40,685 nucleotides of DNA from Patescibacteria group bacterium (GTDB lineage: Bacteria > Patescibacteriota > Patescibacteriia > 2-12-FULL-60-25). The notes under the pieces were generated by a model. It did not search any database. It saw only the letters and a program-made list of their open reading frames with translations, and had not been told where the DNA came from. A program made the translations under genes and the position numbers. Location of the stretch: positions 1-40,685 of the forward strand of contig JAQURS010000009.1 in NCBI GenBank assembly GCA_028715505.1. The letters are read 5' to 3'. Within the stretch, counting starts at the first letter, position 1, and every line of letters starts with the position of its first letter. Shown here piece by piece: positions 1 to 40,685 of this stretch.

Positions 1-122
1 CACAAAACGACCGTGTCGCCGTAACGCACGGTGCATGATCCGTTGGCCTGCTGGGCCAAAAGATCAACTCCAATCGTGAGGGTTCTTCCGCCCCATTCGA
101 TGGAATATTCTTTCTTTTCCAT
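1..122 (-). CDS. pnp: Polyribonucleotide nucleotidyltransferase (PNPase), N-terminal 40 residues only
   Basis: The visible protein begins [18 protein letters not shown] and continues through LAQQANGSC to VRYGDTVVL, where the window ends. This is the start of the first RNase PH domain of PNPase: a strand, a turn, then the A-(x)-QA-(x)-G-S and Y-G-D-T segment. PNPase degrades RNA 3'-5' by phosphorolysis and usually follows rpsO. Here rpsO is about 1.8 kb upstream on the same strand with other genes between. No Shine-Dalgarno precedes the ATG at 122; a stable hairpin lies just upstream instead. Only about 5 percent of a normal PNPase is present, so the call rests on the N-terminus and on the rpsO context. 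Confidence 0.8.
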
Positions 123-130
123 ATGATGTG

Positions 131-174
131 AAACATGAAACGCGCAGCGCGAAACGACTAATCAGACGTTTCAC
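131..174 (-). promoter_or_regulatory. Hairpin(s) in the pnp leader
   Basis: On the minus strand the 60 nt before the pnp ATG contain CGTGAAACG, a 10-nt loop and CGTTTCGCG, a 9-bp stem with one G-U pair. Further GC-rich self-complementary sequence (CGCG-CTG-CGCG) follows and ends about 15 nt before the start. In enterobacteria the pnp leader hairpin is cut by RNase III and PNPase represses its own mRNA there. A similar role here is an inference. I see no clean promoter for pnp in 175-330. Confidence 0.4.
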
Positions 175-334
175 GTTACAAATTTCGCGTTTTTATTTAT
201 TTACCCTGATACACAATCCGCCAATTGCGTTGCGGATCCCTGTCTCAGGGCAAATTGGTTAGTAAGTAACGACGTGGCCATTTTGGCACATATATATGAG
301 TTAGTCAACGGAGAGAGCTTGAATTTCGCCACCC

Positions 335-363
335 TTGACTTAAGCGCATTTTCAATGTTAAAT
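335..363 (+). promoter_or_regulatory. Promoter for the 426/575 gene pair
   Basis: TTGACT (335-340), a 17-bp spacer and TTAAAT (358-363). A transcript starting near 370 would have a leader of about 55 nt containing the hairpin TAAGCT-ACTT-AGCTTA and then the ribosome site GGGAGGAG. The rest of the 123-418 gap holds the pnp leader hairpin and a second hairpin near 226-258 (CCCTG-TCT-CAGGG inside CCAATTGC/GCAAATTGG); I see no gene in it. Confidence 0.65.
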
Positions 364-425
364 ATCCGTCCTTAAGCTACTTAGCTTATGGAGTTCTTTC
401 ACTTTCCAACGGGAGGAGATGCAAC

Positions 426-587
426 ATGCGGTACACGGATCAGGGCTGTTTCTTTTTCAAGGCGGTGATCGCCGACCGAGCGGACCATCCGCCCAAGAAG
501 CAGGAGCTTCTCGGGGCGGAGTCCGAAACTCAGGAGCGCATTACGGAAGAAAACGTTACGGAGGAGGAAACGCAATGGGATTCTTGA
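426..587 (+). CDS. Small acidic orphan protein (53 aa) overlapping the next gene
   Basis: An ATG at 426 sits 6-7 nt after a strong ribosome site (GGGAGGAG). It opens a 53-residue frame that starts MRYTDQGCFFFKAVIADRAD and ends in a very acidic tail (TEENVTEEETQWDS). The stop TGA lies at 585-587, so its last 13 bases overlap the start of the downstream gene at 575. The ribosome site of that gene lies inside this frame, an arrangement typical of translational coupling. I do not recognise the family. A longer frame starting at 419 would fuse onto the downstream protein, but its ATG touches the ribosome site, so I prefer the two-gene reading. Confidence 0.5.
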   Translation: MRYTDQGCFFFKAVIADRADHPPKKQELLGAESETQERITEENVTEEETQWDS

Positions 588-1171
588 ATGAAGAAGAGGA
601 GAAAGAATATCTCCGCTACAAGAGGATGGGCCTCCTCGAGTGCATCGACGCGCATCTCATCGATCTCGCGAATGGGGCCATCGAGGTCGTCTGCGGGGAT
701 TGCGATCACCAGACGGATATCTACAGTCATATGAACAAGGTCTATCGCGACCATCACGACGTGCAACCGGATCAGTCCATTGATTCCAGGATTCACGAGC
801 TCAAGCTGAACGGCGGGGCTCTGCTGATCCCTGAGAAATCTCCGATCACGCATCTCGGTGAAGACCGGGTTCTGATCGAGCACATCCGAAGCGCCATGCG
901 CATGAAAAAGATCCAGACCGTGGTGCTCTTCGCCCACGCGCCATGCGGGATGGCTGGAATGTTCGGCCTTACCCTGACCCAAAACTTGGATTGCCTGATT
1001 GAGGCCAAACTTCGCCTCAAATCTGAGCTGGTCGGAGCCAAGGTTGTATGTTTCATGCACATCGCCCGCTCGGACCGCGAGCGTCGTACGTATTTCATCA
1101 GCGCCGCCAAATGGCGCCTTCTCTACCCCAAACGGGTCAGGTCAGACCCGCCTTCCACCGCAGCAGCCTAA
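575..1171 (+). CDS. Beta-carbonic-anhydrase-like protein (198 aa)
   Basis: Starting at the ATG at 575, which follows GGAGGAGG with good spacing, the product is 198 aa. Residues 38-44 (VVCGDCD) and 116-128 (VVLFAHAPCGMAG) match the two zinc-ligand segments of beta-carbonic anhydrases: Cys-x-Asp (C40, D42) and His-x-x-Cys-Gly (H121, C124). The Arg that normally follows the Asp is missing (CDHQTD), and about 80 residues separate the ligand pairs where classical enzymes have about 55. Zinc binding is therefore plausible and CO2 hydration is not assured. The C-terminus is basic. A promoter at 335-363 and a terminator at 1160-1185 make this a self-contained unit, opposite in strand to the rpsO and pnp genes around it. 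Confidence 0.6.
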   Translation: MGFLNEEEEKEYLRYKRMGLLECIDAHLIDLANGAIEVVCGDCDHQTDIYSHMNKVYRDHHDVQPDQSIDSRIHELKLNGGALLIPEKSPITHLGEDRVLIEHIRSAMRMKKIQTVVLFAHAPCGMAGMFGLTLTQNLDCLIEAKLRLKSELVGAKVVCFMHIARSDRERRTYFISAAKWRLLYPKRVRSDPPSTAAA

Positions 1172-1189
1172 CTGCTGCTTTTTATTTAC
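1160..1189 (+). terminator. Rho-independent terminator after the CA-like gene
   Basis: GCAGCAG, loop CCTAA, CTGCTGC, then TTTTTATTT. The stem overlaps the stop codon at 1169-1171. Confidence 0.85.
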
Positions 1190-1191
1190 CA

Positions 1192-1213
1192 AAAACGCCC
1201 CGAAGGGCGTTTT
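1192..1213 (-). terminator. Terminator of the NYN gene (works in both directions)
   Basis: AAAACGCCC-CGAA-GGGCGTTTT is a perfect 9-bp stem with T-runs on both strands. It lies 2 bp beyond the stop of the minus-strand gene at 1216 and backs up the plus-strand terminator. Confidence 0.85.
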
Positions 1214-1215
1214 GA

Positions 1216-1821
1216 TTATTTGGATCGCTTGGCCGGAGGTCGGCGGCGGGGTTCGGTTGGCAGAACCACGTCTCGCGTAGAGGGCGGCTCGGACGAAATC
1301 GTCGACCGGCGCCTTTGAGCTCCGCCGCGGATCAGGAACTGGTCGGCGTCATTCGATATGTCGAAGAAAGAATCGCAAGCCCCGCGCAATTCAGAACTGG
1401 TTGAAGCGCCAAAAGCCACCACTTCCACGATCACTCCCCTGGCTTGGAGGTATTCCACGCAGGGCACGAAATCGCCGTCGCCGGTCATGAGGATCATGAC
1501 GTCCACTTTGTGCGCGAGCTTGGCCGCGTCGATGGCCATGCCAACGTCCCAATCGGCTTTTTTGACGCCGCTCGAGAATTCCAAAACTTCCTTGACGCGC
1601 AACTCGATGCCGCCGCCCACCAAAGCCTCAAAGAAAGCCAGCTCCTCGCCGGTTTTTGACTTGGCCACGTAAGCAATGGCGCGGATCAGTTGCCTGTCTT
1701 CGGTCGCGGCGCGCACGATGGCGGGAAAATTAAGCTTGGCGTCATACAAATGCTTGGCCGAATGGTACATGTTTTGCGTGTCGATCAGCACGGCCACGCG
1801 TTGAGAAGGTCTTTTGATCAT
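1216..1821 (-). CDS. NYN-domain protein (LabA/DUF88-type PIN-like nuclease)
   Basis: The product starts MIKRPSQRVAVLIDTQNMYH. The acidic positions of a NYN/PIN-like fold are visible: the first Asp in VLIDTQN (about residue 14), the Asp in KADWDVGMAIDA (about residues 86-98), and TGDGDFVPCV (about residues 112-121). NYN domains are metal-dependent RNases or RNA-processing enzymes. A basic, probably disordered tail follows (GGAQRRRSTISSEP to RRRPPAKRSK). An upstream in-frame ATG at 1851, with TATAAA about 12 bp before it, could give an N-terminus 10 residues longer (MEFNKSKIFF); I prefer 1821 because it fits the family start. The gene lies between the rpsO terminator and its own terminator. RNA target unknown. 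Confidence 0.75.
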   Translation of the reverse strand: MIKRPSQRVAVLIDTQNMYHSAKHLYDAKLNFPAIVRAATEDRQLIRAIAYVAKSKTGEELAFFEALVGGGIELRVKEVLEFSSGVKKADWDVGMAIDAAKLAHKVDVMILMTGDGDFVPCVEYLQARGVIVEVVAFGASTSSELRGACDSFFDISNDADQFLIRGGAQRRRSTISSEPPSTRDVVLPTEPRRRPPAKRSK

Positions 1822-1892
1822 AAAAAAAATTTTACTCTTATTAAACTCCATCAAACCCGTCTTTATAGGCTATCGTCCCGCCATATAAATGT

Positions 1893-1916
1893 AAAGATGC
1901 CCGGGTGGGCATCTTT
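1893..1916 (-). terminator. Terminator of rpsO
   Basis: AAAGATGCCC, loop, GGGCATCTTT: a perfect 10-bp stem with a 4-nt loop just past the rpsO stop, followed by a T-rich run on the minus strand. It would separate rpsO from the downstream NYN gene and from pnp. Confidence 0.8.
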
Positions 1917-1921
1917 TCTTC

Positions 1922-2182
1922 TTAAATCTTGAGTTTAGCCATCAACTCGTCGTAAGCGCCGGAATCTTCGCGCTTCAGATATTTCATCAGGCGGCGGCGT
2001 TCGCCCACCTTCTTGATCAAACCGCGGCGTGACGAGAAGTCCTTTTTGTGAGAGCGGAGGTGCTCGGTCAAGTCCTTGATTTCCTCGGTTAGGATGGCCA
2101 CCTGAACCTGGGGTGAACCAGTGTCAGTCGCGTGGACTTTAAACTTGGCGATTATCTGCTGCTTTTTCTTAGGATCCAACAT
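1922..2182 (-). CDS. rpsO: 30S ribosomal protein S15 (uS15)
   Basis: An 86-residue protein starting [20 protein letters not shown], with the S15 signatures D-T-G-S-P-Q-V-Q (residues 20-27), [18 protein letters not shown] and [14 protein letters not shown]. This is normal length for uS15, which binds 16S rRNA in the central domain and nucleates the platform of the small subunit. pnp usually follows directly; here a terminator and about 1.8 kb of other genes separate them. Confidence 0.98.
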
Positions 2183-2282
2183 AGATCTTTTCGCGCTCTC
2201 CCCAGCTTTGTGAGCCCAGGAGGCGTAACTGAATTAGTGGCCTTAGGATAGTCAAATCAGCCTTAATTGTCAACCCCAGATA

Positions 2283-2305
2283 CAAAAACGCCCCGTTACC
2301 GAGGC
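2283..2305 (-). terminator. Terminator of the ureohydrolase gene, overlapping its stop codon
   Basis: On the minus strand GCCTCG, tetraloop GTAA, CGGGGC, then GTTTTT. The TAA stop codon is part of the loop. The 2183-2282 stretch that leads on to rpsO holds no gene. Confidence 0.65.
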
Positions 2306-3324
2306 AGAGAAGAACCGTGTTTGTGCCGTGACAGCAGAGTGTACCCAATGAGCTTGTAGAGCATCCGCGCGCCGACGTTGGCGTCCCACTCATCACTCTT
2401 TCCTGGGGCGACTTCGCAAAGGTCGAAGCCAACGATGGCCCGATTCTCCGCTACGATACTGAGCAGCTCCTCGGCTTCGCGCCAAGTCAAACCCCCAGGA
2501 ACCGGAGTTCCGGTGTGCGGACAAAGGCTGGGCTCCAGCCCGTCGATGTCAAAAGAGATGTAGACCTGTTCTGGAAGATCTTCGATAAGCCGTTGGCAAA
2601 GATGCTGCCACGAGCCACTCGAACTCAAGCGCAGCATAGTTACCCTCCTCCCCCACTTTTCCGCTTCCCGTTTTTCTTGCTCGCAGAAGTCGCGGATACC
2701 CACCTGAACCAACTTTCTAACATCCGCGATCCGATGAAGCACGTTGTACATAACCGAGGCGTGTGACCAGACGAACCCTTCGTAGGCCTCGCGTAAGTCC
2801 GCGTGCGCGTCCACGTGCAAGACTCCGATCTTATGATAGCGTTTTGCGTGGGCCTCGATTGAGCCGAAAGCCACTGAGTGGTCACCGCCGATGACGCCGA
2901 CCAGCTTATGTTTCTGGAGCAGGGCAGTCGTCGTTTCCTGAACTATTTCGTTCATCTGCTCGCAGGCCGCATTAACCCGTTCGAGGTCTTTGCCTAAGTC
3001 GTGATTTTCGTCGACCGTCCCATTGATGACGCGCTTGGCTCTGACCCTGGCCGACTTGTTCGAGCTTACGATTTTCGGAGCCTGCTCCATCATGAAGATA
3101 CCGGAAGAGTAAGGCTTGCCGGTTTCTCCATCATAAAGATCCACTTGCGCGCTAGCGCTACGGATGGCCATGGGACCCATGGATGTTCCTCCTCCGTAAG
3201 AAGTCGTGACTTCAAACGGGACAGGAATCAGTACGACTTTGCTCTGCTCGAGCGTATGCGGCAGCCCATAGATGCCGGCGTTTGGATCAGCGGGAGCGTT
3301 CGGATCGAATTTGGCAAGGGACAT
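2296..3324 (-). CDS. Ureohydrolase family protein (agmatinase/arginase-like)
   Basis: A 342-aa ureohydrolase with the complete set of dimanganese ligands: GGDHS (H149), DAHAD (D172, H174, D176) and SFDIDGLEPS (D259, D261), plus the family glycine-rich segment SYGGGTSMGP near residue 42. Members hydrolyse the guanidino group of agmatine, arginine or related compounds to release urea or formamide. Substrate cannot be fixed from the sequence; the domain layout is nearest to agmatinase. The start is preceded by a near-perfect AAAGGAGG site. The gene stands alone between rpsO and a divergent xer gene, with its own terminator. CPR genomes are usually poor in amino-acid metabolism, so it may serve polyamine formation or arginine scavenging (inference). 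Confidence 0.85.
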   Translation of the reverse strand: MSLAKFDPNAPADPNAGIYGLPHTLEQSKVVLIPVPFEVTTSYGGGTSMGPMAIRSASAQVDLYDGETGKPYSSGIFMMEQAPKIVSSNKSARVRAKRVINGTVDENHDLGKDLERVNAACEQMNEIVQETTTALLQKHKLVGVIGGDHSVAFGSIEAHAKRYHKIGVLHVDAHADLREAYEGFVWSHASVMYNVLHRIADVRKLVQVGIRDFCEQEKREAEKWGRRVTMLRLSSSGSWQHLCQRLIEDLPEQVYISFDIDGLEPSLCPHTGTPVPGGLTWREAEELLSIVAENRAIVGFDLCEVAPGKSDEWDANVGARMLYKLIGYTLLSRHKHGSSLPR

Positions 3325-3398
3325 TGGAAACCTCCTTTTGTGGCGGTACTAAATCATAAATAGAAAAAACGCGCAAAAAACGTATCTTTTTGGATTTT

Positions 3399-3427
3399 TT
3401 GTCATCCCAGGCACGCTGCTGTAAAAT
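3399..3427 (+). promoter_or_regulatory. Promoter of the xer gene
   Basis: TTGTCA (3399-3404), exactly 17 bp, TAAAAT (3422-3427). The ATG is 14 nt past the -10 box, so the leader would be only about 7-8 nt, with no Shine-Dalgarno. Confidence 0.75.
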
Positions 3428-3441
3428 ATTTAACGACCCAT

Positions 3442-4389
3442 ATGAAACTCAGCTCGCATTTGAAAAATTTCCTGATATATCTCGAGGTCGAGAAAGGCCG
3501 GTCACAGATGACCATCCGGAATTACGAGTTTTACCTGAACAGGTTCATCGAATGGGCCAAGGATCCGGATGCCCAAGACGTGGATGACGACCTCGTCCTC
3601 AAATACCGCCTTTACCTCAACCGATTGGAAGATCCCAAACGCGGAGTCCTGAAAAAAAACACGCAAAACTACCATTTGATAGCCTTGCGGTCGTTTTTAA
3701 AGTATTTGGCCAGGCGCAACGTCAAAACCATGGCCCCGGAAAAAATCGAGTTAGCCAAACAAGGATCGCGCGAACCTGTCTTTTTGGAATCGACCGACAT
3801 GGAAAACCTGCTCGAAGCCCCATCCAAAACCGGCGAGACGGGTATTTTGCAGGCTCGCGACCGCGCCATCCTGGAACTATTCTTTTCAACGGGCATGCGC
3901 GTTTCAGAACTCGCCAATTTGAAGAAGGATCAAGTCAATCTTGAGCGCGACGAGTTTTCCGTGCGCGGCAAAGGCGACAAAGTGCGCGTGGTTTTTATTT
4001 CGCATCAAGCCAGACATTGGTTAAAAGAGTATTTGAACATGCGGGATGACGATTCGCCCTACATGTTCATCCGCCACGACCGCGCTGCCGGCGGCAAGAA
4101 CGACGAAAAAGAAAATTCAGGTCCGCTCACTCCCCGCTCGATCGAGAGACTCGTTCATCGTTACGCCGTGATGGCCGGCATCACCAAAAAAGTCTCGCCC
4201 CACAGCTTGCGCCACTCATTCGCGACTGACCTATTGATGAACGGCGCGGACTTACGCAGCGTGCAATCCATGCTTGGCCACTCATCCATCACCACGACGC
4301 AGATCTACACCCACATCACCAACCAACAGTTGCGCGAGGTGCATCAGGCTTTCCATTCCAAAAGGAGGAATGGAAACGAGGGCGACTAA
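3442..4389 (+). CDS. Tyrosine recombinase, XerC/XerD type
   Basis: A 315-aa protein with the two-domain Xer layout: an N-terminal SAM-like core-binding domain (about 1-90, beginning MKLSSHLKNFLIYLEVEKG) and a C-terminal catalytic domain. All catalytic residues are visible: R153 (STGMRVSEL), K177 (VRGKGDKVR), H254 and R257 (SPHSLRHSF), H280 (MLGHSS) and nucleophile Y289 (TTTQIYTH). Its length and lack of extra domains point to the chromosome-dimer-resolving XerC/D group rather than a phage integrase. It is monocistronic, with a promoter at 3399 and a terminator at 4414. I found no dif-like 28-mer in the window, as expected this close to the origin. Whether it is XerC, XerD or a single XerH-like enzyme is not decidable here. 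Confidence 0.9.
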   Translation: MKLSSHLKNFLIYLEVEKGRSQMTIRNYEFYLNRFIEWAKDPDAQDVDDDLVLKYRLYLNRLEDPKRGVLKKNTQNYHLIALRSFLKYLARRNVKTMAPEKIELAKQGSREPVFLESTDMENLLEAPSKTGETGILQARDRAILELFFSTGMRVSELANLKKDQVNLERDEFSVRGKGDKVRVVFISHQARHWLKEYLNMRDDDSPYMFIRHDRAAGGKNDEKENSGPLTPRSIERLVHRYAVMAGITKKVSPHSLRHSFATDLLMNGADLRSVQSMLGHSSITTTQIYTHITNQQLREVHQAFHSKRRNGNEGD

Positions 4390-4413
4390 ACTAGGCAAAT
4401 GCAGGGAGCGCTT

Positions 4414-4435
4414 CACGGCGTTGCCGTGATTTTTT
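4414..4435 (+). terminator. Terminator of the xer gene
   Basis: CACGGC-GTT-GCCGTG followed by ATTTTTT. Confidence 0.85.
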
Positions 4436-4450
4436 GTCGTACAAAGAGGC

Positions 4451-4479
4451 TTGACAATCAGCCAGAAACCTGATAATAA
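4451..4479 (+). promoter_or_regulatory. Promoter for the Nudix-like gene
   Basis: TTGACA (4451-4456), 17 bp, TAATAA (4474-4479), one of the best matches to a housekeeping promoter in the window. The leader would be about 37 nt. Confidence 0.8.
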
Positions 4480-4523
4480 AGCCAAGCTCGCGCCTACGGC
4501 CGAGCGGAAAGGATGGTGCTCAC

Positions 4524-5285
4524 ATGCGTGCGCACATGAACCTCGGTGAATCGCAAATGCTCATTGACCCAACGGAACAAGACTTGCGGCAACATCTGCT
4601 ACCCCACGTGGCAGAAAAAGTCCTTCATCATCTGGATTCGGAGACGGGGTCGCTCGACAATGATTACGAAGTTCAGTGCATGAGCGTTGCCAACGTCCTC
4701 TGGACGACCTTCGACCTGCATGTCGTCTACCGCACCAAACGGCGCAATCCCAAGACGGGCGAGGTCACGGAGGGAGCGCAGTTCGTTCTCATGCGTCATT
4801 TCCACGAGATGATGCGAGCCCTGCTCGTTACGCAAGACGGCTACGTCGTCATGCAACGCGAGTATCGTCGGACTGCGGGCCGTTGGATGGATATGCATTG
4901 TGCTGGCGGTACCAAGAAGAACGAAAAGCTGGATACGCTGATTTCTGAGATGATTTCAGAAACGGGCTGTCGTCCTTCGAGCCAATCCACAATCTGGTCA
5001 CTGCGCAAAAGCGTGACGGATGACGGACCGCTCTGCGACCCTTTGAACTACCTGGCGGTCGACATGGTCAAAGCGCCGGTCACCGGGACTCACCAGAATG
5101 TTGAGGATTCGATCAAGGGCGTAGTTTTCATCCCGTTCGAAGAGTGGCGCGAGAAAGCGCTGAACGGCGAATACGATGATCCGTTCTCTGAGAACTTTGC
5201 CGCGCGCTGCACACTCAATCCGGACACCAAACGTCTGATCGTTCGTGGCAGTGCCCAGGTTCTCCGTCATCCCAAGGACGCCTGA
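4524..5285 (+). CDS. Nudix-hydrolase-like protein with a degenerate Nudix box
   Basis: 253 aa. The middle section reads like an ADP-ribose-pyrophosphatase-type Nudix domain: LLVTQDGYVVMQREYRR, then GRWMDMHCAGG and the box GGTKKNEKLDTLISEMISET. The canonical box is G-x5-E-x7-R-E-U-x-E-E-x-G-U. Here the spacing is one residue short, the Arg is Ser and the first Glu of the metal-binding pair is Ser; only E-(x)3-E remains. The enzyme may be altered in specificity or inactive. Flanking regions (1-75 and 190-253) do not match anything I recognise. The start at 4524 follows GGAAAGGATGG; in-frame ATGs at residues 5 and 12 are alternatives. It is a solo gene with a promoter at 4451 and a terminator at 5304. 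Confidence 0.55.
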   Translation: MRAHMNLGESQMLIDPTEQDLRQHLLPHVAEKVLHHLDSETGSLDNDYEVQCMSVANVLWTTFDLHVVYRTKRRNPKTGEVTEGAQFVLMRHFHEMMRALLVTQDGYVVMQREYRRTAGRWMDMHCAGGTKKNEKLDTLISEMISETGCRPSSQSTIWSLRKSVTDDGPLCDPLNYLAVDMVKAPVTGTHQNVEDSIKGVVFIPFEEWREKALNGEYDDPFSENFAARCTLNPDTKRLIVRGSAQVLRHPKDA

Positions 5286-5303
5286 TGCACGCTCTCCACC
5301 TCG

Positions 5304-5326
5304 GCCCTACTGGGCTTCTTTTTTTT
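5304..5326 (+). terminator. Terminator of the Nudix-like gene
   Basis: GCCC-TACT-GGGC followed by TTCTTTTTTTT. The stem is short but the T-run is long, 19 bp after the stop codon. Confidence 0.65.
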
Positions 5327-5356
5327 CATCTTTTGATTTAGACTAGCAACAATTAT

Positions 5357-5433
5357 GTGCCCTTAGCTCAGCTGGATAGAGCGACAGCCTTCTAAGCTGT
5401 AGGTCGGTGGTTCGACCCCACCAGGGCACACCA
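5357..5433 (+). tRNA. tRNA-Arg (anticodon TCT)
   Basis: Cloverleaf: acceptor GTGCCCT/AGGGCAC, D-arm GCTC/GAGC, anticodon stem ACAGC/GCTGT with loop CTTCTAA (anticodon TCT, reads AGA), and T-arm with GGTTCGACCC. The discriminator A and the 3' CCA are encoded. Confidence 0.97.
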
Positions 5434-5436
5434 CGT

Positions 5437-5464
5437 AAAAGCCGTAGCAAAAGCTGCGGCTTTT
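5437..5464. terminator. Strong bidirectional terminator between tRNA-Arg and the TrmB gene
   Basis: AAAAGCCGTAGC-AAAA-GCTGCGGCTTTT: a 12-bp stem with one G-U pair and T-runs on both strands. It ends the tRNA transcript on the plus strand and the TrmB transcript on the minus strand. Confidence 0.9.
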
Positions 5465-5470
5465 ACTTTA

Positions 5471-6214
5471 CTAATAGGCCGAGTTCCAAGCTATCTTCCA
5501 GATCATCCTCAAAGTATTGGCGATGGCAGGGCTTTGTATGCTGATGGCAAATTGCTCCTTGAGGGAATAGACGAAAATCAGAGTTAAATCCTCGTATACC
5601 ATTATCTCGTTCTCGAAATTATAGTTTGAAGCCGGGACAAGCTTGGTTTTTCTATAGAACATTTCGTCCTTTTTCTTGAACTCTAGCCCCTCTGGCGTAT
5701 CCGGAACTATGACATCCGCGAAAACACCGTTCCTTTTCCGTAATGGCGCGTATTCCGTCTCCCAGAAATTCAGCAATGCGCGATTCGCCGAATTCAGTTG
5801 TTCGACTCCTATGAAAGAGACGATCCTCTTGTCTTTGGTACAGGCTGACGGCCTATAGACATCCTTGATGCCCTCCAGACCTTCATAGAACTTCAAGACC
5901 GGTTTGATATTGCCCTTACGATCCAATCCGACCAAAGACGGGAGAATGGCATCAAGGATCGCCAGCTTATCCTTCAACATGCCTTTCAGTACTACCGGCG
6001 GCTCTGCCGCGAACAGCTTCCGTTTGCCTTGCGTCGTAACGACCATCAGCTTTTTCGCTCTCAACTCCTCTATCGTCTGGTACAGAAGAGCCCTATTCTG
6101 TTTGGTTTTGCGTGATATTTCCAGGATACTGGCCGGCCCAAGCTCAAGCGCGGCTATATAAGTCTGCGCTTCTCTTTTATTAAGCCCGAGGGATTCTAGC
6201 TGCTCTAAAAGCAT
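5471..6214 (-). CDS. TrmB-family transcriptional regulator
   Basis: 247 aa beginning MLLEQLESLGLNKREAQTYI, followed by a winged helix-turn-helix (about 9-70; ALELGPASILEISRKT is the first helix pair, ALLYQTIEELRAKKL the recognition region, and TTQGKRKLFAAEP the wing). This is the TrmB/MarR-like fold. The C-terminal 170 residues would be the ligand-binding part; the ligand is unknown. TrmB proteins in archaea control sugar uptake and metabolism, and CPR genomes carry many orphan copies. The ATG at 6214 is 9 nt from a TATTAT box, so the mRNA is nearly leaderless. It is divergent from an orphan gene at 6422, with repeated motifs in between, which suggests control of itself and that neighbour. 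Confidence 0.88.
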   Translation of the reverse strand: MLLEQLESLGLNKREAQTYIAALELGPASILEISRKTKQNRALLYQTIEELRAKKLMVVTTQGKRKLFAAEPPVVLKGMLKDKLAILDAILPSLVGLDRKGNIKPVLKFYEGLEGIKDVYRPSACTKDKRIVSFIGVEQLNSANRALLNFWETEYAPLRKRNGVFADVIVPDTPEGLEFKKKDEMFYRKTKLVPASNYNFENEIMVYEDLTLIFVYSLKEQFAISIQSPAIANTLRMIWKIAWNSAY

Positions 6215-6223
6215 AATGTGTTC

Positions 6224-6252
6224 ATAATATCATACAACATCAATAAAATCAA
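6224..6252 (-). promoter_or_regulatory. Promoter of the TrmB-type regulator
   Basis: On the minus strand TTGATT (6247-6252), 17 bp, TATTAT (6224-6229). The start codon is 9 nt beyond. Confidence 0.65.
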
Positions 6253-6259
6253 TTATGGC

Positions 6260-6310
6260 TTATTGTAGCCTTATTTTATAATAAACTTCCCTATCTTATG
6301 ATTTATTGTA
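6260..6310. promoter_or_regulatory. Pair of direct repeats TTATTGTA, possible TrmB operators
   Basis: TTATTGTA occurs at 6260-6267 and again at 6303-6310, 43 bp apart (about four helical turns). One copy lies 7 bp behind the -35 box of the TrmB promoter and the other 9 bp behind the -35 box of the divergent promoter. The surrounding 100 bp is very AT-rich. Confidence 0.4.
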
Positions 6311-6319
6311 CCTCTATTC

Positions 6320-6348
6320 TAGACAGAATCATAAAAACCTGGTATAGT
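6320..6348 (+). promoter_or_regulatory. Promoter of the orphan gene at 6422
   Basis: TAGACA (6320-6325), 17 bp, TATAGT (6343-6348). The leader would be about 67 nt. Confidence 0.7.
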
Positions 6349-6421
6349 GCTCAGTTAAAGATTAAGGACCGGAAAACAAACGGCTAATCCAAACAGCCCT
6401 TTGCAAGAAACCGAGGAAACC

Positions 6422-6907
6422 ATGAACAACACGATCGACATCACCGCCCTGAAAGCCAAGATCGCTTCCGCTAAGCAGTTCAACCTCCGTTACGGCCTTG
6501 AACGATACAACGAGGCCAGAATATCCAACGTTCTCGAAGGGTTGGACATCGAATCTCGGATCAAGCTGGCGGCTGAAATGCTTCAAGTCTGGATTGAGGG
6601 AACCAATGAGCAGTTTACAGATGTATTCGGTTCAGACATGTTGCGATGGCGCAAAACCGACAAAGTCTCGATTACCCTCACGATATACGGAAATCAACTT
6701 CGCGTTTGGGACTTTCCGAGGCCGCGCGAATCATTTAGGAACGACCACGTCGATAGCTGCGGGCAGGGTTTCATTTTCGAAGTCAAAGGCGACCCAGAAC
6801 TGCTGCAAAAATGCCTGGCTGCCTTCCTGGATGCAACCAACCTCAAGGAGAAGTTGGGCATCAATGGCGCCCGTATCTTCGGTGCCCGCTATGACGAAGT
6901 AATCTGA
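6422..6907 (+). CDS. Hypothetical protein (161 aa)
   Basis: It starts MNNTIDITALKAKIASAKQF after GAGGAAACC. The protein is soluble, with no signal peptide, membrane segment or Cys cluster. The N-terminal half looks helical (LEGLDIESRIKLAAEMLQVW) and the centre looks like beta strands (KVSITLTIYGNQLRVWDFPR). I do not recognise the family. It is divergent from a TrmB regulator and has its own promoter, ribosome site and terminator, so it may be that regulator's target. A frame extended upstream to 6401 exists but lacks a ribosome site. Confidence 0.7.
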   Translation: MNNTIDITALKAKIASAKQFNLRYGLERYNEARISNVLEGLDIESRIKLAAEMLQVWIEGTNEQFTDVFGSDMLRWRKTDKVSITLTIYGNQLRVWDFPRPRESFRNDHVDSCGQGFIFEVKGDPELLQKCLAAFLDATNLKEKLGINGARIFGARYDEVI

Positions 6908-6994
6908 TTCTCCCCTCCCCGTCGGGACACAATAGACGGGAACCTCTTTTATCCCATCAAGCGATTGGTGGAATGAAAAAGATAAACCCCATGT

Positions 6995-7013
6995 CGCCGC
7001 AAGGCGTTTTTTT
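6995..7013 (+). terminator. Terminator downstream of the 6422 gene
   Basis: CGCC-GCAA-GGCG with a GNRA tetraloop, then TTTTTTT. It lies about 90 nt after the stop codon; nothing else is seen in 6908-6994. Confidence 0.75.
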
Positions 7014-7023
7014 AATCGGGTTT

Positions 7024-7060
7024 AAAAAAATAGCACCCTAGAGGCGAGCGCCTTGGGTGC
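7024..7060 (-). terminator. Terminator of the 7075 gene
   Basis: On the minus strand GCACCC ... GGGTGC encloses a small inner GGCG/CGCC stem and is followed by TATTTTTTT. Confidence 0.8.
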
Positions 7061-7074
7061 CAAAGCCGTGGGAA

Positions 7075-7419
7075 TCAAGCGGGGTACTTGAGGGCATAAG
7101 CCTCGCTGAAGTACCTGCAAAACTCCATAGTGGTGCACATGATGCCGTGCAAGTTGATCCGATGTTGGTCACGCAGCCTGGCGAGCAAATCCTTGAAATG
7201 CTTTTCAGCCAACTGATAGTTCTGATGATCCGTGTAAGCCTTCCTGCGATCAGGCGTCGGGAGCTTCAGGTAACCCGGAGTAACCTGTTTATTGAAGTGC
7301 TCCGACATGGCGAACAGCTGGCCCAGCAAGGCGGCGGCTTCGGGAGCGCACTTCTCGCGAGCAGGGAGCTTGGAAACGAGAATGTCCCTGATGACAGATT
7401 TGTTTGTCGAGAGAGCCAT
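7075..7419 (-). CDS. Hypothetical protein (114 aa)
   Basis: It starts MALSTNKSVIRDILVSKLPA after a textbook GGAGGTGAG site. The protein looks mostly helical and soluble (AAALLGQLFAMSEHFNKQ, LAEKHFKDLLARLRDQHRIN) and contains two Cys near the C-terminus (GIMCTTMEFCRYFSEAY). I do not recognise the family. It has a separate terminator, so it is probably monocistronic. It is the last of a run of minus-strand orphan genes (9692 down to 7075). Confidence 0.7.
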   Translation of the reverse strand: MALSTNKSVIRDILVSKLPAREKCAPEAAALLGQLFAMSEHFNKQVTPGYLKLPTPDRRKAYTDHQNYQLAEKHFKDLLARLRDQHRINLHGIMCTTMEFCRYFSEAYALKYPA

Positions 7420-7500
7420 GGCTCACCTCCTATTTCCGATTGTTTTACCCGCTGATTACTTCTCATAAAATTACCGGCTTGTCAACCGTTGCAGTCAAAT

Positions 7501-7549
7501 AAAAAAACAGCCTAAGTCAGGCTGCCGCGTCATGCGCAGACCGCGCATG
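7501..7549 (-). terminator. Double hairpin terminator of the ATP-grasp gene
   Basis: Reading on the minus strand, CATGCGC-GGTCT-GCGCATG (7531-7549) is followed by CAGCCT-GACTT-AGGCTG and a run of seven T (7501-7524). The second hairpin is the classical terminator; the first is a strong extra stem 11 bp after the stop codon. Confidence 0.85.
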
Positions 7550-7561
7550 TCTTGAAGTCAG

Positions 7562-8794
7562 TCACGAAGTGAGGCGTTTCTCGGCCTCAGCCAGCGTCTG
7601 CTCGGCCCGGCGGGAATCGTTGGCGATGGCCATCAATCCCATGCGTCTCAAGGTGGGGTGTGACAAGGCCCCGGTCATGTAAGGAACAACGCCGCACTGC
7701 CTCCTCGGGTTGAAGAGGAGCGAGTTTCCAAGGCGTCCCCGGACGGAGTTGAAAGTCTCGATCCACGGAGCAGGAATCATCGTCTTGGAGGCGATGGCCC
7801 AATCCTTGTAACCCAGGCGCTTAGCCACTCCGAAGGGATAGGTAGCGGCCGTGACGCGCGCGTTGGCTTCGGTCAGGAACACGAGGTTCTTGTCCTCGTG
7901 CCATACGGCGTCAAAACCGATCACTCCATTGTAACCAAGCTCCACGGCGTAACGCGCGAACGGCTCGGCCAAGCGGCGGAGTTTCTCCACGACCGCTCCA
8001 GGAAGAACCCCATCATCCGAGGCGATCACGTCGCCTTGCCGGTCAAACCCATCCATGATCTGGCGTGTGGTGCCCGCGTATACCAGATCGCCGTTCACGA
8101 CACACCATTGGTTTGAAATGGACGTGTGGGGCAGGATCTCGGCTTCGACGATGAGCGGGTGGCGCCGCTGCCGCTCGATGAAGTTCCGGAAATCGTGGGA
8201 GCCGACAATGCCCATGCCCTCCCCGCTAACCAGATCGGTCCGCTTGACTACCACGCCGCTCATGCCCAAATCGCTTGAGTTTTTGCGCACGGCGGCAATC
8301 GCCACGTTCAGCTCAGCCATGCTCCAGTCGGAGCGCAGGAGGGCGTAGGGCGGGAAGCTCCTTTCGAGGCCAAGCTTCTCGGCTATTAGTCGCAGGCAAT
8401 CCTTAAGCCCGATATGGTCCGCGACGTCCGGATCGCAGGAAGCGGTTTGGTCCCAAGTGAGACCGGCTCCTTTGATGAACTCCACCGCCAACTGGGTCGG
8501 ACGGAAAAACATGAGGCGCGCTCCGTGCGCGATCGCTTCGCGCAATTCGGCCATGAGGGCCGGATCATCCCGCAAGCCGGTGAACATGCATTCGTTCGGC
8601 ACGCGAATGACGCGCTCCGGCGCGAGTCCAACTTCCTCGAGCCATGGCAAGCAGGTCAGATCCGTCTGGTTGTTGACGTACACCCGGCCTCCGAGGAGGA
8701 GCGAGCGCTCCAAGTAACGAGCGGCCGGCAGGACTTTGACGTCCTCATATCCCGTGATCTGATGCAGGTGGATGATAGGATCTTTCCCAAACAT
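7562..8794 (-). CDS. ATP-grasp superfamily enzyme with a pre-ATP-grasp domain
   Basis: 410 aa. Residues 1 to about 150 form a Rossmann-like region (MFGKDPIIHLHQITGYEDVK, then LLLGGRVYVNNQTDL). After that come ATP-grasp features: GVVVKRTDLVSGEGMGIVGS (nucleotide-binding strand and glycine-rich loop), LIVEAEIL, GYNGVIGFDAVW, and the metal-binding segment FLTEANARVTAATYPFGVA. ATP-grasp enzymes join a carboxylate to an amine or thiol through an acyl-phosphate. The combination with a pre-ATP-grasp domain recalls peptide ligases, but the substrate is unknown. The start follows AAGGAGT. The promoter at 8827-8855 overlaps the end of the small Cys-rich gene upstream. No other biosynthesis gene is adjacent. 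Confidence 0.7.
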   Translation of the reverse strand: MFGKDPIIHLHQITGYEDVKVLPAARYLERSLLLGGRVYVNNQTDLTCLPWLEEVGLAPERVIRVPNECMFTGLRDDPALMAELREAIAHGARLMFFRPTQLAVEFIKGAGLTWDQTASCDPDVADHIGLKDCLRLIAEKLGLERSFPPYALLRSDWSMAELNVAIAAVRKNSSDLGMSGVVVKRTDLVSGEGMGIVGSHDFRNFIERQRRHPLIVEAEILPHTSISNQWCVVNGDLVYAGTTRQIMDGFDRQGDVIASDDGVLPGAVVEKLRRLAEPFARYAVELGYNGVIGFDAVWHEDKNLVFLTEANARVTAATYPFGVAKRLGYKDWAIASKTMIPAPWIETFNSVRGRLGNSLLFNPRRQCGVVPYMTGALSHPTLRRMGLMAIANDSRRAEQTLAEAEKRLTS

Positions 8795-8826
8795 CGCGCA
8801 CTCCTTCCGAGGTTAGAAGCCGGGCT

Positions 8827-8855
8827 ATGTTAGTGATACCAGCCCTAACCGTCAA
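8827..8855 (-). promoter_or_regulatory. Promoter of the ATP-grasp gene
   Basis: On the minus strand TTGACG (8850-8855), 17 bp, TAACAT (8827-8832). The -35 box lies inside the last codons of the upstream gene. Confidence 0.7.
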
Positions 8856-9045
8856 GCCTTTCTTCATCCACTGCCTTGCCCCCATGCTCCGGGCAAGCCG
8901 GAAGTTCGTTCATGACTCCGTCGGAGTTGATGACCATCCGGCAATCGGTATTGGCATCGCAATCCGTGGCAAAACACTTCTGCTTTCCCTTTTGCGAAGG
9001 AACTTGCACGAGATCATGGCCCGACCTGACAACCTTACCTTTCAT
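8845..9045 (-). CDS. Cys-rich mini-protein (66 aa), possible zinc binder
   Basis: The start at 9045 is set by GGGAGGTAATC just upstream; an in-frame start at 9096 would read through the leader structures. The product begins MKGKVVRSGHDLVQVPSQKG and carries C24, C29 and C35 (KCFATDCDANTDCRM), then C51 and H54 (ACPEHGG). Four Cys plus a His in this layout suggest a small zinc-binding fold, though the spacing is irregular. The CPEHG motif is shared with the double zinc-knuckle protein at 9267-9692 upstream. A promoter at 9183-9211 and a 130-nt structured leader imply regulation before translation. Function unknown; a peptide substrate for the adjacent ATP-grasp enzyme is possible but unproven. 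Confidence 0.65.
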   Translation of the reverse strand: MKGKVVRSGHDLVQVPSQKGKQKCFATDCDANTDCRMVINSDGVMNELPACPEHGGKAVDEERLDG

Positions 9046-9068
9046 GATTACCTCCCTGCCCATAGGCA

Positions 9069-9142
9069 GAAATAAAAATAGCCTCCGGTGAGGCATTTTT
9101 GCAGAAAACTTTCAGCAACCAAACCTCACCCGATCAAGGGGT
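9069..9142 (-). promoter_or_regulatory. Probable transcription attenuator in the leader of the Cys-rich gene
   Basis: On the minus strand the leader holds a terminator-like hairpin, GCCTC-ACCG-GAGGC then TATTTTTATTT (9094-9081), ahead of the ribosome site. Its left arm CCTCACC (9093-9087) is also fully complementary to GGTGAGG at 9130-9124. That rival 7-bp helix (8 with a G-U pair) would enclose an inner UUGC/GCAA hairpin and abolish the terminator. A third helix, ACCC/GGGT near 9142-9127, would block the rival. Three mutually exclusive helices are what a riboswitch or attenuator looks like. No known ligand class is recognised. Confidence 0.5.
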
Positions 9143-9182
9143 AAAGAAGGCAAAGCTAAATGAGTTATTCCGCATGTAACCA

Positions 9183-9211
9183 ATATTAAGCTTTGTTATT
9201 TTAATCGTCAA
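9183..9211 (-). promoter_or_regulatory. Promoter of the Cys-rich mini-protein gene
   Basis: On the minus strand TTGACG (9206-9211), 17 bp, TAATAT (9183-9188). Transcription would begin near 9176, leaving a leader of about 130 nt. Confidence 0.75.
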
Positions 9212-9230
9212 GCACCAAGAAACACCTAAC

Positions 9231-9250
9231 AAAAAAGCATCTTGCGATGC
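9231..9250 (-). terminator. Terminator of the zinc-knuckle gene
   Basis: On the minus strand GCATC-GCAA-GATGC followed by TTTTTT, 16 bp after the stop codon. Confidence 0.85.
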
Positions 9251-9266
9251 CAGGAGGACAGAGATA

Positions 9267-9692
9267 TCAGAGGGCCTCGCGGATGCTTAGCGGCAGCTTG
9301 CGTCCGCATTCTCCGCAAAAAGAGCTCTCGCCCTGATCGCCATGCTCGGGACAAAAGTGCGCTGCCACGGGGAGCCGTATGACCGGCAAGTCGGGTGAAG
9401 GCTGGCCACAATCCGTGCAGTACTTATAATCCCGTCGAGGGCCATGCGTGGGGCAATACTTGAGCTCCCCCTGCTGCATAAGCCAGTAAGGCTTCAAAAC
9501 TGTCAGCTTGCCTTGATGGTCCGGAATTCCCGCCTCGTATTCAAGAAGCGAGGTCACAGCCATCCATACGCTCTCATCGGCTACCTGACAGGCTCCGTGG
9601 GATGTCTGCCCGTCTGGATAAACATATTCCCAACAGATATAAGCGGGATATGCCAAAGTCTGGTCGTCGGCCGTATTAGGTTCGGTTTTCAT
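9267..9692 (-). CDS. Double zinc-ribbon/knuckle protein (141 aa)
   Basis: The C-terminal half has two copies of the same metal site: C80-P-T-H83 with C92-x2-C95, and C114-P-E-H117 with C126-x2-C129. In both, eight residues separate the Cys-x2-His and Cys-x2-Cys pairs. The last part, SSFCGECGRKLPLS, resembles zinc-ribbon ends of RNA- or protein-binding domains. The N-terminal half (about 1-75) has no motif I recognise. The start MKTEPNTADDQTL follows a strong GGAGGACGCG site. A weak promoter (TTGACT, 16 bp, TAGGTT) lies about 35 bp upstream. It is transcribed separately from the Cys-rich gene downstream, which shares its CPEHG motif. Function unknown. Confidence 0.7.
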   Translation of the reverse strand: MKTEPNTADDQTLAYPAYICWEYVYPDGQTSHGACQVADESVWMAVTSLLEYEAGIPDHQGKLTVLKPYWLMQQGELKYCPTHGPRRDYKYCTDCGQPSPDLPVIRLPVAAHFCPEHGDQGESSFCGECGRKLPLSIREAL

Positions 9693-9751
9693 CGCGTCCT
9701 CCTTCGCAAACCAAACCTAGCACTTGGACGCAAAAAGTCAACCTCCAAAGA

Positions 9752-9780
9752 TGGACGATTGCCGAGCTCCATTGTAAGAT
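9752..9780 (+). promoter_or_regulatory. Promoter giving a leaderless rlmI-like mRNA
   Basis: TGGACG (9752-9757), 17 bp, TAAGAT (9775-9780). The ATG starts 6 nt after the -10 box, so transcription should begin on or next to the start codon. Confidence 0.65.
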
Positions 9781-9786
9781 GCCGCC

Positions 9787-10983
9787 ATGAATCAGATTAA
9801 TGAAATTTGGCTAAAGCCAGGCAAGGAAATCCCGATATTAGCCGGTCATCCTTGGATTTTTTCCAACGCAATTGATCGCGATATCCAAGGCGAAAACGGC
9901 CAGATCGTCAAAGTTAAAGATGGTAAGGGACGCGATCTTGGACTCGGAACTTGGAACGGACTGACGTCCATCCGAGTTAGGATGCTGACCCGCGATCAAG
10001 AAGAAAAAATCGACGTTGCTTTCTTTGTCAGTCGGTTTAAAGAACTCGATGGTTTTAAAAAATCGGGTTTGCCAAAGACGACCGGTTATCGCGTAGTCCA
10101 CGCCGAAGCTGATGGCATACCTGGTTTAATCTTGGATCGTTACGACGATGTTTTTGTTTTTCAGCTGCACACGGCCGGCATGGATAAACTCCGCGCCGAA
10201 ATTATTGAGGCTATCAGAAAAACTTTCAAACCGTCGGCCATTATTGAACGTTCAGATCTCGACGTCAGAAAACTTGAAGGTCTGACCAATCAGCCGGTTG
10301 AGATACATCATGGAAAAATTGATGAGCCGGTTGTCTTTCAAGAAAATGGCATTGATTTTTACGCGGATGTTTTGCACGGACAAAAAACCGGATTCTTTTT
10401 GGACCAGCGAGACGCGCGATTGGCCGTCGGTCAACTCGCCAACGGCAAACGCGTCTTAAATCTCTTTGGATATACCGGGGCTTTTTCGGTCCATGCCGCT
10501 TTGGGGGGCGCAATCTTCGTGGCCACGGTCGATGTTTCCCGCCAAGCGCTCGAAACGGCCCAGAAAAATTTTGAGATAAATAAACTCGACCCCGAAGATG
10601 AGAATAAGTTCCTGTTTTTGGAAGCCAACGTCATGGATTTGCTGCGCGATAGGGAAATTCCCGGTTCTCCGTACGATTTAATCGTATGCGACCCGCCGGC
10701 CTTCGCCAAATCGGAAAAGCACATGCCCCAAGCCATCAAAGCTTATACTGATTTAAACGCGGATTGCCTGCAGCAGCTTGGCTCGGGTGGAATTCTCGTC
10801 ACCTCATCCTGCTCAGGCCGGGTCACGCCCGAAGACTTTAGGAACATGCTTAGGCTGGCGGCCGGCCATGCCCAAAAAGACGTCCGCGTTTTGCGATGGA
10901 TTTCCCAACCCATCGACCACGCCGAACGCCTCGCTTTCCCCGAAGGCCGTTATCTCAAAACGGCCGTGCTCGAAGTCATTTAG
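9787..10983 (+). CDS. rlmI: Class I SAM-dependent rRNA (cytosine-C5) methyltransferase, RlmI-like
   Basis: 398 aa with the RlmI layout: a PUA RNA-binding domain (about 1-70; IWLKPGKEIPILAGHPWIFS), a linker domain (about 80-180) and a Rossmann methyltransferase (about 185-398). SAM-binding motif I is VLNLFGYTGAFSVHA (about 223-237). The substrate motif is DPPAFAKS (302-309) and the catalytic Cys segment is TSSCSG (C342). RlmI methylates C1962 of 23S rRNA in E. coli; the same target is likely but not certain. There is no Shine-Dalgarno. The 3' end overlaps the convergent hydrolase gene by 8 bp. Confidence 0.88.
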   Translation: MNQINEIWLKPGKEIPILAGHPWIFSNAIDRDIQGENGQIVKVKDGKGRDLGLGTWNGLTSIRVRMLTRDQEEKIDVAFFVSRFKELDGFKKSGLPKTTGYRVVHAEADGIPGLILDRYDDVFVFQLHTAGMDKLRAEIIEAIRKTFKPSAIIERSDLDVRKLEGLTNQPVEIHHGKIDEPVVFQENGIDFYADVLHGQKTGFFLDQRDARLAVGQLANGKRVLNLFGYTGAFSVHAALGGAIFVATVDVSRQALETAQKNFEINKLDPEDENKFLFLEANVMDLLRDREIPGSPYDLIVCDPPAFAKSEKHMPQAIKAYTDLNADCLQQLGSGGILVTSSCSGRVTPEDFRNMLRLAAGHAQKDVRVLRWISQPIDHAERLAFPEGRYLKTAVLEVI

Positions 10984-11629
10984 CCTTTAATTTCAGAACC
11001 TCGCGCAAAGCGCTTTCGAGTTTGAGAAACTTACCTTCAAGTGGCTTAATATTCTCTTTTAGTTCAGCTGAGAGCGGATCGTCAGCCGCGATGGCCTTTA
11101 AGACACTCTCCAATTTAAATACTCCTTTATATTGGATCAAATGCCCTCCGTCTTTTTCGATGATCAAATCCACGCCCAAGCGGTTGGCTAACCACTCCCC
11201 TTCTCTAAAGGGCACAATGGAATCGTTGTCTCCATGGATAACCGTCCATTGATCCGCCTTGGACTTGATCTCGTCCATGTCGAAATGCATGTCAAAACCC
11301 TTAGAAACCAATTTTAAATGTGGGATGCTGCGGGCAAAACCAGAGACCAGTACTACTCGCGAAAAACTTGGGCCTTTATGATCCTTAAGAGTATATAAGA
11401 TGGTCGGCGTGCCTAAAGAGTGACCTATTAGGATAGTTTTTTTGGGATCCTTGCCTTTAAGTGACTGTTTAAGTTTAGCCACCCATTCATCTTTTTCGGG
11501 ATGGACGGGGTTGGGCATGACGGGGGTCAGGACCTTGTACCCTCGGCTCGCCAGCTCTTTTTTAAGCCAAGGGAACCAGTGGTGCCTGGGACCGGAAAGC
11601 CAACCGTGGATTAAAACCACTTCCTGCAT
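10976..11629 (-). CDS. RBBP9/YdeN-type alpha/beta hydrolase
   Basis: 217 aa. The product begins MQEVVLIHGWLSGPRHHWFP, with the oxyanion HG motif of small alpha/beta hydrolases. The nucleophile elbow is GHSLGT (S71), the acid is D136 in HGDNDSIVP, and the His is H163 in KDGGHL, so the triad is complete. The family includes serine hydrolases with poorly known substrates. The last 40 residues (SAELKENIKPLEGKFLKLES) look like an added coiled coil. The -10 box TAGACT ends 8 nt before the ATG, so the mRNA is close to leaderless. Confidence 0.85.
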   Translation of the reverse strand: MQEVVLIHGWLSGPRHHWFPWLKKELASRGYKVLTPVMPNPVHPEKDEWVAKLKQSLKGKDPKKTILIGHSLGTPTILYTLKDHKGPSFSRVVLVSGFARSIPHLKLVSKGFDMHFDMDEIKSKADQWTVIHGDNDSIVPFREGEWLANRLGVDLIIEKDGGHLIQYKGVFKLESVLKAIAADDPLSAELKENIKPLEGKFLKLESALREVLKLKAK

Positions 11630-11637
11630 ATGGCGGT

Positions 11638-11702
11638 AGTCTAATGCTACCAGGCCAAGCGGTCAAAGCCCGGCTTGACTGGCTGGCGGCGTCTGATACC
11701 GT
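11638..11702. promoter_or_regulatory. Divergent promoters between the hydrolase and slipin genes
   Basis: Minus strand: TTGACC (11661-11666), 17 bp, TAGACT (11638-11643). Plus strand: TTGACT (11675-11680), 16 bp, TACCGT (11697-11702), a poor -10. In both directions the ATG is 8 nt beyond the -10 box and no ribosome site is present. The two -35 boxes are 8 bp apart. Confidence 0.6.
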
Positions 11703-11710
11703 AGTGGCAT

Positions 11711-12457
11711 ATGTATTACTATCTTCTTATCCTGATTGCCGTCATCATTGTGGCGTCCATCCGCCAGGTTAACCAATACGAAAGAGGCGTCAAACTGCGC
11801 CTCGGCCGGTTCGTCCGCCTAATCGACCCGGGCTGGCGCATTGTTTTGCCGGTCATCGAATCGATGCACAAGATCGACATCCGCATCAAAGCCGTGGAAG
11901 TCCCTTACCAAGAGACGATTACCAAAGATAACATCTCATGCAAAATCAACGCAGTCATTTATTACCGGATTGCCGAAGCTGCCAGGGCTTGGCTCGAGGT
12001 TGAAAACGTCATCAACGCCGTTTCGCAACTCGCCCAGACGACGATGCGCAATGTTTGCGGCGAACTTTCGCTGGACGAATTGCTCTCGAATCGAGAGGAA
12101 GCGGCCCAACGTATCAAGAACACCATCGCGACGCACACGGTCGCTTGGGGCGTCGAGGTCGGCAGCGTGGAACTGAAAGATATTTCATTACCCGAAGACA
12201 TGGTGCGCACCATCGCCAAGCAGGCTGAGGCCGAACGCGAGAAGCGCGCCGTCATCATCAAATCCGAAGGTGAGTTAAAGGCTGCGGACAATCTCGCGCA
12301 AGCAGCCACCATCCTTTCCAGCTCGAACGGCGCCTTGCATCTCCGCACCCTGCACACTCTGAACGATCTCTCATCCGACCAATCCAACACGGTCGTGTTT
12401 GCCATTCCGCTCGAAGTGCTCCGCGCTTTTGAGAGGTTCCAGCAACCAAAACCATGA
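11711..12457 (+). CDS. SPFH/band-7 membrane protein (slipin, stomatin-like)
   Basis: 248 aa. One N-terminal membrane segment (MYYYLLILIAVIIVASI) is followed by the SPFH domain (NQYERGVKLRLGRFVRLIDPG, then DIRIKAVEVPYQETITKDN). A helical, Ala/Glu-rich stretch follows (KQAEAEREKRAVIIKSEGEL). This is the slipin-1 pattern, anchored at the inner face of the membrane and thought to organise membrane domains and proteases. The usual NfeD-type partner protease is not adjacent. The 3' end overlaps the next gene by ATGA. Confidence 0.92.
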   Translation: MYYYLLILIAVIIVASIRQVNQYERGVKLRLGRFVRLIDPGWRIVLPVIESMHKIDIRIKAVEVPYQETITKDNISCKINAVIYYRIAEAARAWLEVENVINAVSQLAQTTMRNVCGELSLDELLSNREEAAQRIKNTIATHTVAWGVEVGSVELKDISLPEDMVRTIAKQAEAEREKRAVIIKSEGELKAADNLAQAATILSSSNGALHLRTLHTLNDLSSDQSNTVVFAIPLEVLRAFERFQQPKP

Positions 12458-12687
12458 AGCTCTTAGTTCGCATCGTGCCAAATGCCAAGCAGTCCGAAGC
12501 TGTAGGCTGGGAAGGGCAGACTTTAAAAGTCAGAATCGCGGCTCCGCCGATCGAAGGCCGGGCCAACGAAGAGCTCATCCGGCTCATGGCCGAACTTTGC
12601 GATTGCGCGCCGAGTGAAGTCGAAATCCTAAAAGGCATGGGCAGCAAACAAAAAACCCTGGAAGTCCCTAACCCACCTAAGGTATAA
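12454..12687 (+). CDS. DUF167 (YggU-type) family protein
   Basis: 77 aa with the DUF167 core: MKLLVRIVPNAKQSEAVGWE, then LKVRIAAPPIEGRANEEL, ending in VEILKGMGSKQKTLEV. The pattern P-I-E-G-x-A-N is the family signature. Function is unknown; the fold is a small alpha/beta domain. It overlaps the slipin gene by 4 bp and is probably translationally coupled to it. Confidence 0.92.
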   Translation: MKLLVRIVPNAKQSEAVGWEGQTLKVRIAAPPIEGRANEELIRLMAELCDCAPSEVEILKGMGSKQKTLEVPNPPKV

Positions 12688-12718
12688 TCCTGCTTATTAA
12701 TATTTTTCATAAATTTTT

Positions 12719-12931
12719 ATGAATCCCGAAGCCATGCCACTAGAGGCAGCGCCCGAAACCTTAAAAGAACCTGAACGAAAACCCGATCCAAACGCCCCGA
12801 CCTTAGAAAGCGCGGCTTTGGAACCGGAGACGCTGGAAGAACCTGAGCGGACTTTAGAGGATATACCAACTGTCAGGGATCCTGAGACAACGACCCCAAG
12901 CGGAACACTCAGAAGCCCCGAGTCAAAATAA
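12719..12931 (+). CDS. Low-complexity Pro/Glu-rich small protein (70 aa), uncertain
   Basis: The frame MNPEAMPLEAAPETLKEPER ... TTTPSGTLRSPESK is built from repeated P-E-T-L-(K/E)-E-P-E-R units: ETLKEPERKP, then ETLEEPERTL. It would be an acidic disordered peptide. No Shine-Dalgarno precedes it. TATAAT at 12683-12688 lies 30 bp upstream. It sits 31 bp after the DUF167 stop and could be its cotranscribed tail. Composition alone does not prove translation. Confidence 0.4.
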   Translation: MNPEAMPLEAAPETLKEPERKPDPNAPTLESAALEPETLEEPERTLEDIPTVRDPETTTPSGTLRSPESK

Positions 12932-12960
12932 AAAAAACCCCGTTCAAGCTGAACGAGGTT
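12930..12960 (-). terminator. Terminator of guaB
   Basis: On the minus strand AACCTCGTTCA-GCT-TGAACGGGGTT, an 11-bp stem with one T-G pair, followed by a run of T. Confidence 0.88.
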
Positions 12961-12963
12961 AGG

Positions 12964-14436
<1,473 letters not shown>

Positions 14437-14465
14437 TCACCCCTTTCTTCCGTTAGAGTGGCTAT

Positions 14466-14526
14466 ATTTGACGGGAAACCTGATTAACTGTCAATTCTTG
14501 ACGTTTTACCCGCCAACTCATAGGAT
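14466..14526. promoter_or_regulatory. Back-to-back promoters of guaB and purA
   Basis: guaB (minus): TTGACA (14489-14494), 17 bp, TCAAAT (14466-14471). purA (plus): TTGACG (14498-14503), 17 bp, TAGGAT (14521-14526). The two -35 boxes are only 3 bp apart and form the inverted repeat TGTCAA-TTC-TTGACG. Confidence 0.7.
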
Positions 14527-14570
14527 TAAGCCGGTTCCATAACATTTTACCCAAAGAAAGGGGTGAACCC

Positions 14571-15866
14571 ATGCCGGTCATCGTGATTGTTGGAGCTCAA
14601 TGGGGTGATGAGGGCAAAGGCAAGGTTGTTGACCACCTCGCCCAATCCGTGGACGTGGTTTTGCGGTTTGGCGGCGGAGCCAATGCCGGACACACTCTCG
14701 TGGTTAACGGGAAACCGGTGACCCTGCGCTTGCTTCCATCGGGTATTCTTTACCCGAAGAAGCTCAACATCGTGGGGCCATACGTTGTCTGCGATCCGGA
14801 AGTCCTGGTTCGCGAGCTGCGGATCTCCAAAGAGGCCGGTTCGGCGGTACTTCTGGACAACGACGCCATGGTTGTACTCCCCTTGTTCAAGCAGATCGAC
14901 GAGGGGCGGGAAAATGAGCGGGGTTGCCACGCGATCGGAACGACCAAGAATGGGATCGGGCCTTGCTACGAATCACACAAGGCGCGCCGGGAGTTCCGAT
15001 TGCGCGACTTGGAATCGGAACAGGCGATCAGGCGGGCTCTTGATAGAGGCAACCTGTATGCCGATCTGGCCGGCGAAGTGAGATTTGGCGGAGACGAACC
15101 GATGGATTTCGATGAGATTGTGGCTTGGGCCAAAAAGTTCAGCGGACTCAAGGAGTACCTGGGCGATACGCGAGAGATGGTGGAAGAGCTCCTCGAAAAA
15201 CCAGGATGCAACATCCTGGCCGAAGGAGCCCAAGGCATCATGCTCGATGAGGACCAAGGATCCCGCCCGGACAACACGGCCTCCAACTCCACCCAGGCGG
15301 GGTTCAGTAAGAGCTTCGGCATTTACCCGCCGGTCCTCAAGCACACGGCCGGCATTGCCAAAGCCTATGTTACCCGGGTGGGCGGAGGAGTCATGCCGAG
15401 CGAGATGGACAACGAGTGGTCGCGCTTGATGCAGGACCGCGGCAAGGAATTCGGATCTGTCACCGGTCGGCCGCGGCGCGTGGGCGCCCTGGATCTGCCT
15501 CTTCTGCGGTTCGCCTGCCGACGCGGCGGGCTGAACAGCTTGATCATCACCAAGCTCGACCTGCTTTCCGGACTCCACTCGATCCCCGTATGCGTGGGAT
15601 ATCTCTACAAGTCCACTGGACTGCGCGTTCCTACGTTCGCCACCCTGAGCAGCAACGAAACACTGGCCAACATCAAACCTCAATTCATCGAGGTGGATAG
15701 CTGGAGCCAGCCCATAGACAAGTGCCGTTGCTACGATGACCTGCCGGCGGCGGCACAGGCCTACATCAATCTCATCGAGAACTCCGTGGGCAAGCCGGTC
15801 ATCGGCGTTGGCGTCGGTCCCGAACGCGACGCCATCATCTGGCGGAATACCCATCCGCTCTTCTAG
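14571..15866 (+). CDS. purA: Adenylosuccinate synthetase
   Basis: 431 aa, full length. It joins IMP and aspartate with GTP to make adenylosuccinate, the first step from IMP to AMP. The P-loop-like start is VGAQWGDEGKGKVVDHLAQS (catalytic Asp in GDEGKGK), then FGGGANAGHT with the catalytic His, GTTKNGIGPCY, and SVTGRPRRVGALDLP for GTP and aspartate binding. NTASNSTQAG is a slightly unusual form of the IMP-binding loop. The ribosome site AAAGAAAGGGGTGA precedes the ATG. purB is not in the window. Together with guaB this suggests salvage from IMP in a genome that otherwise has few biosynthetic genes here. Confidence 0.98.
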   Translation: MPVIVIVGAQWGDEGKGKVVDHLAQSVDVVLRFGGGANAGHTLVVNGKPVTLRLLPSGILYPKKLNIVGPYVVCDPEVLVRELRISKEAGSAVLLDNDAMVVLPLFKQIDEGRENERGCHAIGTTKNGIGPCYESHKARREFRLRDLESEQAIRRALDRGNLYADLAGEVRFGGDEPMDFDEIVAWAKKFSGLKEYLGDTREMVEELLEKPGCNILAEGAQGIMLDEDQGSRPDNTASNSTQAGFSKSFGIYPPVLKHTAGIAKAYVTRVGGGVMPSEMDNEWSRLMQDRGKEFGSVTGRPRRVGALDLPLLRFACRRGGLNSLIITKLDLLSGLHSIPVCVGYLYKSTGLRVPTFATLSSNETLANIKPQFIEVDSWSQPIDKCRCYDDLPAAAQAYINLIENSVGKPVIGVGVGPERDAIIWRNTHPLF

Positions 15867-15898
15867 CCCGAAGGCGCGTGCCAACGGGCTCTTTTTAT
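15865..15898 (+). terminator. Terminator of purA
   Basis: AGCCCG ... CGGGCT with an inner GGC/GCC pair, followed by CTTTTTATTT. The stem begins inside the stop codon. Confidence 0.85.
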
Positions 15899-16159
15899 TT
15901 AAACCGGGTCGTAACCTCCCCTGCTCCAGGGGTTGCATCTCAAAATTCTCCAAATGGATTTGGGCACGCCTCGCAAAACTCCGTACTTCATGACCGCTTG
16001 ATAGCCATACTCGCTGCAAGTCGGATGGTATTTGCAAGCGCCAAAGGGATAATAACCACGCAAAGGACCGTGATCGGGCGAAAGGGTTTTTTGATATAAC
16101 TTAATAACGGCGCCGACGGCTCGGCGTGGCAGTAAAATCACCCTACCAACAAAAGTCAT
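15899..16159 (-). CDS. yidD: Membrane protein insertion efficiency factor YidD
   Basis: 86 aa with the family core: LIKLYQKTLSPDHGPLRG (here VIKLYQKT), the Cys motif CKYHPTCSEYGYQA, and ILRCNPWSRGGYDP at the C-terminus. YidD assists YidC in inserting inner-membrane proteins. The start overlaps the rnpA stop by ATGA. In most bacteria yidC follows; here the strand ends and purA comes from the other side, so yidC must be elsewhere. Confidence 0.97.
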   Translation of the reverse strand: MTFVGRVILLPRRAVGAVIKLYQKTLSPDHGPLRGYYPFGACKYHPTCSEYGYQAVMKYGVLRGVPKSIWRILRCNPWSRGGYDPV

Positions 16160-16605
16160 TTGGTGTTTTTCGGCTTGACGAAACGCGACCCTACGGCGAT
16201 TTTGCCTTTTCCCATCTCATGTTTGGCCCGCGGAGAAAGCCTAAGCGGCTTGGACATTGTCTCCGGGATCTTGCCGACCAATCGCGTAATTTCTTGTTTA
16301 ATAGTTTCGTAATCTTCAGTCAAGGTCTCTGGTTTTAATATAAAAAGCAGATGATAACCCGGCGGGATTATCGGCAAAAGCTCACGCATAGCCGAGCGAA
16401 AACGCCGTTTGGCCAGATTTCTTTTAACGGCGCGCTTAAAAACTTTCGTGGAAACGATAAAACCAATTTTAGAGGGTTGATCCTTGGGCACTTTACTATC
16501 CAGACGCACGCGCAAAGTCGCCAGTGGCCCAAAAATCGAACGGCCTTTGGTGGCCATGAGCGCGAAATCCTTGGTTTTTTTGAGGCGTTGAGTGCTGGGC
16601 AGCAT
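16156..16605 (-). CDS. rnpA: Ribonuclease P protein component
   Basis: 149 aa. It starts MLPSTQRLKKTKDFALMATK, with the RNase P protein fold: IGFIVSTKVFKRAVKRNLAKRR contains the RNR signature (K-R-A-V-x-R-N-x-x-K-R-R). It binds the RNase P RNA and helps process tRNA 5' ends. The extra C-terminal stretch of about 30 basic residues (LSPRAKHEMGKGKIAVGSRF) is longer than usual. There is no Shine-Dalgarno; a perfect 12-bp hairpin ends 9 nt before the ATG. It is cotranscribed with rpmH upstream and yidD downstream. Confidence 0.96.
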   Translation of the reverse strand: MLPSTQRLKKTKDFALMATKGRSIFGPLATLRVRLDSKVPKDQPSKIGFIVSTKVFKRAVKRNLAKRRFRSAMRELLPIIPPGYHLLFILKPETLTEDYETIKQEITRLVGKIPETMSKPLRLSPRAKHEMGKGKIAVGSRFVKPKNTK

Positions 16606-16613
16606 ATATTAGA

Positions 16614-16641
16614 GTAGAGACGCCCGATGGGGCGTCTCTAC
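16614..16641 (-). promoter_or_regulatory. Strong hairpin between rpmH and rnpA
   Basis: GTAGAGACGCCC, 4-nt loop, GGGCGTCTCTAC: a perfect 12-bp stem with no T-run after it on the minus strand. It probably serves mRNA processing or protection of the very abundant rpmH message, or partial attenuation of rnpA. Confidence 0.6.
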
Positions 16642-16659
16642 AGTATATCTCATCTTGGT

Positions 16660-16809
16660 TTAGCGAGCCCGTTTGACTACGAGCTGCTTGCGTCCGGTCT
16701 TTCGGCGGCGAGACAAGGTCTTGCGCCCGCCCTTGTTGGCCATTCTGGCACGGAAACCGTGCACCTTCATGTGCCTACGCTTCTTGGGCTGATAAGTTCT
16801 CTTTGGCAT
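16660..16809 (-). CDS. rpmH: 50S ribosomal protein L34 (bL34)
   Basis: 49 aa: [20 protein letters not shown], then [20 protein letters not shown], ending KQLVVKRAR. This is a complete bL34 with the usual basic composition; the start of H-G-F-R-A-R-M is the family signature. It is the first gene of the rpmH-rnpA-yidD group facing away from dnaA. The -10 box is 9 nt before the ATG, so the message is nearly leaderless. Confidence 0.98.
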
Positions 16810-16818
16810 ATGGCGGCC

Positions 16819-16847
16819 AGGATAACTGTTTTTAGCTTATTTGGCAA
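16819..16847 (-). promoter_or_regulatory. Promoter of rpmH-rnpA-yidD
   Basis: On the minus strand TTGCCA (16842-16847), 17 bp, TATCCT (16819-16824), 9 nt before the rpmH ATG. Confidence 0.65.
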
Positions 16848-16849
16848 GC

Positions 16850-17602
16850 CTAGCGGACCTCAAAGGTCACGCTGACGTTTGAAATAACATCTTGGGAGCC
16901 CGGTTCAATGGACGGAGCGGATGATGCCACGTCTTTAGCCATTTCAGCCCTGCCCATGGCCAAATAAGGTTGCGGCGGGTAGTAGCCGCCTTGGCTTTCC
17001 GAGAACGAAACAACGCGAACCACGTTCAGACCGAGCTTTTTGGCCAGCATTTCCGCTTTTTGCTGGGCATCCGTGATGGCCTTTTCCCTTGCCTGGGCCT
17101 CCAAGGCATTCGGATCGTCGATCACGAACTGTACGCCGCCGATCTGGTTGGCACCCAACTCACCGCCTTTGGCCACCACATCGCCGGCCTTATCCAAATC
17201 GCGGACTTTAACACTCACGTTCTGATTGATGGTGTAGCCGATCAGTTTTTGATTGCCATCACTCCAATCATATCTGGGACTCAAGTTATAATTTTGGGTT
17301 TGGATATCATCCGCCTTTATGCCCATGTCTTTTAAAGCAGCAATTATGGCATTCATTTTATCCGTATTCTTCTGCTGTATGTCCTTAACGGTCGTTCCTT
17401 CGGTTACGACCCCGAGCTGGACAGTGGCCACATCGGGCTTGGCCGTCACCTTGCCTTGGCCATCCAAGGTAATGGTGTCGCGGCCGGATTTGCCGATGTA
17501 ATAATACTCTTGCCAGGCGTTTCTGGTTTTAACGCCCAAAAAGATGATTAAAGCCAGGGCCACTAGGCCGATACTGGCAAGGAACACTTTGCTGTTTGGC
17601 AT
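16850..17602 (-). CDS. SIMPL domain (DUF541) protein, membrane-anchored
   Basis: 250 aa. One N-terminal membrane segment (about 6-24, VFLASIGLVALALIIFLGV) is followed by an exported SIMPL domain: ITLDGQGKVTAKPDVATVQL, QQKNTDKMNAIIAALKDMGI, DIQTQNYNLSPRYDW, and REKAITDAQQKAEMLAKKLG. These are the family signatures. SIMPL proteins are poorly understood envelope proteins. It lies 26 bp after the DUF5654 gene on the same strand and may share its transcript. Its stop codon is directly next to the rpmH -35 box. Confidence 0.9.
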   Translation of the reverse strand: MPNSKVFLASIGLVALALIIFLGVKTRNAWQEYYYIGKSGRDTITLDGQGKVTAKPDVATVQLGVVTEGTTVKDIQQKNTDKMNAIIAALKDMGIKADDIQTQNYNLSPRYDWSDGNQKLIGYTINQNVSVKVRDLDKAGDVVAKGGELGANQIGGVQFVIDDPNALEAQAREKAITDAQQKAEMLAKKLGLNVVRVVSFSESQGGYYPPQPYLAMGRAEMAKDVASSAPSIEPGSQDVISNVSVTFEVR

Positions 17603-17628
17603 AGAACAATTAGGAGATTAATAAGTAC

Positions 17629-17934
17629 TTAGTTATTTTTTACTCCCGTGAAACGGGTTAGGAGCTTTTGGGTCTGCGCGGCCTTGATTCCCAGCCATAC
17701 TACAAGAGCCGTTATGAGTAGGGCATAAGCGAATTTAGCCCAAATTGAGCTAGCATTACCAAAAACCTTTGAAAAAAGACTTTGAATAGCGTCATTCCAA
17801 GCCAAGGCGGCCACCAATGAGAGCGCCGTGGTCAATAATTCAAAGGTTTTATTTAACACTTTTAGCCTTAAGCTCTCCGCTTTTTGGCCTTCTGACTCTT
17901 GGTTGCCTGAAGAGTTTACTGGATCATTAACCAT
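17629..17934 (-). CDS. DUF5654-type small membrane protein
   Basis: 101 aa. A polar N-terminus (about 1-30) is followed by two hydrophobic helices: LTTALSLVAALAWNDAIQSL (about 34-53) and FAYALLITALVVWLGIKAA (about 68-86). The AALAWNDAI motif is typical of this CPR- and archaea-rich family. Function unknown. It is the first gene upstream of the origin region on the minus strand. The dnaA upstream region (17935-18135) holds no other gene. Confidence 0.75.
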   Translation of the reverse strand: MVNDPVNSSGNQESEGQKAESLRLKVLNKTFELLTTALSLVAALAWNDAIQSLFSKVFGNASSIWAKFAYALLITALVVWLGIKAAQTQKLLTRFTGVKNN

Positions 17935-18060
17935 AAATAATTTGCATACATAATATTAACATGTTCTACACCCCGAATCTATATTTTAAACTATGGAATT
18001 TATAATAAATAAAGGTAATTTTTTTCAATTCATAACACTTGGTCTAGAAGTATCAACGTT

Positions 18061-18101
18061 TTATCCACAGGTTTGACATACCTTTGCGTGACTGTTGATA
18101 T
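18061..18101 (+). promoter_or_regulatory. dnaA promoter with an adjoining DnaA box
   Basis: A perfect DnaA box TTATCCACA lies at 18061-18069, then TTGACA (18073-18078), 17 bp, TGATAT (18096-18101). The box is 3 bp behind the -35 element, the usual place for DnaA to control its own gene. A second possible promoter, TTGATA with GATTAA, overlaps downstream. Confidence 0.7.
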
Positions 18102-18135
18102 GTAGGACAGATTTACAGATTAACGCGACCTTTTT

Positions 18136-19539
18136 ATGAATCCCAATGAAATTTGGCAAGCAGCGCTTGGGGAGCTTGAACTTACACTTTCCAAGGCCAA
18201 TTTCACTACTTGGTTTAAAAACACATTCATATCAACCTTTGAAAACGCTAAAATTATCATCGCTGTTCCAAATACGTTTACAAAGGCTTGGCTGGAAAAG
18301 AAATATCACGAGGCCATCGTCCGTTCACTGCGCAACGCCACCAATAACGGCGTCCGTGAAGTCACTTATCGTGTCGAGGTCCGCAACACCAGCCCAATTC
18401 CAGGCTTTTCGAGCGCTGAAAGCATGGAATCAAGCTATCCCGTACCCACCCTGGAAGAGCCCTCTCTGGAACAAAAAGAAGGAAAATCCGAGGGTTTAGG
18501 CTCAATTGGGCTCAATCCCCGCTATACCTTTGAATCATTTGTGGTCGGTAAGACTAATGAGTTGGCCCATGCGTCGGCCCAAGCCGTTTCGGCCAGTCCG
18601 GGCGTGACTTACAACCCACTTTTTATCTTTGGAGGGGCCGGTTTGGGCAAAACCCATCTTCTACAAGCCATCGGACACCATGTTTTGAAGGAAAAGCCCA
18701 ATGCTAAGGTGCTATATGTAACTTGCGAGCGCTTCACGAATGACTTTATCCAGTCCGTCCGGGGCGGCCGAGGCAAGGAATTCAAGGATACTTACCGGAA
18801 TTTGGACGTTTTGCTCCTGGACGACATTCAATTCATCGCCGGCAAAGACAGCACCCAGGAGGAATTTTTTAATACCTTCAATACCCTCCACCAACTTAAC
18901 AAGCAGATCGTAATCACCTCTGACCGGCCGGCAAAAGACATCCAAGGCCTGGAAACCAGGATTGTTTCCCGCGTGGAGTGGGGCATGACGGCCGATATCT
19001 CCAGCCCGGACTTTGAAACCCGCGTGGCCATCCTCCAAGGCAAGTCAAACGAGAAGAATTACCGCCTCAGCATGGATATTCTGCGCTACATAGCGGGCAC
19101 CATCCAATCAAACGTGCGCGAACTTGAGGGCGCCCTGAATAAAGTCATCGCTTACCATCAATTTAAGAGTGCCGAACCGACCATGGAATCGGTTCAAAAC
19201 CTTCTCCAGAGCTTTGTGCCCAATATTCCCAAGCGGACCATCACGCCCCGCAAGCTTTTGGAGATCGTTGTGTCCTACTACGACATAAAAATGGAGGAAT
19301 TACTTGGCAAAAGCCGCGAGCAACGCCTGGCCTTCCCCCGCCAAGTGGCCATGTACCTACTCCGCGAGGAGGCTAAGTGCTCTTTCCCGGCTATTGGCAA
19401 GCAAATTGGCAGCCGCGACCACACCACAGCCATGCATGCCTGCAATAAAATTTCCGAACTACTTAAAAAAGACGAGCAGTTGCAAAGGGACTTAAACCTG
19501 ATGCGTGAAAAACTCTACATGGGGACACAGAATGCCTAA
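18136..19539 (+). CDS. dnaA: Chromosomal replication initiator protein DnaA
   Basis: 467 aa, full length. Domain I is MNPNEIWQAALGELELTLSK with FTTWFKNT, then a short linker (about 88-120). The AAA+ domain carries Walker A GGAGLGKTH (166-174), Walker B LLLDDIQFIAGK, and the Arg finger region GLETRIVSRVEWG. Domain IV is a helix-turn-helix with the DnaA-box signature SRDHTTAMHAC (about 426-436). It binds oriC and melts it to start replication. There is no Shine-Dalgarno. It is followed by dnaN across a 231-bp AT-rich gap that is probably oriC. Confidence 0.99.
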   Translation: MNPNEIWQAALGELELTLSKANFTTWFKNTFISTFENAKIIIAVPNTFTKAWLEKKYHEAIVRSLRNATNNGVREVTYRVEVRNTSPIPGFSSAESMESSYPVPTLEEPSLEQKEGKSEGLGSIGLNPRYTFESFVVGKTNELAHASAQAVSASPGVTYNPLFIFGGAGLGKTHLLQAIGHHVLKEKPNAKVLYVTCERFTNDFIQSVRGGRGKEFKDTYRNLDVLLLDDIQFIAGKDSTQEEFFNTFNTLHQLNKQIVITSDRPAKDIQGLETRIVSRVEWGMTADISSPDFETRVAILQGKSNEKNYRLSMDILRYIAGTIQSNVRELEGALNKVIAYHQFKSAEPTMESVQNLLQSFVPNIPKRTITPRKLLEIVVSYYDIKMEELLGKSREQRLAFPRQVAMYLLREEAKCSFPAIGKQIGSRDHTTAMHACNKISELLKKDEQLQRDLNLMREKLYMGTQNA

Positions 19540-19770
19540 ACATGTGGATTAGAGGTTAAGGAAATGAGGCTAAAAATACGACCAACAAAAAGAATCCACA
19601 AAAGGTTAAAAAGAATCCACCACCCAAACACAAGACTGTGCACGAAAAATCCTTTAAACTAAGCCCAGCAATCCCCTTATCCAAATCAGTCACAGGCCTT
19701 ACTACCACTACTATTCATATATATTTATTTACTTAAATACCAATAAGCCAAGAGTTAACCATTAAGGAGT
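19540..19770. other. Probable oriC (dnaA-dnaN intergenic region)
   Basis: No gene is present. DnaA-box-like motifs are TGTGGATTA (19543-19551), GAATCCACA (19592-19600), GAATCCACC (19613-19621) and TTATCCAAA (19677-19685), each with one or more mismatches. The 13-mer AAAAAGAATCCAC is repeated at 19587-19599 and 19608-19620, exactly 21 bp apart. A strongly AT-rich stretch (about 19705-19745) would suit duplex unwinding. Together with the perfect box in front of dnaA, this is the best origin candidate. Confidence 0.65.
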
Positions 19771-20904
19771 ATGCAATTCTCTTGTACTCAAGAAAATTTA
19801 GTTCAAGGACTGTCGGTCGTGAGTCATGTGACTGGAAAGAATATCAATCTTCCTGTGTTGGGCAATGTCCTTATAAAAGCCGAGAAAGGTGGAATAAATT
19901 TTCATGCCACGAATTTGGAGATATCTATTAGTTGTACGGTTAGGGGTAAAATCGACACGGAGGGTGAATATAGCGTTCCGGCCAAGTTATTATTTGATTA
20001 CATTTCCCTTTTACCATCAGGCAAAGTTGAATTTGAGCTTAAGGAAAGTGGTTTAGAAGTAAGGTCTAACGGCCAGGATACGGTTTTAAGGGGAATGATG
20101 GCCAGCGAGTTTCCTCTTTTGCCTAAGTTGAATAAGAATACGACTTTCCAATTGAAGGCTAGCGAGGTTAGGCAGGCGATCGGCCAGGTGGTCTTTGCCG
20201 CTTCTTTGTCTGAATCCAGGCCAGAGCTCTCAGGTGTGGCTTGTTTCTTTAATCCAAGTAATAAACCTGGCAAGGCGGCGTTTGTGGCCACGGATTCGTA
20301 TCGGTTGGCTGAGAAGTTAATTACTTGCCAAGAGGCTAACCGGACGGCAAATATAATTGTGCCGGCTCGAGCCATGGCTGAGATTGCCCGTATCCTTTCA
20401 TCATATAAAGATGAGCTTGAACCGCCGGAAAACGTGGGTTGGAGTATTACGGACAACCAATTAGTCGTCTCATACGGCACGGTTGAATTGACGACTAGGT
20501 TGATTGAGGCTAGTTTCCCAGATTACCAAAACATTATTCCTTCTAATTTTAAGTCAGAAGCGATCTTGGACCGGGGGGAGCTCTTAAAGGCTGTCAAAGC
20601 CGCTAGTTTGTTTTCTAGGAAGGAGATTAATGACGTGCACCTTCAATTAGCTCCAGGGCAAAGCGAGTGTACGGTTGAATCATCAGATGAGGGAACGGGT
20701 AAGACAAAGACTGTGATTAAGGGCGATGTTTCAGGGGATGAAAACCAAGTTGTTTTAAACTTTAAATACGTCTCAGACGGCTTGAATTCGCTTGGGACTG
20801 ACAGGGTGAGGCTCTCAGTCATTAGCCCCATGTCACCCGTGATGGTTTTACCGGCGGACGAGGATAAGACTTACAGATACCTAGTAATGCCAATCAGACA
20901 ATAA
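19771..20904 (+). CDS. dnaN: DNA polymerase III subunit beta (sliding clamp)
   Basis: 377 aa, full length. It has three repeated clamp domains of about 120 aa. The start is MQFSCTQENLVQGLSVVSHV, domain 1 includes NLPVLGNVLIKAEKGGINFH, and the C-terminus SPMSPVMVLPADEDKTYRYL-VMPIRQ carries the usual P-(x)-P-(V/L)-(x)-(I/L) end. The ring tethers polymerase III to DNA. The GGAG before the ATG is only 1 nt away and so is unlikely to be a ribosome site. recF and gyrB do not follow; the strand switches to the surface-protein cluster. Confidence 0.98.
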   Translation: MQFSCTQENLVQGLSVVSHVTGKNINLPVLGNVLIKAEKGGINFHATNLEISISCTVRGKIDTEGEYSVPAKLLFDYISLLPSGKVEFELKESGLEVRSNGQDTVLRGMMASEFPLLPKLNKNTTFQLKASEVRQAIGQVVFAASLSESRPELSGVACFFNPSNKPGKAAFVATDSYRLAEKLITCQEANRTANIIVPARAMAEIARILSSYKDELEPPENVGWSITDNQLVVSYGTVELTTRLIEASFPDYQNIIPSNFKSEAILDRGELLKAVKAASLFSRKEINDVHLQLAPGQSECTVESSDEGTGKTKTVIKGDVSGDENQVVLNFKYVSDGLNSLGTDRVRLSVISPMSPVMVLPADEDKTYRYLVMPIRQ

Positions 20905-20907
20905 TTT

Positions 20908-20936
20908 AAAAGAGAGCCGTGAGGCTCTTTTTTTTA
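20908..20936 (+). terminator. Terminator of dnaN
   Basis: AGAGCC-GTGA-GGCTCT with an A-rich left flank and a run of TTTTTTTT. It is convergent with the end of the surface gene at 20934. Confidence 0.85.
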
Positions 20937-23900
20937 CTTGATGAGTTTGAGTGGGATGTTGTAATCGACGACCGCGTCTTTTTTGGTTTTGACCAGATCT
21001 ATGTCCTGAGTGATGAACTTTTGATAGCCGGCTTTTTCCACGGTTATGTAGAAAGTGTTCTGGTCGGCAAAGAAGCCATAACGCCCTTGGTCGTCGGTTA
21101 GTTGGGTTTCGAGTAACTTATTGAACTTACGGTCAAAGATACGGACCACGGCACCCTGGATGGGCTTACGCGTCTTGGAATCATAGACCTGGCCCCAGGG
21201 TTTGGATTTGGATGGCAAAGCCAGCTTACGGAAAAGCAGGTAAAAGAAGATTTGGACGGCCAGGATGGCGGCAATCAGCCAGGAAGGAGAGATGATGAGG
21301 GAAATGATAGCCACGATGACGCCGGAGAAAGCCAGGAGATGTTGAAGCTTACGTAGAATGTATTGGTAAATGACTTTTTTAGGCGTTTCGACGCTGGCTG
21401 CCGGATCCAAAGGAACGTTAATGTCGATAACATCATCTTTTTCGATGGTGATGGTTTCGCCATGGTAAAGCCCAACGTACGATCCGTCCTCTTTTTGATC
21501 CGCCAGATATTGAGTTGGGAACGTGTAACCAGGCTTTTCAGCTTCGAGTAAATAGTTCCCGGGTTTTGGATAAAACACATAACGACCGTTTTTGTCGGTC
21601 ACCCTGGTTTGGACAATGAGTTTGCTTTCAAAGTGGATTAGGCGGACCACCGTGAATTCAATTGGTTGTTTTGATAAAGAGTTGTAGACGGTCCCCCAGC
21701 GTTGTTTTTTGCGACGTCCAAAAAGCAAGAATGGTTGGGTGAAAAGGAATTGAAGATAATAGAAGATGTTGAACAGCGGCAAGGCGGCCGATGTGTTTAT
21801 CAAACTAATAGCCACCAAACTTGGAGCGGCATAGTCGTTGACCGCTTCGACCACCTCGGGCTGCCTTAGAATCTCCTTGGTCACGAGCGCTATGTACTCG
21901 GCTTGTGCTGGAACATTGGAAACGAATGGAAAGGTGGTTGTGGCTTGGACCGGTTTCGGAATCCGGATCAAAGGTATTTTGGTTCCAAAGACGTTGTTAT
22001 TGACTTGGATGGGTGGCGTTTTAGCGATGCCATATCCATCCTTTTGGACCTCCGCGTAATATTCGCCGTTCGGGACCATGAAAACAAAGTTGCCATCAGG
22101 CCCAGAAGTCACGGGGTTGGATTGCCCATAGGGAGATGAGTTCCAAGGTACCCAGCTTCCATTTTTATTCTCGTAAAGCTTGACGGTAGCGTCAGGCACG
22201 CTCACGGTTGGTTGCCCAACCAAAGGTTCTTCGAAGATTTGGCCGACTGGTTGGATCTGGAAAGTATCTTGAGTCGTGCTAATTTGCCCGTTTTGGAAAA
22301 CGACTTGGATATAAGCGAGGAATTGGCCGCCTGTCGGAGCCAGGAAAGTGCCGGTGTAAGCCGTACCGTCGCCGTTTAATACCAAGGCATAGGATTGGCT
22401 GCCTACCGTCATAATGCCGATCTGCGGGGTTGATCCGAGGTTGGCCGTTGGGACGTAAACAAAGATTGATGAGCCGGCCAAAACGCCGTATATCCCATTC
22501 TCATTTGGTTGCAGCGCGATGGTTCCATTAGATGAGTAATAAAGGGCGTGCAAAATGATTTGTAGGGGTGGTTTTGGCGGCACCGGCGGAGTCGTGGTCG
22601 GCGTAACCGGCGGGACAACCGGAGGAATCGGGGGTTGAGGAGGTTGTGGGGGCTGGGGTGGCTGTGGTGGAGTCGGCGGCGTGGTGGTGGGAGGTTGGGG
22701 TGGCGGAGGCAGAGCGGCTAACGGGGTAGCTGAAGCCAAAGAACCCGAAGAAAAATTCCCGTGCGTGTCGTAGGCGTAAGCCGCGTAAAAATAAGTTACG
22801 CCGTTGGTCAATCCCGTATCCAACCTTGAAGTTGCCGTCCCGTCATAAACTAAATCACCGTCCATTGGACCGGTTGGGTAACCTCCGGTTTTGCGGACGA
22901 TGCGAACGCCGGCGAAATCAGGTTCAGGAGGATTGGTCCAGGTTAACAACACGACTTTGTCTCCCGGTGTGGCCGTAAGCGGGACGTTGGTGGGCGGCGT
23001 GTGGTCGCCTTGGGTGCTGAATGAAAAAATGGAAGACGTCGCGCCTTGGCCCAGGGAATCGACAGAAATTACCCGGTAATAATATGTGAGGCCGGAAGAC
23101 AATCCGGTAATGGGCACGGCGTGGTTAATCACGTCACCGGGTACGGACTGCCAAGCGCCCAAGGCAGGTGTGGGCCCGTATTCGACTTTGGAATTGGCCG
23201 GCCGGTTCGTGTCCCAAACGGCCATCGCCGAAATATCCGTGATCAAAGTAGTGGTTACGTTTGAAATGACCAGCGGCGTAATGATGTTTAAGGTCGTGAA
23301 GGTGTAATCGACGCTCGATCCGATGTTGCCAACCGCGTCAGTGGAGTAAACCTTGAAATGGTAGAGGGTGTTTGGGGACAGCCCGCTCAGGTCCAAGCTA
23401 TGTGAGAGTTCGAGTGCTCCATTGGACACCGACTGGCCATAAGCCGTGGACGTGCCGTAATAGACTTGGGATGTGGCCGGTTCGTTGGTGGACCAGATGA
23501 TCCGGGCGGAAGATTGCGTAATGTTAATGGTGGCAACCCCCGTGATGTTAGGAGGAGTTGTATCCGCGCCGCTACCTTCGTGCGGAGTTACGCTCAAAAG
23601 AACCGTGTTGGAAATAGCTCCCGGAGGGTTGATAACGTTAATGGAACGGTTACCCAGGGTAACCACATCTGAAGCGAGGATGTTTGCTTGTAATTGATTC
23701 GCGCTGATGAAGGTGGTCACCCTATCCGAACCGTTAACTCGGACAACGGCATCCGAGGCAAAGCCCGTTCCATTAACCGTCATTGTAAAAGGCGGAGAAT
23801 CAACAATGACCGAGGCGGGCGAAATGTTGGTGATGGTTAAAGCGACTCCTGAGACCTCGGCCGTCACGTCCACGCTGTCGTCGTTGACGATCCCAATGCC

Positions 23901-24431
23901 GACTTGTCCGCTGTCGCCAAAATCACCCCCGATCGTTAGGGCATACTCCCCTGCCGTGGCGGGATTTGTGATTTGATTATTACCTCCAAAGACGTCGGTC
24001 CCAATATGGATCGTGATAAAATTGCCGGCAGGAACTGTGCCAACCGCGGCGTCAGTCGGCGGCGTCAAAGTGATGATGTTGCTGGCTATGGCGACGCCCC
24101 AGGTGCCCGGGGCGGGAACGGGCGCGTAAGCATCCATGACCTCGGAGCCGGTTGGACCATGGTAAAGATCGATGTCGCTGACGCCGACTGAGCCAAAATT
24201 GAAGTTAGGCAGGCTCAGGGTAATGGTATCGGCGGGAGAATCAACTCCAGAAGGAGTTTTGAATTTAATCGTGTGGTTGGCCGCGGTTGAAATCTTATAG
24301 CTGGAGAGTATGTTTTGGGCGGGAGAAGTTTGCGCGGCTTGCGTCCGGTTGGATGAAACGCAAAAAATCGCCATCACAAAAACCAAAATGGCGCCGAATC
24401 GGGTTAGGTTTTTAAGATTTAGAAGGTTCAT
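20934..24431 (-). CDS. Giant multidomain surface protein (1165 aa): signal peptide, IPT/TIG, three FN3, Pro-rich hinge, carboxypeptidase-regulatory-like domains, C-terminal membrane anchors
   Basis: A signal peptide (about 1-32, FVMAIFCVSSNRTQA) leads an N-terminal beta-rich domain (about 35-195) and an IPT/TIG domain (about 200-285). Three FN3 repeats follow (about 290-580; each has T-P-P or similar, then W-(S/D/T)-T-N-x-P, then T-Y-(F/Y)). A Pro/Thr/Gln hinge (about 585-635) leads to an Ig-like part and a carboxypeptidase-regulatory-like domain near 745-810. Near 870-904 is a hydrophobic stretch, then GRRKKQRWG, a domain with GRYVFYPKPGNYLLEAEKPG, two more hydrophobic helices near 1030-1070, and a related last domain (WGQVYDSKTRKPIQGAVVRI, GRYGFFA). 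Positive-inside reading places the last two sandwich domains in the cytoplasm, which is odd. It is the last gene of a four-gene surface operon, 9 bp after the DUF916-like gene. Confidence 0.82.
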   Translation of the reverse strand: MNLLNLKNLTRFGAILVFVMAIFCVSSNRTQAAQTSPAQNILSSYKISTAANHTIKFKTPSGVDSPADTITLSLPNFNFGSVGVSDIDLYHGPTGSEVMDAYAPVPAPGTWGVAIASNIITLTPPTDAAVGTVPAGNFITIHIGTDVFGGNNQITNPATAGEYALTIGGDFGDSGQVGIGIVNDDSVDVTAEVSGVALTITNISPASVIVDSPPFTMTVNGTGFASDAVVRVNGSDRVTTFISANQLQANILASDVVTLGNRSINVINPPGAISNTVLLSVTPHEGSGADTTPPNITGVATINITQSSARIIWSTNEPATSQVYYGTSTAYGQSVSNGALELSHSLDLSGLSPNTLYHFKVYSTDAVGNIGSSVDYTFTTLNIITPLVISNVTTTLITDISAMAVWDTNRPANSKVEYGPTPALGAWQSVPGDVINHAVPITGLSSGLTYYYRVISVDSLGQGATSSIFSFSTQGDHTPPTNVPLTATPGDKVVLLTWTNPPEPDFAGVRIVRKTGGYPTGPMDGDLVYDGTATSRLDTGLTNGVTYFYAAYAYDTHGNFSSGSLASATPLAALPPPPQPPTTTPPTPPQPPQPPQPPQPPIPPVVPPVTPTTTPPVPPKPPLQIILHALYYSSNGTIALQPNENGIYGVLAGSSIFVYVPTANLGSTPQIGIMTVGSQSYALVLNGDGTAYTGTFLAPTGGQFLAYIQVVFQNGQISTTQDTFQIQPVGQIFEEPLVGQPTVSVPDATVKLYENKNGSWVPWNSSPYGQSNPVTSGPDGNFVFMVPNGEYYAEVQKDGYGIAKTPPIQVNNNVFGTKIPLIRIPKPVQATTTFPFVSNVPAQAEYIALVTKEILRQPEVVEAVNDYAAPSLVAISLINTSAALPLFNIFYYLQFLFTQPFLLFGRRKKQRWGTVYNSLSKQPIEFTVVRLIHFESKLIVQTRVTDKNGRYVFYPKPGNYLLEAEKPGYTFPTQYLADQKEDGSYVGLYHGETITIEKDDVIDINVPLDPAASVETPKKVIYQYILRKLQHLLAFSGVIVAIISLIISPSWLIAAILAVQIFFYLLFRKLALPSKSKPWGQVYDSKTRKPIQGAVVRIFDRKFNKLLETQLTDDQGRYGFFADQNTFYITVEKAGYQKFITQDIDLVKTKKDAVVDYNIPLKLIK

Positions 24432-24440
24432 GGAACCTGA

Positions 24441-25415
24441 TCACCTGCGACGAGATTGCTTAAGGGCCGAAGAGATGATCATCTTATTGTAAAGTCTCAT
24501 GAGCAAGAACAGGATGGCTAACAAGGCCAGCAAGATAAGGCCCATGCGCCACGGAAGCACCCAAAAACTAATAGTCCTGGCTTCCAGTGGTGTGTTCTGC
24601 GATCCATATTTCACGTCGACCGTGGCCGTGTAACGGCCCAAGGCGAAATTTTTCCATTCATTGGTTAGCCCCGAGATGAAACCTCCCTCAGCCAAATCCG
24701 TCGTTTTGGTCCACCACGTATCTAAGCGCCTAATGCTGTTCGGTAGGACGGCTGATTTCTTTGGGTTGGCAGGCACCCGCGCGACGATGCCGCCCCACAT
24801 GTTGCGGACGGTCAATGTTCCGATGGGCCTGAAGTGGACGCTGCCCGTGTTGCGGATGCGTAAACTCATCAAGGCCGGCAAGTGGCTGTAGACGGATTGA
24901 TTGGCCGTAAAGGATTCGATGCTGGCGCTTTCTTTTACGTCGCCGCCAACCTTGACCAGGAAAACGATTCCGGTTTTTGCCGCCAAGTTAATGGCCGTCC
25001 TGTCATTTGCCGCTTCGGGATTAGTGGAGAAGAAAACGGTCGCGTAATGGCCTCCCGGTTCGGCGTCTTGCGGAGCGTAGATCGAATAAGGGACTTCGAC
25101 GGTTTCGCCCGGAGCCAGTTGGTATGATTCCTGGTTAAACCTGAACCAAGACGGCAAGCCTTTGAGATCGGCCTCATCCAAATATTGTTGTTCGCCGTTT
25201 TCTCCGACAGCTATGAAACTCTGGACCGAAACGTAATAAGTTTGGGGGGCCTTACTGTCGTTAGTAATCATCATGCGGCCGCTTACCCGCATGCCGTTAG
25301 CCACTTCGTGATCCACGATGACCGGAGAGACGGTAATCGCGTACGCGGCGGAACTAAATAAAGCCCATCCAACGATAGGAGCTGCGAAGAGGGATAATAT
25401 TTTAGCGATCCTCAT
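24441..25415 (-). CDS. DUF916-like exported protein with C-terminal membrane anchor
   Basis: 324 aa. A signal peptide (about 1-26, ending AYA) is followed by an Ig-like domain with ITVSPVIVDHEVANGMRVSG, then ITNDSKAPQTYYVSVQSF and YQLAPGETVEVPYSIYAPQD. This is the pattern of WxL-interacting (DUF916) proteins of Firmicutes. A second beta-rich domain (about 160-285) carries LRIRNTGSVHFRPIGTLTV. The protein ends with one membrane helix (MGLILLALLAILFLLMRLYN) and basic residues (KQSRRR). The domain comparison is from memory of the family and is not proven. It is followed 9 bp later by the giant surface protein and preceded by two exported proteins. Confidence 0.7.
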   Translation of the reverse strand: MRIAKILSLFAAPIVGWALFSSAAYAITVSPVIVDHEVANGMRVSGRMMITNDSKAPQTYYVSVQSFIAVGENGEQQYLDEADLKGLPSWFRFNQESYQLAPGETVEVPYSIYAPQDAEPGGHYATVFFSTNPEAANDRTAINLAAKTGIVFLVKVGGDVKESASIESFTANQSVYSHLPALMSLRIRNTGSVHFRPIGTLTVRNMWGGIVARVPANPKKSAVLPNSIRRLDTWWTKTTDLAEGGFISGLTNEWKNFALGRYTATVDVKYGSQNTPLEARTISFWVLPWRMGLILLALLAILFLLMRLYNKMIISSALKQSRRR

Positions 25416-25438
25416 ACAGCTGGTTGGAGAGGCTGATT

Positions 25439-26455
25439 TTAGAAATGACCCGAGACGTAATAAGTAACCTTTTGGGTGTAGATGCCCACGACGGTCGCGG
25501 CGTTGATTGATGCCTTATGCGTCACAAGCTGAGTCGCGCCGGTTGAAGTCACGTAAAAAGGATAGGTTGAACTGACAAAGCCGGTGAGAGTGGTCGGGAC
25601 GGCGTAATCATTGGCGATCGGGTGCCAAGCAGTCGCGGGCAAATCAAAAGATCCTCCTGTATTGCGTCCGCCATAGCTGGAGGTGGTCAGGTTGATGCCA
25701 TATTCTTCGCTACCGGCGGTCACGTGGAGGTCGGCTACGTCTGTCATGGTGGCGTAATTCGTGGTCGATAAACGCTTGTTAGCTTTAAAAGATCCCGCGA
25801 ATCCCCCGCTGGCATTGGTTTGGATCTTTAACCTATATTGGCAGGAGCTGACGCCTTGGGTACTCAGGATGCCTAGGTTGCACGTATGCCTTTCGGTCGT
25901 AATGTCCGAAGGCGAAGTGATCATAAAAGAGAGCGTGGCCGGGACCGTGGCCGTGATGTCAACATCGTTTCCTCCGTTTATATAAAACATAGCCGCTCCG
26001 TAATCGACCGTGGCACCTGACGTAACGATCGCTTCAGAGAAATTTCTGGATGACAACAAAGAACCCCCGTTGGTTACGGGGACCCTCAAGCAAACTGATA
26101 TGTTATTAGTTGTAGCGTTTCCAGTCATGGTCCAAACAGCACCGGAGCTTGAAGCTGATCCGAACGTGGCCGTTCCGCTTCCGATGTCAGTAGTCACGGG
26201 CGTGCACTGGGTTACGTCGGTAGAACTGGGGACTGGTGAAAGGATGACTTGAACGGTCGCGCCCGTTAAATAATTGGCTGAGCTCGTCCAGGCTATGGTG
26301 GTCGTCGCGAAACCGCTGGCATTGGCCGAATCAATCTCGCCGCTTGATGGCGTGCTGACGGTTACGGACACGCCGCCCGCGTTGGCTGGCAGCATGGCTG
26401 CCGCCAAACTGATCAAGGCCATGAAGGCCAAAAACCTTATTTTGCACCCTCTCAT
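25439..26455 (-). CDS. Exported Ser/Thr-rich surface protein (338 aa)
   Basis: A signal peptide (MRGCKIRFLAFMALISLAAA, cleaved near ANA) precedes a Ser/Thr/Gly-rich beta-type body. Four Cys (TQCTPV, SVCLRV, RHTCNLG, SSCQYR) could form two disulfides. No membrane anchor or sortase motif is present. It ends IYTQKVTYYVSGHF, a beta-strand-like tail similar to the end of the 26558 product. A TATACT box is 6 nt before the ATG, so it can be made from its own leaderless message. The two homologous-looking tails suggest both bind the same partner, perhaps the DUF916-like protein next door. No enzymatic motif seen. Confidence 0.72.
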   Translation of the reverse strand: MRGCKIRFLAFMALISLAAAMLPANAGGVSVTVSTPSSGEIDSANASGFATTTIAWTSSANYLTGATVQVILSPVPSSTDVTQCTPVTTDIGSGTATFGSASSSGAVWTMTGNATTNNISVCLRVPVTNGGSLLSSRNFSEAIVTSGATVDYGAAMFYINGGNDVDITATVPATLSFMITSPSDITTERHTCNLGILSTQGVSSCQYRLKIQTNASGGFAGSFKANKRLSTTNYATMTDVADLHVTAGSEEYGINLTTSSYGGRNTGGSFDLPATAWHPIANDYAVPTTLTGFVSSTYPFYVTSTGATQLVTHKASINAATVVGIYTQKVTYYVSGHF

Positions 26456-26557
26456 AAAAAAGTATAGACAAGCTTGAGGGTTGCGAATTCATTAAGCCCA
26501 CAAATAAAACGCACACCCACGAAGTTATCCTGATTATAGCCTAAGAACAGATCTTTG

Positions 26558-27472
26558 TTAAAAGTTAGCTGTTAATAAGTAACGAACTTTTTGGTGGTAA
26601 TTAGCAGCCGGAGTAAAGGGCATGATATTGATTTTATATATAATGGCAATCCGATCGTTATCGGCGGTCGTTGTCGAGGTTTGAATCTCCCGCAACGTGC
26701 TGGTTACGTTAAAATCACGGCCAGTGCTGGTTGCGGTTGTTCCAAATACGCGAGCTCCATATTCCTCGGCGTCTGGGGAGACCTCATCATCCGAAACGTC
26801 CATGATGTGAGTCGAGGTAGATCCCCTTAGATAACCGTCCGATTGCATGTAAACCGTGTATCCGCTTAAAGAGTTGGTGGTTACATCGGTTCGGCTGACC
26901 GTAGTTTTGCTAACATTTGGCTCAAGTCTGCCGAAAACCCCATTCTGTGCCTCCATCCTATATACATAGTCATCATCCCCTAACGGATTTATTGAGATTT
27001 GGGACACTTGCCCATCCCATTTATCTACAGTCAGTGTATTGCCAAGGATTGATTCGATCTTACCGATGATTGTTTTTTGGTGCAGGCCTAAGTTTTCTAC
27101 GACTGCTATATATGTTCCGGTTGAAAACGAGGTGGCCAAAGAAACGGTTACTGTTTTTGTCGAGGTTGATAAGGCGAGATAAGGTACTTGAGTGTTGTTT
27201 TCTTGGGCGCTTACGCTTAAGGAAAGTGTTGGTTGATAGTCGTCCGACTGACGATAGCCGGCCGAAAGAGTGTAATTTGTGCTAGTTGACAGTCCGGTTG
27301 CCTGTTCTCCGATAGTGTCGCGCAATCGATAATTGGTCGAAGTGCTGTTATCGTTGCCGCCGCTATTGATGGAATCGGAACGAACTTCAAAATTCGTGCT
27401 AGTCATTGCTGCTTGCACGGAGCTCATGGTCAAAAATAACCCGGTTATTAATGCGCAGACGAAGAGGCGCAT
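26558..27472 (-). CDS. Exported Ser/Thr-rich surface protein (304 aa)
   Basis: A signal peptide (MRLFVCALITGLFLTMSSVQ-AA) precedes an N-terminal tract with two short repeats: STNFEVRSDSINSGG, and TSTNYRLRDTIGEQATG followed by TSTNYTLSAGYRQ. This tract occurs in many exported proteins of CPR and related bacteria. The body is rich in Thr, Ser and Val. It ends YHQKVRYLLTANF, matching the tail of the 25439 product in style. TATAAT lies 12 bp before the ATG. First gene of the surface cluster; no anchor of its own. Confidence 0.72.
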   Translation of the reverse strand: MRLFVCALITGLFLTMSSVQAAMTSTNFEVRSDSINSGGNDNSTSTNYRLRDTIGEQATGLSTSTNYTLSAGYRQSDDYQPTLSLSVSAQENNTQVPYLALSTSTKTVTVSLATSFSTGTYIAVVENLGLHQKTIIGKIESILGNTLTVDKWDGQVSQISINPLGDDDYVYRMEAQNGVFGRLEPNVSKTTVSRTDVTTNSLSGYTVYMQSDGYLRGSTSTHIMDVSDDEVSPDAEEYGARVFGTTATSTGRDFNVTSTLREIQTSTTTADNDRIAIIYKINIMPFTPAANYHQKVRYLLTANF

Positions 27473-27575
27473 ATTACGATTAGGATTATAGCATTTGAGT
27501 TGAAGTATTTACTTGTTGATAAGCTATTTGTTTAAATATAGCGAAATTCTTTGTGTCTAAAAATATTAAGTAAAG

Positions 27576-27591
27576 TGTTTCACGTGAAACA
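27576..27591. other. parS site 1
   Basis: Perfect 16-bp palindrome TGTTTCACGTGAAACA, the binding site of ParB. Confidence 0.93.
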
Positions 27592-27614
27592 CTCCCCTGC
27601 TTTTTACGCTGGAT

Positions 27615-27630
27615 TGTTTCACGTGAAACA
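27615..27630. other. parS site 2
   Basis: Perfect TGTTTCACGTGAAACA, directly followed by the promoter of the 27693 gene. Confidence 0.93.
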
Positions 27631-27634
27631 AAAA

Positions 27635-27663
27635 TTGACTTATCAAATAGTGAGAGGCAAAAT
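27635..27663 (+). promoter_or_regulatory. Promoter of the 27693 gene
   Basis: TTGACT (27635-27640), 17 bp, CAAAAT (27658-27663). It starts 4 bp after parS site 2, so ParB binding or spreading could shut it off. Confidence 0.55.
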
Positions 27664-27692
27664 TGAAAAACTCACTCGAATGGAGGAAAACC

Positions 27693-27947
27693 ATGTCAGA
27701 ACCGGATTGGGGACCTACTCGGTATACTGAGCAAGAAGATTCAAGTCCGCGCCCTTTGACGTTTGCTGGGCTTTGCAAGTCACACCAATTCATACTGTTG
27801 CCCATCGATGGATTCGTGCCTGGTCGTAGTAGAGTATGGCGCGCTGAACCACTTTACAAAAAGATCAGCGATACAAAGGCCATAAGAGTGAGACAAGGTA
27901 CTAAAGTCGATGTCGCTCCCGGGACGTTTGTTATCGAAGTCGAGTAA
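27693..27947 (+). CDS. Hypothetical protein (84 aa) inside the parS cluster
   Basis: The start MSEPDWGPTRYTEQEDSSPR is set by TGGAGGAAAACC. The product is soluble, with a likely beta-rich C-terminus (TKAIRVRQGTKVDVAPGTFV). I do not recognise the family. It lies between parS sites 2 and 3, with its own promoter and a terminator whose T-run touches site 3. The ribosome site is identical to that of the 30440 gene. An upstream in-frame start at 27663 lacks a ribosome site. Confidence 0.65.
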   Translation: MSEPDWGPTRYTEQEDSSPRPLTFAGLCKSHQFILLPIDGFVPGRSRVWRAEPLYKKISDTKAIRVRQGTKVDVAPGTFVIEVE

Positions 27948-27953
27948 CTCCTT

Positions 27954-27976
27954 GCCACTGTTGCAGTGGCTTTTTT
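27954..27976 (+). terminator. Terminator of the 27693 gene
   Basis: GCCACTG-TTG-CAGTGGC then TTTTTT. The T-run abuts parS site 3. Confidence 0.88.
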
Positions 27977-27991
27977 GTTTCACGTGAAACA
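27976..27991. other. parS site 3
   Basis: Perfect TGTTTCACGTGAAACA. Confidence 0.93.
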
Positions 27992-28031
27992 ATTTAGTGA
28001 AAATAGGGTAGTTTTACGTGTTTTGGTTTAA

Positions 28032-28047
28032 TGTTTCACGTGAAACA
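28032..28047. other. parS site 4
   Basis: Perfect TGTTTCACGTGAAACA. Confidence 0.93.
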
Positions 28048-28078
28048 TTAAGTTTTGTCAAAATCGGGCATATTTCAG

Positions 28079-28094
28079 TGTTTCACGTGAAACA
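28079..28094. other. parS site 5
   Basis: Perfect TGTTTCACGTGAAACA, adjoining a 10-bp hairpin. Confidence 0.93.
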
Positions 28095-28118
28095 CAAATC
28101 CCGCCGAAGCGGGATTTG
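28095..28118. terminator. Perfect hairpin after parS site 5, terminator-like
   Basis: CAAATCCCGC-CGAA-GCGGGATTTG, a 10-bp stem. The flanking T-run is short, so it may be a degraded terminator. No gene ends immediately before it on either strand. Confidence 0.5.
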
Positions 28119-28154
28119 ATGGTGGATCAAGTTCGAACCCCATACTTTTATAAT

Positions 28155-28180
28155 CTAAAACCCGCTTACGCGGGTTTTAG
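28155..28180 (-). terminator. Terminator after tRNA-Ala
   Basis: CTAAAACCCGC-TTAC-GCGGGTTTTAG, an 11-bp stem, 1 bp past the tRNA-Ala CCA on the minus strand. Confidence 0.85.
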
Positions 28181-28181
28181 A

Positions 28182-28258
28182 TGGTGGACCGAGGGGGATT
28201 CGAACCCCCGACCTCTGCAATGCGAATGCAGCGCTCTAGCCAACTGAGCTATCGGCCC
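28182..28258 (-). tRNA. tRNA-Ala (anticodon CGC)
   Basis: Acceptor GGGCCGA/TCGGTCC with the G3-U70 pair that marks tRNA-Ala. The anticodon stem is CTGCA/TGCAG with loop TTCGCAT (anticodon CGC, reads GCG), and the T-loop is GGTTCGAATCC. The discriminator A and the 3' CCA are encoded. Confidence 0.97.
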
Positions 28259-28295
28259 TAGGAACGAACAAATAGCAAATTTATTTGGTATTTGT

Positions 28296-28387
28296 GAGTG
28301 ACGACGGGTCGATACAGCGGAGCTGTACCGGCCTGGCCACCCTCGAGCGACGACGGGCAGGTATCGCGTAGCGAGTATCGGCCAGGC
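28296..28387. repeat. Two imperfect 42-43 bp palindromic repeats, REP-like
   Basis: Units at 28296-28337 and 28345-28387 both run GAG(T/C)GACGACGGG ... GGCC(T/A)GGC around a variable hairpin core (GATACAGC-GGA-GCTGTACC in one, GGTATCGC-GTA-GCGAGTATC in the other). The ends are conserved and the loops differ, as in REP-type elements. They lie between tRNA-Ala and parS sites 6-7. Confidence 0.55.
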
Positions 28388-28391
28388 AAAT

Positions 28392-28407
28392 TGTTTCACG
28401 TGAAACA
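28392..28407. other. parS site 6
   Basis: Perfect TGTTTCACGTGAAACA. Confidence 0.93.
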
Positions 28408-28423
28408 ATTTGTTGTTTCGGAG

Positions 28424-28439
28424 TGTTTCACGTGAAACA
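28424..28439. other. parS site 7
   Basis: Perfect TGTTTCACGTGAAACA, 32 bp from site 6 and 37 bp before tRNA-Arg(CCT). Confidence 0.93.
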
Positions 28440-28475
28440 CTCTTGGGCAAGGAAAGCTTTAGGCTTGGTTGCCCA

Positions 28476-28550
28476 TGGCGTTCCCGAGTGGAATCGAACC
28501 ACTAACTAGGGCTTAGGAGTCCCTTGTTATATCCATTTAACTACGGGAAC
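28476..28550 (-). tRNA. tRNA-Arg (anticodon CCT)
   Basis: Acceptor GTTCCCG/CGGGAAC. The anticodon loop CTCCTAA gives anticodon CCT (reads AGG). The anticodon stem AGGGA/GCCCT has an A-G mismatch next to the loop. The T-arm carries GGTTCGATTCC. The 3' CCA is encoded. With the TCT gene at 5357 this covers both AGR codons. Confidence 0.94.
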
Positions 28551-28658
28551 AGGATGAGTCGTAAAATATTTAAATATACGATTCTTTTGCTTATTTAAGC
28601 CAATAAATAGTAACTCAAAAATTGGATAACGTCAATATGAGGTAAGCTGGGCCTAACA

Positions 28659-28687
28659 TTGACATTAATCAGGAATACGCATAATAT
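28659..28687 (+). promoter_or_regulatory. Promoter of rpsT
   Basis: TTGACA (28659-28664), 17 bp, TAATAT (28682-28687), 11 nt before the ATG, so the leader is only about 4-5 nt. Confidence 0.8.
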
Positions 28688-28698
28688 AATCGCCATCT

Positions 28699-28968
28699 AT
28701 GCCAAACAAGCAATCAGCCATGAAGGAGCTGCGCAAGACAAAGAAGAGGACTGCGCATAACTTTCGGATCAAGACTAACATAAAGGCTTTGATGTCGAAG
28801 AGCAAGCAATTGATTGAAAAAGGGGACTTGGCCGAAGCTAAGAAAATGGTTTTGGCTTTGCAGGTTGCGTTAGACAAAGCGGCCAAAGTAAATGTGATTT
28901 CAAAAAATAGCGCGAGCAGGAAAAAGTCGAGAATCATGAAGATGATCGCCAAGCCGGCCACCAAGTAA
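28699..28968 (+). CDS. rpsT: 30S ribosomal protein S20 (bS20)
   Basis: 89 aa: MPNKQSAMKELRKTKKRTAH, then IKTNIKALMSKSKQLIEKGD. The product is helical, strongly basic and of normal length for bS20, which binds the 5' domain of 16S rRNA. There is no Shine-Dalgarno and the leader is very short. It converges with holA, its frequent neighbour, across a shared terminator. Confidence 0.97.
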   Translation: MPNKQSAMKELRKTKKRTAHNFRIKTNIKALMSKSKQLIEKGDLAEAKKMVLALQVALDKAAKVNVISKNSASRKKSRIMKMIAKPATK

Positions 28969-28976
28969 CAATGATT

Positions 28977-29008
28977 AAAAAACTCCCGATTCGCTCGGGA
29001 GTTTTTGT
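28977..29008. terminator. Shared rpsT/holA terminator
   Basis: AACTCCCGA-TTCGC-TCGGGAGTT with A/T runs on both sides. Confidence 0.88.
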
Positions 29009-29029
29009 TTACTATAAGATCTAAAAAAT

Positions 29030-29866
29030 TTAAAATAGAAATTGTAAAATTTCTTGATTTTGAGAAATAGAATTTCGTGAAGCGTACATAGTGCGGATCG
29101 CATCAAGAGTTATCTCTTCCGCTTTGGGTAATCTGATGGAGCCTAATTTTTTCTTCACAAAAGGATGGACATCTTGGGCTTGGTCGGATTTTATCTTGTG
29201 CCAATTCAAGAGTTGCGAGAGAAGTAGGGGAAGGAGCTCTTGCGGATCTTGGGATGCGGCTTGAGCTTTCCAAACAGGATTATTTTTAAAGAATTGATCA
29301 ATAATGGCAAAAACTTGATTGTCGTTTTCGACTGTTTTTTCAAGGGTTTGCGCATTGTTCAAAACGCGTATGCATTGCAAGCTGGATTCAATGGCCCAAA
29401 GGTCGTCACCGTGTAATTCAATGAGTTTTGTTATCAAGTCAGGATTAACTTGGTAGATTTTGCATCGGGTCGCGATCCATTTATTCAGTTCGAGTCCTTT
29501 GGGTTTTTCGTGTGCGTAAACGAACAAGTTTTCTTTCGGAAAAAGATCCAAGATTTTTTGAGTAGGGGATTTGTCTTCGTAAGTCAGTACTACGGTTTGG
29601 TTTTCGTCGACTTTAATCGCTTTAGCTAATTGCTTTGCCTGCGTCTGCGTAATGCCAGCCAAAAGATTTTCGTATTTGAGTAATCGCTTGGAAGCGAAAA
29701 GCCCGAGCGTACTCAAGCGCGTTACCGCGCCTTGCAAAGATGTCTGTGATTCTAGCCTCTCAATCACCGCGCCTTGCGAGACATGTTTTTGTTTGTAAGC
29801 CTCTACCAAGTCGAGCGCTTTTTGTCGCGCTTGGAATGTATCCGGTCCGGTGCAGATGATTAACAT
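29030..29866 (-). CDS. holA: DNA polymerase III subunit delta
   Basis: 278 aa. The start MLIICTGPDTFQARQKALDL is the HolA N-terminus. Later parts include LGLFASKRLLKYENLLAGIT, then KTVVL-type strand QTVVLTYEDKSPTQ, and a helical C-terminal collar domain (LPLLLSQLLNWHKIKSDQAQ). Delta opens the beta clamp within the clamp loader. At 278 aa it is shorter than the E. coli protein (about 340), as in other CPR homologues I would expect. The -10 box TAATAT ends 6 nt before the ATG, so the message is leaderless. Confidence 0.85.
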   Translation of the reverse strand: MLIICTGPDTFQARQKALDLVEAYKQKHVSQGAVIERLESQTSLQGAVTRLSTLGLFASKRLLKYENLLAGITQTQAKQLAKAIKVDENQTVVLTYEDKSPTQKILDLFPKENLFVYAHEKPKGLELNKWIATRCKIYQVNPDLITKLIELHGDDLWAIESSLQCIRVLNNAQTLEKTVENDNQVFAIIDQFFKNNPVWKAQAASQDPQELLPLLLSQLLNWHKIKSDQAQDVHPFVKKKLGSIRLPKAEEITLDAIRTMYASRNSISQNQEILQFLF

Positions 29867-29888
29867 GCGGGTATATTAGACTAGCCAC

Positions 29889-29985
29889 AGAAAACTGGAA
29901 ACTGGGAAAATGTAGAAACTGGAAACTAGAAAGAGTTGACTAGTAACCGACAAACTCTTTCCAGTTTCTACTTTCAAGTTTCTAG
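29889..29985. repeat. Long imperfect inverted repeat
   Basis: The left arm (about 29889-29937) contains GAAACTGGAAACT twice and ends AAAGAGTT. The right arm (29953-29985) starts AACTCTTTCCAGTTTCTAC and ends AAGTTTCTAG. The arms match except for a 7-bp insert in the left one. The 15-nt loop separates them. There is no coding frame, so it may be a small miniature element or a double-strand RNA hairpin. It lies between the holA start and the promoter at 29998. Confidence 0.55.
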
Positions 29986-29997
29986 TGACCCGGGGGA

Positions 29998-30026
29998 TTG
30001 ACAAAAACGCAAAATTTTGCTAAATT
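29998..30026 (+). promoter_or_regulatory. Promoter of the 30123 gene
   Basis: TTGACA (29998-30003), 17 bp, TAAATT (30021-30026). The leader is about 90 nt and folds: CCTCTGATT pairs with AATCAGGGG around an inner GGCTT/AAGCT stem (about 30058-30099). Confidence 0.7.
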
Positions 30027-30122
30027 TACATGTTCTTTTGAGAATCATCGCATTATTCCTCTGATTTTAGGGCTTTTTTCAAGCTTTGGAATCAGGGGGG
30101 TAAGCGAAATGGAGAGAAACGC

Positions 30123-30317
30123 ATGAAAATCAGTGGGAAAAACGTGCAGACGGCAGCGATCACGGACGAGAAGTCCGTCCATGTCAGGCGCGGTGAATCG
30201 CGCGACAAGGGCGTTGAACTCGTCATCTCGTTTGGCGAAAAGGGGGCCGATTCAGACAAGCGCTACGAGCCGGTCGCTTTCGGCCGGATCCGCAAGTCTC
30301 AGCCTCCGCGGCCGTAA
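30123..30317 (+). CDS. Hypothetical basic small protein (64 aa)
   Basis: It starts MKISGKNVQTAAITDEKSVH after GGAGAGAAACGC and is rich in Lys and Arg (HVRRGESRDKG, YEPVAFGRIRKSQPPRP). No membrane segment or Cys is present. I do not recognise it. It has its own promoter and a structured leader. Its 3' region carries hairpin module A (30336-30400), which recurs after the next gene. Confidence 0.6.
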   Translation: MKISGKNVQTAAITDEKSVHVRRGESRDKGVELVISFGEKGADSDKRYEPVAFGRIRKSQPPRP

Positions 30318-30335
30318 CTAGTTCTCGCCCTTCTC

Positions 30336-30400
30336 GCTCACTGGGCAATAATAAGTGAGCATTCCCTCAGAACTGATAACTTGATTGTCCGTTGTGAGGG
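30336..30400 (+). repeat. Tandem-hairpin module A
   Basis: GCTCAC ... GTGAGC (30336-30360), then 3 nt, then CCCTCAgAACtGATAA-CTTGA-TTGTCcGTTgTGAGGG (30364-30400). No T-run follows. The same module recurs at 30927-30982. Confidence 0.7.
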
Positions 30401-30439
30401 GAATCAATCACGATCCCTACCTTTCACTGGAGGAAAACC

Positions 30440-30895
30440 ATGAGCGTCGAAGCATTCGTGAACGCCGGTTTCAGCTTCGGGTATTGCATGGATTGTGTAA
30501 TGCCCCAGATCCCGACCGTGCAGGACGTGATGTACGCGCTGCACATGTCGGACCAGCAGGAGTCGTACGACTTCTGCCAGAGCAACCACGAGCCGTACGT
30601 TGCGAACGTGCATCTCGTGACCGCCGCAGCTGGCTTCAAGGTTCTCGTCATGCGCCCGCGCGACGAGCAGGCCATGCGTAAGTTGATCGCCGAGGCGATC
30701 GTCGCGCTTTGCCCGGATGAGGCTTGTTGCACGCTGTTTGCCTCTTCCGCCTACGTGAAGGCAAGGCGTGAGGCGGGGCTGGATGTGCCTATGCATGATC
30801 CCGCCACCTGCCCGCACTGCCTCGAGCGGGAGAGACGCGATAACAAGCCGGTTCCTCCCAGCGACGAAGAACTCGCCGCTATGGATGCCGACTAA
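30440..30895 (+). CDS. Hypothetical Cys-rich protein (151 aa)
   Basis: The start MSVEAFVNAGFSFGYCMDCV is set by TGGAGGAAAACC. It has Cys pairs C16-x2-C19 and C124-x2-C127 (ATCPHCLER), plus C91, C96 and C97, suggesting a zinc site at the termini. The centre (about 55-110) looks like an alpha/beta domain (GFKVLVMRPRDEQAMRKLIA). The tail is acidic (PPSDEELAAMDAD). I do not recognise the family. Each side has a copy of the tandem-hairpin module, A upstream and B downstream, so gene plus module look like a repeated unit. Confidence 0.65.
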   Translation: MSVEAFVNAGFSFGYCMDCVMPQIPTVQDVMYALHMSDQQESYDFCQSNHEPYVANVHLVTAAAGFKVLVMRPRDEQAMRKLIAEAIVALCPDEACCTLFASSAYVKARREAGLDVPMHDPATCPHCLERERRDNKPVPPSDEELAAMDAD

Positions 30896-30926
30896 CCTCG
30901 ACCCACCTCAGACGCTCATTCTTCTT

Positions 30927-30994
30927 GCTCACATCCGTGAGCAATCCCTCAAAACAGATAACTTGGTTGTCTGTTGTGAGGGATTTTAAATTTT
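30927..30994 (+). repeat. Tandem-hairpin module B, acting as a terminator
   Basis: GCTCAC-ATCC-GTGAGC (30927-30942), 3 nt, then CCCTCAaAACaGATAA-CTTGG-TTGTCtGTTgTGAGGG (30946-30982), followed by ATTTTAAATTTT. The U-C mismatch of module A is an A-U pair here, so the stem is conserved while bases change. Its T-rich end covers the polA stop codon on the other strand. Confidence 0.7.
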
Positions 30995-33622
30995 ATTCAT
31001 CTCTTCCCAATTTTTTCCAAATTTAGCGTCCACCACGATTGGGCAACCGATTTTTTCTACGCTTTGCATCAAGTCGATGATGGGTAGGGCGATTTTTTTA
31101 ACGTCTTTTTCGGGAACCTCGAAAACCAATTCGTCGTGGACCTGTAGGAGCATCTTGGCATCCTTGGAAATCGAGGCGAGTTTATCCGCGACTTGGATCA
31201 TAGCCAGCTTAATCAAATCGGCTTCGGTGCCTTGGATAGGCATGTTGATAGCCATTCGTTCAGCTTGAGCTCGAATCATGTGGATCGGGGAATGGATTTC
31301 CGGTAGAAAACGACGACGGCCGAAGAGGGTTTCGACATAATCTTGTTTGGCGGCGATCGCCTTGCTCCATTCCATCCATTCTTTAATACCAGAAAAAACT
31401 TCAAAATAACGGGCAATGAATTTTTTTGCGTCTTCGAAGGAAATTCCAGACGTCCGCGACAAACCTTGCGGGCCTTGGCCAAAAATCAAGCCGAAGTTAA
31501 TGGCTTTGGCGATCCGGCGCTGGTCCTTGGTAACGTCGGACGGCTTGAGATTCCAAATTTTAGCGGCCGTGGCCGTATGAATATCCTCGCCTTTTTCAAA
31601 AGCCTCGAGCATGTTCTTATCCTTGGCCAAAGCGGCCGCAATGCGTAGTTCGATCTGGGAATAATCGCAAGAAAGAAGCACGAAGCCCGGTTTGGAAACA
31701 AAAGCGCGACGGACTTTGCGGCCAAGTTCTGATCTAATCGGAATATTTTGCAAATTCGGATCGGATGACGACAAACGACCGGTGGCTGTCACGGCTTGAT
31801 TGAAAGTCGTGTGCACGCGGCCTTGCTTGTCAGCTTGCAAAGGCAAAGCTTCGACATAAGTCGAGAGCAGCTTGGAAAGCTCGCGATACTGTTCGACCAG
31901 CTCGATGATGGGATGCGTACCATAAAGTTTTTCCAATTCAGAAGCAGCCGTCGAAATCCCGGTCTTTCCGTGTTTTATGCCTTTAACTGAAATTTTTAAA
32001 ACATCAAACAATATATGCGAAAGTTGCTTGGGTGAAAGGGGATTGAAAGACTCACCCGCTAAATCCTGCATCTTTTTTTCAAGGGATTGTTTTTCTCGCG
32101 AAAGTTCATCCGCCAATTTGGCTAGATAGGAGACGTCGACCAGGATGCCGGTTTGCTCCATCTCGGCCAAAATGGGAATCAACGGTAATTCGATTTGTTC
32201 AAGCACGCTCGTCAAATTCCTCGCTTCTAACTCCTTTTGCATGACGGGCATGAGCTCGCGGATGGCGTTGAGGTTGTTTTCCGGGCCGTCATCCAGAATG
32301 CGTTTAAGATGCAAACCCACCGAAGTTTTCAAATCATGGCTGCGCTCGCCGGCCGAGAGCAGATAGGAAGCGAGTTCAGTATCAAATCCAAAACCTTTAA
32401 GTTCAAAACCGTGCTCAGCCGCCCAATGCCAAAAAGATTTAAGCCCGTGTCCGATTTTTTTGATGGAGTCATCCTCTAAAACCGACTTTAAAGCCGTTTT
32501 GACGGCAGTTACTCCAAGATCCGCTTGAGAAAGCGTGAAATTATTTTTAGATGATCCCAAAATTAGAGCTGCCGGTTGCTCAAACATGGATGTCTGGATC
32601 TGCTCCGGAAGATAGACAAATAGTTTCTCTTCAGATTTGGCTTGGTCTAGCAGGGTGGAGAGATCAACGGCTGCGCCCACAAGAGGCTTTTCCTTTTGTC
32701 GCGGAAGTTTCTTGGTTTTTTCGGCCGCAACTTCCGGCTTATCAGCCTTTTTTCCAAACAACCTGTTTATCAAAGACTTGAAACCCAGGTCGCTGAAGAC
32801 TTCGAGCACCTCATTCTCATCGACCCGCCGGCGTTTAAGCTCTTTATCGCTGACTTTAACCGGCGCGTCAGTCACGATCCTGACCAAAGGCAGCATCTCT
32901 TCCACGGTTTTCTCGCCAGAGACCAACTTGGCCCGCACACTGGGCGTCATTTTGCTTTTCGGATCTTTGGCGGCTTTCAAAATCGCCTTAATGTGGTCGT
33001 ATGTCTTTAAAAGTTCGGTGGCCGTCTTCTCGCCGATACCGCTTATGCCAGGCAAGTTATCCGAAGGATCGCCGCGCATGGCTTTGTAGTCCGCGATTTG
33101 GTCCGGCCGCAAACCAGTTTCTTTCTCCAAAGTATCAGGCGTGTAAATGATCGTCTCGCTTACGCCTTTTTTGAAGGCGATGACCGAAATATCGTCTGAG
33201 ATTAGCTGCCAAGCGTCGCGGTCTCCGGTTAGGATCGAAACTTTGTATTTCTTCTCGAGCCGGCAGGCCAACGTTCCCAAAAGATCGTCAGCTTCAAACC
33301 CGTCCAGACTGACGTTAGTGCCACCTAAAGCTTCCACGATTTTTTGGGCAAAGGGAATTTGTGCGTAAAATTCGTCAGGTTGTTTCTCGCGATGGCCTTT
33401 GTAATCTTTTCTGGCCTCGTGCCTAAAAGTCGGAGCTTTGGTATCCCAACAAACGGCCAACACGTCCGGCCTTTCTTCGCCTAGGATCTTGATCATGACC
33501 GATGCGAAACCATAAGCCGCATTCACGAGCTGGCCTTTGTCATTAGTCATCGGCGGCAAAGCGTGCCAAGCGCGGTGGATCAAGGCGTTGGCGTCAATTA
33601 ACAAAGCTTTTTGGGCGGACAT
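30986..33622 (-). CDS. polA: DNA polymerase I
   Basis: 878 aa with three parts. The 5'-3' exonuclease (about 1-290) shows LLIDANALIHRAWHA, EADDLLGTLA, SILTGDRDAWQL and LPGISGIGEKTATELL. A 3'-5' exonuclease-like part (about 320-500) has lost its first Asp-x-Glu motif (LFVYLPEQIQ stands there) and keeps only a late FDTELASYLL, so proofreading is probably absent. The polymerase domain has motif A LLSCDYSQIELRIAA, O-helix RRIAKAINFGLIFGQG and motif C LLQVHDELVFEVPE. Roles: Okazaki fragment maturation and repair. It starts 13 bp after gdpD and is probably cotranscribed. Confidence 0.98.
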   Translation of the reverse strand: MSAQKALLIDANALIHRAWHALPPMTNDKGQLVNAAYGFASVMIKILGEERPDVLAVCWDTKAPTFRHEARKDYKGHREKQPDEFYAQIPFAQKIVEALGGTNVSLDGFEADDLLGTLACRLEKKYKVSILTGDRDAWQLISDDISVIAFKKGVSETIIYTPDTLEKETGLRPDQIADYKAMRGDPSDNLPGISGIGEKTATELLKTYDHIKAILKAAKDPKSKMTPSVRAKLVSGEKTVEEMLPLVRIVTDAPVKVSDKELKRRRVDENEVLEVFSDLGFKSLINRLFGKKADKPEVAAEKTKKLPRQKEKPLVGAAVDLSTLLDQAKSEEKLFVYLPEQIQTSMFEQPAALILGSSKNNFTLSQADLGVTAVKTALKSVLEDDSIKKIGHGLKSFWHWAAEHGFELKGFGFDTELASYLLSAGERSHDLKTSVGLHLKRILDDGPENNLNAIRELMPVMQKELEARNLTSVLEQIELPLIPILAEMEQTGILVDVSYLAKLADELSREKQSLEKKMQDLAGESFNPLSPKQLSHILFDVLKISVKGIKHGKTGISTAASELEKLYGTHPIIELVEQYRELSKLLSTYVEALPLQADKQGRVHTTFNQAVTATGRLSSSDPNLQNIPIRSELGRKVRRAFVSKPGFVLLSCDYSQIELRIAAALAKDKNMLEAFEKGEDIHTATAAKIWNLKPSDVTKDQRRIAKAINFGLIFGQGPQGLSRTSGISFEDAKKFIARYFEVFSGIKEWMEWSKAIAAKQDYVETLFGRRRFLPEIHSPIHMIRAQAERMAINMPIQGTEADLIKLAMIQVADKLASISKDAKMLLQVHDELVFEVPEKDVKKIALPIIDLMQSVEKIGCPIVVDAKFGKNWEEMNKI

Positions 33623-33635
33623 ACATTATATATAG

Positions 33636-34349
33636 CTATGCGGTGATCGCGACTTTTTCCGTCACGATTACGTCGGGCCGGTAAGTCATGGCAATATCCA
33701 CGCCGAGCTTGACCATGCGCCTGGCCGCGCGGACTGAAGGTCTTTCGTCGTAAGCCCCGACTTTGTAGCCGCGGGCGTGCAGCCAGCGGACGCGGGCCGG
33801 GTTTAAAGAGCCGATGCGCGTACCGACGGCCCAGGGCTCAATTTCAAAAACCTGGGGCCAGACGGCTTTGCGAATGACCGGCGGCACCCAGCCGTGAAGT
33901 AAAACCATACGGCGGACATCGGGCAATTGTTCCTTGCAGGCTTTGAGTACGTCCAAATAAAACGAGGATACGATGGCACGTTCGCGCAAACCGGCGCTGG
34001 TGTTCAATTTTGTGAAAAGCAGGGGAGCGGCATCAGGATCTTTAATTTCGAAATCCAAAATCAAAGGCGAGGGTACGGTCGTCGTGACTTCGTTGATCAA
34101 TGGGATGTTGCCCGCGCCGCGCAATTCGACTTGGCTGAGTTCTTTAACGGTCAGCTCGTTGGGTTTTCGGGCGTCGCCTGCCAAGCGGATTAAATTATTA
34201 TCATGAAAAACGATCAGTTGGCCGTCGCCCGAGAGTCGCACGTCAAACTCAATGCCGTCCACGCCGGCCTGGATGGCTTGGGTAAAGGAGAGAAGGGTAT
34301 TTTCCGCCACGCGGCGGTTGGGCATGCCCCGATGGCTTAAAACCAACAT
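33636..34349 (-). CDS. Glycerophosphodiester phosphodiesterase family protein
   Basis: 237 aa with the GDPD TIM-barrel signatures: SHRGMPNRRVAENTLLSFTQ, then GVDGIEFDVRLSGDGQLIVF and HDNNLIRL. The catalytic His pair (HRG and FHDNN) and the E-x-D metal pair (IEFDVR) are intact. The C-terminus carries GYKVGAYDE and MTYRPDVIV, close to the usual GxxVxxWTxN and TDxPD. Likely role: phospholipid head-group scavenging. The -10-like TAACCT ends 7 nt before the ATG. polA follows. Confidence 0.9.
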   Translation of the reverse strand: MLVLSHRGMPNRRVAENTLLSFTQAIQAGVDGIEFDVRLSGDGQLIVFHDNNLIRLAGDARKPNELTVKELSQVELRGAGNIPLINEVTTTVPSPLILDFEIKDPDAAPLLFTKLNTSAGLRERAIVSSFYLDVLKACKEQLPDVRRMVLLHGWVPPVIRKAVWPQVFEIEPWAVGTRIGSLNPARVRWLHARGYKVGAYDERPSVRAARRMVKLGVDIAMTYRPDVIVTEKVAITA

Positions 34350-34425
34350 AGAGCATAGGTTACAGGAAAACCCTTGACCATCAAAGCCCCTTATGTTTGG
34401 CTATGCTAAGCCAAAGGAGCATGCA

Positions 34426-34983
34426 ATGAGTACATTGGGTGATTTTATCGCCGCGGTGACTGCCTTTAACCAACGGTTTGAAGGACTGGGACCTCAAGCT
34501 TCCGTCGTGGCCCAAGATCTTTTCTCTCTCGAAGCCCAACTTAGGAGGGACTTGGCCAAAGCCTTTGTGAAATCACAAGGGATGGATCCGGGAACGGAAT
34601 GGCACCGCTCGGAAGAATTCCCCGGCAATACGATCCTATCCGCCGAAGCCGATGAGATTTTTCAGAATTATCTGGAGCTCATCAGGACGAACTTCGGGGT
34701 CAGGGTCGGCGAGATGGAGACGTTCCGGGAAGTTCAACAAGTCTACGGCGGACTGCAGAGCTATCCCTTGGCCGAAAGTCTCCCGGCATCCATCAGGATG
34801 GAAGCTGACATGACCTTTCGCGCGCTTTGCATCCAAATAGCGGCGGACAACAAGAAGGACGTCGTGGAGATCCAGAGCAATTTCATGTTCCTTCAGGACG
34901 GGCTGGTTTTTTCCAAGGCCGCCAAGGCTTTGGCCGACCGATATTTCACTCTCGTCGAGACGATTTTCTCTCCGTCCGGCTGA
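34426..34983 (+). CDS. Hypothetical protein (185 aa)
   Basis: The start MSTLGDFIAAVTAFNQRFEG is set by AAAGGAG 6 nt upstream. The protein is soluble and probably all-helical (VVAQDLFSLEAQLRRDLAKA, AEADEIFQNYLELIRTNFG, VFSKAAKALADRYFTLVETI). There is a single Cys and no membrane segment. I do not recognise the family. A frame extended to 34393 lacks a ribosome site. It stands alone between gdpD-polA and tRNA-Cys, divergent from gdpD. Confidence 0.65.
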   Translation: MSTLGDFIAAVTAFNQRFEGLGPQASVVAQDLFSLEAQLRRDLAKAFVKSQGMDPGTEWHRSEEFPGNTILSAEADEIFQNYLELIRTNFGVRVGEMETFREVQQVYGGLQSYPLAESLPASIRMEADMTFRALCIQIAADNKKDVVEIQSNFMFLQDGLVFSKAAKALADRYFTLVETIFSPSG

Positions 34984-35043
34984 CGACGCGGCGCGTTGCT
35001 CAGGCTGGACGATTTTTTTATGACTTGATACCATCGCCGCACC

Positions 35044-35117
35044 GGCGTGATAGCCAAGTGGTAAGGCACGGGTCTGCAAAACCTGTATCGCGGGTTCGAT
35101 TCCCGCTCACGCCTCCA
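35044..35117 (+). tRNA. tRNA-Cys (anticodon GCA)
   Basis: Acceptor GGCGTGA/TCACGCC, D-arm GCC/GGC, anticodon loop CTGCAAA (anticodon GCA), T-arm GCGGGTTCGATTCCCGC. The discriminator T and the 3' CCA are encoded. Confidence 0.97.
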
Positions 35118-35121
35118 TACA

Positions 35122-35153
35122 AAAACACCCTGCTTTCGCAGGGTGTTTTGTTC
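35122..35153. terminator. Terminator after tRNA-Cys and the convergent 3D-domain gene
   Basis: AAAACACCCTGC-TTTC-GCAGGGTGTTTT, a perfect 12-bp stem with A/T runs on both sides. Confidence 0.9.
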
Positions 35154-35165
35154 CTCCAATTTATT

Positions 35166-35720
35166 TTATATTTTGTTATCCAGTACATCGACGAGCAGGG
35201 CGCGTTTGCCCCACTGCTTGGCGGCCGGGATTTGTTCCTTACCGCCGAAATACAAGTCAATTCTGTTTGAGAACCTCGGGGCCAACCTGTCGCGCACCGT
35301 ACAAACTCCGAAACCCGGAATATTGATTTTGGTGCCGAATGGCAAAGCGGCCGCACAAGACTCTTCACCTTTATTTTTCAATTCGCAAATGTTCGAGCCG
35401 TCAGCACTGATACAGGGAGTGCTGTCCGTCTGCCAGGGAACGCTGTTGTAGGCCGTGACGACCACGCGTTTGCTGAACTTGACGGGAGCAGGTTGTAAAC
35501 CCGGATCAATTTCTCCAGGAATAACGAAACCGCTTTCGGCGATGGCGTCATAAGCCATCTGGGCGGCCGTTACGAAAACTGGAGTCGGCAAGAGAACCTG
35601 GGCCGAAGCCGCTTGGATCTTGACCGAAGTGATAGTGACTGAGGCTAATAGTACTATGAGAAACGTTTTACTTAATGAGTTAAGCGATTGCTTAAAAACC
35701 ATAAATAATAATGTTCTCAT
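35166..35720 (-). CDS. Secreted 3D-domain (double-psi beta-barrel) protein
   Basis: A signal peptide (about 1-42: KTFLIVLLASVTITSVKIQA) is followed by a C-terminal 3D domain: VVVTAYNSVPWQTDSTPCIS, LPFGTKINIPGFGVCTVRDR and RFSNRIDLYFGG. The three Asp of the 3D motif (in QTDSTP, VRDR and RIDLYF) are present, as in MltA- and RpfB-type peptidoglycan-cleaving enzymes. Three Cys (C at PCIS, NICEL, ESCAAA) and the FGVC Cys may form disulfides. I chose the ATG at 35720 because ATAATT lies 6 nt upstream; an in-frame start at 35798 would place 26 polar residues ahead of the signal peptide. It faces the penicillin-binding protein gene divergently, which fits a cell-wall role. Confidence 0.82.
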   Translation of the reverse strand: MRTLLFMVFKQSLNSLSKTFLIVLLASVTITSVKIQAASAQVLLPTPVFVTAAQMAYDAIAESGFVIPGEIDPGLQPAPVKFSKRVVVTAYNSVPWQTDSTPCISADGSNICELKNKGEESCAAALPFGTKINIPGFGVCTVRDRLAPRFSNRIDLYFGGKEQIPAAKQWGKRALLVDVLDNKI

Positions 35721-35953
35721 GACCGGAATTATGCTTCGCGGAATAAGCTTGTCTTCGGACGGTCTAGAAAACCAGGAATTTGGCTGGCCGTCTGACATCC
35801 GAAATTGGCTTATTTATCAACTAATTTGTAAGGATCAGTTTTATCCGCAAACGCACTTCTTCCAAATCTTGAGGGCAAAACAATACCATATTTGCCCATT
35901 TTTGTCAAGGGGTATATCCTATTTTTAGTGTAATTTAAGCCAAAATAATTTGT

Positions 35954-38809
35954 ATGCCCATTATTGGCCTACGCGAGCTCCATCACGACGTTAAGGAAGG
36001 CTCTCCCAAGCGAAAGAAAGTCAATCGAAATAAGGTAAAAGCCATAGCCCTGATAGCCATCCTGGGTTTGGTCGGCCTCGGTTTAGCCGGGGTTCTTTCT
36101 TTGACCATTGCCATGGCCTGGATCAGCCGCGACCTGCCGAACCCCAATACTTTGATGACCCGGGATATTCCGCAATCGACCAAGATTTTCGACCGGACGG
36201 GTACGGTGCTGCTTTACGAGATTCACGGGGAAGAGAAAAGGAGTTTGGTGAAACTGGAAGACATACCCGATTACATGAAGCAGGCGACGATCGCCATCGA
36301 AGATCGTCTTTTCTATGAACATCACGGCGTTAACTGGGTCAGCATAGCCAGAGCTGTTTACGTGGACGTGATCCAACACCGTAAGGCGCAAGGCGCTTCG
36401 ACGCTCACGCAACAGCTGGTGAAGAACGCGATTTTAAACAACGAGAAAAGTTGGGTACGCAAGCTCAAGGAGTTACTGTTGGCTTTGCAGATCGAGCGTC
36501 AGTTTACTAAAGATCAAATTCTGCAGATGTATTTGAACGAGATCCCGTACGGCTCGGTGACTTACGGCATCGGTTCGGCTTCGGAATCTTATTTCGGCAA
36601 GCCGGTTAAAGATTTGACTTTGGACGAAGCGGCCTTGCTGGCGGCCATTCCCCAGTCGCCGGACGTGTACTCGCCGTACGGCACGGGTTTGCACGGCGAT
36701 AACCGCGACGCGCTCGTGGTGCGCAAAAACATCATTCTGGATGCCATGGTGCGCGACAATTACATCACCAAAGACCAGGCCGAAGCGGCTAAGAAGGTCG
36801 ACACGCTAAAAAAACTCGTGCCGCGGGAACTTAGCAACATCAAAGCGCCGCATTTCGTGATGTACGTGAAATCCCAACTGACTGAGACTTACGGCCAAAA
36901 GAAAGTGGAGCAGGGAGGATTGCGCGTCATCACGACTTTGGATTGGGACAAGCAACAAATAGCCGAGGACGAACTTAAAAAGGGAGTAGAAAAAAACGGC
37001 TCGCGTTACAAATTCAGCAATGCCGGCCTTTTGGCGCTCGATCCCAAATCGGGACAGATAATCAGCATGGTCGGATCCAAGGATTTTTCGGACGAGGGCA
37101 TCGACGGGCAAGTTAACGTAACCATCAGGCCGCTCCAACCAGGCTCGTCCTTCAAACCCATTGTTTACGCGGCTGGTTTCATCAAGGGCTTCACGCCTGA
37201 GACGACTTTGTGGGACGCGCCGACCACATTTAAGACGGATATTGGTCCGTACAACCCCAAAAATTACAGCCCGACTTATCACGGGCCGGTGAGCGTGCGC
37301 AAGGCTTTGCAGGGTTCGCTTAACATCCCGGCCGTGAAAATGCTGTACCTGGTCGGCGTGGGTCGCGTTTTGGATTTTGCCGAGCAGTTGGGTTACACCA
37401 CCTTCAGCGACCGCAGCCGTTTCGGATTGTCCTTGGTTTTGGGCGGCGGGGAAGTCACTTTGCTTGAACATGCCAACGCCTACGCGTCTTTTGCCAACCG
37501 CGGCATGCAGTATCCGTACTCATCCATCCTTAAAGTCACTGACCCGGACGGTAAAACTCTGGAGGAATGGCAGCAGCCGGCCGGTAACCAAGTCATGCCG
37601 GAAGCCGTGGCCGACTCCATGTCCAATATCCTTTCGGATAACGCGGCCCGCACTTACATTTTCGGTTCGAAAAATTATTTGACTTTGCCGGACCGCAACG
37701 TGGCCGTTAAAACCGGCACGACCAACAATAATAAAGACGCTTGGACCATGGGCTACACGCCTTCGCTGGTGGCTGGCGTTTGGGTGGGCAACACAAGCGG
37801 CACGGCCATGGCCGCCAATGCTGACGGCTCCGTGGTGGCCGCTCCCATCTGGCAGGGCTTTATGAAACGCGCTTTATCCGGCGCGCCTAAAGAAAATTTT
37901 CCGCCCATGCCACCCATCACGGCCACCAAACCGGTTTTGATCGGCAAAGATTACGAGATGCCCGTTAAAGTCGACAAGCTGACCGGCAAGCTGGCCACTG
38001 AATTCACCCCGCCCGACATGATCGAGGAGAGGAACTATTACGTGGCGCACGACATCTTATATTACGTGGACAAGGATGATCCGGCCGGACCGCAACCGAC
38101 TAATCCGGCTAACGATCCGCAATTCAATAATTGGGAAAAAGCCGTGCAAGATTGGGTGCAGAAAAATCAATGGCACACCACCAGCACCATGCCCACGGAA
38201 TACGATAATGTGCACACGAAAGATAGCCAGCCCCTGATCACCCTTTCCGCGCCGCAAGCCAACGACACGTTGTATTCCAGGGAAGGTACGGCTCATATTT
38301 CAGCAACCGCGCCGCGTCCCATCCAGAGGTTAGAGGTCCGCATGGACGACATACTTATTGGTACGGCTTATGCCGCCCAGGGCACGGTCGCTTACCACAT
38401 CCCAAATTCAATCTCAAAAGGCTACCACGATTTAACGGCCGTAGCCGTGGATGATGTGGGCAATCAGGGGACAGTTAAAATTACCGTGAATCTGGTGGCA
38501 GATTCCTCGCCCCTAAAGATCAATATTAGTTCGCCAACGGCCGGCACGGTTATAAAACGCGCCGGATTCCCGATTAACGTGACGGTGCTCATCAATGATC
38601 TTCAAAATGTCCAAAAATTGGATCTCTTCGTTATCCAAAACGGCTCGGTTCAATTAGTGGGCACAATCATGAATCCGACGAGTTTCACTAACTCGATGAC
38701 CTGGATCGCGTCGCCGGAGCCCGGAACGGCCGAAATTTATCCAGTCGCTTATTTTGCCGATAACAGTTCGCTTAAAGGCGATCAGGTACAGGTTACGATC
38801 GAGCAGTAG
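35954..38809 (+). CDS. Class A penicillin-binding protein (transglycosylase/transpeptidase), PBP1A type
   Basis: 951 aa. A short cytoplasmic tail and membrane helix (about 28-56) precede a GT51 glycosyltransferase with catalytic E116 (IEDRLFYEH) and KAQGASTLTQQLVKN. The transpeptidase has SSFK (S398, K401), SLN (455-457) and KTGT (586-589). From about residue 745 a C-terminal extension of two Ig-like beta domains follows (ITLSAPQANDTLYSREGTAH; LKINISSPTAGTVIKRAGFP). It polymerises and crosslinks peptidoglycan. The C-terminal Ig part is extra for the family and may bind the cell wall. The 3' end overlaps the convergent rsmE by 17 bp. No clear ribosome site is visible. Confidence 0.96.
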   Translation: MPIIGLRELHHDVKEGSPKRKKVNRNKVKAIALIAILGLVGLGLAGVLSLTIAMAWISRDLPNPNTLMTRDIPQSTKIFDRTGTVLLYEIHGEEKRSLVKLEDIPDYMKQATIAIEDRLFYEHHGVNWVSIARAVYVDVIQHRKAQGASTLTQQLVKNAILNNEKSWVRKLKELLLALQIERQFTKDQILQMYLNEIPYGSVTYGIGSASESYFGKPVKDLTLDEAALLAAIPQSPDVYSPYGTGLHGDNRDALVVRKNIILDAMVRDNYITKDQAEAAKKVDTLKKLVPRELSNIKAPHFVMYVKSQLTETYGQKKVEQGGLRVITTLDWDKQQIAEDELKKGVEKNGSRYKFSNAGLLALDPKSGQIISMVGSKDFSDEGIDGQVNVTIRPLQPGSSFKPIVYAAGFIKGFTPETTLWDAPTTFKTDIGPYNPKNYSPTYHGPVSVRKALQGSLNIPAVKMLYLVGVGRVLDFAEQLGYTTFSDRSRFGLSLVLGGGEVTLLEHANAYASFANRGMQYPYSSILKVTDPDGKTLEEWQQPAGNQVMPEAVADSMSNILSDNAARTYIFGSKNYLTLPDRNVAVKTGTTNNNKDAWTMGYTPSLVAGVWVGNTSGTAMAANADGSVVAAPIWQGFMKRALSGAPKENFPPMPPITATKPVLIGKDYEMPVKVDKLTGKLATEFTPPDMIEERNYYVAHDILYYVDKDDPAGPQPTNPANDPQFNNWEKAVQDWVQKNQWHTTSTMPTEYDNVHTKDSQPLITLSAPQANDTLYSREGTAHISATAPRPIQRLEVRMDDILIGTAYAAQGTVAYHIPNSISKGYHDLTAVAVDDVGNQGTVKITVNLVADSSPLKINISSPTAGTVIKRAGFPINVTVLINDLQNVQKLDLFVIQNGSVQLVGTIMNPTSFTNSMTWIASPEPGTAEIYPVAYFADNSSLKGDQVQVTIEQ

Positions 38810-39497
38810 CCATCAGGTAGCTCGCGACTATCGCGGCCGTCTCGGCGCGCAGCACGGTTTGACCAAGGCTCGCGATTTTAAAGTCGTGTTTTTTAGCTTC
38901 TTTAATTTCTTCGGGCGTCCAACCGCCTTCGGGACCGATAAAAACGCCAACGGATTGTTGGTCATCCTTTAACTTCACGCCATCGGTTGCTTCGAGATCA
39001 AATATAAAATTCACGTCATTGCCTTTGGCGTTATCCAAAGCTTGATTCCAAGTCAGTGGTTTTGAAACTTCCGGCAAGCGGCAACGGCCGGATTGCTCCG
39101 AAGCTTCTTTGGCGATCTTTTTTAGCCTCTCAAAATTCAAGTTTTGTTTGATGGTTCTTTCCGACAGGATGGGGATAATCATTGAGACGCCGATTTCGGT
39201 GGCCTTCTGCGTGACCCAATCGAAATTTTCCCGCTTCAAAATCGAACAATATAATATGATGCGGCGTTTTGGCTCGCGATCGACTGCTTGGGGCTTGCCC
39301 AATTCCAGAGTCACGCGGTTTTTGCCAAAAGCCGAAATTTTAGCCAAAGCTTCGCGTCCTTGGCCATCGCAAAGCATTAACATTTCGCCTGTTTTCAAGC
39401 GGAGTACCTGCGTAATTTGGCGCGTCGCGTCGGGATCGGCTAACTCGAAAACTCCAGGGTGGAGATCGGAATCGATTATGAAGCGGTTGAGTCTCAT
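38793..39497 (-). CDS. rsmE: 16S rRNA (uracil-1498-N3)-methyltransferase
   Basis: 234 aa starting MRLNRFIIDSDLHPGVFELA. It has an N-terminal PUA-like domain (about 1-70) and a SPOUT methyltransferase with IILYCSILKRENFDWVTQKA, EIGVSMIIPILSERTI, EQSGRCRLPEV, FIGPEGGWTPEEI and LGQTVLRAETAAI. The deep-trefoil knot motif (IGPEGG and LRAETA) is complete. A start at 39521 would add eight residues (MNIQSTTY). It converges on the PBP gene. Confidence 0.96.
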   Translation of the reverse strand: MRLNRFIIDSDLHPGVFELADPDATRQITQVLRLKTGEMLMLCDGQGREALAKISAFGKNRVTLELGKPQAVDREPKRRIILYCSILKRENFDWVTQKATEIGVSMIIPILSERTIKQNLNFERLKKIAKEASEQSGRCRLPEVSKPLTWNQALDNAKGNDVNFIFDLEATDGVKLKDDQQSVGVFIGPEGGWTPEEIKEAKKHDFKIASLGQTVLRAETAAIVASYLMATARS

Positions 39498-39536
39498 ATA
39501 TGTTGTGGATTGAATATTCATTGCGTCCGGCAGTTA

Positions 39537-39545
39537 TGCTATACT
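39537..39545 (+). promoter_or_regulatory. Extended -10 promoter for the O-antigen-ligase-like gene
   Basis: TGC-TATACT (39537-39545), an extended -10 with a weak -35 (TTCATT) 17 bp upstream. The leader would be about 32 nt. Confidence 0.55.
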
Positions 39546-39583
39546 CTGTCTACTGATTTCACAATACTATATTATTTTCTTTT

Positions 39584-40685
39584 ATGCTCAATCAAGACGC
39601 CGTGGCCAAGGCCACGTGGGAGGGCGGTGAAGCGGGAGTTTCTCCGCGCCTGCTCAAGGTCCTGGCATGGATCATTGACGCTTGCTTATACGCCAGCGTT
39701 GCGTTGGTCCCGCTTTTCTTCCTGCCCATCTCATTGGATGTGCTGGAACTTAATAAACAGACTTTGCTTATCATCCTGGTGATGATTGGCACGACTGCTT
39801 GGCTCGGAAAGGCTGTGGCCGAAAGGCGCTTCATGCTTTCCAGGGCCTGGATCCACTTGGTGGTCGCCCTGTTCGCGTTGGGCTGGCTCATCACAAGTCT
39901 CTTCTCGTCCGACCGCTATCTCTCGCTCATCGGTAATTTGGGACAGATGCAATGGTCGTTCGCCACCATACTGACCTTCGTGGTCTTTTATTTCCTGGTG
40001 GTGAACCGCGTCGGCACGACTAAGAAGCTTTATAACTTGATCTTGGCTTTCCTGGCCTCGTCCCTGATCGTCGGGCTGTACGGCTTCCTGCAAATGGTCA
40101 ACGTTTTCCCGATCGGCTGGATTTCGGCCACGACCAAATCAAATACCTTTAATACCATCGGCACCATCAACGCCTTGGGCGTCTACATGGTTTTGCCTCT
40201 CGTCCTGGCCGTCTCGTTGACTGTCCTTGGCTGCAAAGATGACCAGTGCGTGCTCGGCAAGAAGAGCAAGGGGAGCGTGGCCGCCAACGTGATCGTCTGG
40301 CTGACCGTGCTCGTCTCGCTCTTGATCGCCATCGTGGTTGATTTCTGGGTGGTCTGGGCGGCCGTCATTTTCGGCATGGTCCTGTTGATCGTCTTACCGA
40401 TTGTCCGCTCGCTCAAAGTGCATCACGTCTCAAGGATCGTGGCGCCGGTCGTGATCGTCTGCTTGGCCGTGTTGCTGCTCATCTTCAAAACGCCCATCAA
40501 TCTCAACTTGCCGGCGGAAGTCTCCCCTTCGGCCGCGGCTTCGTGGGACATCGCCAAGAGCGTGTTGCGTTCTTCGCCGATCTTCGGATCAGGCCCGGGC
40601 ACGTGGATTTACGATTACGCCAAATACCGCTCACCGGCCGTCAACTTGTCGCAATTCTGGACCGTGCGTTTTGAACGCGGCTTGA
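39584..40685 (+). CDS. O-antigen ligase / Wzy-like multispanning membrane protein, truncated by the window
   Basis: The first 367 residues are visible, starting MLNQDAVAKATWEGGEAGVS. At least nine hydrophobic helices can be read, among them LYASVALVPLFFLPI, LLIILVMIGTTAWLG, ALFALGWLITSLF, FATILTFVVFYFLVV, VIVWLTVLVSLLIAIVV and VVIVCLAVLLLIF. The large periplasmic loop begins near LRSSPIFGSGPGTWIYDYAK and ends at FWTVRFERGL. The segment GSGPGTW is typical of O-antigen ligase and polymerase proteins. They join or polymerise surface glycans. The frame runs on without a stop to the end of the window. No ribosome site is evident. Confidence 0.85.
   Translation, partial: MLNQDAVAKATWEGGEAGVSPRLLKVLAWIIDACLYASVALVPLFFLPISLDVLELNKQTLLIILVMIGTTAWLGKAVAERRFMLSRAWIHLVVALFALGWLITSLFSSDRYLSLIGNLGQMQWSFATILTFVVFYFLVVNRVGTTKKLYNLILAFLASSLIVGLYGFLQMVNVFPIGWISATTKSNTFNTIGTINALGVYMVLPLVLAVSLTVLGCKDDQCVLGKKSKGSVAANVIVWLTVLVSLLIAIVVDFWVVWAAVIFGMVLLIVLPIVRSLKVHHVSRIVAPVVIVCLAVLLLIFKTPINLNLPAEVSPSAAASWDIAKSVLRSSPIFGSGPGTWIYDYAKYRSPAVNLSQFWTVRFERGL

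Follow-up and report, generated by a model that had tools for sequence, protein, structure and literature searches.

Seven copies of one 16-bp palindrome crowd into less than 1 kb of DNA close to the predicted replication origin of a Patescibacteria group bacterium, which raises the question of whether this locus is a chromosomal centromere of the ParABS type. The window analyzed here, 40,685 nucleotides in length, is the whole of contig C9 in a draft, 97%-complete genome of 1,069,491 bases in 28 contigs. The initial annotation had reported seven mismatch-free copies of the 16-mer TGTTTCACGTGAAACA, the parS site of ParB, within 864 bp (27576-28439), and a recount returned the same seven, here numbered parS 1 to 7 (27576..27591, 27615..27630, 27976..27991, 28032..28047, 28079..28094, 28392..28407, and 28424..28439), i.e., a density of 8 per kb. 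No eighth site was found in the window with up to three mismatches; as shuffled sequence gives an expectation of 0.14 sites for the window at this threshold, chance or base composition was rejected as the source of the seven. When the search for further copies was extended to the whole genome, as had been proposed, none was detected outside the cluster with up to two mismatches, so the sites are not scattered over the chromosome. The palindrome can be extended to 24 bp at parS 4 and to 26 bp at parS 6, a property not peculiar to the family, since other bacteria have an extended palindrome too. What typifies the flanks of parS in the family is A or T directly next to the site, followed by A one base further out, and no more.

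The cluster is bordered on one side by a gene for a PamT-like CPR pilus protein (26558..27472, minus strand), which scored below its model's cut-off, and on the other by rpsT, encoding ribosomal protein S20 (28699..28968, plus strand); both flanking genes are conserved. The pilus gene, together with a genome of CPR size, assigns the bacterium to CPR/Patescibacteria. PamT and an 84-aa open reading frame (27693..27947, plus strand) start divergently, with parS 1 and 2 between them; the frame is preceded by a GGAGG ribosome-binding site, as judged from the sequence, and followed by a terminator-like hairpin (27954..27976, plus strand), with parS 3 immediately 3' of the latter. parS 3 to 5 occupy the space between this hairpin and GC-rich hairpins 3' of the gene for tRNA-Ala(CGC) (28182..28258, minus strand), and a GC-rich inverted repeat, possibly a terminator, lies immediately 3' of the tRNA (28153..28182, minus strand). 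tRNA-Ala is inside the cluster, at a position common to relatives, and parS 6 and 7 separate it from tRNA-Arg(CCT) (28476..28550, minus strand) at the cluster edge. At 27000-29100, the two tRNAs alone reached an Rfam gathering score. The 84-aa frame matched no family in a model search and had no relatives across 40 related loci, four clusters from the same genus among them, and a conserved gene within the cluster was rejected on this ground; because the frame is an orphan, its earlier description as an expressed small gene is unsupported, despite the ribosome-binding site and hairpin. Two other elements were observed in the cluster: at 28115-28154, a 23-base stretch resembling the 3' part of tRNA-Ala (74% identity), followed by its own GC-rich hairpin and possibly a decayed tRNA copy, and at 28296-28372, between tRNA-Ala and parS 6, a 28-base element (GAGYGACGACGGG...) that is present twice, in diverged form, and contains a hairpin in both copies.

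That every site is intergenic, that tRNA-Ala is flanked by sites, and that one parS with its flanks was scored as a terminator-like hairpin would fit a reading in which the palindromes are operators, or attenuator or terminator hairpins, for the tRNA genes, PamT, or the small frame, and form no centromere. We consider this very improbable: the 16-mer is identical to the ParB site, relatives carry 1 to 11 copies at no fixed spacing to promoters, the other tRNA genes of the genome have no copies, and we know of no repressor for this 16-mer besides ParB.

As expected for a centromere, the cluster is origin-proximal. The distance of about 8 kb to the predicted origin given by the initial annotation agrees with the placement of dnaA (18136..19539, plus strand) and dnaN (19771..20904, plus strand), both identified above cut-off with equivalog models, and with a switch in the sign of the GC skew near 20 kb, at dnaN. 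The DnaA box TTATCCACA occurs once, at 18061, and the centre of the cluster is 8.5 kb from dnaA. In eight other genomes (G049, G463, G607, G041, G010, G001, G171, and G214) parS and dnaA are 8-16 kb apart; in G447 and G628 the separation is about 40 kb.

The initial annotation had remarked that neither parA nor parB is visible in the window, which is correct for this contig and not for the genome: a search for ParB elsewhere, also suggested at that time, found a single protein above cut-off, on contig C3, where parB (L046:8574-9506) lies directly behind parA (L046:7785-8561). This ParB is of the chromosomal type and has a GLGRGLGALIP N terminus, a GERR (CTP) motif, ENVQR (ENxQR), GKSR, and a helix-turn-helix region (HTH), and it can be aligned with solved structures of Spo0J, ParB, and Noc. 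Noc, the nucleoid-occlusion protein, and ParB are homologous, and the top-scoring NCBIfam model for the protein is Noc (218.7 bits); one might thus take the repeats for Noc-binding sites (NBS) rather than parS. Such a reading is hardly credible, given that the score does not reach the cut-off of 315 set for this model, that position 173 (Caulobacter numbering) retains the ParB-type R, within GKSR, in place of the Noc-type Q, and that all sites lie at a single origin-proximal spot. Furthermore, the 16-mer found here is that of parS, and NBS and parS differ at two half-site bases (PMC7383237).

At the other specificity position, 201, the protein has S for a G reported to be absolutely conserved among extant ParBs (PMC7383237). 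Because the selection described in the same study also recovered S at 201 among parS-specific variants, we treat this substitution as apparent variation within the family. The C-terminal part of the HTH region reads SASNAR in family ParBs, with S at the G201 position, versus xxGHAR in others. A further difference concerns residue 204 and two forms of the site in the class, the T-form present here and the C-form GTTCCACGTGGAAC, which has C for T at one base: this residue is R in all 31 ParBs from genomes with T-form parS and K in four ParBs from genomes with the C-form, making R204 to K204 a candidate base-reading change in a comparison across related genomes that ignores phylogeny.

The parAB operon is not near the origin; it is on a different contig here, and in relatives whose contigs are long, 145-390 kb separate it from parS. 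On a shared contig, the parS-parB distance is about 217 kb in G049, 202 kb in G463 (single contig), 390 kb in G607, 145 kb in both G447 and G594, and 197 kb in G041, whose near-complete contig was taken as circular. These distances from parS, mostly 8-16 kb for dnaA and 145-390 kb for parB, place the centromere at the origin and the parAB operon away from it. The operon is usually origin-proximal (PMC3899335), which is a usual feature of ParABS and not a defining one.

Both SMC and ScpB are encoded in the genome. The sole protein reaching the level of the SMC_prok_B model is a 748-aa frame (618.8 bits, over the cut-off; L270:1465-3708, plus strand; about 49.2-51.5 kb on contig C4) in which the Walker A, signature, and Walker B motifs are all intact. 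An SMC_hinge domain was undetected in this protein and in six relatives (L291-L296; frames of 751-792 aa), and a hinge is clearly present in the SMC of G214 (E = 6e-31). In the apparently hinge-less proteins, the middle instead holds a conserved stretch around PLPLSKII...LQxPAPEP. If confirmed, the lack of a hinge would be a notable change in the partner machine, and it may be worth more attention than the parS cluster. In this genome (G000:C3 46729-47211 and 63733-64254), as in G607, G049, G010, and G041, a distance of about 5-17 kb separates scpB and parB, a recurring proximity far from the origin.

Comparison with related genomes, another check put forward at the outset, revealed a compact cluster of 1-11 sites at the same tRNA genes. 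With up to one mismatch, parS was detected in 25 of the 36 family genomes (G000-G035). Among the 11 others, rpsT is missing altogether from seven assemblies and the contigs of G009 and G016 end at this spot, so real loss is mostly excluded, nine of the 11 absences being explained by assembly gaps; in G023 and G029, rpsT was assembled and no parS was found in the stretch retrieved. Site layout was measured in 24 of the 25 parS-bearing genomes, with a median of 5.5 sites per genome, a median span of 734 bp, and a median density of 7.2 per kb in those with at least three sites. No parS overlapped a tRNA, PamT, or rpsT in these 24 genomes. Gene order relative to dnaN varies within the family, as if a block had been inverted, and parS is still 8-11 kb from dnaA. 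The initial annotation suggested that ParB spreading could affect expression of the small gene and the tRNAs; that tRNA-Ala lies within the cluster or at its border throughout the family shows only that this arrangement is tolerated.

Site placement was analyzed with 133 sites for which both tRNAs were visible. The interval between PamT and tRNA-Ala(CGC) holds 103 of them and that between tRNA-Ala and tRNA-Arg(CCT) the other 30, compared to 12 expected from its length, and none fell between tRNA-Arg and rpsT, where 16 were expected (P = 3e-8, a value that serves only as a guide, as sites from related genomes were counted as independent). Outside the family this boundary is broken, with one site of G049 on the rpsT side of tRNA-Arg. 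An unlikely, more elaborate proposal makes the tRNA genes working components of the centromere: tRNA-Arg(CCT) and tRNA-Ala(CGC) would be roadblocks, by their transcription, that limit and subdivide the zone of ParB sliding and shield rpsT-holA-polA, parS would flank tRNA-Ala to allow loading of either segment, and ParB would be partnered with an SMC lacking a hinge in an origin machine unlike that of textbooks.

The variable copy number bears on a serious alternative, in which the cluster is a parS centromere whose site number and packing have no special function, extra copies being redundant and drifting. The range of 1-11 copies among relatives is what such drift might produce, and in Pseudomonas aeruginosa a single parS is reported to be enough for proper segregation (PMC4368675). 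On the other hand, most measured sites are perfect matches and decay is therefore slow, placement is constrained, with no sites beyond tRNA-Arg, and the A/T flanks are conserved as well. We give redundancy or drift an appreciable chance of being correct, short of even.

Altogether, the results support, with a probability of roughly 0.9, that the cluster is a compact, otherwise ordinary chromosomal ParABS centromere whose predicted ParB is encoded far away, in keeping with the parS reading of the initial annotation, which is upheld by a ParB in the genome and by sites that are not scattered. The evidence is a set of seven sites, unique in the genome, origin-proximal, and at a place conserved in the family, together with encoded ParA, ParB, SMC, and ScpB; counting against it are a draft genome with parAB on another contig, S201, and the two relatives, G023 and G029, without parS in the stretch retrieved. 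From ParABS biology we infer loading, sliding, and segregation at the cluster: ParB dimers would bind the seven parS sites, form closed clamps with CTP, and slide onto flanking DNA, ParA would move the ParB-loaded origin regions apart, and ParB would probably recruit SMC. Close packing of the sites probably focuses ParB loading in one zone and makes any single site dispensable. A centromere of this kind, defined by sequence and shared across a family of ultra-small bacteria, is of interest in that its variation in site number, spacing, tRNA context, and C- versus T-form parS in sister lineages amounts to a set of natural experiments on the number of parS sites required, on whether ParB spreading is limited by transcription, and on the recognition of parS by ParB.

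We found no description of a centromere from CPR/Patescibacteria in the open literature that we searched, and the cluster was compared with parS sites from a wider survey. Of 286 genomes in the class, 83 have T-form parS with up to one mismatch; the C-form occurs in some of the other genomes, and G037, G047, and G050 have two to three copies of GTTCCACGTGGAAC in a stretch of about 1 kb. At least 119 stretches of named genomes, from many phyla, contain a pair of perfect parS sites spaced 16-46 bp apart. Among the matches listed (80 stretches), density is mostly 2-3 parS per kb, and only L182, a Bacilli MAG with ten parS sites, and L186 have five or more within 1 kb (nine and five, respectively). 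A distant CPR genome has an array (L086; G171:C3:41545-41752) with five perfect parS at an exact 48-bp period, two identical spacers, and dnaA about 15 kb away. The unusual packing first noted is borne out only in part: it is uncommon elsewhere, most members of this CPR family with the region assembled show it, and the density in Myxococcus xanthus is similar. Because the family-wide clusters are matched by the 22 parS in 3.05 kb of M. xanthus (PMC3899335) and the ten of the Bacilli MAG, dense packing is uncommon and not new.

The M. xanthus cluster resembles that described here in density, about 7 per kb compared to 8 per kb, and differs from it in having the C/G form TGTTCCACGTGGAACG and parAB about 4 kb from the sites (PMC3899335). 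With ParABS systems of the Bacillus/Caulobacter type, the locus shares the exact 16-mer, its origin-proximal position, ParB-type motifs, ParB behind ParA, and SMC plus ScpB; unlike in those systems, one 864-bp cluster with tRNA-Ala inside holds all sites, parA-parB is far away (145-390 kb in relatives), and ParB has S201. Relative to other ParABS systems, the locus stands out for the unusually long distance between parS and parAB and for the conserved tRNA context.
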